A stretch of DNA of 64,000 bases from Gemmatimonadaceae bacterium (GTDB taxonomy: Bacteria > Gemmatimonadota > Gemmatimonadetes > Gemmatimonadales > Gemmatimonadaceae). The DNA is taken from positions 124,001-188,000 of the forward strand of contig DASXKV010000025.1 of assembly GCA_036496605.1 (NCBI GenBank), in the 5' to 3' direction. Under the pieces are notes generated by a model. That model saw only the letters and a program-made list of their open reading frames with translations, was not told the DNA's origin and made no database searches. The position numbers were made by a program, and so were the translations under genes. Positions 1 through 64,000 of this stretch are shown here, one piece after another; within the stretch, counting starts at the first letter, position 1; each line of letters begins with the position of its first letter.

Positions 1-1215
1 ACACTCGCCTGGGAGCAAACCACCCGCGACCTCGTCGCGAATCGTAAAGCAACGCCGATAAACGCCGTGCGCTTGTACGCGCTGCACAGCCTCGCCGTCT
101 ATGCCGCGGTGGTCGCCGTCCAGGACGGCGACAACGACGACGCCGACGATCAGGGTGGTGGGCGCGCGGCGTTCGAAGCCCGACGCGGCGCGATTGGCGG
201 CGCATCGGCGCAACTCCTCTCCGCCCTGTCTCCGCCCGATGCACCCGCGCTCGAAGCGCAGCTCGCTGCTTCGGGGCGAGATGCGTCCGGTCGCACGTCT
301 CCGCAGTTCACGCGTGGCGTGAGCGTCGGACGAGGAGTGGGTGCCGTGCTGATCGCCTGGGCGAATAACGACGGATTCTCGTTGGCGTGGAACGAGAGCA
401 TGCGAAACGCGTCGGGACCCGGCATCTGGGAGGGAGCCCCAGCAGTAGGAACAGTTCCCCGGCCGGCGCCGGCCGGTTATCAATTCCCCACGATGACGCC
501 CTACTTCTTGACAGCGTTAGGCGGTCACACGGCGCAGAGCCAGTTCCGGTCGTCACCACCGCCCGCGTTCTCGATGGCGCTGGGTAGCCCGTACAGGATT
601 GCCCTCGACGAGGTGAGAGCGATCTCCGATACTCGAACGCTGGAGCAGACCGACATCGCTTACTTCTGGAATCTCGCGGCGGGCACGATGACGGCGCTCG
701 GCTATTGGGATAATCAGGCTGCGTCGTTCATCGAATCGCGCGGGCTCGACGAGCAATCCGCGTCGCACCTGTTCGCTCTCTTGAATGCCGCGGCGATGGA
801 CGCGACGATCGGCTGCTGGGAGGCGAAGGTCCATTACTTCATGCTGCGTCCGTCCATGGCGGATCCGTTGATCACGCGGCCGACGCTCGAGCGGCCGAAT
901 GGGCCACCTGCTTTCCCGTACACACTACCGAACCATCCGTCATATCCTTCGGGACACTCCTGCGTCTCGTCTGCCGCGGCCACGGTGCTCTCGCAATACT
1001 TCCCGGATCAGGCCGCGCAGCTCCAAGCGCAGGTAATCCAAGCGGGATTGTCGCGCATCTATGGCGGCATCCATTACCGGTTCGACGTCGAGGCGGGACA
1101 GGTGCTTGGCCGCTCGACCGCGGAATGGGCGATGGCCTATGACCGTCGGCACGGTCTCCTCGCGGCCATTGGACTCGGTGGACACAAGGAGGGCGGGGAC
1201 GACGGCCGCGAATGA
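1..1215 (+). CDS. vanadium-dependent haloperoxidase-like (PAP2 superfamily) protein, 5'-truncated by window edge
   Basis: The frame is open to base 1, so the N-terminus lies outside the window; the GTG at 67 is internal. The family (vanadium haloperoxidases and acid phosphatases) binds vanadate or phosphate through Lys, Arg, a Ser-Gly-His triad, Arg and His. All are visible: K and R in WEAKVHYFMLRPS (about 819-854), SGH in SYPSGHSC (about 940-963), and R/H in LSRIYGGIHYRFD (about 1047-1086). The upstream part reads as the usual helical N-domain (NAVRLYALHSLAVYAA). The protein is probably exported, but no signal peptide can be seen because of the truncation. Whether the substrate is halide or phosphate cannot be read from sequence. 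A more divergent member lies at 15905-17290. Confidence 0.88.
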   Translation, partial: TLAWEQTTRDLVANRKATPINAVRLYALHSLAVYAAVVAVQDGDNDDADDQGGGRAAFEARRGAIGGASAQLLSALSPPDAPALEAQLAASGRDASGRTSPQFTRGVSVGRGVGAVLIAWANNDGFSLAWNESMRNASGPGIWEGAPAVGTVPRPAPAGYQFPTMTPYFLTALGGHTAQSQFRSSPPPAFSMALGSPYRIALDEVRAISDTRTLEQTDIAYFWNLAAGTMTALGYWDNQAASFIESRGLDEQSASHLFALLNAAAMDATIGCWEAKVHYFMLRPSMADPLITRPTLERPNGPPAFPYTLPNHPSYPSGHSCVSSAAATVLSQYFPDQAAQLQAQVIQAGLSRIYGGIHYRFDVEAGQVLGRSTAEWAMAYDRRHGLLAAIGLGGHKEGGDDGRE

Positions 1216-1301
1216 CGGCCGATAACTAATGTGCGAGCGAATGCGGGTCGAATCCAATCGCGGGGCGGTCGAACTGCAATCGCGCCCATCCAACGCCTTG
1301 C

Positions 1302-3785
1302 TTAGTCGGCGCTGAGCGCGCGCGCCGGATCGACGCGCGCGGCGCGCCGAGCTGGCACCCACGTAGCGCCCGCCGCGATGATGGCGACGGATAGCACCGC
1401 CGCGACGAGCGTCGTTAGGTCGATCGGGCTGACCTCGAATGTCATGGTCGTGAGGAGTCTCGCAAAGACGAGAAACACGAGCAGACCTAGGAATGCGCCA
1501 ATAGCGACAATGGCTCCGCCCTGGCGCAGAATCATCCTCGTTGCTGCGGCGGGAGTGAGACCGACGGCAATACGAATGCTGATCTCGCGCGAACGCAGAC
1601 TGACGACGTAAGCGATCACCCCATACAGCCCGACCACACCGAGCGCGAGCGTCGTCAGCGCGCCGACCGTGAGCACCAGGAGGGCGAATGTCAATCCGGC
1701 GCGCGCGTCGCTCACGATCTGCTCCATCGCCGCTGGGCGATGGAAGGGGAGCTCCGAATCGAGCGCGTGCAGCTCCTGTCGAAGACGCTGCGGGAGGCCG
1801 GGCATCGGCACGCGCGTGCGAACCACAAATGCCATGTCGCGCGCGGTCGTCGACGACGACGCATCGGGGTTTGCCGAGATCGGCTCTTCGGGAACATACA
1901 CCTCGGCGATCGGCGGCTGTGTCAGCGTTGAGTCGCGCAGGTCGCCCACGACGCCGACGATCGTGAACCAATCGCCGTAAGCCGTTAGGCGCAGCCGTTT
2001 ACCCACGCCAGTGCGTCCGGTTGGGTCGTGCCAGAAGCGTTCGATGAATCCTCGACTCACGACCGCCTCGCGCGCGCCACGTTGCACGTTGGCGTCGTCA
2101 TACGTCCGGCCGGCGATCATCGGTATGCGCATCGCGCCGAAGTAGCCCGCCGTAGTGGTCGTCGCCTGAAAAAGTGGCGGCAACACGTTCGTATCGCTCG
2201 ATCCGTCGTCGGCCCAAATCAGCCGTTGGTACGGGGATCCCTCGACCTCGAGCGGGAGCTTCGCGGTGGCAGCCACGTCGACAACGCCCGGAAGCTGCCG
2301 CAACCGCTCGATCGCTTCGCGGTAAAAGCGCGCGACGTCAGTCGGACCTTTGTAGCGTGTGGTCGGGAGAAACGTCCAGAACGTAAAAACGTTCGACTCA
2401 TCAAAGCCTGGCTGTACGCTCCGGAGCCGAAGCACGCTTCGCGCAAGAACGCCGGAGCTCGCGAGCATCACGAGCGAGAGTGCGACTTCGAGAGCGACGA
2501 ACGCCGCGCGCAGCCGCTGCGATGCTCGACCCGCGGTGCTGCTACGGCCGCCCTCGCGCAAAGCGCGAATCGTATCACTCGAGCGAATGCGTAAGGCGCC
2601 GATCGACGCGCTGATCAACGCAAACAGCGCGACGAACGCAAACGCAAAGAGCACGACGCTTGTGTCGACGCGAACCTCGTTGAGGCGTGGCAAGCCAAGC
2701 GGAGAGCTGACGACGAGTAGTCGCAGCGCAATCGCGGCGAGCCCGAATCCCAGCGAGCCGCCTAACGCCGCGAGAAGAATCGTTTCCGCCAGCAACTCCT
2801 GCCACACGCCCCACGTCGATGCGCCAAGCGCCGAGCGTACCGCGAATTCCCGGCGGCGCGCTTCGACGCGCACGAGCAGGAGCGACGCGACGTTGCTGAA
2901 CGCGACGAGCACGAGCAGCGCGACCGTCGCCGCGAGCAACCATAGCACGCGATCGTAACCGGCGATGACGTCGTCCCGCAACGAATGCACTATAGGAGCG
3001 AGGCGCGTCTGCCTAACGGCGAGCGTCGTCGAGACGCCAGGCCGCTGTTCGGGATAGCGCTCTGCCAATTGCGGCAGAATGTGCTCGAGCTCGCGTTGCG
3101 CGGCTTCAGGCGTCACACCGCGTCGGAGGCGAGCGATTCCTGCGTCGGCGAAGCCGCCGACGTATTTCGGATTCACGGCGCTCGCCTCCGGTGCCCAGAC
3201 CGGCGTGCGTGCTTCCGGAAACGCGAACGACGCCGGCATCACGCCGACGATCTGCCGGAGCTCACCGTCGACGTCGACGCGTTGCCCAATGATCTGTCGG
3301 CTGCCGCCGAATCGCGTTCGCCAGAGCCGCTCGCTGATCATGAGCACTGGAGGCGCGCCGTCTTGTGCGTCGGCGTCAGCGTAGAGGCGGCCGAGGAGCG
3401 GTTTGGCGCCGAGCACCGAGAAGGTCGATGCTGTCATCCAACTCACGCGCACGCGTTCCGGAGGAAGAGCGCGATCGGGATACGTGAGCGTAGCTGCAAG
3501 TGAGATGTAGACGCCCATCTCATCGAAGGACTTGGCGGCGTCACGATACAGATTGTATGTGCCTGGTGCCTGCTTCGCGATCGCGACCCCGAGACCAGGC
3601 ATCGTGTGCCACAGCCCCGCGAGTCGATTGCTATCGGGATAGGGCAACGGTCGGATGAGCACCGCGTTCACGAGGCCGAAAACGGCACAGGCCGCGCCGG
3701 TCGCCAGTGCGATCGTCGTGATGGTCGCGGCGGTGAAACCGCGTGCACGCAAGAGCGATCGGATTCCGTAGTGGAAGGGATTCAT
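1302..3785 (-). CDS. ADOP-family ABC transporter permease (MacB/FtsX-like)
   Basis: 827 aa. The order is an N-terminal TM helix (about residues 17-45), a periplasmic MacB-PCD-like core, an FtsX domain with three TM helices (about 280-410), then a second TM/PCD/FtsX copy (about 425-827). This duplicated layout defines the ADOP permeases. The start MNPFHYGIRSLLRARGFTAA is typical. The end has the usual VPARRAARVDPARAL signature. No ATPase is encoded nearby, as is normal for this 'orphan' group, so the transported substrate is unknown; macrolide export or lipoprotein traffic is only known for MacB itself. It is divergent from another ADOP gene at 4023, with about 240 nt between them. Four copies of the CCTAACG word lie in it (1413, 1983, 2761, 3012). 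Confidence 0.9.
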   Translation of the reverse strand: MNPFHYGIRSLLRARGFTAATITTIALATGAACAVFGLVNAVLIRPLPYPDSNRLAGLWHTMPGLGVAIAKQAPGTYNLYRDAAKSFDEMGVYISLAATLTYPDRALPPERVRVSWMTASTFSVLGAKPLLGRLYADADAQDGAPPVLMISERLWRTRFGGSRQIIGQRVDVDGELRQIVGVMPASFAFPEARTPVWAPEASAVNPKYVGGFADAGIARLRRGVTPEAAQRELEHILPQLAERYPEQRPGVSTTLAVRQTRLAPIVHSLRDDVIAGYDRVLWLLAATVALLVLVAFSNVASLLLVRVEARRREFAVRSALGASTWGVWQELLAETILLAALGGSLGFGLAAIALRLLVVSSPLGLPRLNEVRVDTSVVLFAFAFVALFALISASIGALRIRSSDTIRALREGGRSSTAGRASQRLRAAFVALEVALSLVMLASSGVLARSVLRLRSVQPGFDESNVFTFWTFLPTTRYKGPTDVARFYREAIERLRQLPGVVDVAATAKLPLEVEGSPYQRLIWADDGSSDTNVLPPLFQATTTTAGYFGAMRIPMIAGRTYDDANVQRGAREAVVSRGFIERFWHDPTGRTGVGKRLRLTAYGDWFTIVGVVGDLRDSTLTQPPIAEVYVPEEPISANPDASSSTTARDMAFVVRTRVPMPGLPQRLRQELHALDSELPFHRPAAMEQIVSDARAGLTFALLVLTVGALTTLALGVVGLYGVIAYVVSLRSREISIRIAVGLTPAAATRMILRQGGAIVAIGAFLGLLVFLVFARLLTTMTFEVSPIDLTTLVAAVLSVAIIAAGATWVPARRAARVDPARALSAD

Positions 3786-4022
3786 GACTCATTGCTCCAT
3801 CGTCCTAGGGCAAACACGCATATGGCCCTTGTCCTTACGTTCGAGACATCCAGATGAATCTCTCGGCCACTCGTCCGCTGAGTCTTCTGGGTCAGGGGAA
3901 TTGAGTCACTGGTGTGTCCTCAGATTGGTCATTCTCCACATTGGTTTCCAGGGGGCACCTGAGGGCGGTAGCTCGATCTTCGAGGCACTTCGTAGGATGA
4001 CGCACTCGACTGGAGAGAAACG
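3786..4022. promoter_or_regulatory. divergent intergenic region between two ADOP permease genes
   Basis: 237 nt without a credible gene. It must hold the promoters for both permease genes. GGAGAG sits 5-6 nt before the ATG at 4023 and is the only clear ribosome-binding site. I found no convincing -35/-10 pair or palindrome. Confidence 0.4.
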
Positions 4023-6524
4023 ATGACAAAGATCTCGCCATCGGCAGTGGCTGACGCGAGTCGGTACGAACTTCTTTACGCTCTACGGTCGCTTCGCCGG
4101 AGTCCCTTGTTCAGCGCCACGGTCATCCTGGTACTCGGACTGGGTATCGGCATGACGACCTCGATGTTTACAGTGTTCAAATCAGTCTTGCTGCAGCGGC
4201 TGCCGATTCGGGAGCAGGATCGCGTAGTTGAGCTCTCGGGAGTGGCGCGCGGCGCGGCAACGGAGTTTCCGATTTCGGTGCCGCAGTTCCATCGCTTCCA
4301 TGCGCAGAGTCACGCATTGGAGGGCGTCGCCGCAATGGCGCACTGGCGGGTGATCGCGGCATCGATCCTCGATGGCGATCGAACGCTCTCGTTGCGACAG
4401 TCAGATGTGACAGACAATTTCTTCGACGTGCTCGGCGCCCGGCCCGCGCTCGGCCGACTCTTTCGCGCCGGTGACGCTCCCGAGTTTGATTGGACCGCTC
4501 CGAAACAGACTTACGCAGTCGTTCTGAGCTACGGAACCTGGCGGCGGGTCTTCGCCGAGGATTCCGCCGTGCTGGGACACCATCTGCACGAGCCGAAGTC
4601 GGATTTGGACATGGTTGTCGTCGGCGTCGCGCAGCCTGGGCTGGACTACCCTCGCGGCGTGGAGTACTGGCTGGCATTCAACTACGGCAGTCTCGACGTC
4701 ATCGGACGGCTCGCGCGCGGCGCGACACCGGTTTCGGCGCGCGACGAATTTCTTGGATTCCTCAATCGCGATCCCGACTTCCTCGGCTATCTCGGATCGA
4801 ACGCCCTTGGCGCTCAGGTGCACACGCTCGAGCAAACCATAACCAGCGAGGCGAAGCCCGTGCTGGTGATGCTCGCCGCGGCGGTCGCTCTGCTGATGCT
4901 GATCGCGTGTGTGAACGTCGGCAATCTGATGCTCCTTCGGGCCGCGGCGCGCTTACGTGAGATGGCGATTCGCCGCGCGATCGGCGCCAGCGTCACGCGG
5001 CTCGTCAGGCAGCTGTTCACCGAGAGTGTTCTGCTGGCGCTCGGCGCGGGTATTCTTGGCGTCTTCTTCGCCGGCCTCTTCATCGATGCGCTGGTACGAC
5101 TGGCGCCGGCTGGGCTGCCGCGGCAGGATCTGATTACGGTCGCTGGGTGGCCGTTGGCTGTCGCGGCTGCCGTTACCGTCATGACCATCGGCGTCTTTGC
5201 CATTATCCCGTCGCTCGGCGCGCTGCGCTTCGACTTGTCGTCTCCACTGCATGGCGGCGCACGCTCGGGAACACAGGGTCGCACGCTCGTCAGGGTTCGA
5301 GCGGCACTCGTCAGCTTGCAGATTGGTCTTGCCGTGATCGTCCTTGCTGGTGCTGGATTGCTGCTTCGGAGTTTCCAGCGATTGACTGACCTGAACACGG
5401 GATATTCGACCGATCATCTCACGTTGCTCTCCGTCTCCTTTCCATGGGTGAAGGTCATCGCGGACTGCCGACCCCACGCGACCTCCCTGACGTCCGCGGA
5501 CAGCGCGCGATGGACGCGCTGCGACAACGAGACGAACTTCAACTTGCACGATCGCGTCATGGCGCAACTTCGCGGCGCGCCGCAAATCGTCAGCGTGTCG
5601 CCGACGGCCGCACCGCCGTTCCTCGGCTCCAACGTGTGGTTGACGAAGATCGTCGCCGAGCAACAGTCGGAATCCGATGCAAAGACGAACCCCTTTTTCG
5701 GCTACGATCTCGTCGGCACGGAATACTTTCGCACGCTCGATCTTCCGATTGTGAAGGGCCGTGGATTCACAGATGCTGATCGGGAAGGATCCCCGGCGGT
5801 CGCGGTGGTCACCGAAGGCGTTGCCCACCGGCTCTGGCCGAATCAGGATGTCATTGGGAAGCGGTTCCACGAACCTGGGCGCGTCGATTCCCTCGTCACG
5901 ATCGTCGGTCTCACTCCGGATCTGCACTTTCGGGAATACCGCGAGGCGACGCCATCGGTATTCAGGCCATACCGTCAGGTATTCGCGCAGGGGTATTTCG
6001 TGGTGAAGACGCGCGGCTCGCCCGATGGCTCCCTCCGCGCCATTCGCGACGCCGTGCGAGACGCGGGCGCTGGCACAACATTCGTGAGTGCGAAATCGAT
6101 GGATGATCTCATCGCCCCGCAGCTTGCCGCGCCGCGGTTTCAGACTCTTCTCATCTCGCTCTTCGCTGGTGCCGCACTCGCGCTCGCGGCGATCGGTCTC
6201 TATGGCATCACGGCATCCGCCGTCAGTCACCAAACGCGTGAGCTGGGCATTCGCCTCGCACTCGGCGCGACGCCGGGCAGCTTGCGCCGCATGGTGCTTG
6301 GCCGAGCGATGACGGTCGCCGGTACTGGCGCGGCGGTTGGTCTCATGGTCGCCATCGGTGGACTGCGCATGCTCCGGGCGATGCTGTTCGAGATCAGTCC
6401 GTACGATCCGTTCACGCTCGCCGCAGTGACTCTGTTGTTGCTCGCGATCGCGTTGGTCGCGGCGTATGCTCCGGCGCGGCGCGCGACTCGCATCGATCCG
6501 GCGCGGGCGTTGCGCGCCGAGTAG
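4023..6524 (+). CDS. ADOP-family ABC transporter permease (MacB/FtsX-like)
   Basis: 833 aa, starting with ATG after GGAGAG. The architecture repeats that of the divergent neighbour: first TM at about residues 30-55 (LFSATVILVLGLGIGMTTSM), periplasmic domain, FtsX block (about 285-400 with LLMLIACVNVGNLMLLR), second TM near 435-455, a second periplasmic domain, and a final FtsX block ending APARRATRIDPARALRAE. No ATPase is adjacent. Unlike the neighbour it has no copy of the CCTAACG word, and it opens a 6.6-kb stretch free of it. The two proteins are clearly of one family but differ too much to be a recent duplication. The substrate is unknown. Confidence 0.9.
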   Translation: MTKISPSAVADASRYELLYALRSLRRSPLFSATVILVLGLGIGMTTSMFTVFKSVLLQRLPIREQDRVVELSGVARGAATEFPISVPQFHRFHAQSHALEGVAAMAHWRVIAASILDGDRTLSLRQSDVTDNFFDVLGARPALGRLFRAGDAPEFDWTAPKQTYAVVLSYGTWRRVFAEDSAVLGHHLHEPKSDLDMVVVGVAQPGLDYPRGVEYWLAFNYGSLDVIGRLARGATPVSARDEFLGFLNRDPDFLGYLGSNALGAQVHTLEQTITSEAKPVLVMLAAAVALLMLIACVNVGNLMLLRAAARLREMAIRRAIGASVTRLVRQLFTESVLLALGAGILGVFFAGLFIDALVRLAPAGLPRQDLITVAGWPLAVAAAVTVMTIGVFAIIPSLGALRFDLSSPLHGGARSGTQGRTLVRVRAALVSLQIGLAVIVLAGAGLLLRSFQRLTDLNTGYSTDHLTLLSVSFPWVKVIADCRPHATSLTSADSARWTRCDNETNFNLHDRVMAQLRGAPQIVSVSPTAAPPFLGSNVWLTKIVAEQQSESDAKTNPFFGYDLVGTEYFRTLDLPIVKGRGFTDADREGSPAVAVVTEGVAHRLWPNQDVIGKRFHEPGRVDSLVTIVGLTPDLHFREYREATPSVFRPYRQVFAQGYFVVKTRGSPDGSLRAIRDAVRDAGAGTTFVSAKSMDDLIAPQLAAPRFQTLLISLFAGAALALAAIGLYGITASAVSHQTRELGIRLALGATPGSLRRMVLGRAMTVAGTGAAVGLMVAIGGLRMLRAMLFEISPYDPFTLAAVTLLLLAIALVAAYAPARRATRIDPARALRAE

Positions 6525-6538
6525 TGACGGCACGCGAT

Positions 6539-7314
6539 CTATCCCCCGCATGCCGCCAGGAGCGACTCGAGTGCGGCCCGATAGCGCATCTCGTCTTCCG
6601 GCATGAGCGTTCGCTCATCATGACCACCGGCCACGTCGAGTACCATCGCTGGGCCACTGTAGGCGTCGATCACCCGGTGCTGATGCTCCGGCGGGACTAC
6701 CCGATCGGCGCGCGACATGAGAAAGAGGGCGGGACAGTGGCATCGAGATGCATTGGCGAGTGAGTCGAGGTCCGGTGGAACCGCGTCCGCGAACAGAGAC
6801 GAGAGGCCGAACGTACGTCGACGGTAACTCTCCTTCAGAAGCTCGCGCAACGGCATTGGGTTGCGGAGCACGAGAGCGCATGCGTCACCGCCGCTATGCG
6901 CGCCGACTGCCGACAGCGCCGCCGTCGTACCAATGCTCTTGCCGCAAACTACCAGAGGCTTCCCGCCCGCAATGTCCTGGCATGCGACACCACTTGTCGC
7001 GCGCTCGACGCGAAGCGCGTCAGATCCGGAGGGCCCGTCGTGCGGCCAAAACCGGGGGGATTCATCGTCCACACCTCAGACGCGACATTCGGTAATCGAT
7101 CCGCTGGATCGAGAGTGGCCAACTCTGCTCGGCCGCGACTACCGAGGAATCGCACGATGTACACGTCGGTCGCGCGCCTGCCTGCCGGCCGATAGGTCTC
7201 GCGACAGAGTTGAATCCTGCCCCAGTCCGTGGCCAACACCACTTCGTCCTTGTGACACGGCAGATAGACTTGAGAATGCTTGAACAAGACACGGCTGAGG
7301 AGGCGCGAGCGCAT
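6539..7314 (-). pseudogene. alpha/beta-hydrolase, split by a frameshift
   Basis: Two overlapping reading frames together make one alpha/beta-hydrolase. The upstream part (from ATG at 7314) gives the N-terminal half, including SEVWTMNPPGFGRTTGPPDL and TRFASSARQ, then runs to a stop near 6949 in an unrelated tail. The downstream frame continues the homology as CQDIAGGKPLVVCGKSIGTT, with the nucleophile elbow G-K-S-I-G, then SRADRVVPPEHQHRVI (acid region) and GGHD (catalytic His). The shift falls at about 6970-7000. Both halves keep all expected motifs, so the break is recent, a programmed shift, or a sequencing error. The gene is convergent with the permease ending at 6524. Confidence 0.7.
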
Positions 7315-7344
7315 GCGATGTAGTATGCCACTGGAATAGCGACA

Positions 7345-8055
7345 ATGGCAGATCAGGACCTCGCGCGTTGGCTCGCGACACTGCCTGACGATTGGACGCG
7401 CGGCGTCGATCTCTCAGTGATCGAGCGAGTGTACCGCGCGTATCAGTCGCCGGGGCGACACTATCACACATGGGAGCATGTCACCGCGTGCACGGAGCAA
7501 TTGCGCAGCGTCGCATGCGAGCGCCCGCGCATTGTCTTCTTGGCGCTGCTGTTTCACGACGCTATCTACGTTGCCGGCCGTAGCGACAACGAGGTGCGCA
7601 GCGCACAGCTCGCGTGCGACGTGCTTGGAGCGAATCAGTCGCTGACGAAGGAGGAGCTCACGACCATCGAAGGCCTGATTCTGGCGACGAAGAATCACCA
7701 CGCGCGCATTGGCGTGGGCGGCCTGGACGAAGCGGCGCTTCTCGACATCGATCTTAGCATTCTCGCCGCGCCGCGCGATGAATACATGCGATATGCGCGA
7801 CAGATCCACGACGAGTGGGTGCCCGCAGTCGCGTCCGACGCCGAGTTTCGTATCGGGCGCGTCGTGTTCTTAAGTCGCGTGCTCGCGGCGCCGCACGTGT
7901 ATCTCACCGCGAACGGTCAGCGACGATGGAATCAGGCCGCGCGGGACAACATGTTGTGGGAGCTGGACACCTTACGGCAGCAACAAAGCTGGGTCGAGCG
8001 GATCGTGTTGCTCATTCAGCGACTGATCGCGACGTTCAGCAGGCATTCCGTTTAA
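7345..8055 (+). CDS. predicted metal-dependent HD-superfamily phosphohydrolase
   Basis: 236 aa. It shows the HD-type metal-binding set: H41 and H45 in HYHTWEHV, H71-D72 in LLFHDAIYV, and an acidic cluster at D81/E83, with a later Asp near 135. This matches the COG4339-type family of small predicted HD phosphohydrolases of unknown substrate. It has no signal peptide or TM helix and is probably cytosolic. It starts 30 nt from the divergent broken hydrolase, so both may share one promoter region. The gene is followed by about 150 nt before the dehydrogenase at 8203, so an operon is unlikely. Confidence 0.82.
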   Translation: MADQDLARWLATLPDDWTRGVDLSVIERVYRAYQSPGRHYHTWEHVTACTEQLRSVACERPRIVFLALLFHDAIYVAGRSDNEVRSAQLACDVLGANQSLTKEELTTIEGLILATKNHHARIGVGGLDEAALLDIDLSILAAPRDEYMRYARQIHDEWVPAVASDAEFRIGRVVFLSRVLAAPHVYLTANGQRRWNQAARDNMLWELDTLRQQQSWVERIVLLIQRLIATFSRHSV

Positions 8056-8202
8056 CTTGAGCACTGCGGGCACGGACTAACTTCGTCAACTTTCGCGTCG
8101 CTGATCGGATTCGCTGGCGAATGAGCCGCCGAGACTGATAAGATTCCGCGTCACGACCTGCCAGACGCAATTTGCTTTTTTCGCCACGACTCGAGTAACG
8201 CC

Positions 8203-9642
8203 ATGGGATACGTCGACACACAGCTCTTCATCAACGGCACGTGGCAGGAGCCCGCGGAAGGCAAGACGCTGCCCGTCGTGAACCCGGCGACTGGCAAGGA
8301 AATCGGCCGGGTCGCTCACGCCAGCCGGCCGGATCTCGAGCGCGCTGTCGAGGCGGCGCAGAAAGGCTTCAATGTGTGGCGCGAGATGCTGCCCTCGGAG
8401 CGGAGCAAGATCATGCGCAAAGCGGCCGCGCTATTCCGCGAGCGGGCGGCCGAGATCGCGCCACTGCTCACCCAGGAGCAGGGCAAGCCGCTCGCCGAGG
8501 CGAAAGCCGAGACACTTGCCGGCGCCGACGTCATCGAGTGGTTCGCGGAGGAGGGCTTCCGCGTTTACGGGCGAATCGTGCCTTCGCGCGCGAGCGTCAC
8601 GATTCGGCAGATGGTGCTGAAGGACCCCGTCGGCCCGGTCGCGGCATTCACACCGTGGAACTTTCCGATCAACCAGGTGGTGCGCAAAGTCTCCGCCGCG
8701 CTTGCCGCTGGTTGCTCGATCCTCGTCAAGGCGCCTGAAGAGACGCCCGCCGCGCCCGCGGCGCTGATCAAGGCGTTCGCCGACGCCGGGCTGCCGCCAG
8801 GCGTGCTCGGTCTCGTGTACGGCACGCCGGCCGAGATCTCGAGCTACGTCATTCCGCATCCCGTCATTCGCAAGGTCACTTTTACTGGTTCAATCGCGGT
8901 CGGGAAGCAGCTCGCCGCGCTTGCCGGCCAGCACATGAAGCGCGTGACGATGGAGCTCGGCGGCCACGCCCCGGTGATCGTGTGCGAGGACGCCGATATC
9001 GCACTTGCCGTCAAAGCGGCTGGAGCGGCGAAGTTCCGGAACGCGGGCCAGGTTTGCATCTCGCCCACCCGCTTCCTCGTACATCGGTCGATCGTTGCCG
9101 ATTTCGCCGCCGCACTCGCCGAGCACGCCAAGGAGCTGAGGGTGGGTGATGGCCTGGCCGAAGGGACGCAGATGGGCCCACTCGCGAACCCGCGCCGCAT
9201 CGATGCGATGACCACCTTCACGGAGGACGCCGTTAGAAAGGGCGCGAAGCTACTCACCGGCGGCCAGCGCATTGGCGACGCTGGCAACTTCTGGCAGCCG
9301 ACTGTCCTCGCCGACGTGCCGAAAGAGGCGAAGATCTTCAACGACGAGCCGTTCGGCCCGGTCGCCGCGATCCAGCCGTTCGACACACTGGAGCAGGCGA
9401 TAGCCGAGTCGAACCGGCTACTGATGGGCCTCGCCGGGTACGCGTTCACAAGGTCATTAAAGTACTCCGACTTGCTCGCGCGCAAGCTCGAAGTGGGGAT
9501 GCTCTGGATGAACATGCCGGCGATGCCTTCGGCCGAGATGCCCTTCGGCGGCGTCAAGGATTCGGGCTATGGCTCCGAGGGTGGCCCGGAGGCGCTCGAG
9601 GCGTACCTCAACTCGCGCGCGGTGATGATACAGAACGCCTGA
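8203..9642 (+). CDS. NAD(P)-dependent aldehyde dehydrogenase, succinate-semialdehyde dehydrogenase type
   Basis: 479 aa, the usual length of class 3-type succinate-semialdehyde dehydrogenases. Visible motifs: PWNFP 151-155 (active-site and cofactor region), KAPEETP near 176 (Lys for the nicotinamide ribose), FTGS 227-230, catalytic general base Glu251 in MELGGHAP, catalytic Cys285 in [11 protein letters not shown], and EPFGPVAAI near 385. It oxidises an aldehyde to the acid with NAD(P)+; succinate semialdehyde is the best guess from overall similarity to GabD, but related semialdehydes are possible. The stop overlaps the start of the next gene by one base (TGATG), so translation is probably coupled. 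No GABA transaminase is nearby. Confidence 0.9.
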
Positions 9643-10475
9643 TGGCCACCAGAACCGTTAGGCGTCAAGACGGCCCAGCCCGTTCCATGTTCCTCTTCAC
9701 ACGCCCGTTGGGCGGCGTCCTCCTCTGCGTCATCTGTCCCGTTCTGCTCCTCGCGCAGGACAATTACGAGATCCAGGTCTATGGCTCGGAGCTGGTACCG
9801 CGTGGGAGCACCATGGTCGAGCTACACAGCAACTTCACGCTCGCGGGCACGACCGTCCGCCAGAACGGGCTCTTACCGACGCAGCACGTATTGCACGAGA
9901 CGCTCGAGATCACTCATGGCTTCAGTGACTGGTTCGAGGTCGGCTTCTACGCATTCACGAGCACGGAACAGAGCACGGGACTGCAGTGGGTGGGCGATCA
10001 TATCCGTCCTCGCATCGCGGTGCCAGCGAGTTGGCATCTTCCGGTAGGCCTCAGCTTATCGCAGGAAGTTGGCTACCAGCGCCGTCAGTTTTCCGCGGAT
10101 ACGTGGACCTGGGAGATCCGGCCGATCATCGACCAGCAGCTCGGTCGCTTCTATTGGTCGTTGAATCCGGCGCTCGAACGCGCGCTGGTCGGTGAGAATG
10201 TGACGGCGGGATTCGAGTTCGCACCCAATGCGCAGGTCATGTTCGATGTCATGCCCAAAGTGTCGACAGCGCTCGAGTACTATGGCTCTTTCGGACCGGT
10301 GACGCACTTCGACCCTTTTGTCGAGACGCAGCAGCAGTTCTTTTTCGCGCTGAATCTCGACTTCGGCCCCGAGTGGGAATTCAACGTTGGCCTCGGCGAG
10401 GGCACAACGCGCAACACCGATCATTCGATCGTGAAGATGATTCTCGGGCGTCGCTTCGGTCGGGGCGCGGAATAG
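9642..10475 (+). CDS. exported protein of unknown function, probable outer-membrane beta-barrel
   Basis: 277 aa from the ATG that overlaps the preceding stop. An internal ATG at 9687 gives a cleaner signal peptide (MFLFTRPLGGVLLCVICPVLLLA, cleavage near AQD), so translation may really begin there. The rest alternates hydrophobic and polar residues (HGFSDWFEVGFYAFTS; FYWSLNPALERALVG), consistent with a beta-barrel, and ends in a short strand. I do not recognise a named family; it resembles generic outer-membrane or transporter-like barrels found in this phylum. Being translationally coupled to an aldehyde dehydrogenase is odd for a surface protein and may be incidental. It is convergent with the phospholipase-D-like gene. 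Confidence 0.7.
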   Translation: MATRTVRRQDGPARSMFLFTRPLGGVLLCVICPVLLLAQDNYEIQVYGSELVPRGSTMVELHSNFTLAGTTVRQNGLLPTQHVLHETLEITHGFSDWFEVGFYAFTSTEQSTGLQWVGDHIRPRIAVPASWHLPVGLSLSQEVGYQRRQFSADTWTWEIRPIIDQQLGRFYWSLNPALERALVGENVTAGFEFAPNAQVMFDVMPKVSTALEYYGSFGPVTHFDPFVETQQQFFFALNLDFGPEWEFNVGLGEGTTRNTDHSIVKMILGRRFGRGAE

Positions 10476-10488
10476 ACAAAACGACACA

Positions 10489-13400
10489 TCACAACGTCGC
10501 CCGTATCCAGCGCGCAAATCGGTCGATGATCGACGACTGCTTCGGCAGTAGCTGCTCCAACTGCGCCGGCCGCTCGATCCACGTCGTCCGCGCCATCATG
10601 TAAAAGAGATCAACGAGGCCGGCGGCCGCCTGCGGGCCGGACACGATGAGCGTCGCCTCACCATCCGACATCAGCCCACGCTGATCCATGTTGTGTGAGC
10701 CCTCGGCGAAGTAGAAGCTCACGCGCTTCCGCTCCGCCGCCGGAATGCTGGCCTCGTAGCCACGCATCATCTCGTCGGTACGCCGTGTCGCCGCCGTGTC
10801 CACAGGCGGGTGAGTGTCACCTAATGACGCGGCGAACGTCGCGGTCTGCTGTGACTGCACGCGCATCGCGTCGGCGAGCATGACGTCCCACCCGGGTTGA
10901 CGCAGCAGCGCCGCGATGGCCTCAGGCCGAGCGACGACCTGCGTCTTGCGGTGTGGTTGGGGCGGATGCTGCTTCTCGTCGTTGGCCATACTTGTCGCGT
11001 CGGGCTCGCTCGCGATCTGGTGCTCCACCTGACTCAGCACGGCGAGCGTCTTGTCGTCGAACGGAATCAACTCGCGGATCCACGGGTAGCGCGCGAGTCC
11101 CGCGCGCACCTCGCGCAGGCGACCGGTCGCGTCGTCGGCGGTCGCGTGCGCCGCGAAGAGGCCGATGTGCAGATCCCCGCCGCTGTGACGGATCGCCGTC
11201 GTTAGGCTGTCCCGGATCGCGAGGAGCCGGAGCAGTACGTCGTGCGCGCGCGCCATCGCCGGCGCGTCGGAAATCGGCGCGTTCGGCAGCGCCGGCGCGA
11301 TGATCTGGACGCGCACGCCACGCGCTGCCGCACCGGCGAGCATGCCGGCCCACGTCTCGCTCATCCAGAGCTGGTCCGGCACGATGATCATCGCGCCGGG
11401 CTGTGTGAGGTTGTACAACATCGCGCGCGCGACGGACGACTTCTTGGCGCCGAACCCGACCTCATTGTGCACTTGCAGGGCTCTTCCCACGAAGTCGCCG
11501 AGGTTCGCCTCTCGTTCTTCCACCCGCTTGCTCGCCACGGCTCGCAGCGGGGCAGGGATGTCGCTCTCCGAGTAGCCGTTGCGTCGCAGTGCGCGTCGAA
11601 GAGCGGCGCGCGCCTCCAACGTTGCAGGACCGCTCAGGCGGAACCCGCGGTCCTCCCACGTCGCGCTGGAGTACACCTCACCGATGCCGATGCCCATCAC
11701 GAACACGGCGCCGCGATTCGGCTCCGCCTCGTTCACGTCGTAGAGCACCAGCTTGCGGTGATCCCGCATGACATTGTCGGGTGTAAATGGAATTCCCGGG
11801 ATGATGTGCCCACTACGAAACGAGAAATCGGATTGATTGCCGACGTTCACGTGGACCTTGATGGTCTCGTGCAGCCAGCGCTTGGCGTCGCCGCTTGCTT
11901 TCGCGTCCTGCTGCAGACGGCGCGAGCTCGCGACGGCAGCGAGCAGATCGCGCTGGCGATCGCGCAGATGCCGTTCGCGCGTGCCGTCGTCGCCCTGGAT
12001 CCGCATCTTCGCGCCGAGCGGGTCCTCGAGGATCGAGAGCCAGAGACGCCCATCGGAGACTTCGTAGAAGTACTGATCGTGCAGGATCATGTACATCGGG
12101 AAGACGCCGGTGCTGTCATAGCGCCTAACGGCCGCCGTGAGGGCGGGGAGGTACGCGTCCGCCACCATGACGTAGCCGATGTTGTCGATGGCACGCGTGA
12201 CATACTGCCGCCCCATGAACTCATGCGTCCAAAGCACGTGATACTGCCGAGCGGCGAGAATGGAACGCGCGATCTCGAGCGGAAGATCCGTGCTGCGCAT
12301 GTATGTCAGCGCGTTGCCGTCGGTGAACGGGTGACCAACCACTCGGCCAATCAGCGAGTCCACCTCGATCTGGTCGTCGTACTGGTCGAACGTGAGCGCG
12401 AGATCCATCGGCAGCCAGAGGAGCCGGGAATCGTGCGTGCCGTTTATGAGAGTACGGATCGGGGCAGTGACTGCCGCGAGCCACGCAGCGAACGCGGACG
12501 TCGCGCCGGGCCGCGCGGCGAGCGGGATGCCTGACGAGTCGCTGAGCCATCGCTCGAAGTCCGCGGTGGCGCCGCCGGCGAGTCGTGGCAGATCCACCTT
12601 CTTCACGCGCCCGAACACCGAGTCAACCGGGATGAGTATGCGGTCGAGTACCGCGATGCGGGCGCGTCGCGCAACCGGCGCGCACTCGCTGCTGTCGAGC
12701 TGCACTCGAAACAGCTGCTCGAGCGCAATGCGCGACCGGTCCATAGCGGCACGATAGCTCGAGGCGTGCGAGGCGCGAATCGCGTTGTCGCCGTAGAGAT
12801 CCGAGTAGGCGGCGATCACGCCCGACGCTGACTCGATGTCGCGCGCCAGCTGCTGGGTGGTGGCGTCGTGCGCCGCGATTGGTTGCACCGGGGGACGTGG
12901 AGGATCCGGAATCTTTACGCTGGTCTCGCGCGGTCGAGTGCGTCCGGCGAGCGGCTGGAAAAGGGGCGCAGTGACGCCGATGCGTATTGTTTGCCCACGT
13001 GCGGGCAACCAGTCCAGGCGCAACATGGAGCCGCGGCCGAGGAGGCCGCCGCGGCGGATCGCGCTCTGCCAGCTCAGGATGGTGTTGAAGTGGTGATGTC
13101 GGATGTCCCAGTCGGTGCCGACGCTGGTCGCGAGCATTCGTGAGGTTGCCATCGCGCGAACGCCCGCGTCCTCGGTGCCGGCAATGGTGCCGTATCCTTC
13201 GAGCGTGCCGCCGATGATGCCCAGCAGCGGATTGAATGCCTCGACCGGCGGCTTGTTGAGCGAATGGAAAACACCATAGCTGAACGTTGCGCCCGAGCGA
13301 TATCCCTGAGTGTAGGCCGCTCCCTGTGCGGTGAACTGCTGTCGCCAGATCGGCGGCTGTCCGATCGAAAAGACGGGGGCCGGAGGCGGCGCGAATTGGG

Positions 13401-13503
13401 CCGGATTCGAAAGGGCCGGACTCGCGGTCTGGCCTTTCAGCGCGCCGGCGTAGAACGCAGCGAGCGTGCCGAGCAGGACGCTCGCTTTGAGTATGCGGAT
13501 CAT
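10489..13503 (-). CDS. large exported phospholipase-D-like (HKD) protein
   Basis: 1004 aa from ATG at 13503, chosen because it gives a signal peptide (MIRILKASVLLGTLAAFYA) and because longer frames run into the upstream gene. Residues 40-550 form an N-terminal region I do not recognise. The C-terminal half has two PLD-like modules: HRKLVLYD near residues 580-587 fits H-x-K-x4-D, and HRKTQVVAR near 849 keeps H-x-K but lacks the Asp. Near 937, GSHNMDQRG is the usual motif after a second HKD. PLD enzymes cleave or transfer phosphodiester bonds in phospholipids or nucleic acids; which applies here is unknown. It starts 50 nt after the flavoenzyme gene on the same strand. Confidence 0.75.
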   Translation of the reverse strand: MIRILKASVLLGTLAAFYAGALKGQTASPALSNPAQFAPPPAPVFSIGQPPIWRQQFTAQGAAYTQGYRSGATFSYGVFHSLNKPPVEAFNPLLGIIGGTLEGYGTIAGTEDAGVRAMATSRMLATSVGTDWDIRHHHFNTILSWQSAIRRGGLLGRGSMLRLDWLPARGQTIRIGVTAPLFQPLAGRTRPRETSVKIPDPPRPPVQPIAAHDATTQQLARDIESASGVIAAYSDLYGDNAIRASHASSYRAAMDRSRIALEQLFRVQLDSSECAPVARRARIAVLDRILIPVDSVFGRVKKVDLPRLAGGATADFERWLSDSSGIPLAARPGATSAFAAWLAAVTAPIRTLINGTHDSRLLWLPMDLALTFDQYDDQIEVDSLIGRVVGHPFTDGNALTYMRSTDLPLEIARSILAARQYHVLWTHEFMGRQYVTRAIDNIGYVMVADAYLPALTAAVRRYDSTGVFPMYMILHDQYFYEVSDGRLWLSILEDPLGAKMRIQGDDGTRERHLRDRQRDLLAAVASSRRLQQDAKASGDAKRWLHETIKVHVNVGNQSDFSFRSGHIIPGIPFTPDNVMRDHRKLVLYDVNEAEPNRGAVFVMGIGIGEVYSSATWEDRGFRLSGPATLEARAALRRALRRNGYSESDIPAPLRAVASKRVEEREANLGDFVGRALQVHNEVGFGAKKSSVARAMLYNLTQPGAMIIVPDQLWMSETWAGMLAGAAARGVRVQIIAPALPNAPISDAPAMARAHDVLLRLLAIRDSLTTAIRHSGGDLHIGLFAAHATADDATGRLREVRAGLARYPWIRELIPFDDKTLAVLSQVEHQIASEPDATSMANDEKQHPPQPHRKTQVVARPEAIAALLRQPGWDVMLADAMRVQSQQTATFAASLGDTHPPVDTAATRRTDEMMRGYEASIPAAERKRVSFYFAEGSHNMDQRGLMSDGEATLIVSGPQAAAGLVDLFYMMARTTWIERPAQLEQLLPKQSSIIDRFARWIRATL

Positions 13504-13553
13504 GGCCGGCTCAAGGGCAATCTTTATGCAAACCCAAGAGAAACGGCGCTGAT

Positions 13554-14906
13554 TCAAGCGAGATCCAAAGGCGCGATGTTCTGGTTTCGGCGAAAGCGAT
13601 TCGCGGAGTCGTACTTCGCCTTCACCTGGGCGAGCCGCGCGTAGTTGTCGCCGTACGCCTCGCGCACGCGAGCCCCATCGTCCTCGGCGAGCGCGTTGAC
13701 ATAGACGAGGCGTGCCGACCACGGATGCATCGCCCGGTTGAAGTTGCGCGTCCAAGCGACATTCCGCGCATCGTCCTTCGCATCATCCCAGAGACTGAGC
13801 ATGACCAGGTCGAACGCGTGGCACCGTGCCGGAAACGCAGTCGCGTTAGGCGCGACTCGCGTCGCGGCACCGTGCGCATGCTCGAGCTTGACTATGCTGC
13901 GAGGCGACGCGCGTGCCGCGGCACACTCTACGAACGTGTCGATTGCCTCGTCCGGAAGCGCCCTCAGAAATGTCGACTTCCAGTAACTGCGAACGCCGAA
14001 CGGCGTTCCCGCGTCGAACATCTGCTGCATCGACACGTACGGCATGCGAGTGACGAGATCCGCCACCGGTGATCCAAATGCGCGGAGCGGCGCGAGAACC
14101 CGCTCCCCCTCGTCGAGACTGGGACCACTGTAGGCGGGGATCAGGGCTATCAACGGCGCGCCGTCTGGACTCGTGATCGCCGCCGCAAAGACAGTCAACT
14201 CGTCAGGCGCACCAGCCATCACGAAGTCGCGATAGTGGCGCAGGACTTCGGCGGCTCTCGTGAATGGGTGGAGAATCATTCCCGAGATGACGGTGGTCAC
14301 GGGGTGCAATCGATACGTAATCGACGTCACGACGCCAAAGTTGCCGCCACCGCCTTTGAGCGCCCAGAACAAATCGGAATGCTCCTCTGCACTCGCGGTC
14401 AGTCGCTCGCCGTCCGCCGTTATGAGCGAGTACGCAATGGTGGTGTCGCAGGTCAGGCCGCAGCTTCCCATCAGCCATCCCACGCCGCCGCCAAGGGTGA
14501 GTCCAGCGATGCCCGTCGTCGAGTTGATGCCGCCGGTCGTCGCCAAGCCATGAGCCTGCGTGGCCGCATCGAACTCGCCCCACGTGAGTCCGGTTTCACT
14601 CGTCGCGGTCCGCGCAATCGGATCTACGGTGATCCGCTTCATCCGCGACACATCGATTACAAGTCCGTCATCAACACTTGCCAGGCCGGCCACGTTGTGG
14701 CCACCGGCACGGATCGCGGGATACAGCTCCTCGTGCGCCGCGAAGTGCACCGCGGTCGCGACATCATCAGCGGTTACACATCGGACAATGGCCGCCGGCC
14801 TGCGATCGATCATCCCATTCCACAGTCGCCGAGCGAGGTCGTAGCCTTGGGAGGTAGGCGTGAGGATGTCGCCGCGAAGCTGTGACCGCAGAACCTCGAG
14901 GTTCAT
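13554..14906 (-). CDS. FAD-binding oxidoreductase, berberine-bridge-enzyme type
   Basis: 450 aa. FAD_binding_4 domain (about 35-170): AIRAGGHNVAG with His70 at the position used for 8-alpha-histidyl FAD attachment, then TTGGINSTTGIAGLTLGGG and GWLMGSCGLTCD. The BBE-type C-terminal strand is seen in YGDNYARLAQVKAKYD, followed by NRFRRNQNI, the usual end of the family. Such enzymes oxidise sugars, alkaloids or other alcohols with O2 or another acceptor; the substrate cannot be read. No signal peptide is present. The HxlR regulator at 15055 is transcribed divergently from it, a common arrangement in which the regulator controls the redox enzyme. Confidence 0.88.
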   Translation of the reverse strand: MNLEVLRSQLRGDILTPTSQGYDLARRLWNGMIDRRPAAIVRCVTADDVATAVHFAAHEELYPAIRAGGHNVAGLASVDDGLVIDVSRMKRITVDPIARTATSETGLTWGEFDAATQAHGLATTGGINSTTGIAGLTLGGGVGWLMGSCGLTCDTTIAYSLITADGERLTASAEEHSDLFWALKGGGGNFGVVTSITYRLHPVTTVISGMILHPFTRAAEVLRHYRDFVMAGAPDELTVFAAAITSPDGAPLIALIPAYSGPSLDEGERVLAPLRAFGSPVADLVTRMPYVSMQQMFDAGTPFGVRSYWKSTFLRALPDEAIDTFVECAAARASPRSIVKLEHAHGAATRVAPNATAFPARCHAFDLVMLSLWDDAKDDARNVAWTRNFNRAMHPWSARLVYVNALAEDDGARVREAYGDNYARLAQVKAKYDSANRFRRNQNIAPLDLA

Positions 14907-15054
14907 GAGTACATCGGTAATCGCGAATTAGCGCGGTTCGAGAGTGGCCCAGAAGGACAAGAGTATGGGGCGCCGGCGCTGCCGGAAGGTCACCTGGGCA
15001 CGTGGTTCACAAATTGGACTTGCCATCCTTCGTCGGCCGGCCGACCTTCGCGTC

Positions 15055-15747
15055 ATGACCGACTACGGGCAGTTTTGTCCCGTGGCGCTCGGCGCCGAAA
15101 TCTTCGCCGAGCGCTGGACGCCGCTCATCCTGCGCGAGCTGCTCATGGGCGGCCGGCGATTCAGTGACATCCAGCGTGGCGTCCCCAGAATGTCCAGAAA
15201 TCTGCTGACGCAGCGGCTCCACTCACTGCGGAGCAGCGGGATCATCGAGCAGCTACCCGCGGAGGGCGGTCACGGCTACGAATATCGTTTGACCGTCGCT
15301 GGTCGCGAGCTCAGTACGGTGATCGACGCGCTCGGTAATTGGGGCTACCGGTGGGCGAGTAAGGACCTCACGGCCAAGGATCTCGATCCCGACTTCCTCA
15401 TGTGGTCGCTACGAAGGATGGTTCGGATCGACGCACTCCCCGACGAGCGCGTCGTGCTGCTCTTTCGATTCCGTGGACACAAGGACCGCGCGTACTGGCT
15501 GGTGCTGCAGCGTCCCGAGGTCGACCTCTGCCTCTTCGATCCCGGGTATGAGGTGAGTCTGGAAATCGAAGCCGAAGTCGAGGCGCTCGCTCGTGTATGT
15601 CTCGGTCACCTCGAGCTGCACCAAGTCATGCGCGATGGCGGCGTCGAGGTACACGGCGCGCCGCGTCATCGCAACGCATTGCCGAGCTGGCTCGGCGTCA
15701 CCCGGTTCGCGGCCATGGCCAAGGCAGCGAGCGCCGTTTCACGATGA
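15055..15747 (+). CDS. HxlR-family winged-helix transcriptional regulator
   Basis: 230 aa from ATG at 15055; a frame extends upstream to 14944 but the extra residues are basic and unlike the family, while MTDYGQFCPVALGAEIFAER is a typical start. HxlR domain at about 1-100: Cys8 near the N-terminus (a redox-sensing position in some relatives), RWTPLILRELLMGGRRFSDI, then the recognition helix RMSRNLLTQRLHSL and wing EYRLT. Residues 110-225 look like the SCP2-type C-terminal extension found in some HxlR proteins. Probably a cytosolic repressor of the divergent flavoenzyme gene (14906, 148 nt away). A CCTAACG word begins 4 nt after the stop. Confidence 0.87.
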   Translation: MTDYGQFCPVALGAEIFAERWTPLILRELLMGGRRFSDIQRGVPRMSRNLLTQRLHSLRSSGIIEQLPAEGGHGYEYRLTVAGRELSTVIDALGNWGYRWASKDLTAKDLDPDFLMWSLRRMVRIDALPDERVVLLFRFRGHKDRAYWLVLQRPEVDLCLFDPGYEVSLEIEAEVEALARVCLGHLELHQVMRDGGVEVHGAPRHRNALPSWLGVTRFAAMAKAASAVSR

Positions 15748-15904
15748 CTTCCTAACGGTTCACTTTTGGGGCTGTTCACAATCGCTCATCCGGCTCTACT
15801 CTCGTCTCCTCGGATTTCCGCATGTCATGAGCGGGGAAGCGAAGCTGAGCACATGCACCGAGGCATTGTTGCCGCCGCTCGGTCATCAGCATGGGAGGCG
15901 TATC

Positions 15905-17290
15905 ATGTGGAGGCAGCTCAATCTGGTAAGCGTCGCTGCAGTTGGCCTGTTGGCCGCCGCGTGCGCGGATAATCGGGCCCCAACCATCACCGGACCGCAG
16001 TCCTCCGCACGCACGCAAGCCGACATCGATGCCACGAACGTCGCGAAATCATCCGTAGCCGATTTCGACGCCGTGGTGCCGTCCGCCTACTATCAACTCT
16101 CGCTCGACTTCACGAAAGAGACGGCGGGCATCACGCCACCGGTGCAGGCACGCGCGTTCGGGTACATGGGTCTCGCGCTCTACGAGTCGCTCGTCGGTGG
16201 CATGCCGGACAATCGCTCGGTGGCGAGTCAGTTGAATGGCATCGGTGCACTGCCGGGCGCGAAAGGAGTCCCGTACTCCTGGCCGCTCGTCGCCAACGCG
16301 GCGCTCGCGGAAGTGATGCGAGGCCTCTGGGGCGACAAGACGAGTCGAGCTGCCGGCAACATCGCCGATCTAAACGCGCTCGAGGCCAGTCTGGCGTCGC
16401 AGTACGCTGCCGGCGTGCCGCCTGGCCTGGCGATGCTGTCGAGACAGTTTGGTCGCTCGGTTGGTGCGGCGGTCTACGCGACTTCACGAGACGACGGTGC
16501 CGATGAATCGTACCTGACGAATTTCCCCACGACATACACGCCGCCAACGGGTCCAGGCTTGTGGGTGCCCACCGCGCCGGGCCAACTGGCGATGCAACCA
16601 TTCTGGGCAACAAAGGTCAGGACATTCGCGCTCTCGAGTGCCGCCGCGTGCGACCCGGGCCCTCCTCCGGCGTACTCCGAGCAGCCCGGCTCGGCGTTCT
16701 ACAACGAGGCGAATCTGGATTACCAGCTGTCGAAGACTCTCACGCCCGAGCAGATCACCATCGCGCAGTACTGGGCCGATGGTCCGGGGTCCATCAGCGG
16801 ACCTGGCCACGCGCTGGCGATCGTCAACGAGGTGATCGCTCAGCAGAACGCGAATTTGGCCACGGCCGCGGAGGCGTACGCACGTGCCGGGATCGCCGAC
16901 GCCGACGCGCTCACCTCCATCTGGCAAGCGAAATACGAATACAATCTGATTCGTCCGGTCAGCTACATCCGACGGGTGATCGATCCAACGTGGAACACGC
17001 TGCTCGCCACGCCGCCGTTTCCGGAATACGTGTCGGCGCACTCGGGCCAGTCAGCTGCCGTGCTGACTACCCTCGAGACTGTGTTCGGCGACAACGTGCC
17101 GTTCGTGGACCACGCGCACGACGCAGACGGCTTCGCTCCACGCTCCTTCGACCACATCTTTGCCGCCGCCGAAGAAGCGGGAATTTCACGGCTGTATGCT
17201 GGAATCCACTTTAGCTCTGGAAATCTCAACGGACGCGCGCTCGGTCGCTGTGTGGCGGCGCGGGTGAACTCACTGAACTGGCGCCGCTGA
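15905..17290 (+). CDS. vanadium-dependent haloperoxidase-like lipoprotein
   Basis: 461 aa from ATG at 15905; the signal sequence MWRQLNLVSVAAVGLLAAAC ends in a lipobox with Cys20, so the protein should be a lipoprotein. The PAP2/vanadate-site residues appear in order: K and R in WQAKYEYNLIRPVSYI, then SAH in PEYVSAHSGQSAA where most relatives have SGH, then R and H in GISRLYAGIHFSSG. So the vanadate or phosphate pocket looks complete apart from Gly to Ala. The catalysed reaction (halide oxidation or phosphatase) is not settled by sequence. A perfect 11-bp hairpin follows the stop. The other member of the family in the window is at 1-1215. Confidence 0.85.
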   Translation: MWRQLNLVSVAAVGLLAAACADNRAPTITGPQSSARTQADIDATNVAKSSVADFDAVVPSAYYQLSLDFTKETAGITPPVQARAFGYMGLALYESLVGGMPDNRSVASQLNGIGALPGAKGVPYSWPLVANAALAEVMRGLWGDKTSRAAGNIADLNALEASLASQYAAGVPPGLAMLSRQFGRSVGAAVYATSRDDGADESYLTNFPTTYTPPTGPGLWVPTAPGQLAMQPFWATKVRTFALSSAAACDPGPPPAYSEQPGSAFYNEANLDYQLSKTLTPEQITIAQYWADGPGSISGPGHALAIVNEVIAQQNANLATAAEAYARAGIADADALTSIWQAKYEYNLIRPVSYIRRVIDPTWNTLLATPPFPEYVSAHSGQSAAVLTTLETVFGDNVPFVDHAHDADGFAPRSFDHIFAAAEEAGISRLYAGIHFSSGNLNGRALGRCVAARVNSLNWRR

Positions 17291-17307
17291 GATCAGCAGC
17301 CCGGTTC

Positions 17308-17338
17308 CGAGCCTCCAGCGCTCTCGCCTGGAGGCTCG
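17308..17338 (+). terminator. hairpin terminator after the haloperoxidase-like gene
   Basis: Perfect 11-bp stem CGAGCCTCCAG / CTGGAGGCTCG with a 9-nt loop, starting 18 nt after the stop at 17290. No T-run follows, as is common in GC-rich genomes. Confidence 0.65.
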
Positions 17339-17355
17339 CGTCGGACGATTTCATT

Positions 17356-17384
17356 GCTAACACATCCTTCTGCTTTTGTGTCTT
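17356..17384 (+). promoter_or_regulatory. candidate ECF-sigma promoter of the sigma operon
   Basis: GCTAACAC (17356-17363), 14 nt, GTGTCTT (17378-17384). The same two boxes with the same spacing occur upstream of the barrel gene at 18946. An AAC-containing -35 box and a GTC-type -10 box are typical of ECF promoters. Distance to the sigma ATG is about 80 nt. Confidence 0.6.
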
Positions 17385-17462
17385 TGGGGGGACGCCGCCG
17401 CCGGTATATTCTGCCACGTGACCGCTAACACACTGGTTGGCACATGGGTCATCTCCGGAGAC

Positions 17463-18062
17463 ATGGCATCCGATCGCGGAGCTCCGGCGACCCCTGCCGC
17501 ACTCGTCCAGCCGACGGATGCGCGACTGATCGTGGAGGCGGCTGCGGGTGATCGGACAGCATTCGAGATCCTGGTTCGACGCCATTATCGCGCTGCTTAC
17601 GCGGTCGCCCTTGCGCGCAGCGGCAATCGCGCCGACGCCGAGGATCTCGTCCACGATGCCTTCATACGCGCGGCGGAGCGACTCGACAGGTGTCGGCAGC
17701 CCGACCGCTTCGTCGCCTGGCTCTGCACCATCGTTCGTAACCTCGCGCACAACCTGCGGGCGCGCGATTCCCTGCGACGGGCGACTGTACTCCCCGACGA
17801 CACCGCGAGCCGCGAGGACAGCCCCGACCGGAAGGCGCAGCTCGCGGATCTGCGCGAGCAACTGCAAACGGCCCTCGCGACGCTCCCCGTGATCCAGCGC
17901 GAGGTCGTGCTGCTGCACGACGTCGACGGCCGCACGCACGAGGAAATTGCGGTAATCGTCGGCACGACGAGCGGTATGTGCCGGCAACATCTCTTCAAGG
18001 CGCGGAAGCAACTGCGTCACCTTCTCGCTGGACCGAACGGTCCGGAGCTTCCCGATGCTTAA
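17463..18062 (+). CDS. ECF-family RNA polymerase sigma factor
   Basis: 199 aa from ATG at 17463, preceded by CCGGAG at good spacing; an upstream in-frame start (17376) lies inside the candidate promoter and is rejected. Sigma region 2 at about residues 20-90 (AFEILVRRHYRAAYAVALAR, DAEDLVHDAFIRA, PDRFVAWLCTIVRN) and region 4 at about 120-185 (LPVIQREVVLLHDVDGRTHE then EEIAVIVGTTSGMCRQHLFK). It lacks region 3, as expected for ECF factors. The stop overlaps the next gene by 8 nt, typical of a sigma/anti-sigma pair. A candidate autoregulated promoter lies at 17356-17384, and the same motif drives the barrel gene at 19001. Confidence 0.92.
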   Translation: MASDRGAPATPAALVQPTDARLIVEAAAGDRTAFEILVRRHYRAAYAVALARSGNRADAEDLVHDAFIRAAERLDRCRQPDRFVAWLCTIVRNLAHNLRARDSLRRATVLPDDTASREDSPDRKAQLADLREQLQTALATLPVIQREVVLLHDVDGRTHEEIAVIVGTTSGMCRQHLFKARKQLRHLLAGPNGPELPDA

Positions 18063-18447
18063 CGACTCACGTCCCGACGACCGCATCGATCTCTCCGTCC
18101 TCGACCCACTCCGCGACGACGGGAGGGGGAGCCTCGATGCACGAGCGGCGATCATCGCGCGAGATGCCATGGATGCGCGCCAACGGCTGCTGGCAGCCCG
18201 ATCCGTCGAACGGACGAGCGTCGTGAGCGCGCTCATGACATATGCGCTGCCGACGATGCTCGCGGCCGGCCTCATTCTCGCCGTCGCGCTATCCGCCGTC
18301 GTGCGGACGCCGGCGGCGGCGGTCCGTCAGGTATCCGCGGCCGAGGCGATGGGCATCCCGCGCCGACTCACCGACATTCTGCAGTCGACGGGCACGCCGT
18401 CGCTCGTCGAGCTCGGAGCCGCGCTGAGCGTATCCGCCTCACGATGA
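18055..18447 (+). CDS. small single-pass membrane protein, probable anti-sigma factor
   Basis: 130 aa. It overlaps the sigma gene by 8 nt, the usual place for the cognate anti-sigma factor. The N-terminal 58 residues are hydrophilic and rich in Asp and Arg (cytosolic), one TM helix follows at about 60-85 (MTYALPTMLAAGLILAVALS), and the last 45 residues would be periplasmic. No HxxxCxxC zinc motif is present, so it is not a ZAS-type anti-sigma factor, and no family is recognisable from sequence alone. The function rests on position and topology. Confidence 0.7.
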   Translation: MLNDSRPDDRIDLSVLDPLRDDGRGSLDARAAIIARDAMDARQRLLAARSVERTSVVSALMTYALPTMLAAGLILAVALSAVVRTPAAAVRQVSAAEAMGIPRRLTDILQSTGTPSLVELGAALSVSASR

Positions 18448-18457
18448 GCAACTGCTC

Positions 18458-18916
18458 ATGACCCCACGCCGCGACCGACTCGGCGCCCTCGCCCTGCTCC
18501 TCGTCTCGTTCATCGCTGGCGGGGCGGCGGGCGTCGCCGCCGATCGCGCCTGGTGGCGTCCCCGGGCCGAATTGCGCGCCGAGGATCCTCGCCGAGCGCA
18601 CGACCGGCAACCGAGCGACGGGCCGGAGCTCGAGCAGATTCCGACGCCGCTCGAGAAGCTCGATCTCACCGACGAGGAGACGCGCCGCTTGCACACGATC
18701 GCACGACGTTGGCGGCCACAGGCCGCGACCGCCGTGGCCCGCATTCGGCCCATCGTCTCGGACCTCGAGAATGATATGTTCGCCGAGATGCTCTGCGCGA
18801 TCTCGAAGGACAAGCAGGATCGCTATCTCCATGCACTGCAGGATGGTGACGCCGATTCGGTGATGATCGCCAAGCGCTTCCGGCTCATACGCACGAATCG
18901 ATGCCCACCTGAGTAG
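18458..18916 (+). CDS. membrane-anchored Spy/CpxP-like periplasmic protein
   Basis: 152 aa, 10 nt after the anti-sigma-like gene, so probably the third gene of the sigma operon. N-terminal TM or uncleaved signal anchor (GALALLLVSFIAGGAAGVAA, about 9-28), then a helical domain with LDLTDEETRRLHTIARRWRP and SKDKQDRYLHAL. The 'L-T-x-E-Q/E ... Q/K-x-x-R/Y' spacing resembles LTXXQ proteins of the Spy/CpxP/ZraP group, which act as periplasmic chaperones or stress sensors. In this place it may sense envelope damage for the ECF sigma factor. The similarity is weak and based on pattern only. Confidence 0.6.
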   Translation: MTPRRDRLGALALLLVSFIAGGAAGVAADRAWWRPRAELRAEDPRRAHDRQPSDGPELEQIPTPLEKLDLTDEETRRLHTIARRWRPQAATAVARIRPIVSDLENDMFAEMLCAISKDKQDRYLHALQDGDADSVMIAKRFRLIRTNRCPPE

Positions 18917-18945
18917 ACAATTCCGGCCTTGCGGTAAGCCGCCGC

Positions 18946-18974
18946 GCTAACACGTCGCCGGCATTTCGTGTCTT
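18946..18974 (+). promoter_or_regulatory. candidate ECF-sigma promoter of the barrel gene
   Basis: GCTAACAC (18946-18953), 14 nt, GTGTCTT (18968-18974), matching in sequence and spacing the motif before the sigma gene. The ATG of the barrel gene lies 26 nt after the -10-like box, giving a very short leader. Confidence 0.6.
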
Positions 18975-19000
18975 GATGGCGAACATTCGTCGAGACACCA

Positions 19001-22000
19001 ATGACTCGCTCCATCATCGCGGCGCTCGCGTTGATTTCGATGGTCACGCCTAACGAATCATCGGCGCAACAGCCGCAGCCAGCGCGACACGAGATCGTGC
19101 GTGGACGGGTCCTGGGCGACAGTGGCGTCCCGGTGCGCGGAGCGGATGTCGTCGTGACTCGAACGAGCGACGCAGCCGCGCAGCCGACCGTATCCGACGG
19201 CGCGGGCGCCTTCTCGACTGATTGGCCGGCGGGCACCGGCGACTACGCGCTCCGCGTTTCGGCGCCCGGCTTCAAGGCGAATACCGCGCACCTCATGCGT
19301 CAGGGCACGGACACCGTCATCGTCGCCGACGTTCGGCTCACGTCGTCCGTGCAACGTCTCGCGGCGGTCATCTCGCGCGCGAATCGGACAGTTCCGGATC
19401 GCGATCCGGCGTCGTTCGACGTTGCTGCCGTCGGCGGAATGGTCTTCATGCAGAACGTGGCGCGACGCCTCGCACCCGATCAAGCCGGTGATCTGATGGC
19501 GGGTGCGAGTCTGCTTCCGGGGGTGGCGCTCACACCCGCTGGGATCTCGATCGGTGGGCTACCGGGCGGCCAAAACTCGATCACCCTCAACGGCCTCGCC
19601 TTCTCCGGTACGGACGTGCCGCGCGACGCGATCACGCGCGTGCGCGTTCAGGCATCGTCGTACGATCCGTCGATCGGGTGGTACAGCGGCGCGCTGACCG
19701 CAGCCGATCTCGTGATCGGCGATCAATTCACGTCGCGCTCGGGACACCTAACGACGGACGCGCCCTTCCTCCAATACAACGACCCGATCTCTGCGCGCCT
19801 CGGCCAACGGTACACGAACTTCAACGGCAGTCTCGGCGGCAACGGCCAGCTTGTGGACGATCGCTGGGCGTACAATTACGGACTTCAGGGCGGTCGCCGT
19901 GCGTCCACCCTATCGGCGACGCTTCTCGACGCCGGTCCGGACGTGCTGCAACATGCGGGCGTCGCGGCCGACTCGGCGGCGCGCCTCCTCTCCCTCATCG
20001 GGGCCGCCGGTGTGCCCGTGTCGTTAGGCATGATCCCGTCGGGAACTGTCGACGAGAATGCCTCGTTCATCGGGCGGGTCGATCATGCCCCGTACGACTG
20101 GATCACCCTCACGCCCGCGCCGACGACGTACGGTCTCCAGGCGTACGCCAAATGGAATCGCGCGGACGCCCAGGGCTTCACGCCGATCGCAACGCCCGCG
20201 CACGGCGGCACGAGCGGGCAGGACATCGGCTCGCTCACGGCGCTCGTGAGCAGCGTGTTCGGCCAGGGCTATCTCGCCGACCTGCGTTCCTCGGTGACGG
20301 CGGTGCGAAATACGACCGATCCGTACGTGGCACTCCCGGATGGCCGGGTCCTCGTCGGCTCGACTTTCCCCGGCGCGACGGACGGGCTCTCGACTCTCCA
20401 GTTCGGCGGCAACGGCGCTCTCTCGACGATTCAGCGGAACTTCCGCTGGGAGACGTTGAGCAGCCTGCAGCTCTATCCGCCGGGCGCGGCGACGCATCGC
20501 CTCAAGCTCGCCGCGGACGTCCGATTCGATGCCTACTCCCAGGACCTAACGAGTAACCGCTACGGCACGTTTACCTACAATTCGCTCGCCGACCTCGCCG
20601 CGAATGAGCCGTCGTCGTTCACGCGAACGTTGTCGTCGCCCTCCACGAGCGGCGGCGAATGGAATGCCTTCGTCGCTGCTGGTGATCTCTGGCGGATCAA
20701 CCCCAATTGGCAGCTCATCTACGGTGTGCGCGCCGAGGGAAATGCATTCACGTCCCGACCGATGCTCAACCCATCGCTCTCGTCCGCGCTCGGCATTCGC
20801 AATGACCACGCGCCGTCGAGCCTCGCACTCAGCCCGCGGCTCGCGGTGAACTGGCAAGATGGAAAGGGCAAGATCGTGCGCGCCGGCGTCGGGCAATTCC
20901 GAAACATTACCGACGCGTCGCTACTGGCCACTCCCACGGCGGCCACGGGACTGCCGGGATCCATCGTTCGACTCACGTGCGTCGGCTCGGCGGTGCCAAG
21001 CGCCGACTGGAGCGCCTTCTTGGCAGATCCGTCGGCGATCCCTCGCCAGTGCGTGGGAACGAACGGAAGCTTCGCCGACGCATCACCGGCGGTCCAGTAC
21101 GTCGACCAGTCGTATCAGCCGACGCGCAGCTGGCGCGCGAACGCGGGCTATCAATCGAGCATCCTCAGAAATGTGTTCTCGATCGATCTCGTCGGCTCGC
21201 TCAATCTCGATCAGCCGGGGATCTACGACCGCAACTTTGCCGGAACGTCGACGTTCGCGCTCCAGGATGAGGGTCGGCCCGTATTCGTCCCCGCGGCTTC
21301 GATCGTGCCGGCTACCGGTCAGCTCTCACCGACGTTAGCGCGCCTAACGCCGGCATTCGGCCGCATCACCGACGTCGTCTCCGATCTGCACTCCATCAGC
21401 GAGCAAGCGGTGCTCTCGTTCCGTCCGCGCATCCCAACCACGGTACAGCGCTACTTCGGCGATGTGATTCTCGGATACACATTGTCCGACGTGCGTGCAC
21501 AGCAGCGCGGCTTCGACGGCGCGGCGTTTGGCGATCCGCGCACGCGTGAATGGGCACGTGCCGATCTCGATGCGCGCCACATGTTCGTTTGGCAAGGAGT
21601 CTTCCGTCCGCTCGGCGACGGACGCATGCTGGCGTTCGTCTCGGGGCGGGCACAATCGGGCCTTCCGTTCACGCCCATGATCGCCGGCGACGTCAACGGC
21701 GACGGCCTGCCTAACGATCGCGCCTTCATCTACGCGCCAACGCAGGCGCCGGACACGGCACTGGCCAACGGGATGCGCACGCTCCTCACGTCGGCGCCGA
21801 GCAGCGTGCGCCGGTGCCTCGCCGCGCAGCTTGGGTACGGGGCGGCTCGCAACAGCTGCGAGGGGCCGTGGACCCAAGCCCTCAATATCGGCATGCGGCT
21901 GAGTGGTCAGCTCCTGCACACGCCGCGCATGGACGTGACGCTCAACGTTTCCAACCCACTCGGCGGGCTCGATCAGCTCCTGCACGGCCCGAACAACCTT

Positions 22001-22639
22001 CACGGCTGGGGGACGCCGTCGCTCCCCGACCCGACGCTGTACACCGTGCGGGGATTCGATCCGTCGGCCAGCCGCTTCATCTACGCCGTCAATCCCCGCT
22101 TCGGTACGACCGCCACGTCGACGGGGACGCTCCGCGCACCCTTCCGCCTAACGCTCGACGTGCAACTCGATCTCGCGCAGTCGGTCTCGGAGCAGCAGCT
22201 CGACCGTTGGCTTCGGCCGGGGCGCGCCGGGCGTGCGGGAGAGAAGCTGAGCGAAAGCGATTTTTTCCGGCGGTATCAGCGCACCGTACCCGATCCCTAC
22301 GCGGAGCTGCTCCAGCAGTCGGATTCGTTGCTGTTGTCATCCGATGAAGTTGCCAGCCTCCAACGTGTAGACGCTGTGTACCGCGCGCGCGTCGACGCCA
22401 TGTGGTCGAGCCTCGCGTCGTATCTCGCCGAGCTACCGGACCACTACGACTTCGACGCGGTGAGCCGCCGCACCGACCAAACGATCGACGATGTGTGGGA
22501 GCTAACGCGCGTGGATGTGCAGAAGAATCTCGAGGCGATCCTCGCGCCGGCGCAGACCGCGTTGCTCTCCGGTTGGTCAGGGATGCTCTTTCGCTCTCGG
22601 GATCGCGTCCACATTCGTCTGTCGCCGCGCGGTGGTTGA
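19001..22639 (+). CDS. carboxypeptidase-regulatory-domain / TonB-receptor-like outer-membrane protein with C-terminal helical tail
   Basis: 1212 aa. A signal peptide (about 1-24) ends near SSAQQ; residues 30-110 form a carboxypeptidase-regulatory-like beta-sandwich (IVRGRVLGDSGVPVRGADVV). A plug-like segment follows (SIGGLPGGQNSITLNGLAFS), then a long beta-barrel with aromatic strand patterns to about residue 1060. This is the layout of TonB-dependent transporters used for large substrates such as oligosaccharides or siderophores; no clear TonB box is visible. After the barrel, about 130 residues are alpha-helical (LLSSDEVASLQRVDAVYRAR), unusual because barrels normally end in a terminal aromatic strand. 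A candidate ECF promoter lies just upstream. Seven CCTAACG words occur in it. Confidence 0.85.
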   Translation: MTRSIIAALALISMVTPNESSAQQPQPARHEIVRGRVLGDSGVPVRGADVVVTRTSDAAAQPTVSDGAGAFSTDWPAGTGDYALRVSAPGFKANTAHLMRQGTDTVIVADVRLTSSVQRLAAVISRANRTVPDRDPASFDVAAVGGMVFMQNVARRLAPDQAGDLMAGASLLPGVALTPAGISIGGLPGGQNSITLNGLAFSGTDVPRDAITRVRVQASSYDPSIGWYSGALTAADLVIGDQFTSRSGHLTTDAPFLQYNDPISARLGQRYTNFNGSLGGNGQLVDDRWAYNYGLQGGRRASTLSATLLDAGPDVLQHAGVAADSAARLLSLIGAAGVPVSLGMIPSGTVDENASFIGRVDHAPYDWITLTPAPTTYGLQAYAKWNRADAQGFTPIATPAHGGTSGQDIGSLTALVSSVFGQGYLADLRSSVTAVRNTTDPYVALPDGRVLVGSTFPGATDGLSTLQFGGNGALSTIQRNFRWETLSSLQLYPPGAATHRLKLAADVRFDAYSQDLTSNRYGTFTYNSLADLAANEPSSFTRTLSSPSTSGGEWNAFVAAGDLWRINPNWQLIYGVRAEGNAFTSRPMLNPSLSSALGIRNDHAPSSLALSPRLAVNWQDGKGKIVRAGVGQFRNITDASLLATPTAATGLPGSIVRLTCVGSAVPSADWSAFLADPSAIPRQCVGTNGSFADASPAVQYVDQSYQPTRSWRANAGYQSSILRNVFSIDLVGSLNLDQPGIYDRNFAGTSTFALQDEGRPVFVPAASIVPATGQLSPTLARLTPAFGRITDVVSDLHSISEQAVLSFRPRIPTTVQRYFGDVILGYTLSDVRAQQRGFDGAAFGDPRTREWARADLDARHMFVWQGVFRPLGDGRMLAFVSGRAQSGLPFTPMIAGDVNGDGLPNDRAFIYAPTQAPDTALANGMRTLLTSAPSSVRRCLAAQLGYGAARNSCEGPWTQALNIGMRLSGQLLHTPRMDVTLNVSNPLGGLDQLLHGPNNLHGWGTPSLPDPTLYTVRGFDPSASRFIYAVNPRFGTTATSTGTLRAPFRLTLDVQLDLAQSVSEQQLDRWLRPGRAGRAGEKLSESDFFRRYQRTVPDPYAELLQQSDSLLLSSDEVASLQRVDAVYRARVDAMWSSLASYLAELPDHYDFDAVSRRTDQTIDDVWELTRVDVQKNLEAILAPAQTALLSGWSGMLFRSRDRVHIRLSPRGG

Positions 22640-22664
22640 CAAGAGACCCAATCCAAAGGTCCGC

Positions 22665-23039
22665 ATGAGATCGAGCTTTGCCTATCTGATCGTGGCGCTA
22701 CTCACGATTGCACCTTGCGCCCGCCTTGATTGCCAGGAGCCGGTGAAGCGTGCCGCGCTGAATGGCGAGTGGACCGGCACACTCATGCTCGACAACAGTC
22801 AACCGAGACTGGCCCTCGTCTTCGAGCTCACCGACTCGACATTTGCTGGGAAGGTGTACTCCGATGCCACGTTGATGGGAGAGATGGAGGACGGGTCGCT
22901 TGCCGGCAATCGCGTCCACTTCAAGCTCGGCCGGTTGGACTTCACTGGCGTGATCACGGGATCGCGAATGCACGTCGACCTCATCGTCTACAATGGATCG
23001 ACTCGAACGCTTACGCTCGTCAAGACGCCAAGCCCCTGA
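22665..23039 (+). CDS. small exported protein of unknown function
   Basis: 124 aa from ATG at 22665; the signal peptide MRSSFAYLIVALLTIAPCA is cleaved before or near the Cys at 23. The mature part reads as a small beta-sandwich (GEWTGTLMLDNSQPRLALVF, then FTGVITGSRMHVDLIVYNGS), a pattern common in lipocalin-like or 'extracellular beta' domains. No known family recognised. It starts 25 nt after the barrel gene on the same strand and is probably co-transcribed, so it may be an accessory to the outer-membrane protein. Confidence 0.72.
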   Translation: MRSSFAYLIVALLTIAPCARLDCQEPVKRAALNGEWTGTLMLDNSQPRLALVFELTDSTFAGKVYSDATLMGEMEDGSLAGNRVHFKLGRLDFTGVITGSRMHVDLIVYNGSTRTLTLVKTPSP

Positions 23040-23049
23040 CGACTGTCGG

Positions 23050-23997
23050 TTACGGCGCGAGCACGGCAAGCACGAGTTGAGCGTTTTCGCGCGAGGTACC
23101 CTCGTAATAGAACACGAACACTTTGTGCGTCTTCTCGTCGACCGCACATGTGCGCGCGCCGCCACCGGTCGGAACCTTCTCAACGACCGAGAACCGATCC
23201 GGTGAATCTTCGTGAATCAGCGTCATCGTGCTGTCGGCGCGATTCGGGTTGAAGACGAGCTTCGTCGACGCATCGAAGCAGTTCTGATCGGCGCGGCTCG
23301 CAACGCGAACTCTGGCCAGTACGGTTCCGTTATCCGCGTTGACAACCACCATCTCGGTATCGCACGCCATGAAGAGACGCCGAGTTGCAAGATCCATCGA
23401 CAGTCCCTGCGCTCGACCGCAGCTCGGGATGCGATAGGTGGCCTCGGTCTTGAGCGTTCGTGCATCGACGCGTTGCACGAATCCGGAGTCCTCGACGTTC
23501 AGAAACATCTTCCCCTTGCCGTCGGCGACGCCGGACTCCAGACCGTCGCCAATCGTCGACTTGGTGATCAGTTTTCCCGTCTTCATGTCGACGACCCACG
23601 CGTCCTTGCCCTCCCAGGTGAACGCGCGGTGCGTGACCGGCTCGTAGCGGATTCCGTCGCCCTTGGCATCGACGTGGCCAGTGACGGCGAGCGTCTTGAG
23701 GTTGAACACGACGCCATTCCGCACGAGGCCGCGATTGAGGTCCGGCGCGATCGCGTACCCACCGCCGCCGCCGGCCACGTGGCCGACGATCTTGTCATCG
23801 TCGACGTCGATGACGTTGTCGCCGAGCCCGTACAGTCTCCGGCCGGCCGGATCGATGATGACGTAGTCGGCACGTACCTTCCCGAGGTTGACGTGGTCGA
23901 TAACGTGATAATGTCCGTTTTGGGCCGCCGCGAGACGGAACGCGGGAAGGGCGGCGAGCGCGCCAACGATGAGCGCGAAGGATCGTGAGCGTGTCAT
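23050..23997 (-). CDS. exported YVTN/NHL-type beta-propeller protein
   Basis: 315 aa from ATG at 23997, chosen because the signal peptide (MTRSRSFALIVGALAALPAF, cleavage after AAA near 25) starts there; a frame extends 50 codons further upstream without family features. The rest is a repeated beta-propeller: 'VIDPAGRRLYGLGDNVIDVD', 'AFTWEGKDAWVVDMKTGKLI', 'MVVVNADNGTVLARV', each blade about 40 residues. Such YVTN-like propellers are periplasmic or surface binding or scaffold proteins without an obvious active site. It is convergent with the small exported protein gene (10 nt gap) and divergent from the phosphotransferase gene at 24151. Confidence 0.82.
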   Translation of the reverse strand: MTRSRSFALIVGALAALPAFRLAAAQNGHYHVIDHVNLGKVRADYVIIDPAGRRLYGLGDNVIDVDDDKIVGHVAGGGGGYAIAPDLNRGLVRNGVVFNLKTLAVTGHVDAKGDGIRYEPVTHRAFTWEGKDAWVVDMKTGKLITKSTIGDGLESGVADGKGKMFLNVEDSGFVQRVDARTLKTEATYRIPSCGRAQGLSMDLATRRLFMACDTEMVVVNADNGTVLARVRVASRADQNCFDASTKLVFNPNRADSTMTLIHEDSPDRFSVVEKVPTGGGARTCAVDEKTHKVFVFYYEGTSRENAQLVLAVLAP

Positions 23998-24150
23998 AAA
24001 CTCTCGCAGGAAGGGAGGACGAATTTTGCCTAGCGACCCGTTCGATCGAGGTAGGGGTCGCTTTTGGTATGTAGTCGCCGAAGCTGTCGCCACGATGACA
24101 GCGACGCGACCGGATATGCCTCGGCCTCGTGAGACCGTCCGACTCAACTA

Positions 24151-24669
24151 ATGAACGAACTTCGTCGACTTCCGAACGCCTTATCCCTGTCGCGGCTGCT
24201 ATTGGCGGTTCTCTTCGTTCCAGCGGGACGAGGAGCTCGCGTCGTGCTGATTTGCGCCGCCGCAGCCAGCGACTTCTTCGATGGATGGCTCGCTCGACGA
24301 ACCAACACGACGACGCGCTGGGGAGCGCTCGTGGATCCGATTGCGGATCGCATTTTCGTCCTGGTGGCCGTTGTTATGTATGTGCTAAACGGTGATCTCT
24401 CGCTGGCAGCGTCGCTGCTGCTCCTTGCACGCGATATTGCGACGGCTCTGGGCTTTTTCGTCGCCCGCGCCGTGCCCGGGCTGCGGGGAGTGGAGTTCAA
24501 GGCGCGCTTTCCGGGGAAGATCGTCACTGTGTTACAGCTGGTGACGCTGGTCGCACTCGTGGTCGGCGCACAGCCGGTGACACCATGGCTGATCGCGCTG
24601 GTTGGTCTCGCCTCGGCGTTCGCAATCGCGGACTACACGCACTTTCTCTGGCGCGCCCGAGCGAGATGA
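24151..24669 (+). CDS. CDP-alcohol phosphatidyltransferase family protein
   Basis: 172 aa integral membrane protein. The family signature D-x2-D-G-x2-A-R-x8-G-x3-D-x3-D is perfect: D41, D44, G45, A48, R49, G58, D62, D66 (SDFFDGWLARR then WGALVDPIADR). The enzyme joins a CDP-activated lipid to an alcohol with loss of CMP; close relatives make phosphatidylglycerophosphate or cardiolipin. Five or six hydrophobic segments are visible. It is short, so PgsA- or cardiolipin-synthase-like activity cannot be separated. It is convergent with the methyltransferase gene. Confidence 0.88.
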   Translation: MNELRRLPNALSLSRLLLAVLFVPAGRGARVVLICAAAASDFFDGWLARRTNTTTRWGALVDPIADRIFVLVAVVMYVLNGDLSLAASLLLLARDIATALGFFVARAVPGLRGVEFKARFPGKIVTVLQLVTLVALVVGAQPVTPWLIALVGLASAFAIADYTHFLWRARAR

Positions 24670-24688
24670 TACCGGTCGGAGTGGTGGT

Positions 24689-25294
24689 TCAACCCGTCGG
24701 GGCCATTTTCACGGCATCGAAATAGTGGTTTTGCCCTTCGTCCTCGTACTCCCTGGTGAGCCGCAAACCGGCTGCAGAAAGGAGCCTCCGGTACTCCGTC
24801 CCGCCAAGCGACCGTGACTCCAATCCTGTCATCGCGTCGTTCCACACCAGTGGTTCAGTGCCAGCGCAAGATGTGAACAGCAGACGGCCGCCAATCACGA
24901 GTACGTCAGCGATGCGTTGGATGAGTCGCCGCTGCGCTTCAGGGAGAAGAAGGAACATGAGTCCCCACGCGACGACACCGTCGAACATCCGATCGAAGAA
25001 CAACGATTCCTCCACGGATTCACACGCGACGGGTACGCCTGGCAGGTTGTCTTGGAATGCCTTCACCAACGATGGCGCTGCATCGATGCCATAGACGTTC
25101 AGCCCTTCGGTAATTAGAACTTTGGTAATGGGCAGGCCAGACCCGCAGCCTAGATCGACTACAGAGGACCCGCGGCGTAGCGTGCGCGCCCAATTGCGCA
25201 CCGCACTCGCGCCGATACCGGTCGACGGCGCACGGCCACGACCCGCAAGAAAATCGGCAGCCACGCCTTCGTATCCGTTGGAAGAATCGCCCAT
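24689..25294 (-). CDS. class I SAM-dependent methyltransferase
   Basis: 201 aa from ATG at 25294 (a GTG at 25306 would add four residues). Methyltransf motif I is clear: VVDLGCGSGLPITKVL with the SAM-binding G-x-G-x-G, followed by VYGIDAAPSLVKAF (acidic loop at the end of strand 2), then FFDRMFDGVVAWGLMFLLLP (motif II/post region). It resembles small Methyltransf_11/25 proteins such as UbiE-like enzymes; the substrate is unknown. It is probably cytosolic. Upstream lies a 411-nt region with a long hairpin. Confidence 0.86.
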   Translation of the reverse strand: MGDSSNGYEGVAADFLAGRGRAPSTGIGASAVRNWARTLRRGSSVVDLGCGSGLPITKVLITEGLNVYGIDAAPSLVKAFQDNLPGVPVACESVEESLFFDRMFDGVVAWGLMFLLLPEAQRRLIQRIADVLVIGGRLLFTSCAGTEPLVWNDAMTGLESRSLGGTEYRRLLSAAGLRLTREYEDEGQNHYFDAVKMAPTG

Positions 25295-25705
25295 GAGAGA
25301 TGGCACCGTTGAGTGTAGCCCGTTGCGTTTCTAGAGCAGTACAACGAGGCGGCGGCGCGATCGAACCATGCGAGTGGTACCAACCTCCCGCGTTGGCTTG
25401 ATCCTTTGTTGGCAAGGCTGTCGCACGTTGGCTCTTGATGCGTTCTTCTCCACGACGTAGGAAACGGAAGGGCCAGTCGACTTGACTGGCCCTTCGTCTA
25501 CCTACGTCCATGTGAGACGTGCACCTGACGCCGGATCCTCATCGTTATGCCAACATCGCTTCTGGCGTGTAAGCTCCGCCTACACGCAGTCAACGACGCC
25601 GGCCACGCCTCGCGCTACCGAAAGTTTCCGCGCGACGAGTGCGGCCGAAGAAAAAGCCTAACGATTCACGGAGTCGCGGAATTCCGCGGTCCGCGGGAAG
25701 TCACT
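25295..25705. other. non-coding stretch between methyltransferase and cold-shock genes
   Basis: 411 nt with no credible gene; short frames in it are basic or arginine-rich and lack ribosome-binding sites. It contains the compound hairpin at 25454-25508 and one CCTAACG word at 25657. Both flanking genes are on the minus strand, so this is the 3' region of the cold-shock gene and the 5' region of the methyltransferase gene. Confidence 0.55.
25454..25508 (-). terminator. long compound hairpin, probable terminator or leader structure
   Basis: Inner perfect stem of 12 bp (GAAGGGCCAGTC at 25467-25478 with GACTGGCCCTTC at 25484-25495, loop of 5 nt) and an outer perfect stem of 8 bp (GACGTAGG 25454-25461 with CCTACGTC 25501-25508), separated by a 5-nt internal loop on each side. 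No T-run. It lies 200 nt after the cold-shock gene and 160 nt before the methyltransferase gene, so a terminator of the former is the simplest reading. Confidence 0.65.
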
Positions 25706-25990
25706 TCAGTAATCGCGACCGCGTCCGCCGCCTCTCCCGCCGCCGCCGCCACCACCACCGCGGCCGCTCGAGGGAGTCCCGCCGCCGAGTCGCGTCACGT
25801 TCTCCGCAGCCGGCCCCTTCTGGCCCTGCACCACGTCGAACTCCACGCTCTCCCCTTCGTCGAGCGACTTGAAGCCTCCGCCCTGGATTGCCGAATGATG
25901 GACGAACAAGTCCTTTCCCCCATCCTCCGGCGTGATGAAGCCGAATCCCTTGTCGTTGTTGAACCACTTCACCGTGCCTTTCATACGCAT
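25706..25990 (-). CDS. cold-shock protein with glycine/arginine-rich tail
   Basis: 94 aa from ATG at 25990, preceded by AGAGAGGA; a frame extends upstream but without family features. Residues 3-68 are a classic cold-shock OB-fold that binds single-stranded nucleic acid: [16 protein letters not shown] contains RNP1 (KGFGFI) and DLFVHHSAI is RNP2. Residues 69-94 form an unusual tail of Gly and Arg (RGGG repeats) ending RGRDY, like RGG boxes that add RNA affinity. Most bacterial Csp proteins are 65-70 aa and lack it. The gene is divergent from the ArsR regulator at 26170. Confidence 0.95.
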
Positions 25991-26132
25991 TGTCCTCTCT
26001 CCGTTCGTAACCCCGGTGCTCTTGCTGAGCGCGATCTTGCGGCATTCGAAACTAAACATCCCTTGGCCATGACGGAAATAGTTCCGAATGCGAGGGCGGC
26101 GCCGGTCCCTTGACCGGCTAACGGATCGGCAT

Positions 26133-26170
26133 TACCTAACTGGCAGGTTAAGTAACCAGTCAGTTAGGTA
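26133..26170. promoter_or_regulatory. 38-bp imperfect palindrome, probable ArsR autoregulatory operator
   Basis: Outer arms TACCTAACTG (26133-26142) and CAGTTAGGTA (26161-26170) are a perfect 10-bp inverted repeat; an inner GGTTA-AG-TAACC (26146-26157) shares the same centre. TTAA/TAACC-type palindromes are typical ArsR-family sites. The last base is the A of the ATG of the regulator gene, so binding would block both transcription and translation initiation. Confidence 0.75.
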
Positions 26171-26538
26171 TGTCAGCCGATCCGCTGTCCCTCACCTTCG
26201 CAGCTCTCGCCGACCCGACCCGACGCGCTATCCTGGCGCGCTTGGCAGACGGCGAGTGCACCGTCAGCGAGCTTGCCAAGCCGTTCGCAATGAGCGGGCC
26301 GGCCGTGTCGAAGCACCTGAAGGTGCTCGAGCGCGCCGGGCTCGTCGGTCGCGGACGCGAAGCGCAATGGCGGCCTTGCCGCCTCCGGGCGGCGCCGATC
26401 AAGCAGATCGCCGAGTGGGCCGAGGACTATCGCCAGTTCTGGGACGCCGCGTACGAGCGTCTCGACGCGTACCTCAACCACCTGATGTCGGACGAGCAGG
26501 ACGACGCCAAGGGAAGCCCCGCCGCGCAATCCGGTTGA
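26170..26538 (+). CDS. ArsR-family winged-helix transcriptional regulator
   Basis: 122 aa. The ArsR-type helix-turn-helix covers about residues 8-85: FAALADPTRRAILARLADGE, CTVSELAKPFAMSGPAVSKH (recognition helix), LKVLERAGLV. The metal-binding CxC of classical ArsR is absent; it belongs with the metal-independent group that often sits next to SRPBCC or glyoxalase-like genes. The start codon forms the edge of a large palindrome (26133-26170), and no separate Shine-Dalgarno sequence is visible, so the transcript may have little or no leader. A VOC protein gene follows 131 nt later. Confidence 0.92.
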   Translation: MSADPLSLTFAALADPTRRAILARLADGECTVSELAKPFAMSGPAVSKHLKVLERAGLVGRGREAQWRPCRLRAAPIKQIAEWAEDYRQFWDAAYERLDAYLNHLMSDEQDDAKGSPAAQSG

Positions 26539-26669
26539 GGTCAGCAGGGCGCGTCCAAGGGTGCTTCGTCATTGTGGCCAGACCGCTCCCGAGGTGGCCA
26601 TAATGATCCAGGGTCAGCTCATCGGCGCGTATCTCGCGTCGATGGGCTGACAAAACGGAGGAAAATCAC

Positions 26670-27062
26670 ATGAAGATCAAGGTGACGAGCGTCTACGTCG
26701 ACGACCAAGAGAAGGCACTGCGCTATTACACGGACGTGTTGGGCTTTGTGAAAAAGAACGACTTTTCGCAGGGGCCGTATCGCTGGCTGACGGTCGCTTC
26801 GTCGGACGAGCCTAACGGCACGGAGCTCCAACTGGCGCCGAATAACAATCCGGCGGCCAAGGCCTATCAGCAAGCGATGCTTCAGCAGGGCCAACCCGCG
26901 GCGATGTTCTACACCGACGACGTGAAGGGCGACTACGAGCGCATCAAGTCACGCGGCGGCGAGTTCACGATGCCGCCAACCGACGTGACCGCCTCGACCA
27001 TCGCCATGCTGAACGACAGCTGCGGCAATCTCATTCAACTCGTGCAGCTGGCGCGCAGGTAG
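26670..27062 (+). CDS. VOC-family (glyoxalase/bleomycin-resistance-like) protein
   Basis: 130 aa, ATG preceded by GGAGGA at ideal spacing. Two beta-alpha-beta-beta-beta modules of the VOC fold: KVTSVYVDDQEKALRYYTDV at the start, GTELQLAP near 52, and AAMFYTDDVKGDYERIKSRG at about 77-96, ending DSCGNLIQLVQL. Metal-ligand positions are only partly kept (Glu53 and Gln125 in N-L-I-Q), so activity is uncertain; relatives act as dioxygenases, lyases or drug-binding proteins. Its pairing with the ArsR gene upstream suggests co-regulation. Confidence 0.88.
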   Translation: MKIKVTSVYVDDQEKALRYYTDVLGFVKKNDFSQGPYRWLTVASSDEPNGTELQLAPNNNPAAKAYQQAMLQQGQPAAMFYTDDVKGDYERIKSRGGEFTMPPTDVTASTIAMLNDSCGNLIQLVQLARR

Positions 27063-27134
27063 GGCCAGAAAACGTTACTCGAAGCCCCCTTCGAAACCTG
27101 GCTTCGCACGCCAATAGAACACTTGCGCGAGCGA

Positions 27135-27515
27135 TTACGAGCTATCAGCCATCCTGGCGCCCGCGGACGGGTACTCTCCTAGTTGGCGGCGCGTCTCAGC
27201 GTTGAACTGGTCAATGGCTTCACTGAGAAACTGGAGCGATCGCGCGAGCTCGAAGATAGACATAACGGCGTGGTCGACTGACTGCCGTGATTCCTCGAGC
27301 GCGCTCCCCCTGCCGGACGCGATGGCACTATCAGAGCGCCCGCCAGCTGCAGATGGCTGGTCCCACTCCGGGCCTGAACGCTCGACTCGCATGCATCGAA
27401 ATCTATCGAGGGGCGGCATCGCCAACCAAGGTCGAGCGAGCATCGCGATCAGTAAACCGATCCCGACGAGGATCCCTGCGATGAACCATACTGCGACGCG
27501 CTCCGCGTTGATCAA
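27135..27515 (-). CDS. small membrane-anchored protein of unknown function
   Basis: 126 aa, read from a TTG at 27515 (no ATG in a better place). One clear TM helix at about residues 8-30 (VWFIAGILVGIGLLIAMLA) with a short cytosolic N-terminus. The rest is hydrophilic, with a probable amphipathic helix at about 80-115 (VMSIFELARSLQFLSEAIDQ). No family recognised; the start and strand are inferred from the TM helix and the lack of a better frame. Confidence 0.5.
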   Translation of the reverse strand: MINAERVAVWFIAGILVGIGLLIAMLARPWLAMPPLDRFRCMRVERSGPEWDQPSAAGGRSDSAIASGRGSALEESRQSVDHAVMSIFELARSLQFLSEAIDQFNAETRRQLGEYPSAGARMADSS

Positions 27516-27594
27516 GCTCTGCGGCTCGCCTTGCGCGGCGCGCGTTATCGCTCTACGCTAGCCCGCTTACCCTCTTACACTCGACGCTGCCTCC

Positions 27595-29331
27595 ATGCAC
27601 CGACGCTCGCACGCACTGCTTGCGCTACTCTCCGCATTCGCCAGTCTGACGGCGTGCGCTTCCCATAACGCACAGAGCGCCGCTCCAGGCGCCGGCTCCG
27701 TCCAACCCGGCGCGTTCGACGTCGTCATCGAGAACGGCCGGATCATCGACGGCACCGGCGCGGCGTGGTTCTACGGCGACGTCGGCGTCGTTGGCGACCG
27801 CATCGCGCGCATCGCGCCGCCCGGCAATCTCCGCGGGGCCACCGCGAAGCAGCGGATCGACGCCCGTGGGCTCGTCGTTGCACCGGGATTCATCGACATC
27901 CAGAGCGGCTCGTACGGCAACTTCATCGGCAACGGCGACGGCCGCTCCGTCAGCAAGATCACGCAGGGGATCACGACCGAGATCATGGGCGAGGGCGGCA
28001 CGCCCGCGCCGCTCAACCCCGCCACGCGCGAGACCGGCGGCTTCGCGTTAGGCAGCCGCGGCCCCGATTCGAGCTTCATGGGTGGGCACGGGTTCGCCGC
28101 ATGGCTCGACGCGATGGCGCGACACGGCTCGTCGCCTAACGTGGGATCGTTCGTCGGCGCGGCAACCATTCGTGTCTACGCCAAGGGTGAAGCGCAGGGC
28201 GCGCCCACGCCGGCGGAGCTCGATACGATGCGCGCCGTGACGCGACGGGCGATGGAGGACGGCGCCTTCGGGATCGGCTCGGCGCTCATCTATCCGCCGG
28301 GGAACTACGCCACCACCGGTGAGCTGATCGAGATGGCGAAGGCGATGTCGCCCTTCGGCGGCATCTACATCACGCACATGCGCTCCGAGGGCGATCAGCT
28401 CCTCGAGGGAATCGACGAAGCGATTCGCATCGGCCGCGACGGCGGCGTACCGGTCGAGATCTATCACCTCAAGGCCGCAGGGAAGCGCAACTGGCCCAAG
28501 GCAGCACAGGCAATCGCGAAAATCGATTCGGCTCGGCGCGCCGGCCTGGACGTGCAAGCGGACATGTATGCGTACACGGCGGGCGGCACGGGCCTCTCCG
28601 CGTGCACGCCGCCCTGGGCTTCGGAGAACGGGAAGCTCATCGAGAACTTGCAGAACCCCGAGACGCGCGCCCGCATCAAAGCCGAGATGCTGAGTGAGCA
28701 GACGCCCTGGGAGAACCTCTGCTTTCTGGCCATGCCAGAGAACGTGCTGCTCTTAGGCCTGCGTCAGCCGCAGAATGCGCAATACATGGGCAAGCGGCTG
28801 TCCGAGGTGGCAAAGGCCATGGGGAAGGATTGGCCGGACGCAGTTATGGATTTGCTAATCGCCGAGCGTCAGCGGATCGGCACCGTGTACTTCCTGATGA
28901 GCGAGGACAACGTGCGACTGCAGCTCCAGCAGCCGTGGATCAAGTTCGGCACCGATGCCGGCGGCACCGACCCCGATAGCGCAAAGGGCACGCTCACGCA
29001 CCCGCGCGCGTACGGCAATTTCCCGAAGATCATGGGCCAGTACGTCCGCGACGAGCACGTGATCCCGCTCGAGGACGCAGTGCGCAAGGCGACGTCCGCC
29101 GCCGCGACGCGTCTGTCGCTCGAGCAGCGCGGAATTTTGCGCGAGAGCTTCTATGCCGACATCGTCGTGTGCGACCCGGCGACGATCGGTGAGCGCGCGA
29201 CATACGAGAACCCTCATCAGCTCTCGACTGGCGTCGAGTGGGTGCTCGTGAATGGCGTTCCTGTAGTCGCAAACGGCAAGCCGACGGGCGCGAAGCCGGG
29301 TCGCGTGCTGCGCGGCCGCGGTTGGCGGTAG
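27595..29331 (+). CDS. D-aminoacylase / N-acyl-D-amino-acid deacylase-like amidohydrolase, lipoprotein
   Basis: 578 aa. A lipobox (ASLTAC, Cys21) follows the signal sequence, so this is an exported lipoprotein. The amidohydrolase fold starts FDVVIENGRIIDGTGAAWFY and ARGLVVAPGFIDIQSGSYGN. Here the usual H-x-H metal motif after PGFID is missing (IDIQSGS), whereas YITHMRSEGDQL (about residue 260) and EIYHLKAAGK (about 287) keep the later His ligands. A subgroup of the family that lacks the first His pair is known, so it may still be active with one metal, or act on another N-acyl or peptide-like bond. Its neighbours give no clue to the substrate. Confidence 0.82.
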   Translation: MHRRSHALLALLSAFASLTACASHNAQSAAPGAGSVQPGAFDVVIENGRIIDGTGAAWFYGDVGVVGDRIARIAPPGNLRGATAKQRIDARGLVVAPGFIDIQSGSYGNFIGNGDGRSVSKITQGITTEIMGEGGTPAPLNPATRETGGFALGSRGPDSSFMGGHGFAAWLDAMARHGSSPNVGSFVGAATIRVYAKGEAQGAPTPAELDTMRAVTRRAMEDGAFGIGSALIYPPGNYATTGELIEMAKAMSPFGGIYITHMRSEGDQLLEGIDEAIRIGRDGGVPVEIYHLKAAGKRNWPKAAQAIAKIDSARRAGLDVQADMYAYTAGGTGLSACTPPWASENGKLIENLQNPETRARIKAEMLSEQTPWENLCFLAMPENVLLLGLRQPQNAQYMGKRLSEVAKAMGKDWPDAVMDLLIAERQRIGTVYFLMSEDNVRLQLQQPWIKFGTDAGGTDPDSAKGTLTHPRAYGNFPKIMGQYVRDEHVIPLEDAVRKATSAAATRLSLEQRGILRESFYADIVVCDPATIGERATYENPHQLSTGVEWVLVNGVPVVANGKPTGAKPGRVLRGRGWR

Positions 29332-29373
29332 CGACAATCATCGTAGCGGCACGTCGAGGCGGTTTCTTCGTAC

Positions 29374-30105
29374 TCATGGATATCGTCTCGCGGACGAAGT
29401 GGCGAGCGCGCGCCAACGTTCCTCATCGACGCCCTTGACGAGCAGCCAGCCGATCATCGCGATCGAGCCGATCAGTGCGATGAGCGCGACGACGTTGAAC
29501 ACGGCGTAGCCGAGCGTCGGCGAAAGGAACGCGAGCCAGCCGACGCCGGCGATGATCGTCAGGACGCCGAGCCAGCGCGGAAGGAAGGCGGAACGCAGGA
29601 CGAGCCACCCCTCGAGCACCGTCTCGAATCCGAAGAACGCGAGCGCGACGCCGGCGCCGTGATCGTTCACGTTCAACAGGATCAGCGATAGCGCAGGCAG
29701 TTGAGCACTTGTAAATGCGCCGAAGACGTTCTGGTTCAAAAGGAACAGCGGCGCCAGGTAGAACACTCGGCTGAATGTCTTGATGGTGCAGCCCACGAGG
29801 CCGAACGCGAGTGCCAGCGTCGCGACGGGGCGGTTCACCGGCTTCAGAAGATGGAACAGCAGTACGGTCTGAGCGATCTGCGCCGCCATCTCGATCATGT
29901 AGAACGTGAACCCCGCGCGATACAGTGTCTCGTTCGCGAGAATGTTGCTGGCCGTGCGCGCGGGGTCGCGGAACGAGATCAGCCGCTCGCTGATCAGTCC
30001 CTGAGCCACGATGCCGAAGACGATGGTGACGAGGAAGAGAAGGGCGATCGCCCTCGCGAGCGTGCGCGGCGACCATGCGGTGGGCTGCTCAACGGTTGCG
30101 GACAT
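29374..30105 (-). CDS. DUF4386-type multi-pass membrane protein
   Basis: 243 aa from ATG at 30105; another ATG at 30141 would add 12 residues, and neither has a clear ribosome-binding site. Six or seven hydrophobic segments, with a conserved-looking opening (LARAIALLFLVTIVFGIVAQ) and LLFHLLKPVNRPVATLALAF, as in DUF4386 proteins, which are of unknown function. Convergent with the aminoacylase gene and divergent from the Tat-exported SDR gene. Confidence 0.75.
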   Translation of the reverse strand: MSATVEQPTAWSPRTLARAIALLFLVTIVFGIVAQGLISERLISFRDPARTASNILANETLYRAGFTFYMIEMAAQIAQTVLLFHLLKPVNRPVATLALAFGLVGCTIKTFSRVFYLAPLFLLNQNVFGAFTSAQLPALSLILLNVNDHGAGVALAFFGFETVLEGWLVLRSAFLPRWLGVLTIIAGVGWLAFLSPTLGYAVFNVVALIALIGSIAMIGWLLVKGVDEERWRALATSSARRYP

Positions 30106-30327
30106 GGCGGCGGAGTCTGAGGGGTCCGATGGCCTTCTCATATGGTGTGCCCATACGAGAGGCGTCGGCGACGGGTTTCAGGATCATTTGCGGCGCGGTG
30201 GGGTCGCGACGACGATATGTCCCGTCAGCGGCGAATCATTTCAGATTTTGTAAGAAAGAACGCGATAGCGTCGCGCGATGCCGACGGGCGGCCGTAGCTT
30301 GACGCCTTCGGTCGAGGATCCTCTCAC

Positions 30328-31473
30328 ATGACACGTCGTCGCGATTTCGTCCGTCACGCCGCACTCGCCAGCGGCGCCTTTGCACTCGGCCTCCGTCCTC
30401 GGCTATCGATTGCTCCGGCACCGAAGAGCCTGAACCTGTTGATCCTTGGCGGCACCGGGCTCACCGGACCATTTCAGGTTCGTTATGCACTGGCGCGCGG
30501 ACACAAAGTCACGGTGTTCAATCGCGGACGCCGCAATAAACTGCTGCCCGCTGGTGTGACGGAGCTCATCGGCGACCGCAACCTGCATCAGATGGATCAG
30601 CTGAAGGGAAAGGAGTGGGATGTCGTGATCGATAATCCCACGTCGCTCCCGTTCTGGGTGAAGGACGTTGGCGAGGTGCTGAAGGAGAAAACGAAGCAGT
30701 ACGTCTTCATCTCCACGATCTCCGTCTACGATACGAAAGGACAGAAGGCGCTCGAGGAGTCGTCGCCGCTGCTGCCGTACACGAAGGGCGATCCGCTGGC
30801 CGTGACCCAGGCGGAGCTCATGAAGGACGTCGAGGGACTCTACGGACCGATGAAAGTTGCCTCGGAACGCGAAGCCGCTAAGTGGTTCGGCGATCGCCTA
30901 ACGATCCTCCGTCCGACGCTGATCGCGGGACCGGGGGACGATTCATTCCGCTTCACCTACTGGCCGTATCGCATCGCGAAGGGTGGTGAGATCCTCGCAC
31001 CGGGCGACGGGCTCGATCACGTGCAGATCATCGACGCGCGCGATCTTGCCGAGTGGACGATTCGCGTCGTCGAGAATGGCACGACCGGTACGTTCAACGC
31101 CGCGGGTCCGGCGTCACCGATGACGATGGCGGAGCAGCTCTACGGCATCCGCGGCGCCTTCGACGGGACGCGTGAGCTGTCGTTCACGTGGGTGCCGGCT
31201 GATTTTCTTGCTGCGCAGAAGGTCACGCCCTGGGGCGACATGCCGACGTGGATTCCACGGACCGACCCCGACTATGCTGGCGCCAACGCTTCCACCGTGC
31301 GCGCCCGCTCGGCCGGACTGACGTTCCGGCCGCTGAGCGTCACGGCGGTGGACTCGCTGGAGTGGTTCAACGCTACCCCGACCGACGCACGTGAGCGTAT
31401 GCTCAAGTTCGCTGGTCTGTCACCCGAGCGGGAGCGAGATGCCCTCGCGGCTTGGCACGCAGCGAAGCAATAA
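30328..31473 (+). CDS. NAD-dependent epimerase/dehydratase (extended SDR) with Tat signal
   Basis: 381 aa. The N-terminus MTRRRDFVRHAALASGAFAL has the Tat motif R-R-x-F with a following hydrophobic stretch, then a Rossmann strand with LILGGTGLTGPFQVRYALAR (about 36-55; G-G-T-G-L-T-G dinucleotide loop). YVFISTISVYD holds the Ser/Tyr region, though the SDR Tyr-x3-Lys pair is not obvious (YGPMKVASE at about 172 could supply Y-x3-K). Exported SDRs are uncommon because NAD must be loaded in the cytosol before Tat export. The substrate is unknown; relatives act on nucleotide-sugar-like or isoflavone-like molecules. Confidence 0.82.
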   Translation: MTRRRDFVRHAALASGAFALGLRPRLSIAPAPKSLNLLILGGTGLTGPFQVRYALARGHKVTVFNRGRRNKLLPAGVTELIGDRNLHQMDQLKGKEWDVVIDNPTSLPFWVKDVGEVLKEKTKQYVFISTISVYDTKGQKALEESSPLLPYTKGDPLAVTQAELMKDVEGLYGPMKVASEREAAKWFGDRLTILRPTLIAGPGDDSFRFTYWPYRIAKGGEILAPGDGLDHVQIIDARDLAEWTIRVVENGTTGTFNAAGPASPMTMAEQLYGIRGAFDGTRELSFTWVPADFLAAQKVTPWGDMPTWIPRTDPDYAGANASTVRARSAGLTFRPLSVTAVDSLEWFNATPTDARERMLKFAGLSPERERDALAAWHAAKQ

Positions 31474-31706
31474 GCGGGCGGATAGTTTCTATCGCTGAAG
31501 CAATCGATACCAGCGCGGCCAGGCGGTCGGCGAACAGCTGGCCGACGGCGCACGCCGGGCAGGTCGAGCGTCTGGCTCTTGATGTCCACCGACTTTGCGA
31601 GCAGCGCATCCTCGTCGGTCTGGTGCTGCGGCCTCGAGGGGATAAGCCTGCCGAAATCCGCCCGCGTCGCGCCTCGAGCGGCCTGTTCGTTGCCAGATTC
31701 GTCGGT

Positions 31707-34091
31707 ATGTGGCCCGCAACACCATCGCCGTCGGATCGACGCGCGCCGGTTCGTTGGAGTCCCGGCGCGAAGGACGGCGTCGGCACGGCCGTCGGCACGC
31801 GCAGCCGCGTGTGGTTTACGCTCGCCGGCGGTGTCGTAACCGAAGTATTCTATCCATCGGTGGACTGTGCGAACACGCGGGCGCTCTATCTGGCTGTAGT
31901 CGTGGACGGCCGGGTCTTCGTCGACAGAGAGGCGCGCGCTGACGTGCGGGCCGTGGCGCCCTGGGCGCCGGCCTACGATGTTCGCACGCCGCTCGACGAG
32001 GGTGGGCTGGTCGTCCACAAGACGATCATCACCGATCCCGAGCGGTCGGTACTGCTCCAGCGCATTCGCCTCGAGTGGTCCGCGGACCGCGCGAGCGAGG
32101 TGCGAGTGTACGTGATCCTCGAGCCGCACGTCGGGAACAACGGCGAATCGAACGACGCGTGGCTCGGCGACTACAAGGGTCAGCGCGCGGTGTTGGCGCG
32201 TCACGGGGATGCCGCGCTCGCGCTGCTGTGCTCGCGCCCGTTCATCGGCGGTGCGTGCACGTACGCGGGCGATGATGACGCGCTCGCCGATCTCCGCGCC
32301 AACGCAATGCTGACGATCGACAGCACCGCCGCGAGGTCGGGCAACCTCCAGGTGGCCGCCGAGGTCCAGCTGAATGACTCACGAGAGCTCGTTCTCGCGT
32401 TAGGCCTCGGCCAGTCGCCCGATAACGCTGGCCAGCAGGCGCACGCGTCGCTACTCAGCGGGTTCGATCGCAGCTTGCGGCGATACGTGCGCGAGTGGCG
32501 ACGTTATCGGCGAAGCTACCAGAGCGACGTCGCTGATGATCAGCCCTCTGTCATCGCGACGGTGCACGCCTCCAGCGTGACGATGCTGCGCGCGCACGAG
32601 GACAAGGAGCGCGCCGGCGCGATGATCGCGAGCATGGCAATTCCGTGGGGAGAAGCGCACGGCGATCATAATTCCCACGGCTACCACCTCGTCTGGCCGC
32701 GCGATCTCGTCGAGGCCGCGGGCGCGCTCCTCGCCGTTGGTCTCGGCCAGAGCGCGCGCCGAACGCTCTTGTATCTCATGAGCACACAGGAACACGACGG
32801 CGCGTGGCCGCAGAACATGTGGCTCGACGGCACGAGTTACTACCAGGGCATGCAGCTCGATGAGGTCGCGCTCCCCATACTTCTGGCGAGCATGCTGGCG
32901 CAACACGACGAGCTGGACGTGCTGGATCCCTGGCCGATGATCCGGGCCGCCGCGGCGTACCTGACGCGGACCGGACCCCTTACTCCCCAGGACCGTTGGG
33001 AGGAGGAAGGCGGCTATTCGCCGTACACCGTCGCCTCGGAGATCGCGGCACTCGTCGCGGCGGCGCGCTTCGCCGATGCACGCGGCGAGCACGAGTTGGC
33101 GTGTTTTCTTCGCGAGACCGCGGACTACTGGAACGCCTCACTCGAGCGATGGACGTACGTCTCCGGAACGCCGATGGCCGAGCGCTACGGCGTCGACGGG
33201 TACTACGTGCGGCTCACTCCGCCCGGGGCGATGAGCGATGGATGGGCCGTCGACACGTCGGCGCCGCTCACCATCAAGAATCAGCGATGCAAGGGCAGGG
33301 AGCGACCATATCGGGAGATCGTCAGCCCGGACGCGCTCGCCCTCGTGCGCTTTGGTGTGCGACGAGCGGACGATCCGCGCATCCGCGACACGATCACGGT
33401 GATCGACGCCGAGTTGAAGACGAGCACCGTGCGTGGGCCGGTGTGGCACCGCTATACCGACGACGGCTACGGCGAACCGGCTGACGGCAGCCCGCATCTC
33501 GGATGGGGCATCGGGCGCGGGTGGCCACTACTGACCGGTGAGCGAGCGCATTACGAGATTGCTAATTGCCAACTGGATCGGGCGCGCGCGTTGTGCGAGG
33601 CGATGGCGAGAGAGGCGAATCCCACTGGACTGCTCCCCGAGCAGATCTGGGACGCGCCCGACATTCCGGAGCGCGGTCTCTTCAATGGCCAGCCCACGGG
33701 CTCGGCGATGCCGCTCGTGTGGGCGCATGCCGAGTTTCTGAAGCTCTGCCGGTCGCTATCCGAGCAGAAGGTGTTCGATTTGCCGGCGGACGCCGCCGCG
33801 CGCTACGGCAGCGCGATGCCGGCGTCGTCGCTCGTCGTGTGGCGCGCGGACGCTGAGGTTCGGGTCGTGCCGCGCGGCCGCACGCTGCGCGTGGAATCCG
33901 CCGACGGGCGGGAGGTCCGGTGGCGGTTGCCAGCGAGTGAACGACATGGCTGTGTCGAGATGCGCGATCTTGGTATTGGCCTTCTTTTCGCCGACGTGCC
34001 CACCGCCGAGTTGCCGCCAGGCGCCGAGCTGTGCTTTCGGATAGGGTCGGTCGGCGACGCGAGGGAGGAGCGGCGCGTCCGCGTTACGTAG
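31707..34091 (+). CDS. GH15 glucan 1,4-alpha-glucosidase (glucoamylase)
   Basis: 794 aa from ATG at 31707, where family similarity begins (RWSPGAKDGVGTAVGTRSRV); a longer frame from 31452 overlaps the previous gene and adds unrelated residues. Residues 1-270 form the N-terminal beta-sandwich domain of prokaryotic glucoamylases, and 290-690 the (alpha/alpha)6 barrel: HGYHLVWPRDLVEAAG (about 325-340), the general acid region RWEEEGGYSPYT (about 430-441), and the general base Glu in LLPEQIWD (about 642). It releases beta-D-glucose from the non-reducing ends of alpha-glucans. No signal peptide, so probably intracellular, fitting glycogen or trehalose metabolism. OtsA is encoded about 7 kb away. 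Confidence 0.9.
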   Translation: MWPATPSPSDRRAPVRWSPGAKDGVGTAVGTRSRVWFTLAGGVVTEVFYPSVDCANTRALYLAVVVDGRVFVDREARADVRAVAPWAPAYDVRTPLDEGGLVVHKTIITDPERSVLLQRIRLEWSADRASEVRVYVILEPHVGNNGESNDAWLGDYKGQRAVLARHGDAALALLCSRPFIGGACTYAGDDDALADLRANAMLTIDSTAARSGNLQVAAEVQLNDSRELVLALGLGQSPDNAGQQAHASLLSGFDRSLRRYVREWRRYRRSYQSDVADDQPSVIATVHASSVTMLRAHEDKERAGAMIASMAIPWGEAHGDHNSHGYHLVWPRDLVEAAGALLAVGLGQSARRTLLYLMSTQEHDGAWPQNMWLDGTSYYQGMQLDEVALPILLASMLAQHDELDVLDPWPMIRAAAAYLTRTGPLTPQDRWEEEGGYSPYTVASEIAALVAAARFADARGEHELACFLRETADYWNASLERWTYVSGTPMAERYGVDGYYVRLTPPGAMSDGWAVDTSAPLTIKNQRCKGRERPYREIVSPDALALVRFGVRRADDPRIRDTITVIDAELKTSTVRGPVWHRYTDDGYGEPADGSPHLGWGIGRGWPLLTGERAHYEIANCQLDRARALCEAMAREANPTGLLPEQIWDAPDIPERGLFNGQPTGSAMPLVWAHAEFLKLCRSLSEQKVFDLPADAAARYGSAMPASSLVVWRADAEVRVVPRGRTLRVESADGREVRWRLPASERHGCVEMRDLGIGLLFADVPTAELPPGAELCFRIGSVGDAREERRVRVT

Positions 34092-34189
34092 AGCGGCGAT
34101 GCGGCGCGGCGATTTCGGGCAGTGCCACGCGAGCGAGGCGTGATATCTGCATCGCCGGTTCTTCCACGCCGAAGGAGGGAGAGCCGCGC

Positions 34190-37100
34190 ATGACCCACTT
34201 GGCGCGTCGAAATGCCGGGGCGGCAATTCGCAGCCTAACGAGCGATGTCGACTCCGTGGGACTCGCTCGCGCGCTCCGCAGAGCGATCGCGGGCGAAGTG
34301 CGCTTCGGCGACGGCGACCGCGCGCTGTACGCGACCGACGCGTCGAACTATCGGCAGGTGCCGATCGGCGTCGTGCTCCCGCGCAGCGCGGACGACGTCA
34401 TCGCGGCGGTGGCAATCGCGCGCGGGTTCGGCGCGCCGGTGCTCATGCGCGGCGGCGGCACCAGTCTCGCCGGCCAGACCTGCAACGTTGCCGTGGTCAT
34501 CGACAGCAGCAAATACTTCAATCGCATCATCGAGCTCGACGTCGAGGGCAAACGCGCGCGGGTCGAGCCGGGACTCGTGCTCGACGACCTGCGCGATGCG
34601 GCGCGCCCGCACGGACTGACTTACGGCCCCGATCCCGCGACCCACAACCGCTGCACGTTAGGCGGCATGCTCGGCAACAATTCGTGCGGCGTGCACTCGG
34701 TGATGGCCGAGTTCTACGGCTCCGGGCCGATGACCGTCGATCAGGTCGAGGAGCTCGAGATCCTGACCTATGACGGCGATCGCTTCACCGTCGCAGCGAC
34801 CAGCGAGGGCGAATATGAGCAAATATTGAATCGTGGCGGCCGGCAGGCCGAGATCTATCGCGCGCTCCACTCGCTTCGCGATCGCTACGCCGACGAGATC
34901 CGCCGTCGGTATTCGCGGAACCTGCTGCGTCGGGCGTCGGGATACAATCTCAATTATCTGCTGCCGGAGTGCGGGTTCAACGTCGCGCGCGCGCTCGTCG
35001 GCACCGAAGGAACCTGCGTGGCGATCCTCTCGGCGGTCGTGCGACTGATGCCCGAGATGCGCCAGCGCGCGCTGCTCGCGCTCGGCTACGACGACGTGCT
35101 GTCCGCCGCGCGCGCCGTCCCGATGGTGCGCGATCTCAAGCCCGTGGCGCTCGAGGGCATGGACCACAAGCTCATCGAGCAGATGAAGAAAGCCAACATT
35201 CATCCACAGGATACGAAGCTGCTTCCCGAGGGCCGTAGCTGGCTCCTCGTCGAGTTCGCCGGCGATACCGCGGACGAAGCGCGGCGACGCGCGCGCGACG
35301 CCGCCGATCGCATACGCTCCTCGAAGAATGCTCCGCACGTGAAGGAATTCGACGATCCCGCGGAGGAGCACAAGATCTGGGAGGTGCGCGAGGCGGGGCT
35401 CGCTGCCACCGCATTCATTCCTGGTGAGGCCGCGGCGTGGCCGGGTTGGGAAGATTCAGCGGTTCCGGTCGAGCATTTCGCAGACTATCTGCGCGAGTTG
35501 CGCGATCTCATGCAGAAGCATGGTTACGACGCCGCGTTCTACGGCCATTTCGGCCAGGGACTCGTGCACTGCCGTCTCAATTTCGATCTCGAGACGGAGG
35601 AGGGACTCGAGAACTATCGCGCATTCATGTACGAAGCGGCGCGGCTCGCGACCCAGAAATACGGCGGTACGCTATCTGGCGAGCATGGCGACGGGCAGGC
35701 GCGCGGCGAGCTGCTGCCCATCATGTACGGCGACACGATCGTCCGCGCGTTTCGTGAGTTCCATGACATCTGGGACCCGCATGACGGGATGAATCCCAAC
35801 AAGACTGTCGCCGGCTACACTTGCACGGAAAATCTGCGGCTCGGAGTGAATTACCGGCCGCCGCAACCCGAGACGGCGTTCGATTACCCTGAGGACGAGC
35901 ACCGATTTTCGCACGCGACGCTGCGATGCGTGGGCGTCGGGCTGTGCCGGCGTCACGAGGGCGGCACGATGTGCCCGAGCTACATGGTGACGCGCGACGA
36001 GAAGCACACGACGCGTGGCCGGGCACATCTGCTCTTCGAGATGCTTCAGAATGGGCCGGTGCATCACGGCTGGAAGAGCGAAGAGGTGAAGTCGTCGTTG
36101 GACCTGTGCCTCTCGTGCAAGGGCTGCCGAGGCGACTGCCCCGTCCACGTCGACATCGCCACGTACAAAGCGGAGTTTCTGTCGCACTATTACCGCGGCC
36201 AGCTCCGGCCGCGGCACGCATACGCATTCGGGCTCATTCACCGGTGGGCCGACCTTGCCGCGACGGCGCCTAACGTGGTGAATTTCCTGACGCACGCGCC
36301 GGGACTCTCGGCGATCGCGAAGCGCCTTGCCGGTATGGCGCCGCAGCGGTCGATCCCACGATTTGCCCCCCGCACATTCTCAGCGTGGTTTCGCTCGACG
36401 CGGCGGCCCGCGTCCGAGAGCACGGAGAAGCGTGTGATTCTCTGGCCGGACACGTTCAACGATCACTTCTTTCCGCAGACGCTGGCCGCGGCGGTCGAGG
36501 CGATCGAGAGCACGGGCTGGACCGTCGTGCTTCCGCGCGCGGGCCTGTGCTGCGGGCGCCCGCTGTACGACTACGGCATGCTCGATCAGGCGAAGCGCCA
36601 GCTGCGCTCGATCGTGCACGCGCTCCGTGACGATATCGCCGCCGGCACGCCGGTTGTCGGTCTCGAGCCGAGCTGCGTGTCCGTGTTTCGCGACGAGCTG
36701 ACGCAGATGTTGCCGGGCGACGAAGATGCGAAGCGCCTGTCCGACTCGACGATGATGTTCGCCGACTTCATGCAACGGCGGCTCGACGACGGCTGGCGCG
36801 CGCCGCATGCTCTTGGAGGGCGCAACGCCATCCTCCACGGCCATTGCCACGAGAAGGCGGTGCTCAAGCTGGAGGGCGTGACCGCGCTTCTCGACGCGAT
36901 GGGCATTCATTATGAAACGCTCAACTCCGGCTGCTGCGGGATGGCTGGCGCGTTCGGCTTCGAGAAAGACAAGTACGAAGTCTCCATCGCCGCCGGCGAG
37001 CGCGTGCTCCTGCCGCGAGTGCGAGCCGCCGAAGCATCGACGGTGCTCATCACCGACGGCTTCAGTTGCCGCGAGCAGATCGAACAGACCACCAACCGGC

Positions 37101-37327
37101 GCGCTCTGCACCTGGCGGAGGTCGTCCAGCTCGCGAGCCACGCCGCATCGGTGGGACTGGACGGCCAGCGCCCCGAATCGGTAGCACCGCGATTGTGGCC
37201 GGCGGCACTGCGGCAACCGTCATGGTCCGCCCTCGAGAAGGGTACGCTCGCGTCTGGCGCCGCAGGAGCCGTGGTCGCCGCGATCGCTCGCATTCGGTCG
37301 CGCGCGCGCGGCCGCGCTCAGGACTGA
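34190..37327 (+). CDS. FAD-linked oxidase / Fe-S fusion protein, D-lactate dehydrogenase or glycolate oxidase (GlcD-GlcF) type
   Basis: 1045 aa from ATG at 34190 after GAAGGAGGGA. Order: FAD_binding_4 (about 45-220, with RGGGTSLAGQTCN and TLGGMLGNNSCG), FAD-oxidase C-terminal domain (to about 530, with EHGDGQARGELLP), then a 4Fe-4S pair (CVGVGLCRRHEGGTMCPSY and CLSCKGCRGDCP, about 580-650), and two CCG domains (GLCCGRPLYDYGM and NSGCCGMAGAFGF). This is the fused GlcD/GlcF-like layout that oxidises D-2-hydroxyacids such as D-lactate or glycolate and passes electrons through Fe-S clusters to the quinone pool at the inner face of the membrane. Which acid it uses cannot be told. Confidence 0.92.
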   Translation: MTHLARRNAGAAIRSLTSDVDSVGLARALRRAIAGEVRFGDGDRALYATDASNYRQVPIGVVLPRSADDVIAAVAIARGFGAPVLMRGGGTSLAGQTCNVAVVIDSSKYFNRIIELDVEGKRARVEPGLVLDDLRDAARPHGLTYGPDPATHNRCTLGGMLGNNSCGVHSVMAEFYGSGPMTVDQVEELEILTYDGDRFTVAATSEGEYEQILNRGGRQAEIYRALHSLRDRYADEIRRRYSRNLLRRASGYNLNYLLPECGFNVARALVGTEGTCVAILSAVVRLMPEMRQRALLALGYDDVLSAARAVPMVRDLKPVALEGMDHKLIEQMKKANIHPQDTKLLPEGRSWLLVEFAGDTADEARRRARDAADRIRSSKNAPHVKEFDDPAEEHKIWEVREAGLAATAFIPGEAAAWPGWEDSAVPVEHFADYLRELRDLMQKHGYDAAFYGHFGQGLVHCRLNFDLETEEGLENYRAFMYEAARLATQKYGGTLSGEHGDGQARGELLPIMYGDTIVRAFREFHDIWDPHDGMNPNKTVAGYTCTENLRLGVNYRPPQPETAFDYPEDEHRFSHATLRCVGVGLCRRHEGGTMCPSYMVTRDEKHTTRGRAHLLFEMLQNGPVHHGWKSEEVKSSLDLCLSCKGCRGDCPVHVDIATYKAEFLSHYYRGQLRPRHAYAFGLIHRWADLAATAPNVVNFLTHAPGLSAIAKRLAGMAPQRSIPRFAPRTFSAWFRSTRRPASESTEKRVILWPDTFNDHFFPQTLAAAVEAIESTGWTVVLPRAGLCCGRPLYDYGMLDQAKRQLRSIVHALRDDIAAGTPVVGLEPSCVSVFRDELTQMLPGDEDAKRLSDSTMMFADFMQRRLDDGWRAPHALGGRNAILHGHCHEKAVLKLEGVTALLDAMGIHYETLNSGCCGMAGAFGFEKDKYEVSIAAGERVLLPRVRAAEASTVLITDGFSCREQIEQTTNRRALHLAEVVQLASHAASVGLDGQRPESVAPRLWPAALRQPSWSALEKGTLASGAAGAVVAAIARIRSRARGRAQD

Positions 37328-37362
37328 TCCGAGTACGGCAATACGATGACCCAGGCAAGGCG

Positions 37363-37866
37363 TTAGGCGCTGGACACGAATCTCTGCGATAGTTTCACTC
37401 GGCGGCGAAGAAGGGCTCGTGGCAGCTCTGGAGCTGACTCGGCCTCTGACGGAGTGCCGGTAATCCGCACGGTCCGTGGCCAGCCACCTGGCGGGTCATC
37501 GACGACGACTTTGACCCCGCCCACGGGAACATAACCATCGCTTTCTGCGGACAAGCGATGTTCCATGGTCGCGCCGACAATCCACAGCAGATGCGCTGGC
37601 CGCAGACAGAGGGGGTTCTGACAGCGACGATGGATACGGCCGCCTAACGGAAACTCGCCTGCGCTCCATAACCATGCGAGGCGAGATGGCGAGATCGAGC
37701 TCTGACCGATGTGGAATGCCGGGTGGCCATCCTTGCTGCAGCATCCGCGCCACTCCCAGCACGCGTTTTCGTCATCCGGCCGCTCGACGCGTGACCAGAA
37801 TCGCACCATGATCGCGGGGTCTCGTCGAACGGCGAGAAGAGCCTGCTTGTTCGATGGGCGCACCAT
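37363..37866 (-). CDS. HNH-endonuclease-like protein
   Basis: 167 aa. GGAGG lies two bases before the ATG at 37866; the GTG directly after it (37863) would have better spacing and may be the real start. The core RFWSRVERPDDENACWEWRG followed by SRLAWLWSAGEFPLGGRIHR and CQNPLCLRPAHL is the pattern of the small HNH/AP2-like nucleases common in phages (H, then C-x2-NP-x-C-x2-P-x-H-L). It may cut DNA with one divalent metal. No phage genes are nearby, so it could be a domesticated or mobile remnant. It follows the 72-aa peptide gene by 49 nt on the same strand. Confidence 0.7.
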   Translation of the reverse strand: MVRPSNKQALLAVRRDPAIMVRFWSRVERPDDENACWEWRGCCSKDGHPAFHIGQSSISPSRLAWLWSAGEFPLGGRIHRRCQNPLCLRPAHLLWIVGATMEHRLSAESDGYVPVGGVKVVVDDPPGGWPRTVRITGTPSEAESAPELPRALLRRRVKLSQRFVSSA

Positions 37867-37915
37867 ATCCTCCAAACATCCACCACGATACCTAACGAGC
37901 CGCTCGCTCCCTCCG

Positions 37916-38134
37916 TCAGCGGCGTGCTTCCGACGACGAGCTGCTGCCGACGCGGCCACTGCCTTCATTCCGAGCCCCGGCATGGTGGCGATCCCGCTCG
38001 GCCAGGGTCTCGCTCCGTTGGTCCACGTGAGCGCGTGCTTGGGGATCACTCTGCTCGAGTGACTTCTGTCCGTCGCGATTGGCGCTCGAATCGCGTCGTC
38101 GCGGCTCGCTACGGCCGCTTTCGTTACCAGCCAT
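37916..38134 (-). CDS. 72-aa strongly hydrophilic peptide, possible stress protein
   Basis: 72 aa with a very good ribosome-binding site (AGGAGGTG, 5-6 nt before the ATG at 38134), which argues it is real. The product is almost free of hydrophobic residues (rich in R, S, E, G, Q, H), with no Cys and no predicted fold, like hydrophilins or other desiccation-protective peptides. About 104 nt upstream lies one of the ATTGAYATCAAT-like sites (38238-38249) shared with otsA and the mechanosensitive-channel operon. The HNH gene follows at 49 nt. Function is inferred only from composition and context. Confidence 0.6.
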   Translation of the reverse strand: MAGNESGRSEPRRRDSSANRDGQKSLEQSDPQARAHVDQRSETLAERDRHHAGARNEGSGRVGSSSSSEARR

Positions 38135-38237
38135 TCGGCACCTCCTGCATCGCCTCGGTGGCTATTGCCGGTACTGCTATCGCGTGCAACTCCTGCGCCT
38201 CGAGTGTGAATGCCGGCGAGATGGCGTGTGCATATGT

Positions 38238-38249
38238 ATAGACATCAAT
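38238..38249. promoter_or_regulatory. ATTGAYATCAAT-like site a, upstream of the 72-aa peptide gene
   Basis: ATAGACATCAAT, one of six related sites in 38-52 kb. It lies about 104 nt before the ATG at 38134 (minus strand). Confidence 0.55.
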
Positions 38250-38321
38250 GCATCTGTCTGCCAATGGTGTTACGGCGCAGACCGCACCTAACGAGCAGCG
38301 GCTGGAATCGGGCAGCGGCTG

Positions 38322-38591
38322 CTAGGGCCGTGGCGGCATCGGCTTGGCGAACCGGTTGTAAAGCCATGCGACGACGAGTCCCCACGCCGCGCCGTCCACC
38401 ACGGCGTAGGACGTGCCGATGACGATTTCGCCGAATCCGCCGGCGTGATATCCCGGGTAAATCGACGCAATCACGTCCAGGAACGTGCCGGCATAAGAAG
38501 GCCAGATGAGGTGCGCGAGCCCACACAGGAAGACCGCCGCGCCCCAGACGATGGCGAAGGCTATGGCCATCCCTTTCAAGTTCAGTTGCAT
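38322..38591 (-). CDS. small holin-like membrane protein
   Basis: 89 aa from ATG at 38591 with GGAGG 5 nt before it. Two or three TM helices: about 7-27 (MAIAFAIVWGAAVFLCGLAH) and about 58-78 (AVVDGAAWGLVVAWLYNRFA), with a PGYHAGGFG loop between. It resembles the small proteins annotated 'bacteriophage holin' in many environmental genomes, which are chromosomal and of unknown role. No phage genes are near, so a lysis role is unlikely. It lies within the stress island. Confidence 0.7.
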   Translation of the reverse strand: MQLNLKGMAIAFAIVWGAAVFLCGLAHLIWPSYAGTFLDVIASIYPGYHAGGFGEIVIGTSYAVVDGAAWGLVVAWLYNRFAKPMPPRP

Positions 38592-38678
38592 CGTTTCCTC
38601 CGTGATACGGATGCGAAGCGGGGCCACGTTCAAAAACGCTCAAACATCGACGAGCCGAAGAGGAAGTTCCCCGCTGCC

Positions 38679-40355
38679 TCAGCGAGGAACGACGCGTAGC
38701 GCGAGCCCGCGCACGGCACGAGAGCGGTTCACCAACACGGTTGACGAGTCGCCGTGGAGCCCCCGACGAACCCGTGCGACGAGTGAATCGACGTCACGCT
38801 GACGCGCTCCGCGCCCGGCGATGACTGCGATCTGCAACTGCCGGTATCGCGACGACATTGTCGACAACGAGTCAATGACGAGTCCGTCCCTGGGGCCAAG
38901 CCGACGTGGCCTCGTCGAGACGAACGCATGTTGCACCACGAGCCCCGGCAGAGCGAGGGCGTGCTCCAGTTGGCGACCGAGGATCTGTACGGATTGGGCC
39001 GCGAGCGATTCCGGTGCCGCGTACACGACTCGCAAGACATTCCCCCCGGCGGAATCGCCGATGGCAAGGTCGAATCCCAAGATCACCATGGAATCCGGCA
39101 ACGTCAGCGTGCCGAGTGCGTCATCAACTTCGCCACGCAGCGCGGTGACGCGCGTCGCGGGCGTTGGCATGGGCGGGCCAACGTTAGGCGCAGCAACCGG
39201 CTTCGCGACGGCGAGCAGATCGGCGAGGCTGGAGAGATCGCCGCCCGAGGACGCCGGCAATTGGTCGAGGACGAGGGCTATCGGTTCCCCCGCCCGAGCC
39301 GACGCGCGGCGCTCGAACTCGTGCCGGACCGAATCTCCGAACCAGCCCGTCGTGGCCACGTTGAGCACAACGCGCGTCGCGCCCTGGCCAATCTCGACGT
39401 CCCGGTTGATGACGAACGACTGTCCAGGCTTCTTGAACAGTTGTACCGCTTCATCGACCGCACGCTCTACACGTGATTCGCGCGCGATCTGTTTGAGCGT
39501 TTCCCGAAGCGGAATGGCGACGAGGGCGACGAACCCCACCACGAGGGCGACACGGGTCCAGAGGGAATGCATGATGCCTAACGATCGCAATCCGGGGATC
39601 CGCTCGATCCAATTGGTGAGGTGATTGCCCACGTGGTCGCGGTGCCATGCTTCGGCTAGCCCCAGCACAGGGTGTCGCTGCATACCAACGATCAGAAACA
39701 CGCTCATCCCGCTCATGACGATGCCAGCGAGATTCGCTCCGTAGAGCAGGAGGCTGCCGCGAATGATCGGCCAGTTCCAGCCCGTACCGATTCCGTATCC
39801 CGTGACGGCGAGCGGAGGAACCAGGGCGACGGCCACCGCAACACCTGGCACGGCTCCCGAGAGCCGGCTGCGGCGTGCCACCGTCACGACCGCCCCGGCC
39901 AATCCAGAGAAAACGGCAATGACGAGGTCGAGCGTCGTCGGCCGCGTCCGCGCGGCGATCTCGGTCGTCACGGTTTGAAAAGGCACGGGCAGCGCTACCG
40001 CCAACAGCGCGGCAATGACAATGACGGCACAGGTACTGAGCAGTACAATCAGCGCGACCTCGATGGCCAGTCGCCCATCGCCGACCGCGAGCGCCAGCGC
40101 GAGGCCAACAATCGGCGCCAACAAGGGCGCGATGAGCATCGCGCCGATAATCACAGCGGAACTGTTGAGCGCCAGGCCGAGCGCCGCGATGGCAGCAGCA
40201 AATCCGAGCACGAGCCAATATGCGATGCCCGTGTCCGTGGCCGTATTCGCGGCTTCCGTAAAGATCTCCGTGCGATCCTCTGCGCTGGCCCACGCTCGCC
40301 ACCGCGCACCGCGCGGTGGACTCCGCGAACCCTGCGCGTCCTTTATCATCGTCAT
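38679..40355 (-). CDS. DUF389-domain membrane protein
   Basis: 558 aa. The DUF389 core with about five or six TM helices is at residues 40-290: SSAVIIGAMLIAPLLAPIVG and FQTVTTEIAARTRPTTLDLV, then GAVPGVAVAVALVPPLAVTG. Residues 300-558 form a soluble domain with no family I can name. DUF389 proteins are poorly characterised; some are implicated in salt or stress tolerance. It lies in the stress island, upstream of the holin-like gene on the same strand, with about 90 nt between. Confidence 0.8.
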   Translation of the reverse strand: MTMIKDAQGSRSPPRGARWRAWASAEDRTEIFTEAANTATDTGIAYWLVLGFAAAIAALGLALNSSAVIIGAMLIAPLLAPIVGLALALAVGDGRLAIEVALIVLLSTCAVIVIAALLAVALPVPFQTVTTEIAARTRPTTLDLVIAVFSGLAGAVVTVARRSRLSGAVPGVAVAVALVPPLAVTGYGIGTGWNWPIIRGSLLLYGANLAGIVMSGMSVFLIVGMQRHPVLGLAEAWHRDHVGNHLTNWIERIPGLRSLGIMHSLWTRVALVVGFVALVAIPLRETLKQIARESRVERAVDEAVQLFKKPGQSFVINRDVEIGQGATRVVLNVATTGWFGDSVRHEFERRASARAGEPIALVLDQLPASSGGDLSSLADLLAVAKPVAAPNVGPPMPTPATRVTALRGEVDDALGTLTLPDSMVILGFDLAIGDSAGGNVLRVVYAAPESLAAQSVQILGRQLEHALALPGLVVQHAFVSTRPRRLGPRDGLVIDSLSTMSSRYRQLQIAVIAGRGARQRDVDSLVARVRRGLHGDSSTVLVNRSRAVRGLALRVVPR

Positions 40356-40446
40356 CGAGCTTTCTGCTGGCGCGCCAGGCGTTCGACAGCGCGGTGATCG
40401 AGTTGCTCAGTCGCGAGATGGCCGGCAATCCGGAGCTGCCGAACGA

Positions 40447-40989
40447 CTAATCGCACTCCACAACGCGGAGATAGGGCTCACTCGCCGGTTCGCTGCGTCG
40501 AGCTCCCCAGAATCGCTGCTCCTGTGAGACGTCAGCCTCGGCAACTTCTGACAAGCGCGTTCGCAACGACGGGCGCACGAAGAAACGCTCCAGAGCGGCT
40601 TCCGCCTCCGGGCCAATCGGAGCCGAGCCAAGGCGCGGCGCCTGCACGATGTCATTGCTCGTCACCGCATACAGGTTGATGTGCTTTCGATTCGCCGAAA
40701 CGCGAGCGCAGACGAGCGGGACAACTACTCGGCGGAGCGCGCTGCCACTTTCCCAATGTGGATCGAGCTCTACCTCGATGTGCCGCATGCGTAACGTCAG
40801 AATGTCGACGATCACGTCGGACACGCGCCCGACGCGTCGTCCATCCTCGGCGAAAACGAGCCAGCTACGTATGTCGGGTTGACCCGGCACGATAGCATAC
40901 TGCGGAAGATGAGCGAGCCGATAGAGCGTGCTCTGCCGGCTCTGCTCGGGCGCGGCGCGAGTTGTCTTGTTGGAGTCTGTGTGCGGCAT
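40447..40989 (-). CDS. PRC-barrel domain protein
   Basis: 180 aa from ATG at 40989 with AAGGAGATAC nicely spaced; a longer frame exists but lacks a signal. The PRC-barrel pattern appears as VPGQPDIRSWLVFAEDGRRV and GRVSDVIVDILTLRMRHIEV, followed by RVVVPLVCARVSANRKHINL. The family is named after the H-subunit of photosynthetic reaction centres, but most members are general stress or adaptor proteins; no photosynthesis gene is nearby. The gene lies between otsA and the DUF389 gene, all on the minus strand, suggesting a stress-related role. Confidence 0.8.
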   Translation of the reverse strand: MPHTDSNKTTRAAPEQSRQSTLYRLAHLPQYAIVPGQPDIRSWLVFAEDGRRVGRVSDVIVDILTLRMRHIEVELDPHWESGSALRRVVVPLVCARVSANRKHINLYAVTSNDIVQAPRLGSAPIGPEAEAALERFFVRPSLRTRLSEVAEADVSQEQRFWGARRSEPASEPYLRVVECD

Positions 40990-41087
40990 GATCGTATCTC
41001 CTTGATCGGTGGCTTCGTTGTGGTTTCTCCTGAAAAGGACAGGTGCGCCGTTGCTCCGGTGCCGCCGGGCGCACACGCGAGAGACTG

Positions 41088-42551
41088 CTAGCCGTCGGAA
41101 GCGAGCGCGCCGAGAAAAGAGCTGGTCCAATGGTGCACATCGTTGGCGCGAATGGACGCGCGCAGCGCCGACAGCCGCCGGCGCCGCTCGGCGCGATCCA
41201 TCGTTAGGGCGCGGTGCATCGTGTCGGCCACGGCATCGGCATCATACGGGTTCACAAGTAGCGCGTCGGTGAGCTCGTCGGCGGCACCGGCAAATTCGCT
41301 GAGCACGAGCACCCCACTTTCGTCGCTGCGGCATGCGACGAACTCCTTCGCGACGAGATTCATGCCATCGCGGAGCGGTGTGACAAGCATGACATCCGCT
41401 GCGCGGTACAGGGCGAGGAGCGTCGTTTCCGTCAGCCGCCGATAGACGTATTGGACCGGCGTCCACGTCGGCGTCGCGAAGCGCCCGTTGATTCGTCCAA
41501 CCCGTGCGTCGACCTCGCGCCGCAACCGCCGATACGCGCGCACGCGCGTTCGGGTGGGGACCGCGATCTGCATGAGCTGTACGCGGCCACGCCATCCGGG
41601 ATGCTTGATGAGCAGACGCTCAAAGGCCACGAGCCGGCGGAGAATCCCCTTGCTGTAGTCGAGCCGGTCGATACCCACCAGTAAGCGTTGCGTTGGGGAT
41701 CGCAGATTCAACACGGCTGCCGTCACCGCGCGCGCCGCGGCCCGCTCCTCGAGATCGGCCGCCTCGACGCCGATCGGGAAGATGCCGAGATGAACGCGGC
41801 GATCCTCATACGCGACTGTTGCATCCGCGTCCATCTCGATCCCAAGCAGACGACGCAGGGCCGCCGTGAAATGGCCTCGCCACCGCCGTGTATGAAAGCC
41901 AACGACGTCCGCGCCAAGCAGACCTTCGACGAGCCAGCGCCGGGTCGGCAGGGCAAAGAAGATCTCGGGGTTGGGAAACGGCACGTGGAGAAAGAACCCG
42001 ATGCGCGCCGTGGGCAACCTGTTGCGAAGCAGCGCCGGCAACCGCATCAGGTGATAGTCGTGGATCCAGATCAGATCCCCCGGCCGGTGCAGCGCTGCGA
42101 CGGCGTCCGCAAATCGCTGGTTGACCGTTTCGTAAACGTCCCACTTGCCCACGTGCAAGGGCAGCTGATCGAGCCGGTCATGGCAGATGGGCCAGAGCAC
42201 GGCGTTGCAGAGCCGATCGTAGTATGACCGCGCCTCTCGTGCGGTGAGCGCCACTGGCACGATGCGCATTGCCGCGAGTTGACGCCCGATCTCATCGCGG
42301 ACGACCGGCTCGAGGTTCTGGAGATCACCTGGCCATCCCACCCAAACGCTTTCGGCGCGTGCGTGAGGAGCGCGCAAGCCCGCGGCCAGGCCGCCGACGC
42401 TTCGCTGCACCTCGACACCGCGAGCGTCCGTCGTCAGCGTCACCGGCAATCTGTTGGAGACGATGATCAGTCGCGCTTGTGTCTCCGCCGTCGGGGAACG
42501 CACAGTCGGCGCGTACCCGACGTCGGGAGAACGGGAAAACGTGTCAGGCAT
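41088..42551 (-). CDS. otsA: alpha,alpha-trehalose-6-phosphate synthase
   Basis: 487 aa, GT20 fold. RLIIVSNRLPVTL (27-39) and RSVGGLAAGL (50-59) form the N-terminal donor/acceptor region, HDYHLMRLP near 145 lies at the glucose-6-phosphate site, VGIDRLDYSKGI near 270 contains the conserved R/K pair that binds the diphosphate, and VLVLSEFAGAADEL near 405 lies at the UDP-glucose site. It makes trehalose-6-phosphate, the first step of trehalose synthesis used against osmotic and desiccation stress. No otsB phosphatase is encoded in the window. A site matching the shared palindrome (42631-42642) lies about 80 nt before the start. Confidence 0.95.
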   Translation of the reverse strand: MPDTFSRSPDVGYAPTVRSPTAETQARLIIVSNRLPVTLTTDARGVEVQRSVGGLAAGLRAPHARAESVWVGWPGDLQNLEPVVRDEIGRQLAAMRIVPVALTAREARSYYDRLCNAVLWPICHDRLDQLPLHVGKWDVYETVNQRFADAVAALHRPGDLIWIHDYHLMRLPALLRNRLPTARIGFFLHVPFPNPEIFFALPTRRWLVEGLLGADVVGFHTRRWRGHFTAALRRLLGIEMDADATVAYEDRRVHLGIFPIGVEAADLEERAAARAVTAAVLNLRSPTQRLLVGIDRLDYSKGILRRLVAFERLLIKHPGWRGRVQLMQIAVPTRTRVRAYRRLRREVDARVGRINGRFATPTWTPVQYVYRRLTETTLLALYRAADVMLVTPLRDGMNLVAKEFVACRSDESGVLVLSEFAGAADELTDALLVNPYDADAVADTMHRALTMDRAERRRRLSALRASIRANDVHHWTSSFLGALASDG

Positions 42552-42630
42552 GAGTCTCTCACCTCGTCAGGTTCCATGTAGCTGGACCGCACCACACTCG
42601 GAACGGGCCAGCTCGATGGTCGTAATTTAT

Positions 42631-42642
42631 ATTGATATCAAT
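42631..42642. promoter_or_regulatory. ATTGAYATCAAT site b, upstream of otsA
   Basis: ATTGATATCAAT is the only perfect 12-bp palindrome of the set, about 80 nt before the otsA start on the minus strand. The rest of 42552-42720 shows no gene. Confidence 0.65.
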
Positions 42643-42720
42643 GTGTTAGCTACCCGTGTCTCTTCTTCGCGTTGGGCGCGCCCCGTCGCACTGGCCGACG
42701 GTCTCGTCGCCGGTGCGGAC

Positions 42721-43500
42721 TTAGAACCGGGCGCGTAGCCCGAGCAGAAACTGACCGTCGTTATCGCTCGGTGCCCCGCGCGAACGCGACTCGCTGTCAT
42801 AGCGGTCCCGAAGCGTCGCGGTCAGTGAAACGGCGGACGTGATCGCCGCCTCGAGCGACGTCGTTGCGTCGACCGTGTATCGCGTGGCGGCGTGCTCGAC
42901 CGCCGGCTGATAGAAGGTCACGTGCGACACATACAGCGTCGGCGTCAGTTGTCGGCGGTAGCGGAAGCGCCATGACCAACGCGTGCGTGTGGCGATCCGC
43001 GCGGAACTGTCAGGCGGCTCCAGGGCGACGGTGCGCTCCGTGAGCAACGCGAGACTGATGCTGAGGTCATCGCGATTCTTGTGCAGCAGCGTGCGCTTCG
43101 CGCCCAAACCGGCGCTGGTACGGAGCGCGATGCGCTGCTGAAAGCTCGACTCGCCACCGGCCAGGATGAAGGGGCTGTATCGGTCGAACGGGCGGTAATC
43201 GGCTCCCAGGGTTACTTCGTTCGATCTGGCGGTGACCTGTCGCGGACCGTTGTCCTCCCGGTCGTCGGCGTAGCCGAAACGCATCGTCGCGCGAACGGAA
43301 AATGACGAATCCGTGTGACCCATCTCGACCTCGGAGGAGACGACACGGGTGTGCGCGGCGCCGTACCAGACGTTGGCGCTGAGTTGCGCCGAGCGTTGCC
43401 AGCCGATGGTCGCCTGCGCGTCGAGCCGCGCGCCGCCGCCGACGAGAGTGAGTGCGGCGAGACTGGCGGCGACGCGACGACGGTGGCGCCTAACGATCAC
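42721..43500 (-). CDS. DUF481-type outer-membrane protein
   Basis: 259 aa, GTG start overlapping the antiporter stop by 4 nt. Signal peptide (about 1-29, ending ARLDAQ). The rest is a beta-barrel pattern typical of DUF481 (YdiY-like, salt-induced outer-membrane) proteins: SAQLSANVWYGAAHTRVV, YADDREDNGPRQVTARSNEV, then FRYRRQLTPTLYVSHVTFYQ, ending in a C-terminal Phe (LLGLRARF), the usual outer-membrane targeting strand. A CGTTAGGC word lies in the codons right after the start. Its operon place behind a Na+/H+ antiporter fits the salt-stress theme. Confidence 0.82.
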   Translation of the reverse strand: MIVRRHRRRVAASLAALTLVGGGARLDAQATIGWQRSAQLSANVWYGAAHTRVVSSEVEMGHTDSSFSVRATMRFGYADDREDNGPRQVTARSNEVTLGADYRPFDRYSPFILAGGESSFQQRIALRTSAGLGAKRTLLHKNRDDLSISLALLTERTVALEPPDSSARIATRTRWSWRFRYRRQLTPTLYVSHVTFYQPAVEHAATRYTVDATTSLEAAITSAVSLTATLRDRYDSESRSRGAPSDNDGQFLLGLRARF

Positions 43501-45167
43501 GATCCCCTCCGGCGTGAAGCGCTCGGTGTGTCCGGGATTCCCGACGCGTCGCCGAGCTCGGCACTTGGCTCGCTCGCCTCGTCTCGCGGTGCTACGAGAT
43601 CGAGCACGTCTTCGTACGCATTCCGCTCGAGCCGATCGATCCGTGCGTCGACGCTCGCGATCAACTGTTCGTACGCGCCGCGGCGCACGAGGCCCTCGTG
43701 CAAGCGCGTCGTGAGCAACGCTTTCTCGGCCATGAGAAGTTGCCTAACGGCCTGGTTGGCTTCCTCGCGCACCAGCTCGTGCTGGTGGAGATGCACGGCG
43801 TCGAGCCGCTCGCGCCATTCGGCTTTACGACGTGCGAGCCGCTCACGGAGCGCTTCGACCAAGCGCGGTGCCGCGCTGTGCGCCGCCAACATGCGATCCA
43901 GCTCGCCGATGCCCGCATCCGAGACGCTGACCTGCGCGCGCGCAACGTCGTACGTGAGGCGGGCATCCTCGGCCGAGCCCAGCCCCAACCAGTGGAGCAC
44001 CGCCGGCAGTGTGAGGCCCTGCACGAGCAGCGACAGAATCACGACCCCGTACGTCATCGTCACGAGCAGGTCGCGGTGGGGAAAATCGGTGGCGAGCACC
44101 AGCGCGAGCACCATCGACAGGGCGCCCCGGATGCCGCCCCAACTCAACACCACGCCCCACGACACCGGCAATCGCTCGTTGGAGCGCCGCAGGAGCAGCG
44201 TCACGAGGGCGACAACGCCGCCTCGCACGAGGATGACGGCGATGTACGCGACGAGAATCTGTCGCCACGATGACGCCAGCGCCGAGAAATGCACTTCGAA
44301 CCCGATCAGCAGGAAAATGATCGAGTTCAGTGCGAAAGCGACGTAGTCCCAGAAGGTATTCACGGCCACTCGCGTCGATGCCGACATCCCGATCTCGCGG
44401 CCGTAGTTGCCACAAACCATGCCGGCGGCGACGGTGGCGATCACGCCAGAGAAATGCAATTGTTCTCCGATCACGAAGGCGCCGTAGGCCGCAATCGTGG
44501 TGATCGTGATCTCGATCATCGCGTCGTCGACGTGCCGCGTGAGGCGCGAGGCGGCAAAACCAACGGCTGCGCCGATAAGGGCGCCGCCACCGACGATCGA
44601 GACGAACTGGATGACGAGCGCAAGCGGCGAGGTCGTGCCGCCGCCGACGTACGCAAGCAGCAGCGTGAGCAAGACGATCGAGGTGCCGTCGTTCAAAAGG
44701 CTCTCGCCTTCGACGAGAGTGGTGAGGCGTCTCGGCGCGTTGAATCTCTTGAAGAGACCGACGACGGCGATCGGATCGGTGGCGGCGACGAGCGCGCCGA
44801 ACACGAGTCCGTAGCCGATCGCGAAGGACGGCTCGAGGTCCAGCGTCCGAATGACAACCGTGACAAGTGCGCCCGTTAGGCAGATCGCCACGAGGACACC
44901 AGGGACGGCGAGGGAGCCGACCGCGATCCGGTTGCGCCACACCTCGCGGCCGTCGAGGTTGAAAGCAGCCTCGAACAGCAGGCCCGGCAAGAAGAGCGCG
45001 AATAGCAGATCCTTCGTGAGATGCGGCGCTTCCACGATGCGGAAGGCGCCCAGCACCAGTCCCACGGCGACGAGCGCGACCGGGTATGGCACGCGAAGCC
45101 GCCGCACGCCGATCGCGACCGCCGTGGCAATCGAGAAGAGCAGGATGAACGAGTTCTCGGTGGTCAC
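43497..45167 (-). CDS. Na+/H+ antiporter of the CPA1 (NhaP) type
   Basis: 556 aa. Na_H_Exchanger domain over about residues 1-400 with 11-12 TM helices; VFGALVAATDPIAVVGLFKR contains the conserved T-D-P of the CPA1 family, and ESLLNDGTSIVLLTLLLAYV is the typical 'E-S-L-x-N-D' helix. A cytosolic helical tail (about 410-530) follows, with many Arg and Glu. It should exchange Na+ (or K+) for H+ across the inner membrane, serving salt and pH homeostasis. Both flanking genes overlap it by 4 nt, so the genes are one translationally coupled operon. Confidence 0.92.
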   Translation of the reverse strand: MTTENSFILLFSIATAVAIGVRRLRVPYPVALVAVGLVLGAFRIVEAPHLTKDLLFALFLPGLLFEAAFNLDGREVWRNRIAVGSLAVPGVLVAICLTGALVTVVIRTLDLEPSFAIGYGLVFGALVAATDPIAVVGLFKRFNAPRRLTTLVEGESLLNDGTSIVLLTLLLAYVGGGTTSPLALVIQFVSIVGGGALIGAAVGFAASRLTRHVDDAMIEITITTIAAYGAFVIGEQLHFSGVIATVAAGMVCGNYGREIGMSASTRVAVNTFWDYVAFALNSIIFLLIGFEVHFSALASSWRQILVAYIAVILVRGGVVALVTLLLRRSNERLPVSWGVVLSWGGIRGALSMVLALVLATDFPHRDLLVTMTYGVVILSLLVQGLTLPAVLHWLGLGSAEDARLTYDVARAQVSVSDAGIGELDRMLAAHSAAPRLVEALRERLARRKAEWRERLDAVHLHQHELVREEANQAVRQLLMAEKALLTTRLHEGLVRRGAYEQLIASVDARIDRLERNAYEDVLDLVAPRDEASEPSAELGDASGIPDTPSASRRRGS

Positions 45168-46909
45168 CGCGGAGAGCGTGGCACGTCGGGCGGCGTATAT
45201 GACGCCTTGGTGCGTTCCTCCGTCTCGTTATGCGTCGCCCCATCCACGTGCTGCACGCGAAACGCCGGCGCGCGGTAGCGGGATGCGAGCTGGCCGGCCG
45301 GGATCGTCGTTTCGTTGCCATCGCGCAACGCGGTGTAATGCGGCGACATGATTTCCACTCCACCCTCGTTGAATGCTTCCTGGATGTTCTGGTGGAGGTA
45401 TGAATAAATCACCGCCATGAGCTCCGGCCGGCTGGTGTACGCGTTCAACTCGTAGCTCACGTAGAAGTCGTCAAGGCCGGTTTGAAGAACGAATGGCGCC
45501 GGCTCAGCGAGCACGTGCTCGGTGCGCCGCGCTCCCTCGATGAGCAGTTCATGCACGCGCCGCCATGGCGCGTCATAGCCGATGGTGACCGAGGTATGCA
45601 GGATAAGCCCCTGGTCCGAAAGTGTCGTGAAATTCACCACCTGGCTCGACAAGACCGCGCCGTTGGGGATCGTCACCGCCTCGTTCTTGATCGTGCGCAG
45701 CCGCGTGACAAGGAGCGTCTTCTCCGTCACGTCGCCAACGGTTCCGCCAATCTGTACTCGGTCGCCAAGTTGAAACGCCCGCGTGTACGTGAGGACAATG
45801 CCGGCGACCATGTTGCCGACGGCGCCCGATGAGCCGAGCGAGAAGAGGACGCCGAGAAAAATCGATACACCCTTGAACGCATCGGAGCTTGCACCAGGCA
45901 GATAGGGGTAAAGCACGATCGCGGCGAATGCGAGAATGAGGACCCGCAGGATCTTGTATGTCGGTTCGGCCCAATCCGCGTAGAAACCTCCGAGCTGAAT
46001 CGAGCCATTGCCGATGGCCCCGAATATCAGATGGACGAATGCGAGCACATAACGAGTAATGACGACGCCAGCCGCGAGATAGAACAGATTCGGCAGAAAG
46101 TCGACAAAGGCGAACCAGGCGACGGCGAACGGTCGGATGGCGTAGCCGATGATCCGTTGCGAGAAGGGCGCCGTCCAGGGAAAGAAGCTCAGGACGAGAG
46201 GGATGTAGACATAAAGCAGCAGCAGCGTCAGGACGACGCGCAGCGTGCGCGCCACGCCAATGAGCAGTGATGAAAGTCGTCCCGCCGAGAGGAGCTCGAA
46301 GTCCTGGATGTGGAGGAGGGGCAGCCGAACGCGGCGCAGAGCCTCGATCCGAACGTAGAGCCTCGAGAACCCCATCGAGAGCAGCTGCAACAGCACGAGC
46401 AAGGCGATCGTGGCCGCAATCGCGTAGCCCGCGTCCTCGAGCAGCGCCCGCGCGCTCGTGCGCGCTGCCGCGCCGCTCACCGCTGACCGCAGACGTGTCG
46501 CATAGCGCCGAGCAAGCTCACCACGGGGAATCCCCAGGGGTCGCGCGTCGTCGTCCAAAACCGTCATCACAACAACATCCCCAACCGAGAGCTCGCTGTA
46601 TGTTTCGCGGTCGGTAACCCGGATCGAGTCCCCCCGAGCGACTCCCGCCGCGATTTGCCCGAGGCGGGCCGCTATCGCCGCCGCTCGCGTCTCGGCGGAA
46701 AAAGGGCCGAGTCCGCCGTACAAGTGGAAGAGGGTGTCGGTCGCAAAGACGACGGGTGCGCCCTGCCTGCTGCTATCGGCCGCGTTCCGACGAGGGACGG
46801 TCGCCCGCGCCGAGTCCTGCTGCGCAGCCGCGATCGTGGCGAATGAAACGAGCGTAACGAATGCGAACATGCCTGGCGCCAGAGCGCGGCGCCTCAGGAG
46901 CAAACACAT
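45164..46909 (-). CDS. mechanosensitive ion channel, MscS family (long form)
   Basis: 581 aa with AGGAGG 5 nt before the ATG. A signal peptide or first TM segment (ALAPGMFAFVTLVSFATIAA), then a periplasmic part (about 60-140), several TM helices (about 155-330), and the MscS pore/vestibule module: VSIFLGVLFSLGSSGAVGNM then IPNGAVLSSQVVNFTTL. The second half of the pore helix (GAVGNMVAGIVLTYTRAF) is typical. MscS channels open on membrane tension to release solutes at hypo-osmotic shock. Overlaps the antiporter gene by 4 nt. Confidence 0.92.
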   Translation of the reverse strand: MCLLLRRRALAPGMFAFVTLVSFATIAAAQQDSARATVPRRNAADSSRQGAPVVFATDTLFHLYGGLGPFSAETRAAAIAARLGQIAAGVARGDSIRVTDRETYSELSVGDVVVMTVLDDDARPLGIPRGELARRYATRLRSAVSGAAARTSARALLEDAGYAIAATIALLVLLQLLSMGFSRLYVRIEALRRVRLPLLHIQDFELLSAGRLSSLLIGVARTLRVVLTLLLLYVYIPLVLSFFPWTAPFSQRIIGYAIRPFAVAWFAFVDFLPNLFYLAAGVVITRYVLAFVHLIFGAIGNGSIQLGGFYADWAEPTYKILRVLILAFAAIVLYPYLPGASSDAFKGVSIFLGVLFSLGSSGAVGNMVAGIVLTYTRAFQLGDRVQIGGTVGDVTEKTLLVTRLRTIKNEAVTIPNGAVLSSQVVNFTTLSDQGLILHTSVTIGYDAPWRRVHELLIEGARRTEHVLAEPAPFVLQTGLDDFYVSYELNAYTSRPELMAVIYSYLHQNIQEAFNEGGVEIMSPHYTALRDGNETTIPAGQLASRYRAPAFRVQHVDGATHNETEERTKASYTPPDVPRSPR

Positions 46910-46983
46910 GCCGCCTCCTAGTCATCCAACAACGTCGAACGTGAATGTGGCAAATGTTGTCGCTCCCAAACTCTCGCGGCCTC

Positions 46984-48147
46984 TCACGAGCCGTTAGGCG
47001 ACGCGACGATTGGAACTGGCGCCGACGCCACGTGGACCGTCGTCGTCGGAAACGCGAATGACGTACCCGCCGCCTCCACGACGTCCATGAATTGCAGGAG
47101 CACGCCCTGCCGTATGCCCTGAAATTCGCTCCAATCGGACGTCTTGAACCAAGCCATGACTTGAACGTCGAGCGACGACGCCGCCAGCTCACTGAATCGT
47201 ACCACGACCGCATCCGGCCAGACCTTTGGATGCTCGCGCAACACGCGCTCGAAGCCGGCGAGCACTTCACGCATCTGGGCGGCGGTCGTCTCGTACACGA
47301 GTCCGATGACGGTGGCCAGACGCAGCCGGTCACGGGCGCTGAAGGACTCGAGCCGCATATCGGCGAGGCGGCCGTTCGGCAGTGTGATCACCGTACGGTC
47401 GAGCGTGCGGAAGCGCGTGGATCGCAGGCCGATCGCCTCCACCGTTCCGACAAAGTCCTCGACCTTGACGAAGTCACCCTCGCAAAATGGGCGATCGACT
47501 CCGAGGGAGAACGCGCCAAACAGGTTCTCCACGGTTTTTTGCGCGGCGAGGGCGACCGCGAGACCGCCGATGCCGAGGCCAGCGATGAGACTCGCCACGG
47601 GATAGCCGAGCAGGGAGAGCATGGCGACGAGGCCGATGGCTGCCACCGCTATTTTGCCGACGCGCGCTCCGAGCGGCACCAGGTTGCGCGACGCCGATCC
47701 GCTCCGTGCCCACCGCGTGCGGATCATGAACTCGCGAGCGACGTCGACGAAGCGCCAGAGCGCCCAGAAGAAGGCGAGCAACAGCACGCCCTTCAGAAGC
47801 CGCTGCGCCCCCCCGTACGCCGACGGCGGGAGGTCGAGCCACGGTACGAGCAGAGCCGCGGCGAGCACGGTGCAGCCCAACCTGAGCGGACCACTCAGGC
47901 GCGCGACCAACACGTCATCGAGATCCGAGGTCGTGCGTCTGGTGACCCGCACGAGGAGGGCGCGCAGGACTTGGCCGAGCAACGCTCCGCTGGCGAGCGA
48001 TACGACGGCAACGACGAGGAGGGCCGCCCACTGCCACCAGAGTACGCCGAAGGGTCCAGCGCCAAGCAACAGTGACGGTAGATGAGCAGTCCATCGATCG
48101 AGAACGGTCGGTGGGGCCTGGAGGAGCGCGAACGCGGCGACGCTCAT
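46984..48147 (-). CDS. mechanosensitive ion channel, MscS family
   Basis: 387 aa from ATG at 48147; a longer frame runs upstream through the regulatory site and is rejected. Four or five TM helices in the first half, then the MscS core VASLIAGLGIGGLAVALAAQ and KTVENLFGAFSLGVDRPFCE, GDFVKVEDFVGTVEAIGLRS, and TVITLPNGRLADMRLESFSA. It is the first gene of the operon with a second MscS channel (75 nt apart), an Na+/H+ antiporter and a DUF481 protein. A site matching the shared palindrome (48163-48174) lies 16 nt before its start, where a bound protein would block transcription or initiation. Confidence 0.9.
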   Translation of the reverse strand: MSVAAFALLQAPPTVLDRWTAHLPSLLLGAGPFGVLWWQWAALLVVAVVSLASGALLGQVLRALLVRVTRRTTSDLDDVLVARLSGPLRLGCTVLAAALLVPWLDLPPSAYGGAQRLLKGVLLLAFFWALWRFVDVAREFMIRTRWARSGSASRNLVPLGARVGKIAVAAIGLVAMLSLLGYPVASLIAGLGIGGLAVALAAQKTVENLFGAFSLGVDRPFCEGDFVKVEDFVGTVEAIGLRSTRFRTLDRTVITLPNGRLADMRLESFSARDRLRLATVIGLVYETTAAQMREVLAGFERVLREHPKVWPDAVVVRFSELAASSLDVQVMAWFKTSDWSEFQGIRQGVLLQFMDVVEAAGTSFAFPTTTVHVASAPVPIVASPNGS

Positions 48148-48162
48148 CGACTGGTAATGTGC

Positions 48163-48174
48163 ATAGACATCAAT
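48163..48174. promoter_or_regulatory. ATTGAYATCAAT-like site c, between the mscS operon and the monooxygenase gene
   Basis: ATAGACATCAAT, followed by ATACTTCAG. It is 16 nt from the mscS start (minus strand) and 35 nt from the monooxygenase start (plus strand). Site f at 51543 shares an extended 21-nt pattern with it. Confidence 0.6.
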
Positions 48175-48208
48175 ATACTTCAGAGAGTCGCAAGCTCGGA
48201 ATGTCACG

Positions 48209-49396
48209 GTGAGGCCGTGGAACGTGCGCATACTGATCGTAGGTGCGGGGATCGCTGGGCCAACGCTTGCGTACTGGCTCCGGCAGTACGGCTTCACCCC
48301 GACGCTTATCGAGCAGGCACCGGCGCCGCGCATCGGCGGCTACGTGATCGACTTCTGGGGTATCGGCTACGATGTCGCCGAGTCGATGGGGATTCGGCCT
48401 CTCCTCGAGCGGGACGCCTATCGGATCGACGAAGTACGGCTCGTCGATTCCACCGGAAAGCGAATCGCCGGCTTCGATGCGGAGGTCTTTCGCGCGGTGG
48501 CAGGAAGTCATTTTCTCAGCCTGCCGCGGGGTGACCTTGCGCGTCGCCTCTATGAGAGCGTCGACGGCTGCATCGAGACGATGTTCGACCAGACCATCAC
48601 GGGCATCGATCAGGACTCGCGCGGCGTCACGGTTGCCTTCGAGCATGGCAAGCCGCGCCAGTTCGAGCTCGTCATCGGCGCCGATGGTCTTCACTCGCAG
48701 GTCCGTCGCGTCGCGTTCGACGAGGCGATGCAATGCGAGCGATTCCTTGGGTACTACACGGCGGCCTTCAGCGCGACCGATTATCCGCACCGCGACGAGC
48801 GGGCCTATGTGTGCTACACGATTCCCGGGGCGCAGGTGGCTCGTTATGCGCTCCGTGACGACCGTTCGGCGTTCTTCTTCATCTTCGCTCAGCCCGAGCC
48901 ATTGGGCAGAGCACATGATCTCCTCGAGCAGAAGCACCTTCTCCAAGAGCGGTTCGCCGGTCGTGGCTGGGAATGCGACGAGATCCTTCACGCGTTGGAC
49001 GGCTCGAACGATCTCTACTTCGACGCCGTCGCACAGACGCGTCTGAGCCGGTGGTGCGCGGGGCGTGTCGCGCTCGTGGGCGACGCGGCATATGCTCCAT
49101 CGCTGCTCGCGGGGCAGGGGGCGGCGCTCGCCATGGCGGGCGCCTACGTCCTCGCGAACGCGCTCCATCGAGCCGCGGGCGACCATGAGATCGCGTTCGC
49201 CGAATATCAGAAACGGTTCAAGCCGTTCGTCGATGCAAAGCGGCGGGCCGCGGCAGGGTTTGGCTGGTGGTTCGCGCCGCGAACGAGGCTCGGGCTCTGT
49301 CTCCGTAACCTAACGACGCGAGTGATGGATCTCCCGTTCGTTGCCCATCGCATCGCCGCGCGCACTCTGGGAGATCGATTCACGTTGCCGGGGTGA
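48209..49396 (+). CDS. FAD-dependent monooxygenase (PHBH/TetX-like)
   Basis: 395 aa from GTG at 48209 (a GTG at 48224 is also possible). Rossmann GxGxxG at VRILIVGAGIAGPTLAYWLR (about 6-25), the DG motif in FELVIGADGLHSQVRR (about 155-170), and the GD motif in GRVALVGDAAYAPSLLAGQG (about 290-309), so all three hallmarks of class A flavoprotein monooxygenases are there. Members hydroxylate aromatic compounds or inactivate drugs such as tetracycline with NAD(P)H and O2. It is divergent from the MscS operon with the shared palindromic site between them, so both may answer to one regulator. Confidence 0.9.
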   Translation: MRPWNVRILIVGAGIAGPTLAYWLRQYGFTPTLIEQAPAPRIGGYVIDFWGIGYDVAESMGIRPLLERDAYRIDEVRLVDSTGKRIAGFDAEVFRAVAGSHFLSLPRGDLARRLYESVDGCIETMFDQTITGIDQDSRGVTVAFEHGKPRQFELVIGADGLHSQVRRVAFDEAMQCERFLGYYTAAFSATDYPHRDERAYVCYTIPGAQVARYALRDDRSAFFFIFAQPEPLGRAHDLLEQKHLLQERFAGRGWECDEILHALDGSNDLYFDAVAQTRLSRWCAGRVALVGDAAYAPSLLAGQGAALAMAGAYVLANALHRAAGDHEIAFAEYQKRFKPFVDAKRRAAAGFGWWFAPRTRLGLCLRNLTTRVMDLPFVAHRIAARTLGDRFTLPG

Positions 49397-49477
49397 GCCC
49401 GTCATCGCGTCGGTGCGTCGACGGTCGACCTGATAGCCAATGCACGTCCGCGGTACGTGCCGCCGCATGGTTTATGC

Positions 49478-49489
49478 ATTGACATCAAT
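49478..49489. promoter_or_regulatory. ATTGAYATCAAT site d, upstream of the cupredoxin gene
   Basis: ATTGACATCAAT inside GCATTGACATCAATGC, about 127 nt before the ATG at 49616. Only one position differs from the perfect palindrome. Confidence 0.6.
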
Positions 49490-49615
49490 GCGCAAGCAAC
49501 CGGCGCCTGCGCGTGGCGATTGCAGTACTGCGGGCCGCGCTGGCCGCCGCGGACGCGGTGACTGTGCCAAGCGCAGCAGCGTGCCGCGCAGACAACTCTC
49601 CTCGGAGATTCGCAC

Positions 49616-50149
49616 ATGTTCAATTGGTCGACCTCGACGCGTCACGGCCGCCGTCGTGCGGCGCTGATGACGATCGTTGTCGTCACCGCGTGCGGTGGCA
49701 ACGCCAACAATCGCGCAACGGCAGCAGGACAAAGCACGAGTACTCCCGCGACTCCGACGAGCGGAACGAGCTCGGCGCGGACCACGACCTCGCCCTCGAC
49801 CGCCCCGACCGGCAAGATCTGGGACGTCAAGATGCTCGGCGACGCCTCGGGCTATCGCTTCGATCCCGCGACGCTGACGATCAAGGTTGGCGATGCGGTG
49901 CGGTGGACGGTCGTTTCCGGGCCGCCACACAACGTGACGTTTTGGCAAGACAGTATCCCAACCGGTGGCTCGACTCAGCTCCAGTCCGACATGCCACAGA
50001 CCATCGGACCGCTCACGGGACCGCTGCTCAACACGCCCAACGAGACCTATACGATCCCGTTCGTCAAGGTCCCGGCGGGCACCTACCGCTATTACTGTAC
50101 GCCTCATCTCGCGTTAGGCATGAGAGGCAAGCTCACGATAGGGCCATGA
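49616..50149 (+). CDS. cupredoxin (plastocyanin/azurin-like) lipoprotein
   Basis: 177 aa. Signal with lipobox VVTAC, Cys26 as lipidation site, then a low-complexity Thr/Ser/Pro linker (about 35-65), then a cupredoxin fold. Type I copper ligands are all visible: His105 (PPHNVTFW), Cys161 and His164 (YYCTPHL), and Met169 (LGMRG). It shuttles single electrons, probably in the periplasm or on the outer membrane, between respiratory enzymes. A site of the shared palindrome lies about 127 nt upstream, linking it to the stress set. Confidence 0.92.
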   Translation: MFNWSTSTRHGRRRAALMTIVVVTACGGNANNRATAAGQSTSTPATPTSGTSSARTTTSPSTAPTGKIWDVKMLGDASGYRFDPATLTIKVGDAVRWTVVSGPPHNVTFWQDSIPTGGSTQLQSDMPQTIGPLTGPLLNTPNETYTIPFVKVPAGTYRYYCTPHLALGMRGKLTIGP

Positions 50150-50242
50150 CACGGACCTGATGTGATCATGAAAGTACGGAGTCTCCAGATACTGAACTGC
50201 TGCAGCAGCCGACGACGGCCCTCCGCGGCAGGATCGTCGTAC

Positions 50243-50254
50243 GTTCATGTCAAT
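50243..50254. promoter_or_regulatory. ATTGAYATCAAT-like site e, upstream of the receiver-like/MarR pair
   Basis: On the minus strand it reads ATTGACATGAAC within GCATTGACATGAACG, matching 10 of the first 10 bases of site d. The gene it precedes starts at 50397. It is weaker than the others. Confidence 0.4.
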
Positions 50255-50396
50255 GCAATCGTTCGTTCTGATCGCGTCCGAGCCACATTAAGCAAAATTG
50301 ACGTCTCCGCTGTCGACCGCGAAGTACATTGCAAAACCCCGGTGCGCATCCCGCGTACTCGAGCGAGTACGGACGCCCGCGAGCAAGCGACAAGCG

Positions 50397-50864
50397 ATGA
50401 TTGAGATCTCGCGAAGAACTCCGAATGGAATGGCGGACCTTGGCCGTGACGGAGCCAGGACGGAAACACCCGTACTCATCGTGAGCAGGGATTACGACAC
50501 GCGCACCATCTTCGCCACGGCCCTACGGCGTGCGGGCTATACCGTTCGTGAACTGGCAGACCCCGATCAGGTCGTGGCTGCAGCCCGCGGTTGCGCTATC
50601 GTTGTAACGGACTTTCCAACCGCGACAGCATCGGGCGAGACCGTGACCTCCTCGCTTCGAAAGGATCCGCTGACACGGAACGTCACGATTCTGAACGCGA
50701 CGACGCATGTGTGGGCCGACGAGCTCACCGAGGCGAACATCGCTGGCGTCGACGCGACGCTGATTCTACCGGCGTTTCCGGAGCGGCTCGTCGAGTGCGT
50801 GCGTCGCTTATTCGCGGCCGATGGCGAGCGGCCTGCACCGCCTTGCGAGCGGCGCCGGATGTGA
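50397..50864 (+). CDS. degenerate response-regulator receiver-like protein
   Basis: 155 aa from ATG at 50397 (an ATG at 50430 is also possible). The fold reads as a CheY-like receiver: TPVLIVSRDYDTRTIFATAL (strand 1 and helix 1), CAIVVTDFPTATASGE with Asp in the strand-3 position, NVTILNATTH and DATLILPAFPERLVECVRRL, the usual strand 5/helix 5. The acidic pair after strand 1 is S-R-D rather than D-D, and the Lys is replaced (LILPAFP), so phosphorylation may not occur. No output domain. It precedes the MarR gene by 36 nt, so both are probably one unit. Confidence 0.6.
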   Translation: MIEISRRTPNGMADLGRDGARTETPVLIVSRDYDTRTIFATALRRAGYTVRELADPDQVVAAARGCAIVVTDFPTATASGETVTSSLRKDPLTRNVTILNATTHVWADELTEANIAGVDATLILPAFPERLVECVRRLFAADGERPAPPCERRRM

Positions 50865-50900
50865 TCTCCGCTTGCGAAATCGTTCGACGTCAACGATTCT

Positions 50901-51476
50901 GTGCGCGTGAAGACATCGGCCGCCGCGCACCTCCGCTCCCTCGACACCTCGGATTCGGTCAGCAAAGAAGTTGCCGAGGCCCTGCAAAATGTCCGCGCGT
51001 TGGTGGAGGGGCTCAGCAAGTCGGCGCAAGGTGTCGAGAGTAGAACCGGCGTAACCAACGCGCAACTCTTCCTCCTTCAGCAGATTCGCACGGGCCGCCA
51101 TCTCACCGTGAATGATCTGGCCGCGCGCGCGCTGACGACGCAGAGCACGGTCTCGATCGTGCTCAGTCGGCTGGAGCGCAAGGGTCTGGTGAAGCGCACC
51201 CGATCGCCGGTCGACCGACGGAGTGTCGTGCTTCAGCTCACCGCGACGGGCAAGCGAGTGCTGCGTCGCGCGCCACGTGCCGCGACGAGTGAGGTGATGG
51301 GCGCATTGGCGCGGTTGACCACGGCGGAGCTCCATGCACTTTCGCATGGCCTTCGGGCGCTCGGTCGAGAGCTTGGCCTGGCAGTCAAACCACCGTCGAT
51401 GCTGTTCGAGGAAGACGGGCGCCGCCAAACGCCAGCACAGGGCACGAAAGGTCAAACGCGCAGAAAGCGGGCGTGA
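50901..51476 (+). CDS. MarR-family transcriptional regulator
   Basis: 191 aa from GTG at 50901. Winged-helix core at about residues 50-140: LFLLQQIRTGRHLTVNDLAA, then the recognition helix TTQSTVSIVLSRLERKGLVK and wing RTRSPVDRRSVVLQLTATGK, the classic MarR signature (D-R-R). The C-terminal 40 residues are basic. MarR proteins are dimers that bind palindromes and release on small-molecule or oxidative signals. A palindrome shared by six promoters (ATTGAYATCAAT) lies in this region, one copy upstream of this gene pair and one after its stop, making this the prime candidate for the binding protein. Confidence 0.9.
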   Translation: MRVKTSAAAHLRSLDTSDSVSKEVAEALQNVRALVEGLSKSAQGVESRTGVTNAQLFLLQQIRTGRHLTVNDLAARALTTQSTVSIVLSRLERKGLVKRTRSPVDRRSVVLQLTATGKRVLRRAPRAATSEVMGALARLTTAELHALSHGLRALGRELGLAVKPPSMLFEEDGRRQTPAQGTKGQTRRKRA

Positions 51477-51542
51477 CGCGACCGTGCCTCACGACCGCGG
51501 TTAGCTCCGTGACCGATCCTCGGCTCGCCATTTGTCTTATAC

Positions 51543-51554
51543 ATAGTCGTCAAT
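51543..51554. promoter_or_regulatory. ATTGAYATCAAT-like site f, upstream of a small-domain gene
   Basis: ATAGTCGTCAAT followed by ATACTTCAG, the same extension as site c. About 117 nt before the ATG at 51671. Confidence 0.5.
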
Positions 51555-51670
51555 ATACTTCAGGGCACTCGGCGGTCACCAACTACTGCGCGCCCAGACA
51601 GCACTGCGCCTAACCACGCTGACGAATCGTTGAGTGGCTTGCCTCCATCAGGTTCCGTGAGTTTGCGCTG

Positions 51671-51907
51671 ATGGCTGCCGACGAGGATCCATCCAGGCGC
51701 TTGCGCGCGCTGCAGCGTACGGCCAGACACGTCATCGTCGACGGTGCGCTCTGGCTGGTATTTGAGCTACCTCCGCTGTACGACCGCAGGCAGAGACCTT
51801 CACTCGTTTTCGAAAGTGAGACAGCCATTCGTCGTGTGCGGGATTATCCGGCGAATTGGCGCTCGCTTCGCGATGATGAGCTGTTCGCGCTGAGTTGGAA
51901 TATCTGA
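51671..51907 (+). CDS. 78-aa protein with the W/RR/W domain
   Basis: 78 aa. Residues about 15-75 match the pattern also seen in proteins at 58640, 59025 and 59788: an opening RHVIVDGALWLVFEL, LVFESETAIRRVRDYPANWR, then L-x-D-D-E-L-F-A-L. No signal peptide and no known family. The ribosome-binding site is weak. A site of the MarR-type palindrome is 117 nt upstream, so this copy may belong to the stress set, unlike the others at 59 kb. Function unknown. Confidence 0.6.
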   Translation: MAADEDPSRRLRALQRTARHVIVDGALWLVFELPPLYDRRQRPSLVFESETAIRRVRDYPANWRSLRDDELFALSWNI

Positions 51908-52247
51908 GGGTCGATGGGCTTCGCGTTAGGCGCCTGGCGAGCGAATACTGAATCGGTGTTGGCGCGCTCAGCCCCTCGATTTGATCGGCGCCTCGAATAG
52001 GATGGACCTTCTCGCTCGAGCAGCTCGGCTCGCCACAGGTCCTCGGCACGCCGGCTGATCGCCTGTCTGGGAAATCGCTCGTCGCTGAACGACGACGCGC
52101 CGTTGTTCAGCCCAGTCCGATCGCATGAAGATTCCGGTGCGACGTCGGTTTCCAGAAATCGGTGCTGTTGCCCCCGAATTGGAGCACTCTATGCATACGC
52201 ACCTCGACCCGGTCTACCAGTCTAGTCGTCGTCATCGGAGGTGCAAA
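51908..52247. other. non-coding stretch
   Basis: 340 nt with no credible gene. It holds one CGTTAGGC word (51924) and, at its end, the GGAGGTG ribosome-binding site of the lipoprotein gene. I saw no clear promoter or hairpin. Confidence 0.5.
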
Positions 52248-52832
52248 ATGAAATGGCAGTATATAACGACGTTGGCCGCAGTGGTCGTCATCGGCGCCTG
52301 CAGTGAGAATCCGACGGCACCAACCAAGCGCGCCGTGCCCAGTCCGTCGATGCAAGGGATCGGCGGCACCGGCATCAAGGTCGACATCGTTCCCACCGTG
52401 ACGCTCCCGCTAGGACTCGGCGGTACGATCAACATCCATCAGGCGGTCGTCACCAACTTCGCGTTGGTCGAGAATACGGTCGGCCAGATCGTCGGGCTCG
52501 ATGTTACGGGAACGCTATCCGGAACCACGGTGGACGTTCTCGGTGGCGTTGTTGGAGTGAATGCCGACCCCTTCACGGCCGAGGCCAGCATAACGAGCTC
52601 GGGAATGGGGCAGTGCAACCTTGTCACACTCGACCTGTCGAGCCTCAACCTGAACGTCCTCGGACTCGTCAGCGGTACGGTGCCGCTGAACATTACGGCG
52701 AAGGGGTCCGGCGCCGTTGGCAGCTTGCTGTGCAATCTTGGCAATGCGCTCAGCGGCCTCGCATCTGGTGGCACAGCCAGCCCCAACGCCCAGAGCCTCG
52801 TGAACTCACTCAACGGCGCAATCGGCGGCTGA
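52248..52832 (+). CDS. lipoprotein of unknown function
   Basis: 194 aa from ATG at 52248 with GGAGGTG upstream. Signal sequence and lipobox: MKWQYITTLAAVVVIGAC, Cys18. The mature part is rich in Gly, Val, Thr and Asn with alternating hydrophobics (VPTVTLPLGLGGTINIHQAV, LDVTGTLSGTTVDVLGGVVG), consistent with a secreted or surface beta-rich protein. Two Cys may form a disulphide (GQCNLV and LLCNLG). No family recognised. A strong hairpin follows the stop. Confidence 0.72.
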   Translation: MKWQYITTLAAVVVIGACSENPTAPTKRAVPSPSMQGIGGTGIKVDIVPTVTLPLGLGGTINIHQAVVTNFALVENTVGQIVGLDVTGTLSGTTVDVLGGVVGVNADPFTAEASITSSGMGQCNLVTLDLSSLNLNVLGLVSGTVPLNITAKGSGAVGSLLCNLGNALSGLASGGTASPNAQSLVNSLNGAIGG

Positions 52833-52848
52833 CGTAGTGACCTCCACG

Positions 52849-52873
52849 ACTGACCGATCTTTCGTCGGTCAGT
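52849..52873. terminator. hairpin between convergent lipoprotein and carbonic anhydrase genes
   Basis: Perfect 9-bp stem ACTGACCGA / TCGGTCAGT with a 7-nt loop, followed directly by an imperfect longer hairpin (GCGCCGC ... GCGGCGC, about 52874-52925). Both could end transcription from either side. Confidence 0.65.
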
Positions 52874-52952
52874 GGCGCCGCCACGTCGCTCCTTCTTTGG
52901 GAAGTTGGAGCCGACGAGCGGCGCTTGGGACTCCGGATGATTCGCCTCGCGC

Positions 52953-53627
52953 TCAGAACAGATTCACTCTGCCGGTAGCCAAATCATAGGTTCCCGCGAT
53001 GACCTTGAGGCGCGCGTTATCGGTAGCGCTGCGGATAACAGTTGAGGAAGTACGCAACAGGTCTGCCTGCAAACGGGCGTTGCCGTTGATTGCCTCGTCG
53101 AGGTTTCCGTTCGAACGCTCCACAGCGGGACGGATATGCGCATACAGCGAGCTGATTTGCCCAGGCGCGTCGTCGCTTTTCATTGCCGCTTTCACCGCGC
53201 CGCAGCCGGTGTGGCCAAGGACCAGGAGCGCGCGCACTCCAAGCACCGCGACCCCATACTCGAGACTCGCAATGATCTCGGCGGTCGCGAAGTTTCCCGC
53301 GATTCGTGTCACAAAGATGTGACCGATCGTTTGATCGAATATCAGCTCGACGGGTACGCGAGAGTCAGCGCACGCGAGGACCGCCGCAAATGGAGTCTGC
53401 TTGTCGACCGTATGCTGTTTGAGAACACTCAAGTCGTGCTCGATCGACGTCAATTGATTGGCGGCGAATCGCTGATTACCGGCCAACAGCTCCTGAATCG
53501 CCTCGTCGGGTGACAAAGGCGCGAGTGCAGCGCCGAATGCGGGTGTTCGCCAACGCGCGGGTGGCGCCGTCGAGGCGATCAATGCAGTGACCATCGCGTG
53601 CTGCAGAAACTCGCGGCGGCTGCCCAT
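52953..53627 (-). CDS. Tat-exported beta-class carbonic anhydrase
   Basis: 224 aa. MGSRREFLQHAMVTAL starts like a Tat signal (S-R-R-E-F-L) with a weak hydrophobic stretch. Zinc ligands and catalytic residues of the beta class are present: Cys86, Asp88 and Arg90 (ACADSRVP), and His139 and Cys142 (GHTGCG). It interconverts CO2 and bicarbonate. Exported beta-carbonic anhydrases are less common than cytosolic ones and could help in pH control or CO2 capture at the cell surface. It is convergent with the lipoprotein gene across a hairpin region. Confidence 0.88.
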   Translation of the reverse strand: MGSRREFLQHAMVTALIASTAPPARWRTPAFGAALAPLSPDEAIQELLAGNQRFAANQLTSIEHDLSVLKQHTVDKQTPFAAVLACADSRVPVELIFDQTIGHIFVTRIAGNFATAEIIASLEYGVAVLGVRALLVLGHTGCGAVKAAMKSDDAPGQISSLYAHIRPAVERSNGNLDEAINGNARLQADLLRTSSTVIRSATDNARLKVIAGTYDLATGRVNLF

Positions 53628-53718
53628 GCTGTAGAACTCTCACCAAGCAGCGACGTCTCACCATAGGCCGTTCGTCCAAGCACCGGCCGGCCGGGTGCGC
53701 ACCCATGACGGCCTTTGT

Positions 53719-53925
53719 CTAGGGAATGTGGCCCTCGGCTGCTTGCCGACTCGCCCAGAGGATCTCGTAGGTCTGTTGCTGCTCGTACTTGCGCTGTACC
53801 CGCGCGACGCGCTCAACGAGCTGTTCAAAATCCTGGGCAGACAGAAAGTCGCAGACTGGTCGCAAGCGGTGCGAAATCTCGCGCTTCAACTGTTCCACCT
53901 GATCCACTTGGGAGCCGTGCGGCAT
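53719..53925 (-). CDS. 68-aa protein of unknown function
   Basis: 68 aa, ATG at 53925 with a weak GGAG upstream. The sequence is mostly a charged alpha-helix (VDQVEQLKREISHRLRPVCD and FEQLVERVARVQRKYEQQQ), suggesting a small coiled-coil or regulatory peptide. It has one Cys and no TM helix. No family recognised. It is real on codon and composition grounds but is short enough that this is not certain. Confidence 0.45.
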   Translation of the reverse strand: MPHGSQVDQVEQLKREISHRLRPVCDFLSAQDFEQLVERVARVQRKYEQQQTYEILWASRQAAEGHIP

Positions 53926-54115
53926 CGTGCGCTCCGGGAACGAGGAGGCGTCGCCAGAAGCGCCCAGCGCAAGAACGTGCTTGCGGGCTGGTGTCAGTAA
54001 ACCCCGCTACGCTTGTTTCAACCTATGCGGGGTGTCCCCTCAGCGTAAGTGTACGATTCCGCACACGCCAACTCACTGCTTCGATATCAAGCAGGCCCGT
54101 CCGAGCGGATACCGG

Positions 54116-54844
54116 TCAGTGGCTGAGCGGTTGAGACAGGCCGCCGTAGCTATTCCGAATGATCTGGTAGCAGGCGCAAGCCGCCTCTTCGAGACCCTCG
54201 CGATCGATGATCTTCACGCGGCCATGCGTGTACTCGATGAGCCCGGCCTTCTGCAACATGCTGGCGGCAACCGTAACACCCGCGCGACGGACACCGAGCA
54301 TGAGAGAAAGAAATTCGTGCGTCAGTGGGAACTCATCGGCGGCTACTCGGTCGTGCGTCATCAGCAACCAGCGCGCGCAACGCTCTTCAATAGAATGAGC
54401 CCGGTTGCATGCCGACGACTGGGAGACCTGGCTCATATAGCTTTGCGCGTAACGAAGGAAGAGTCCACGCAATGCGGCGCTGTCCGCGACTGCCTTCTGA
54501 AATGCCGCTGCGGTCACGCGCACTCCGCCGTCGGCCACCTGAATGATCGCCTTCGCTGGCTCACGATCGACGCCGAAGAGCAAAGGGAGCCCGACAAACC
54601 CTTCGCTTCCCACGGTGCCCACTTCCACGCTCGTGCCATCGCCGACCGGTGCAATGATGGACGCAACGCCACGAATGAGAAACAGCACGTGTGTGATTGG
54701 ACCATTGGCTTCGTAGAGAACGGTACGAAGCTTCAGATCGACCTTCTCAGCGTCTTCGAGGAGCTCTGAATACTCCTCGGCATCGAGCGCACTGAGCAAG
54801 GAATTGCGCCATGGCTCGGTCGATCCGGACGACCTGGATTGCAT
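54116..54844 (-). CDS. Crp/Fnr-family transcriptional regulator
   Basis: 242 aa. Cyclic-nucleotide-binding-like domain at about 20-145: VLYEANGPITHVLFLIRGVA and SVEVGTVGSEGFVGLPLLFG; the cAMP-contacting R-S/T pair is not obvious, so the ligand is unknown. HTH_Crp domain at about 150-235: FPLTHEFLSLMLGVRRAGVT with recognition helix VTVAASMLQKAGLIEY. No N-terminal Cys cluster, so it is not an Fe-S Fnr. It lies opposite a 340-nt region with repeated TTGTACG, which could be its target. Confidence 0.9.
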   Translation of the reverse strand: MQSRSSGSTEPWRNSLLSALDAEEYSELLEDAEKVDLKLRTVLYEANGPITHVLFLIRGVASIIAPVGDGTSVEVGTVGSEGFVGLPLLFGVDREPAKAIIQVADGGVRVTAAAFQKAVADSAALRGLFLRYAQSYMSQVSQSSACNRAHSIEERCARWLLMTHDRVAADEFPLTHEFLSLMLGVRRAGVTVAASMLQKAGLIEYTHGRVKIIDREGLEEAACACYQIIRNSYGGLSQPLSH

Positions 54845-55185
54845 GCAAGTCTCCTGAGTCTGCCATGCGAGAGAACTGGAATCCAGTCTGACGGCAGGAG
54901 GGAGGGACTCGCCTTAATCCGGAGGCCTGATGTCGAAAGCTGATGTGCGCGTCGCGCCGACGTGCGTCTTCACGCTGACGCAAGGTAGCGGCGAACGCGC
55001 CTGAAAATGAGGAAATCCCGGATTGTACGAACGGCATCCGCGCGAAAGAAAATTGTACGCAAACGTACGAATCGCCATCCTTAAACGCATGGCGGATATG
55101 CTGTTGCGCTGCTCATGGAAAACGAGTACGATGACAACGTCTCCCCTGCAGTTTGAATCGACCTGTCTATTGTGGAGCCGTTCAG
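54845..55185. promoter_or_regulatory. intergenic region with TTGTACG repeats
   Basis: 341 nt without a gene. TTGTACGAA at 55023-55031 is repeated as TTGTACG-CAAA-CGTACGAA at 55053-55071, the latter an inverted repeat. GGAG precedes the ATG at 55186. It holds the divergent promoters of the Crp-like regulator and the 112-aa protein. Confidence 0.5.
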
Positions 55186-55524
55186 ATGGAATCGGTTCGA
55201 TCCGGGAACGATGTCGCGGGCATTTCGCGTGAGAAGCCCAATCTCAGCGCGGAGGGAGTAGCTGTTCTCCACGCTGCCTTGGCAGAAGAGCTCGCGGATC
55301 GCGATGTCACTTCATCGGCTGCTCTGAAGGCGGCGCTGAGCCAGCTCTGTGACGAGGCGAAGGCAAAGTATTGGCCCCCCGAGGTGCTCCTGATCGCGTT
55401 CAAGACGGCGCTCGAAACGGTTCCTGCAGTGCGACGCCTAACGCGGGGGCCGGACCGTGACGAGTTCGTGGCTCGCCTCGTATCGCTGTGCATCGAACAG
55501 TATTTCCGCGATACGAGTCGTTAG
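55186..55524 (+). CDS. 112-aa protein of unknown function
   Basis: 112 aa from ATG at 55186 with GGAG 8 nt before; an upstream ATG at 55153 would add 11 residues. Mostly alpha-helical: VAVLHAALAEELADRDVTSS, LSQLCDEAKAKYWPPEVLLI, LVSLCIEQYFRDTSR. No known domain. A CGTTAGGC word spans the stop codon. Its upstream region has TTGTACG repeats and it is divergent from a Crp-like regulator, which may control it. Confidence 0.55.
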   Translation: MESVRSGNDVAGISREKPNLSAEGVAVLHAALAEELADRDVTSSAALKAALSQLCDEAKAKYWPPEVLLIAFKTALETVPAVRRLTRGPDRDEFVARLVSLCIEQYFRDTSR

Positions 55525-55531
55525 GCCAGCA

Positions 55532-58192
55532 CTACGACAAGACGTTCCGCGGATCCGCCGCTGTCGCCTGGCGTGCCGGCACGTAGGCCGCGAGGACTCC
55601 GACGCCCCACATCACGAGTGCCGTCACCACGAGTACCGCGGGCTCCATCGGCTTCACATGGAAAAGAAGTGACGTCATCACTCGTGACAGCGCTGCCGCG
55701 CCGATCACGCCGGCGGCCAGCCCTGAGCTGGTCACGATGAGCCCCTGACGCAGCACCATCGACCGGATAGCCGATGGGCTCGCGCCGAGTGCCATGCGAA
55801 TTCCGAACTCGCGCGCTCGCAAGCGGACAGCGTACGCGAGCACGCCGTACAGACCAAGGAGGGCGAGCGCGATGGCGACGCCCGCGAAAGCGAGCAGCAG
55901 CCGTAGCGTGAACGTCCGCGTTGCGTTGCCTCGGCCGAGGACGTCGTCCAGCGGCGCCGGGTGATACATGACGAGCAGGGGATCGATCCCGCTAACGACA
56001 CGACGTGAGCTTGCCGCCACGGCGTCGACATTGCCCATCGTCGACACGACTTGGGTGAGCGCCCAATTGCGATCGCCCGCGAATTGCCGGTGCGCGTGAT
56101 AGAGCGTCGGCTCGACGTGGCCCTCGATGTCGAGTGCGACGTCGGCAACGACACCGATGACGGTCCACGTTATGCCACCCGTGCGCAGCTGCTGCCCGAT
56201 CGGATCGACGCCAGGAAAAAGCAGTTGTGCGGCCGATTTGCTGATCACCACACGCGGCGGAGCGTGCGCGTCGTCACCCGCCTCGAAGAGCCGGCCCGCC
56301 AAACGAGGAACGCCGAGCGCCGCGAAGTAATCGCCGGAGATGACGCGCTGCTCCAGCGATGAGTGATCGATCTTGGTGTTGACCAGCGGACCGGAGAGCG
56401 GCCGAGTGCCCCAGGAATTGTAGGAACCGGTCGCGGGCAGCCGCGATGTTCCACCGGCGGCGCGAACGCCAGGCTCGCGCTCGATCGCTGCCGCCAGATC
56501 GTCGTAGAATGCGGCGCGTGCGGTCGAGTCGTAGCGGCTCCCAGGCAAGTGTGCCTCGAACGTGAGCACGTCGGCAGAGCGAAAACCAAGGTCCACACGC
56601 CGCAGCTGCGCGAAGCTCGAGAGCAAGAGACCCGCACCGACGGCGAGCACGAACGCCAGGGCCACCTGCGCCGCCACGAGCGCTCCACGAAGTCGTACCT
56701 GTCCGCGACCGCTCGACGCGCCGCGCCCTTCGCCGCGCAATACGTCTCCCGGACGTGTCCGTGCGGCGCGCACCGCCGGCGCGGCACCGAAGATCAGGGC
56801 GCAGAGCGTCGAGAGTGCGATGGAAAACATCAGCAGACGTGGATCCAAAGCCAACGACGAGAGCCGCGGAATGTTGCCGTCCCCCAGCCTAACGATGGCC
56901 GCCATGCCCGCCCGTGCCACGGCGAGGCCGGCGACGTCGCCGACGAGCGCGATGACGATGCTCTCGACGAGCATCTGACGAACGATGCGAGCGCGCTGGC
57001 CACCGAGTGCCGTGCGGACCGCGAACTCACGCTGCCGTTGGGACCCACGCACGAGCATCAGCGTCGCAATGTTCACGCAGACGATGAGCAGGACGAGCGC
57101 GACGGCGCCGAGCATGATCTCCAGTGCGGTGGCCGTCGGTGCGACCATATCGTCCTTGAGCGGATCGAGTCGCGCGCGCGTGTCGCGCGCGTCCGGATAC
57201 TTGACGCCAAGCCGGGTCGCGAGCGCGGTCAGCTCGGCTTGCGCTGCGCCGATCGACAATGTCGGCCGCAATCGGGCGATGACCGTGAGATAGTGATTGG
57301 TCGCGTTCGACGGATCACGGCCTGGATCGAGATTCTCCGGCGTCCACGCATCGGCGCGCGGGACGAGCGGATCGACGAAGCTCGCCGGCATGACGCCCGC
57401 AATGCGATACGACGCACCATCCATGACGATCGAGCCGCCAATCGCCGAGGGATCGCCGCGCAACTCCTCCTGCCAGAGGCGATGGCTGATCACCGCGATG
57501 CGCGATGGTTGTACCGTCTCGTTCATGCCACCGTGTTCGTCATCGCGCGAGAATGCCCGGCCGAGTGCGGGACGCACACCAAGGACGTCGAAGTAGTCCG
57601 CGCTCACGGGCAGCACGCGTATGCGGCGCGCCCGATCCCCACGCCCGATGTCGGCGCCGACGGCGTCGTAGGTCATGACTGCGGCGACCGACGCGAACGA
57701 CGACATGCCGTCGCGATACTCCAGAAAGTGCACCGGCGTGACGAAGCCGTGGTCGTTAGGCGCGCGCACGTCGGTGTTGTAGAGGCGCACGAGGCGGCCC
57801 GGTTGTGAGTACGGAAGCGGCGCGAGTAGCACGGTGTCGACGGCGCTGAAGACCGCGGTCGCACCACCGATCCCGATGGCGAGGGTGAGCACGGCGACGG
57901 CGGCGAAGACCGGGTTTCGTCTCAACGTACGAAAAGCGAAACGAACATCGCCGGCACCGTCGAAGAACGCGCGCGTGCGGCGCGCGTCACGCACGTCCTC
58001 CTTCACGCGCTCGACGCCGCCGAGCGCCATGACCGCCTGGCGATGCGCCTCGGCGTGGCTCACTCCCGAGCGCCGGCGATACTCCTCCTCCATCTCAACG
58101 TGGACGCGAAGCTCCTCCTCGAGCTCGCGATCTTCGGCGCGGCGAAAGACAATCGCCCGAAGGCGCAGCAGCAGATCGGATAGCATGCTCAT
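55532..58192 (-). CDS. ADOP-family ABC transporter permease with N-terminal regulatory region
   Basis: 886 aa from ATG at 58192, overlapping the PadR stop (ATGA). Residues 1-75 form the extra helical N-region of this subtype (DRELEEELRVHVEMEEEYRR), then a TM helix at about 90-115, MacB-PCD domain, FtsX block, and a second copy, ending YVPARQATAADPRNVL. This is the PadR-linked ADOP type, where the N-region is thought to interact with the regulator. The ATPase is missing, as in the other two ADOP genes of the window. Substrate unknown. Confidence 0.9.
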   Translation of the reverse strand: MSMLSDLLLRLRAIVFRRAEDRELEEELRVHVEMEEEYRRRSGVSHAEAHRQAVMALGGVERVKEDVRDARRTRAFFDGAGDVRFAFRTLRRNPVFAAVAVLTLAIGIGGATAVFSAVDTVLLAPLPYSQPGRLVRLYNTDVRAPNDHGFVTPVHFLEYRDGMSSFASVAAVMTYDAVGADIGRGDRARRIRVLPVSADYFDVLGVRPALGRAFSRDDEHGGMNETVQPSRIAVISHRLWQEELRGDPSAIGGSIVMDGASYRIAGVMPASFVDPLVPRADAWTPENLDPGRDPSNATNHYLTVIARLRPTLSIGAAQAELTALATRLGVKYPDARDTRARLDPLKDDMVAPTATALEIMLGAVALVLLIVCVNIATLMLVRGSQRQREFAVRTALGGQRARIVRQMLVESIVIALVGDVAGLAVARAGMAAIVRLGDGNIPRLSSLALDPRLLMFSIALSTLCALIFGAAPAVRAARTRPGDVLRGEGRGASSGRGQVRLRGALVAAQVALAFVLAVGAGLLLSSFAQLRRVDLGFRSADVLTFEAHLPGSRYDSTARAAFYDDLAAAIEREPGVRAAGGTSRLPATGSYNSWGTRPLSGPLVNTKIDHSSLEQRVISGDYFAALGVPRLAGRLFEAGDDAHAPPRVVISKSAAQLLFPGVDPIGQQLRTGGITWTVIGVVADVALDIEGHVEPTLYHAHRQFAGDRNWALTQVVSTMGNVDAVAASSRRVVSGIDPLLVMYHPAPLDDVLGRGNATRTFTLRLLLAFAGVAIALALLGLYGVLAYAVRLRAREFGIRMALGASPSAIRSMVLRQGLIVTSSGLAAGVIGAAALSRVMTSLLFHVKPMEPAVLVVTALVMWGVGVLAAYVPARQATAADPRNVLS

Positions 58193-58542
58193 GCGCCCTC
58201 CGACACCCAGAGGCGGACACCCATGATGTGATCGATCGCCGCGGACGCGCGCTCCCACGCCGTGTGCTGCGTGGTGAGCGTCCGTCGGCCGGCAGGGGTG
58301 AGCTCGTAGTAACGCGCGCGCCGCCCGTTCTCGGTCACGCGCCAGCTCGTCTTCAACCAGCCGCGCCGGCGCATGCGCACGAGCGCGGGGTAGAGGGATC
58401 CCTGGGTGACGAGGAAGACATCGCGCGACATCCATTGAATGCGATGCGCGATTCCCCAACCGTGCATGGGATCGAGGGCGAGCGTCTTGAGAACGAGCAT
58501 CTCCAGCGTTCCCTGGAGCAGCTCGACGCGGTCGTCGGACAC
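58189..58542 (-). CDS. PadR-family transcriptional regulator
   Basis: 117 aa. MSDDRVELLQGTLEMLVLKT is the classic PadR opening; the winged helix continues MHGWGIAHRIQWMSRDVFLV and GSLYPALVRMRRRGWLKTSW, then the wing VTENGRRARYYELTPAGRRT. It is the typical repressor that controls ADOP permeases; its stop overlaps the permease start by 4 nt, so both are translated together and the regulator probably controls its own operon. Confidence 0.92.
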   Translation of the reverse strand: MSDDRVELLQGTLEMLVLKTLALDPMHGWGIAHRIQWMSRDVFLVTQGSLYPALVRMRRRGWLKTSWRVTENGRRARYYELTPAGRRTLTTQHTAWERASAAIDHIMGVRLWVSEGA

Positions 58543-58639
58543 CGTGGGCTCCTTCAGATGGTCTGAAGGTAGACAGCCCCGGTGCCGAAAAGGTTCATAG
58601 CGATTTCTTGAAGCCGCGCCACGAAAGGCGCCGGGCGTG

Positions 58640-58846
58640 TCAAGCGGCGGCGCTGATCAACCGTGCCAGTCCTTTCGGCGCCATTCGCTGCCACTGCCAG
58701 CCGACCGTTATCGACACCGGCTCCGAGATCGACGGTGTCGTGCACGTGAGCACGACGTCCTGACCTTGTCGCTCCTCGCCCTTGCCGACGACTGCGATCG
58801 TCCACACACGTCCTTCCTCGTCTGTCACCGTGCGGTTGCTCGCCAT
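58640..58846 (-). CDS. 68-aa protein, divergent copy of the W/RR/W domain
   Basis: 68 aa from ATG at 58846, with a GAGG at suitable spacing. It opens NRTVTDEEGRVWTIAVVGKG, fitting R-x-x-x-D-x2-G-x2-W, and continues with VVLTC and TVGWQWQRM, ending L-x-R-L-I, but lacks the RR-x-P block of the others. The residues fit a small beta fold. Position is downstream of the other copies (59025 and 59788) on the same strand. No known family; function unknown. Confidence 0.5.
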   Translation of the reverse strand: MASNRTVTDEEGRVWTIAVVGKGEERQGQDVVLTCTTPSISEPVSITVGWQWQRMAPKGLARLISAAA

Positions 58847-59024
58847 TGGGCCTCACTCGTTGGTGAAACGACAGGTGCTGCACGGACGACACTCTGTCAA
58901 TCAGACGACCAACGCGGCGTTTCGTCGCGGCCGCCAGTGGCGCCAGCAAACGCGCCGAGGAAGTTCCACGCCGCGAGGAAGCTTCCAGTGATCGATCCAA
59001 CGAGCGATGCAGTCGCGAGCGCCG

Positions 59025-59657
59025 TTAGGCTGGCGGATCGTTGTAGCGACGACGCGGCGTTTCCGGTGTGTATCTCGTAATCTCCCGCGGCGCCGCGTGT
59101 CGCAGTAGGTCGATCAAGTGGTCGTCCGGGAGGTCCGGCCAGTCGCGCGGGAACGGCTGGAGATCGATGGTGCGCGCTCCGGCGGTGAAGCGGAGCACTG
59201 CACCAACTGCGATGTCCGAATGCGGTGCGATGGCAGCGCTCCAGAGTCTCCCGCCGGGATATCGGAAGCTCCGCACAACCGTAAGATCCGTGATGTCGGC
59301 CTTCTCCTCGATGTCGTCGCTCACCTCGATGTCGTCGCTCACCTCGAGTGCGGGCGTCTTCGATCGTGAAGCCTCTCTGTCCATCACGGTTTCGCCCGAG
59401 GCTCTTCGTGGCCGTACTGGCTCGGATTCGCGGAGAAGAGCGCGCAGTGCAAGCTCGTCTATGCTCTCCCAATCGCGGGGAAACGGACAGAGCCGTCGTT
59501 TCTCGTTACCAGCGGTCGTCTCGAAGACCAGCCAGCCCAGCTGATAACAGTCCGCCAGGTAATCCTCGGCGCGCGTGACTGGGTGTATCGACTCCGGAAG
59601 AATGCACCAGACCCGCCACGACCTGCCCTCTTGGTCAAGAAATTCGCGCACTGCCAT
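59025..59657 (-). CDS. two-domain protein with tandem W/RR/W domains
   Basis: 210 aa. Domain 1 (about 2-76): VREFLDQEGRSWRVWCILPE, YLADCYQLGWLVFETTAGNE, KRRLCPFPRDWESIDELALR. Domain 2 (about 130-198): VVRSFRYPGGRLWSAAIAPH, LRFTAGARTIDLQPFPRDWP, then D-L-P-D-D-H-L-I-D-L-L. The two copies are clearly related to each other and to 51671, 58640 and 59788. Between them a charged linker holds a tandem 18-bp DNA repeat (E-V-S-D-D-I twice). No signal peptide or TM helix. No known family; a protein-protein or ligand-binding role is a guess only. Confidence 0.65.
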   Translation of the reverse strand: MAVREFLDQEGRSWRVWCILPESIHPVTRAEDYLADCYQLGWLVFETTAGNEKRRLCPFPRDWESIDELALRALLRESEPVRPRRASGETVMDREASRSKTPALEVSDDIEVSDDIEEKADITDLTVVRSFRYPGGRLWSAAIAPHSDIAVGAVLRFTAGARTIDLQPFPRDWPDLPDDHLIDLLRHAAPREITRYTPETPRRRYNDPPA

Positions 59658-59787
59658 CGTCGCGCTCTCATCTGGTCGGTTCCTGCCCCGCTCCGAGAAT
59701 TGCCTAACGCAACCGGCGTGCTCAAGCGCGGCCTCCGACTGCGGCGTCGCTCACAAATCGGACGAAAGCTGGCGGCGATGCGGAGAG

Positions 59788-60384
59788 TCATTGCAAAGGC
59801 GGATGGGACGCGTCCGGACCCTCCTTGAGGCGGCGGCGTTCTGGAGCATTGATCGCTTGGTCGAGCAATTGACATAGTTCGGGTTCTTTCAATTCAGTCC
59901 ACCGTTCTGGTTGCTTCGGTAGACGGCGGCGCGCGTTGCTCTCGAGCGCCTCGAAGCAAATCCAGCCCTTGTGAAACTCACCGAGATACCGCTCGGCAGT
60001 CCGGCTGCGCCGTGCCAGGCCCGGCGTGACCGGCCAGGCGCGCCAGAGTTGGCCCTCGGCGTCACGGAACTCACGCACCTTGGGTACCGGTTCGCCTGTC
60101 GCGTTAGGGTCCGCGCCGGTGGGCTGCGTGATTGGCATGGTTGAAGCCGTCCGTTCTGACTTGCGTTGGTCGATGTGACGCCGCAGCGCGATCGTCTGCT
60201 CCGCCGCGACGGCGGCGGCAAGCAGTGAATCCTCCAGGCGCCGGATCTCCGAAGTGCTCTCCGTCGAGAGGCCGCTTGCTTCCGCCTCGCAGGCCTCGCG
60301 TAAGCGACTTCTCAATGCACCCTCTGCGTCGCGAAGCACGGGCTCGAGTGGGTCCGTAGCGGATTTCTCGTCAGATGGCGACAT
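59788..60384 (-). CDS. protein with N-terminal helical region and C-terminal W/RR/W domain
   Basis: 198 aa. Residues 1-95 are helical and charged (LRDAEGALRSRLREACEAEA, LEDSLLAAAVAAEQTIALRR). Residues about 105-178 carry the domain: VREFRDAEGQLWRAWPVTPG, YLGEFHKGWICFEALESNAR, RRLPKQPERWTELKEPELCQ. It is the copy closest to the 59025 first domain. It is divergent from the histidine kinase gene (240 nt), so the two could be regulated together. Function unknown. Confidence 0.62.
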   Translation of the reverse strand: MSPSDEKSATDPLEPVLRDAEGALRSRLREACEAEASGLSTESTSEIRRLEDSLLAAAVAAEQTIALRRHIDQRKSERTASTMPITQPTGADPNATGEPVPKVREFRDAEGQLWRAWPVTPGLARRSRTAERYLGEFHKGWICFEALESNARRRLPKQPERWTELKEPELCQLLDQAINAPERRRLKEGPDASHPPLQ

Positions 60385-60624
60385 CGGATATTCTCAATTG
60401 CCCTCTCGGTCTCACGGCTCGCGCTCCTGCCCAGCGTGACCCACCTCACGCTCGCAACTGGCGTACCGATCCGAGGCGTGCACTGGCAATCGCCGTCCAG
60501 ATCGTCAAACGGAGCCATCCGCTCGTTACCGGTGCGAGTCGGCGCGTTTCTTCCGTCTGACCGCGAAAGATCGGAACAGAAGCTTCTGCAATCGCTGATT
60601 GTGACATGGTCGAGCCGCGAGCAG

Positions 60625-62079
60625 ATGTCGCCTAAGAGGCCGATGGAAGACAAGCCGGAGCAACAAGATCGTCCGCGAGATGAGCATCGTTCTCGTCTAG
60701 CCAGACTCGCGGTCTCGGGTCGCCTATTCCGGTTGCTCGTCGAGAGCGTCACGGACTACGCGATTTTCGTCGTCGATTCCGCCGGCAACGTCCAGAGTTG
60801 GAACCCCGGTGCGCAACGACTGAAGGGCTACACTGAAAATGAAATTGTTGGTAAGCACTTTTCCATTTTCTATCCGGAAGCGGACGTCGTCGCACGCAAA
60901 CCCGCCAAAGAGCTCAAGATCGCATCCGCGGTCGGACGTGTCGAAGACGAGGGATGGCGCATCCGCAAAGACGGTACGCGGTTCTGGGCCAACGTCGTCA
61001 TCACCGCGCTCCGTGGCGACAGCGGGGAGCTGCTCGGATTCGCGAAGATCACTCGTGATCTCACCGCGAGACGCGACGCCGAGGAACAGGCGCGGTCTCT
61101 CGCCGCCGAACGAGCAGCTCGGAGCGAAGCAGAAAAGCATAGACTGGAGCTGCTCCGACTTACGGAGGAGCTTCAGCAGCAGGCGCTCGAGCTCGAAGCC
61201 CAGACGGACGAAGCGCAATCGCTGACCGAGGAGCTCGAGCAAACCAACGAAGAGCTACAGCGGCAAGCGGGCGAAGCAGACGCGGCGCGCGAGGCAGCGG
61301 AGGCGGCACGTGCCGAAGCCGACCTGGCGAACACGGCGAAGACCGAGTTCCTCGCCGTCATGAGTCACGAGCTACGCACACCCCTCAACGCGATTGCCGG
61401 CTACGCGGAACTGTTGCGCATGGGGATTCGTGGTCCCGTCACGAAGGAGCAGCTCGCCGATCTGGATCGCATCGCTCGCAGCGAGCGCACGCTCCTGGCT
61501 CTCGTGAATGACATTCTCAATTACGCGCGAATGGAGGCGGGCCAGGTTCACTACGCTGTGGAGCGCGTACTCGTGTCCAACCTTCTCGCCGACATCGAAG
61601 CGCTCGTGGGGCCACAGCTTCGCGAGAAGAACCTGCGATTCTCACTTGGCACCTGCGATGGCGACCTGGTGGTCCGTGCTGATGCCGATAAAGCCCGACA
61701 GATTCTCGTCAACCTGATGTCGAACGCGGTGAAGTTTACGCCGCCGGGAGGGTCGGTCGAAGTCACGTGTGGGGCCGACGTCCTGAATGCACGGATCACG
61801 GTTCGCGATACCGGCGTCGGCATTCCGCCGGAGAAGCTCCAGGTCGTCTTCGAGCCATTTGTGCAGCTCGATCGGAGCCTAACGAGCGCGAGGGAGGGAG
61901 CGGGGCTCGGACTTGCAATCAGCCGCGATCTTGCTCTCGCGATGGGGGGTGATCTCGTCGCCGAAAGTACCGTCGGCCGGGGCTCGTCCTTCATTCTCAC
62001 GCTGCCATTGGCGAGCACATCGCAATTTGCCGACGTCGCACAGCCACAGAGCTCGAGCCGAGATCAGCTGAGGCAATAG
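60625..62079 (+). CDS. PAS-domain sensor histidine kinase
   Basis: 484 aa from ATG at 60625 (an ATG at 60643 after AAGAGG is equally possible); a longer frame from 60436 lacks support. PAS domain at about 35-150 (ESVTDYAIFVVDSAGNVQSW, GYTENEIVGKHFSIFYPEAD), coiled coil at about 150-240 (ELLRLTEELQQQALELEAQT), then HisKA with phospho-acceptor His near 246 (MSHELRTPLNAI) and HATPase_c with the N box (LMSNAVKFTPPG), G1 box (DTGVGIPPE) and G2 (GAGLGLAIS). No TM helix, so it is a soluble sensor. No response regulator is adjacent. Divergent from the W/RR/W domain gene. Confidence 0.92.
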   Translation: MSPKRPMEDKPEQQDRPRDEHRSRLARLAVSGRLFRLLVESVTDYAIFVVDSAGNVQSWNPGAQRLKGYTENEIVGKHFSIFYPEADVVARKPAKELKIASAVGRVEDEGWRIRKDGTRFWANVVITALRGDSGELLGFAKITRDLTARRDAEEQARSLAAERAARSEAEKHRLELLRLTEELQQQALELEAQTDEAQSLTEELEQTNEELQRQAGEADAAREAAEAARAEADLANTAKTEFLAVMSHELRTPLNAIAGYAELLRMGIRGPVTKEQLADLDRIARSERTLLALVNDILNYARMEAGQVHYAVERVLVSNLLADIEALVGPQLREKNLRFSLGTCDGDLVVRADADKARQILVNLMSNAVKFTPPGGSVEVTCGADVLNARITVRDTGVGIPPEKLQVVFEPFVQLDRSLTSAREGAGLGLAISRDLALAMGGDLVAESTVGRGSSFILTLPLASTSQFADVAQPQSSSRDQLRQ

Positions 62080-62193
62080 CGGCGGCAGCGCATTGGCGCC
62101 GGGCGCGAAGATGGTTACCAACTTCGGCGTTACCGAATGAAGTCGAGCACGGCGCTCGCTGCCGCCGAGTGACTGGATATCATGAGTGACAGT

Positions 62194-64000
62194 TCAGCGT
62201 CCCGCCGCAGCGGTCGTTGTCTTCGCTGCGCCTAACGTGCGATCGAAGAATCGTGCCGCCGCACTGTCTGCCGTGATCCACGAAGCGTGGCGAAGAAAGC
62301 CGTGGATCTCGTCGGGAAGGACGAGCTCCTCGAACGCGACATCCCGCGCCGCGAGACGACGCGCGAGGTCCACCGTCTGATGGAATCGCACGTTGCGATC
62401 GTCGTCGCCCTGGATGAGGAGCACTGGCGACGTCCACGTCTTCACCGCCGAAACGGGCGACGACTGCCAGGCCACCGTGCGCGCGCGATCGAGATCGGGT
62501 GGCTCGTTGAAGCGAGCGCCCTCGGCCGCAGCGGCGAAGGTCCGGCCCGCGCCTGACTCGGGCGTCGTGAAGTCGTGCACACCGTGAAGATCGACACCGG
62601 CAGCGAAAATGTCGGAGTTTCGACCGAGGGCAAGCGCGGTAAGGAATCCGCCGTACGAGCCGCCCCAGATGCCGATGCGTTTCGCATCGACCTCGGGCAA
62701 GGAGCGAAGATACAGGCCGCCGGCCTTCACGTCCTGATACTCCGATGCGCCTAACGCGCCAGCGTGCGCCGGGTGATGGAAGTCGTGCCCATAGCCCACG
62801 CCGAGCCGGTAGTTCACCGACAGTACGACGTAGCCGTTGCTCGCGAGGTACTGATTCATCGCGTACGAGTTCGTGTAATAGTCCATGTAGTGCCAGCCGA
62901 GGAGCATCTGTCGCGGCGGCCCGCCATGGACGAAAACGACGGCCGGCTTCCGAGCGGTTCCACCGGCGCGCTCGAAGAGCTGTCCGTGTACCATCGTGCC
63001 GTCGGCGGCACGGAAGACGACCATCTTCGGCGTCACCAGTTGATCCGTCGGGAAGTCGGGCGGGATGTGATCGGCGGCGATGAGGCGCCGCGCGCCGCCG
63101 GCCGCGGGCATCACCGCTGGGAGTGGCGGCCGCTTGGCACCGGCGGCAATGAATACGATTGTCGAGCCATCGCCTGTGACGTTAGGCGTCCACTCCAGTC
63201 CGTCGCCAGGCGTGCGCTCGACGGGCTGCGCTCGGTCCACGGGCACGGTGAAGAGGTGTCGCCGGTCGACGTCCTCGCGACCCGCTCCTGTGTTCGCGTT
63301 GAAGACGAGATATTTGCGGTCCGGGCTGGGCGCGACGTACTCCACCATGAATTTTCCTGGTGTCAGGAGGAGCGGCGCACCACCGCTCTCGGAGATGGAG
63401 TAGAGGTGTGGCCAGCCATCGAGATCGGCGAGGAAGGTGATCCGGTCACCGCTCATCCAATGCAGGTTCGCCTGTCCCTCGCTGGTTGGATAGGAACCAT
63501 GGAGCGCCTCGGGACTCTTCCAGATCGCGCGGCCTTCGCCGCTATGCGCGTCCGCCGTCCAGATCTGCCAGGGATTCGGATGCAGCTCGAGCAAAGATTG
63601 GGGCGCTCCACCCGCGCCGCGCAGCCTAACGAAGGCGACGTGCGCGCCATCGGGCGACCAGCGGGGCACCGCGTCGCGGCTCGTCGACGGCGCGAGCCAC
63701 AGAATCGGCTCCGTCTCGGAGGTGAAGACGCCGATGAAGCTGTGGTCACCGCGGCTGGAGACGAAGGCGAGACGACTGCCGTCGGGCGACCACTCGGGCG
63801 AGTGGCTCGTGCCGCGTGAGAAGAAGAGGCGCTTGCCTGCCGCGCTCCCGTCGATCGGTACGATGAAGATCTGGCCGTTGCTCTCGTAGGCTACGCGGTC
63901 ACTCCTCGGCGAGATCACCGGTGCGTCACCCTGTGCGAGCAGCTTCGGCACGCCGCCCGCGAAAGAGACAGTCCAGATCTCGACGCGCGGTTGCACGGGA
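62194..64000 (-). CDS. S9-family peptidase (prolyl oligopeptidase/dipeptidyl aminopeptidase-like), 5'-truncated by window edge
   Basis: At least 600 residues; the frame is still open at base 64000, so the N-terminus is outside the window. A beta-propeller of WD40-like repeats comes first (SPEWSPDGSRLAFVSSRGDH, VPRWSPDGAHVAFVRLRGAG), then an alpha/beta-hydrolase domain with the nucleophile in GIWGGSYGGFLTALAL (G-x-S-x-G-G), the catalytic Asp near QGDDDRNVRFHQTV, and the catalytic His in LPDEIHGFLRHASW. It cleaves peptides, often after Pro. Probably periplasmic or secreted. Five CCTAACG words occur in it. Confidence 0.92.
   Translation of the reverse strand, partial: PVQPRVEIWTVSFAGGVPKLLAQGDAPVISPRSDRVAYESNGQIFIVPIDGSAAGKRLFFSRGTSHSPEWSPDGSRLAFVSSRGDHSFIGVFTSETEPILWLAPSTSRDAVPRWSPDGAHVAFVRLRGAGGAPQSLLELHPNPWQIWTADAHSGEGRAIWKSPEALHGSYPTSEGQANLHWMSGDRITFLADLDGWPHLYSISESGGAPLLLTPGKFMVEYVAPSPDRKYLVFNANTGAGREDVDRRHLFTVPVDRAQPVERTPGDGLEWTPNVTGDGSTIVFIAAGAKRPPLPAVMPAAGGARRLIAADHIPPDFPTDQLVTPKMVVFRAADGTMVHGQLFERAGGTARKPAVVFVHGGPPRQMLLGWHYMDYYTNSYAMNQYLASNGYVVLSVNYRLGVGYGHDFHHPAHAGALGASEYQDVKAGGLYLRSLPEVDAKRIGIWGGSYGGFLTALALGRNSDIFAAGVDLHGVHDFTTPESGAGRTFAAAAEGARFNEPPDLDRARTVAWQSSPVSAVKTWTSPVLLIQGDDDRNVRFHQTVDLARRLAARDVAFEELVLPDEIHGFLRHASWITADSAAARFFDRTLGAAKTTTAAAGR

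Follow-up and report, generated by a model that had tools for sequence, protein, structure and literature searches.

A small undescribed domain expanded in Gemmatimonadaceae: predicted fold, genomic contexts and a putative binding role

Domain copies in the window

The window (the whole stretch of 64,000 nucleotides that was analysed) comprises positions 124001–188000 of contig C25 of a Gemmatimonadaceae genome (termed G000; 5.97 Mb, 70 contigs). Open reading frames are present at positions 51671, 58640, 59025 and 59788, the coordinates given in the initial annotation, where they were described as four proteins with five copies of a shared domain. Three of these proteins carry four domain copies: one in 51671, two in 59025 and one in 59788. 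The family features are a hairpin with FxDxxGxxW, a hairpin with GWLxFE and RRLxPxPxxW, and a C-terminal helix. They are displayed by 59788 and the first copy of 59025, and in divergent form by 51671 and the second copy of 59025. The window copies are ordinary members of the family.

51671 (positions 51671–51907, forward strand) encodes a single-domain protein of 78 aa, with an N-terminal helix followed by a domain core at about 51725–51898 (profile match, i-Evalue 1.7e-12). It had been described as a shorter copy, and it proves to be of a shorter form, termed type B. The type B profile (A2) aligns with the type A profile (A1, built from twelve copies) over 51 columns (hhalign 96%, E = 1e-9), and this places 51671 in the family.

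59025 (positions 59025–59657, reverse strand) encodes a protein of 210 aa with tandem domains, termed type C. Copy 1 lies at about 59427–59654 and copy 2 at about 59094–59276, and the two domain matches have E-values of 9.7e-25 and 1.4e-10. The tandem arrangement proposed earlier is borne out for the divergent copy 2 by a profile–profile comparison (A13 against A1, probability 96%, E = 2e-9, 66 columns) and by the predicted fold described below.

59788 (positions 59788–60384, reverse strand) encodes a protein of 198 aa, termed type D, in which a helical module (about 60154–60354) is fused to one domain copy (about 59854–60078; domain match 2.6e-20). A search of the whole genome with 59788 recovers 59025 (E = 2.3e-10) and a copy on contig C51 (E = 7.7e-16), far beyond chance.

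The fifth proposed copy did not stand. 58640 (positions 58640–58846, reverse strand; 68 aa) is not a demonstrated member of the family, as hhalign aligns 17 columns with a probability of 50% instead of the whole domain, and the sequence is without the GWLxFE and RRLxPxPxxW parts. An ortholog in genome G048 (58% identity) keeps features that are absent from the domain; none was seen at the corresponding locus of the congener G200. The view of 58640 as a degenerate copy was dropped on the basis of the short alignment and these foreign features.

Family size and distribution

The genome of the window has about 40 domain copies: 21 strong copies in single, tandem or fused form (A1, E below 1e-15) and 18 of type B (A2), 51671 thus having 17 companions. 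The total is an estimate, since a few weak matches may be double-counted or false. With this many copies across the genome, the window is not a special cluster. The forms seen are a single domain, a single domain with a long loop, type B, the tandem form (type C) and the helical module with a domain (type D).

Of 200 genomes sampled from the phylum, 40 (in 18 of 93 genera) have an A1 match at E ≤ 0.01, a patchy distribution; about half of these 40 have just one or two copies each, many of them distant. Type B is found in 18 of the 200. The window's own family, the Gemmatimonadaceae, accounts for most copies (22 A1 matches in the genome of the window, 17 in G196 and 12 in G144). A scan of genome contigs across phyla with a narrower alignment (A5), restricted by its patterns, gave three relatives among the 80 candidate stretches listed, all in Gemmatimonadota. 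Searches of viral contigs and phages for the domain gave no match, and plasmids a single match at chance level (E = 0.9).

No family member matched Pfam, NCBIfam, PHROGs or PADLOC below E = 0.05, the best values being 0.08 and above. PADLOC and PHROGs gave no sign of a defence or phage origin, a search of PDB sequences showed nothing significant for the domain, and a literature search found no relevant report on it. The initial annotation had recognized no named family and had suggested an expanded, lineage-specific domain; both suggestions agree with these searches. As judged from sequence comparisons, this is a real, lineage-expanded and undescribed domain whose named relatives, among the matches listed, are solely in Gemmatimonadota.

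Predicted fold

AlphaFold2 models were made from alignments of 10–11 rows composed of window sequences and related loci. The model of 59025 (ten rows) has a mean pLDDT of 77.7 and a pTM of 0.48. Most of both domain cores is near pLDDT 90 or above; confidence is poor in the linker, in keeping with the low pTM. Both copies show the order strand–strand, strand–strand, helix, and copy 1 has an additional helix in the loop. The model of 51671 (eleven rows; pLDDT 79.6, pTM 0.66) displays an N-terminal helix, then four strands and a helix. 51671 and the two copies of 59025 are thus predicted to share one fold, and the unrelated folds that would have counted against a common domain were not seen; the two models are not fully independent because the 51671 alignment included rows of other types. 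In these models the domain is predicted to consist of about 55–80 residues plus a variable loop, with two beta-hairpins forming a four-stranded sheet, followed by one helix.

Foldseek and VIA searches of the PDB with both models gave matches at noise level throughout (Z no higher than 4, Foldseek E of 0.5 at best), and viral structures, searched by Foldseek with the 59025 model, likewise yielded no match above noise. The lack of a significant structural match does not establish a new fold. Topoisomerase I (6pcm: Z 4.0, rmsd 3.0, 60 aligned) and PURA (8cht: Z 3.2, rmsd 4.5, 53 aligned) are both among these noise-level rows, the former tied with unrelated rows. The PUR rows as a group (VIA Z at most 3.2, Foldseek E at best 3.4) are tied with unrelated folds. 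Both models match the PUR order of four strands and then a helix, a very common arrangement. The likeness to PUR and topoisomerase I C-terminal repeats, resting on such matches, is only a lead.

Selection, conserved residues and the variable loop

Five ortholog pairs gave dN values of 0.14–0.23 and dS values of 1.3–2.2. The dN/dS ratios are about 0.09–0.16, and are rough since dS is near saturation. 59025 is 78% identical to its ortholog in the congener (dN 0.14, dS 1.56); the values for 59788 are dN 0.23 and dS 1.58. To judge from these substitution patterns, the domain proteins are real and under purifying selection, which does not tell which function is selected. The patchy distribution and a copy number that ranges from 0 to about 40 could also be read as the turnover of near-neutral orphan genes of little function, spread by duplication. 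However, this reading is largely refuted by the selection test, with dN/dS at about 0.1 in all five pairs, and gene neighborhoods are conserved across genera; it is the least probable of the explanations considered here.

The alignments have invariant R, F, D, G, W, P, GW, RR, P, W and L. The conserved columns (aromatic, glycine, proline and arginine) contain no recognizable catalytic set. The charge of the family is near neutral, with a median pI of 6.2. In those copies that a pattern could parse (59 of 124), the loop between strands 2 and 3 is 10 to 49 residues long. In the 20 longest loops arginine makes up 26% of residues, and there are 66 RR pairs compared with 41 expected from shuffled sequences, most of them after E or D.

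The main rival to a protein-binding module is one that binds nucleic acid. The domain would then resemble PUR or topoisomerase I C-terminal repeats, holding single-stranded DNA or RNA on the open face of the sheet against aromatic and arginine residues, with the [E/D]RR loops adding contacts. The arginine content of the long inserts is in favor of this, as are the tandem copies (also a feature of PUR proteins), the shared order of four strands and a helix, and the recurrence of PUR repeats and mycobacterial Topo I C-terminal domains among the structural matches. These matches, however, are the noise-level rows given above, sequence searches gave no match of the domain to PUR repeats, and the net charge is about zero. 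Binding of nucleic acid is on this evidence unlikely.

Gene neighborhoods

Neighboring genes were taken from a simple codon-usage caller, and their names (PhoU, Pit, CheR, etc.) were read from the sequence and are not database matches.

Type C and type D genes adjoin one another in the window, at two loci of G200 (C11 and C112, the latter being L080), on C51 of the window's own genome, and in G048 and G216. The adjacency spans three genera (g1, g15 and g105), with an orientation that varies by locus. In G216 a type D gene lies between two type C genes; in G218 one copy is left in the tandem gene; and in G144 and G177 the type D gene adjoins a single-domain gene. The helical module has eight matches, in five of the 200 genomes, and seven are in one open frame with the domain. 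The eighth (G048:C142) is a stand-alone protein of 78 aa. On C51 the order of parts is reversed, with the domain first and the helical part second.

Some other observations were made near these genes. At window positions 55532–58542 there is an ABC-type permease (ADOP-like) with a PadR-like regulator; a similar pair lies by the 59025 ortholog of the congener, is 33%–41% identical, and probably does not represent the same genes. A receiver-like protein adjoins a type D gene at L189 (5521–6165). Its C-terminal part has DxxGxxWxVY and [E/D]RR repeats and is possibly a distant relative of the domain fused to a receiver, although it is below the profile-search threshold.

Small genes also recur near type B genes. 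Window positions 51671–55524 and locus L110 (C25:80000–90000) have four small genes in common: a type B protein, a helical protein of 62–68 aa, a protein of 112–131 aa with the motif LC.EA...PPE.LLIAFK.ALE..P, and a Crp-like regulator (54116 and its paralog). The two sets resemble a cassette of small, lineage-specific proteins that has been duplicated. A small family with the motif LLQR.VI.RL..AG...A is found near type B genes at L090 (8296–8598), L106 (3245–3511) and L111 (5261–5521). A protein of about 135 aa, perhaps XRE-like, is beside pairs of single-domain and type B genes in two genomes (L080, 5629–6030; L090, 7539–7949).

Three groups of paralogs have recurring neighbors. On contig C4 of the window's own genome, a short copy adjoins a phosphate-uptake operon and a gene for a PhoB-like regulator. 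The copies most closely related to it are in G140 and G156 (E = 4e-15 for G156) and lie beside a Pit-type transporter with a DUF47-like partner; a glycosyltransferase and a PAP2-like gene are close to all three loci, which represent three genera. In another family of the class, a distant relative present as a single copy (hhalign 95%) has as neighbors citrate synthase, isocitrate dehydrogenase, an acyltransferase, ETF-QO, leucyl aminopeptidase, YicC, guanylate kinase and the omega-subunit, a set that varies in part and recurs in several genera. The third group is located between MetH and an acyl-CoA dehydrogenase in two genomes of one genus. This suggests that some paralogs are tied to local pathways; many copies are without a recurring neighbor.

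Such metabolic surroundings (phosphate uptake, the TCA cycle, MetH), together with a constant core and a variable loop, would also suit a sensor in which each paralog binds a metabolite or ion and reports to the local pathway. But no recognized output domain was found fused to the domain, the family shows no association with kinases or receivers (see below), and the core is small, with no evident conserved polar pocket in the alignment. A sensor of this type is improbable, more so than the binding of nucleic acid.

Kinases and receivers

The initial annotation placed the domain with a PAS histidine kinase or the MarR regulon, as a sensor or adaptor. A kinase gene does begin close by in the window, and a tandem gene on contig C32 is beside CheB/CheR-like genes, in the congener as well. 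Histidine-kinase ATPase matches number 84 in the genome, and receiver matches 86. Proximity was assessed by comparing 35 family positions (a few type B positions being hand-entered and approximate) with control positions displaced along their own contigs; 79 of the kinase matches and nearly all receiver matches entered the comparison. A histidine kinase lies within 5 kb of 4 of the 35 positions (4.5 expected, p = 0.61) and a receiver within 5 kb of 5 of the 35 (4.4 expected, p = 0.44). There is no excess of either near the 35 positions at 2, 3, 5 or 10 kb.

The 59025 ortholog of the congener keeps its 59788 partner. Other genes come after the pair, one of them receiver-like at a distance of about 1.5 kb, and no kinase is present in the 2.2 kb before the contig end. 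The link to the kinase was rejected on these two grounds: proximity is at the level of chance, and the pair in the same genus is without a kinase in those 2.2 kb. A signaling adaptor of the PAS kinase or the MarR regulon is very unlikely, while an adaptor role in a general sense is possible.

Proposed role

An adaptor or binding role, here considered putative, is the most likely one for the domain. The explanation preferred, held tentatively, is a non-enzymatic protein-binding module whose paralogs would serve local partners. The lack of a catalytic set, the near-neutral charge and the variation of the loop are the basis for a module of this kind. It is further favored by the large number of copies in one genome, the predicted fold common to 59025 and 51671, the low dN/dS, the adjacency of type C and type D genes, and the paralogs with recurring neighbors. 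The helix would cover one face of the sheet, leaving the other, with conserved aromatic and arginine positions, free for binding; the exposed face is proposed from strand alternation. The choice of partner would depend in part on the loop that joins strands 2 and 3, which has 10 to about 50 residues and in some copies many [E/D]RR repeats. Each paralog may have its own local protein to bind and modulate, and 59025 and 59788, with relatives that remain adjacent, may form a complex with each other. Against a protein-binding module, the conserved residues may be purely structural, and many copies are without a recurring neighbor.

A wider form of this proposal is a phylum-specific regulatory module, in which dozens of paralogs per cell would each be connected with an operon of their own, among them those for phosphate uptake, TCA and methionine synthesis. 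Specificity would come from the variable [E/D]RR loop, and the tandem and helix-fused proteins would form a hub. This is speculative and slightly less probable than the sensor. If true, control of this kind at the protein level would be without a described parallel.

A single bacterium has about 40 genes of a family that is unnamed in any library searched. Lineage-specific expansions of orphan domains are already known as a kind; the present one is large, selected and confidently folded in prediction. The recurring, identifiable neighbors of some paralogs provide direct handles on function in a poorly studied phylum, and a curated profile would let annotators recognize the family.

Comparison with known systems

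MbtH-like proteins (PF03621) are very small and tryptophan-rich, with a sheet and a helix, as is the domain. The best match of the MbtH profile is to one of 20 members at E = 0.11, which is chance level, and no MbtH chain is among the PDB sequence matches.

The C-terminal repeats of topoisomerase I (6pcm, 6cq2) are also composed of a sheet and a helix and are among the top structural rows. Unlike these repeats, the domain is found outside any topoisomerase and displays no sequence match to them; copy 2 alone was matched, at noise level.

PUR repeats (PurA; bacterial Pur-alpha, e.g. 3nm7) differ from the domain in that the latter is near-neutral, has a variable loop, is encoded mostly by single-domain genes and is without a sequence match to them. 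What the two have in common is four strands followed by a helix, occurrence in tandem, and a recurrent, weak structural match.
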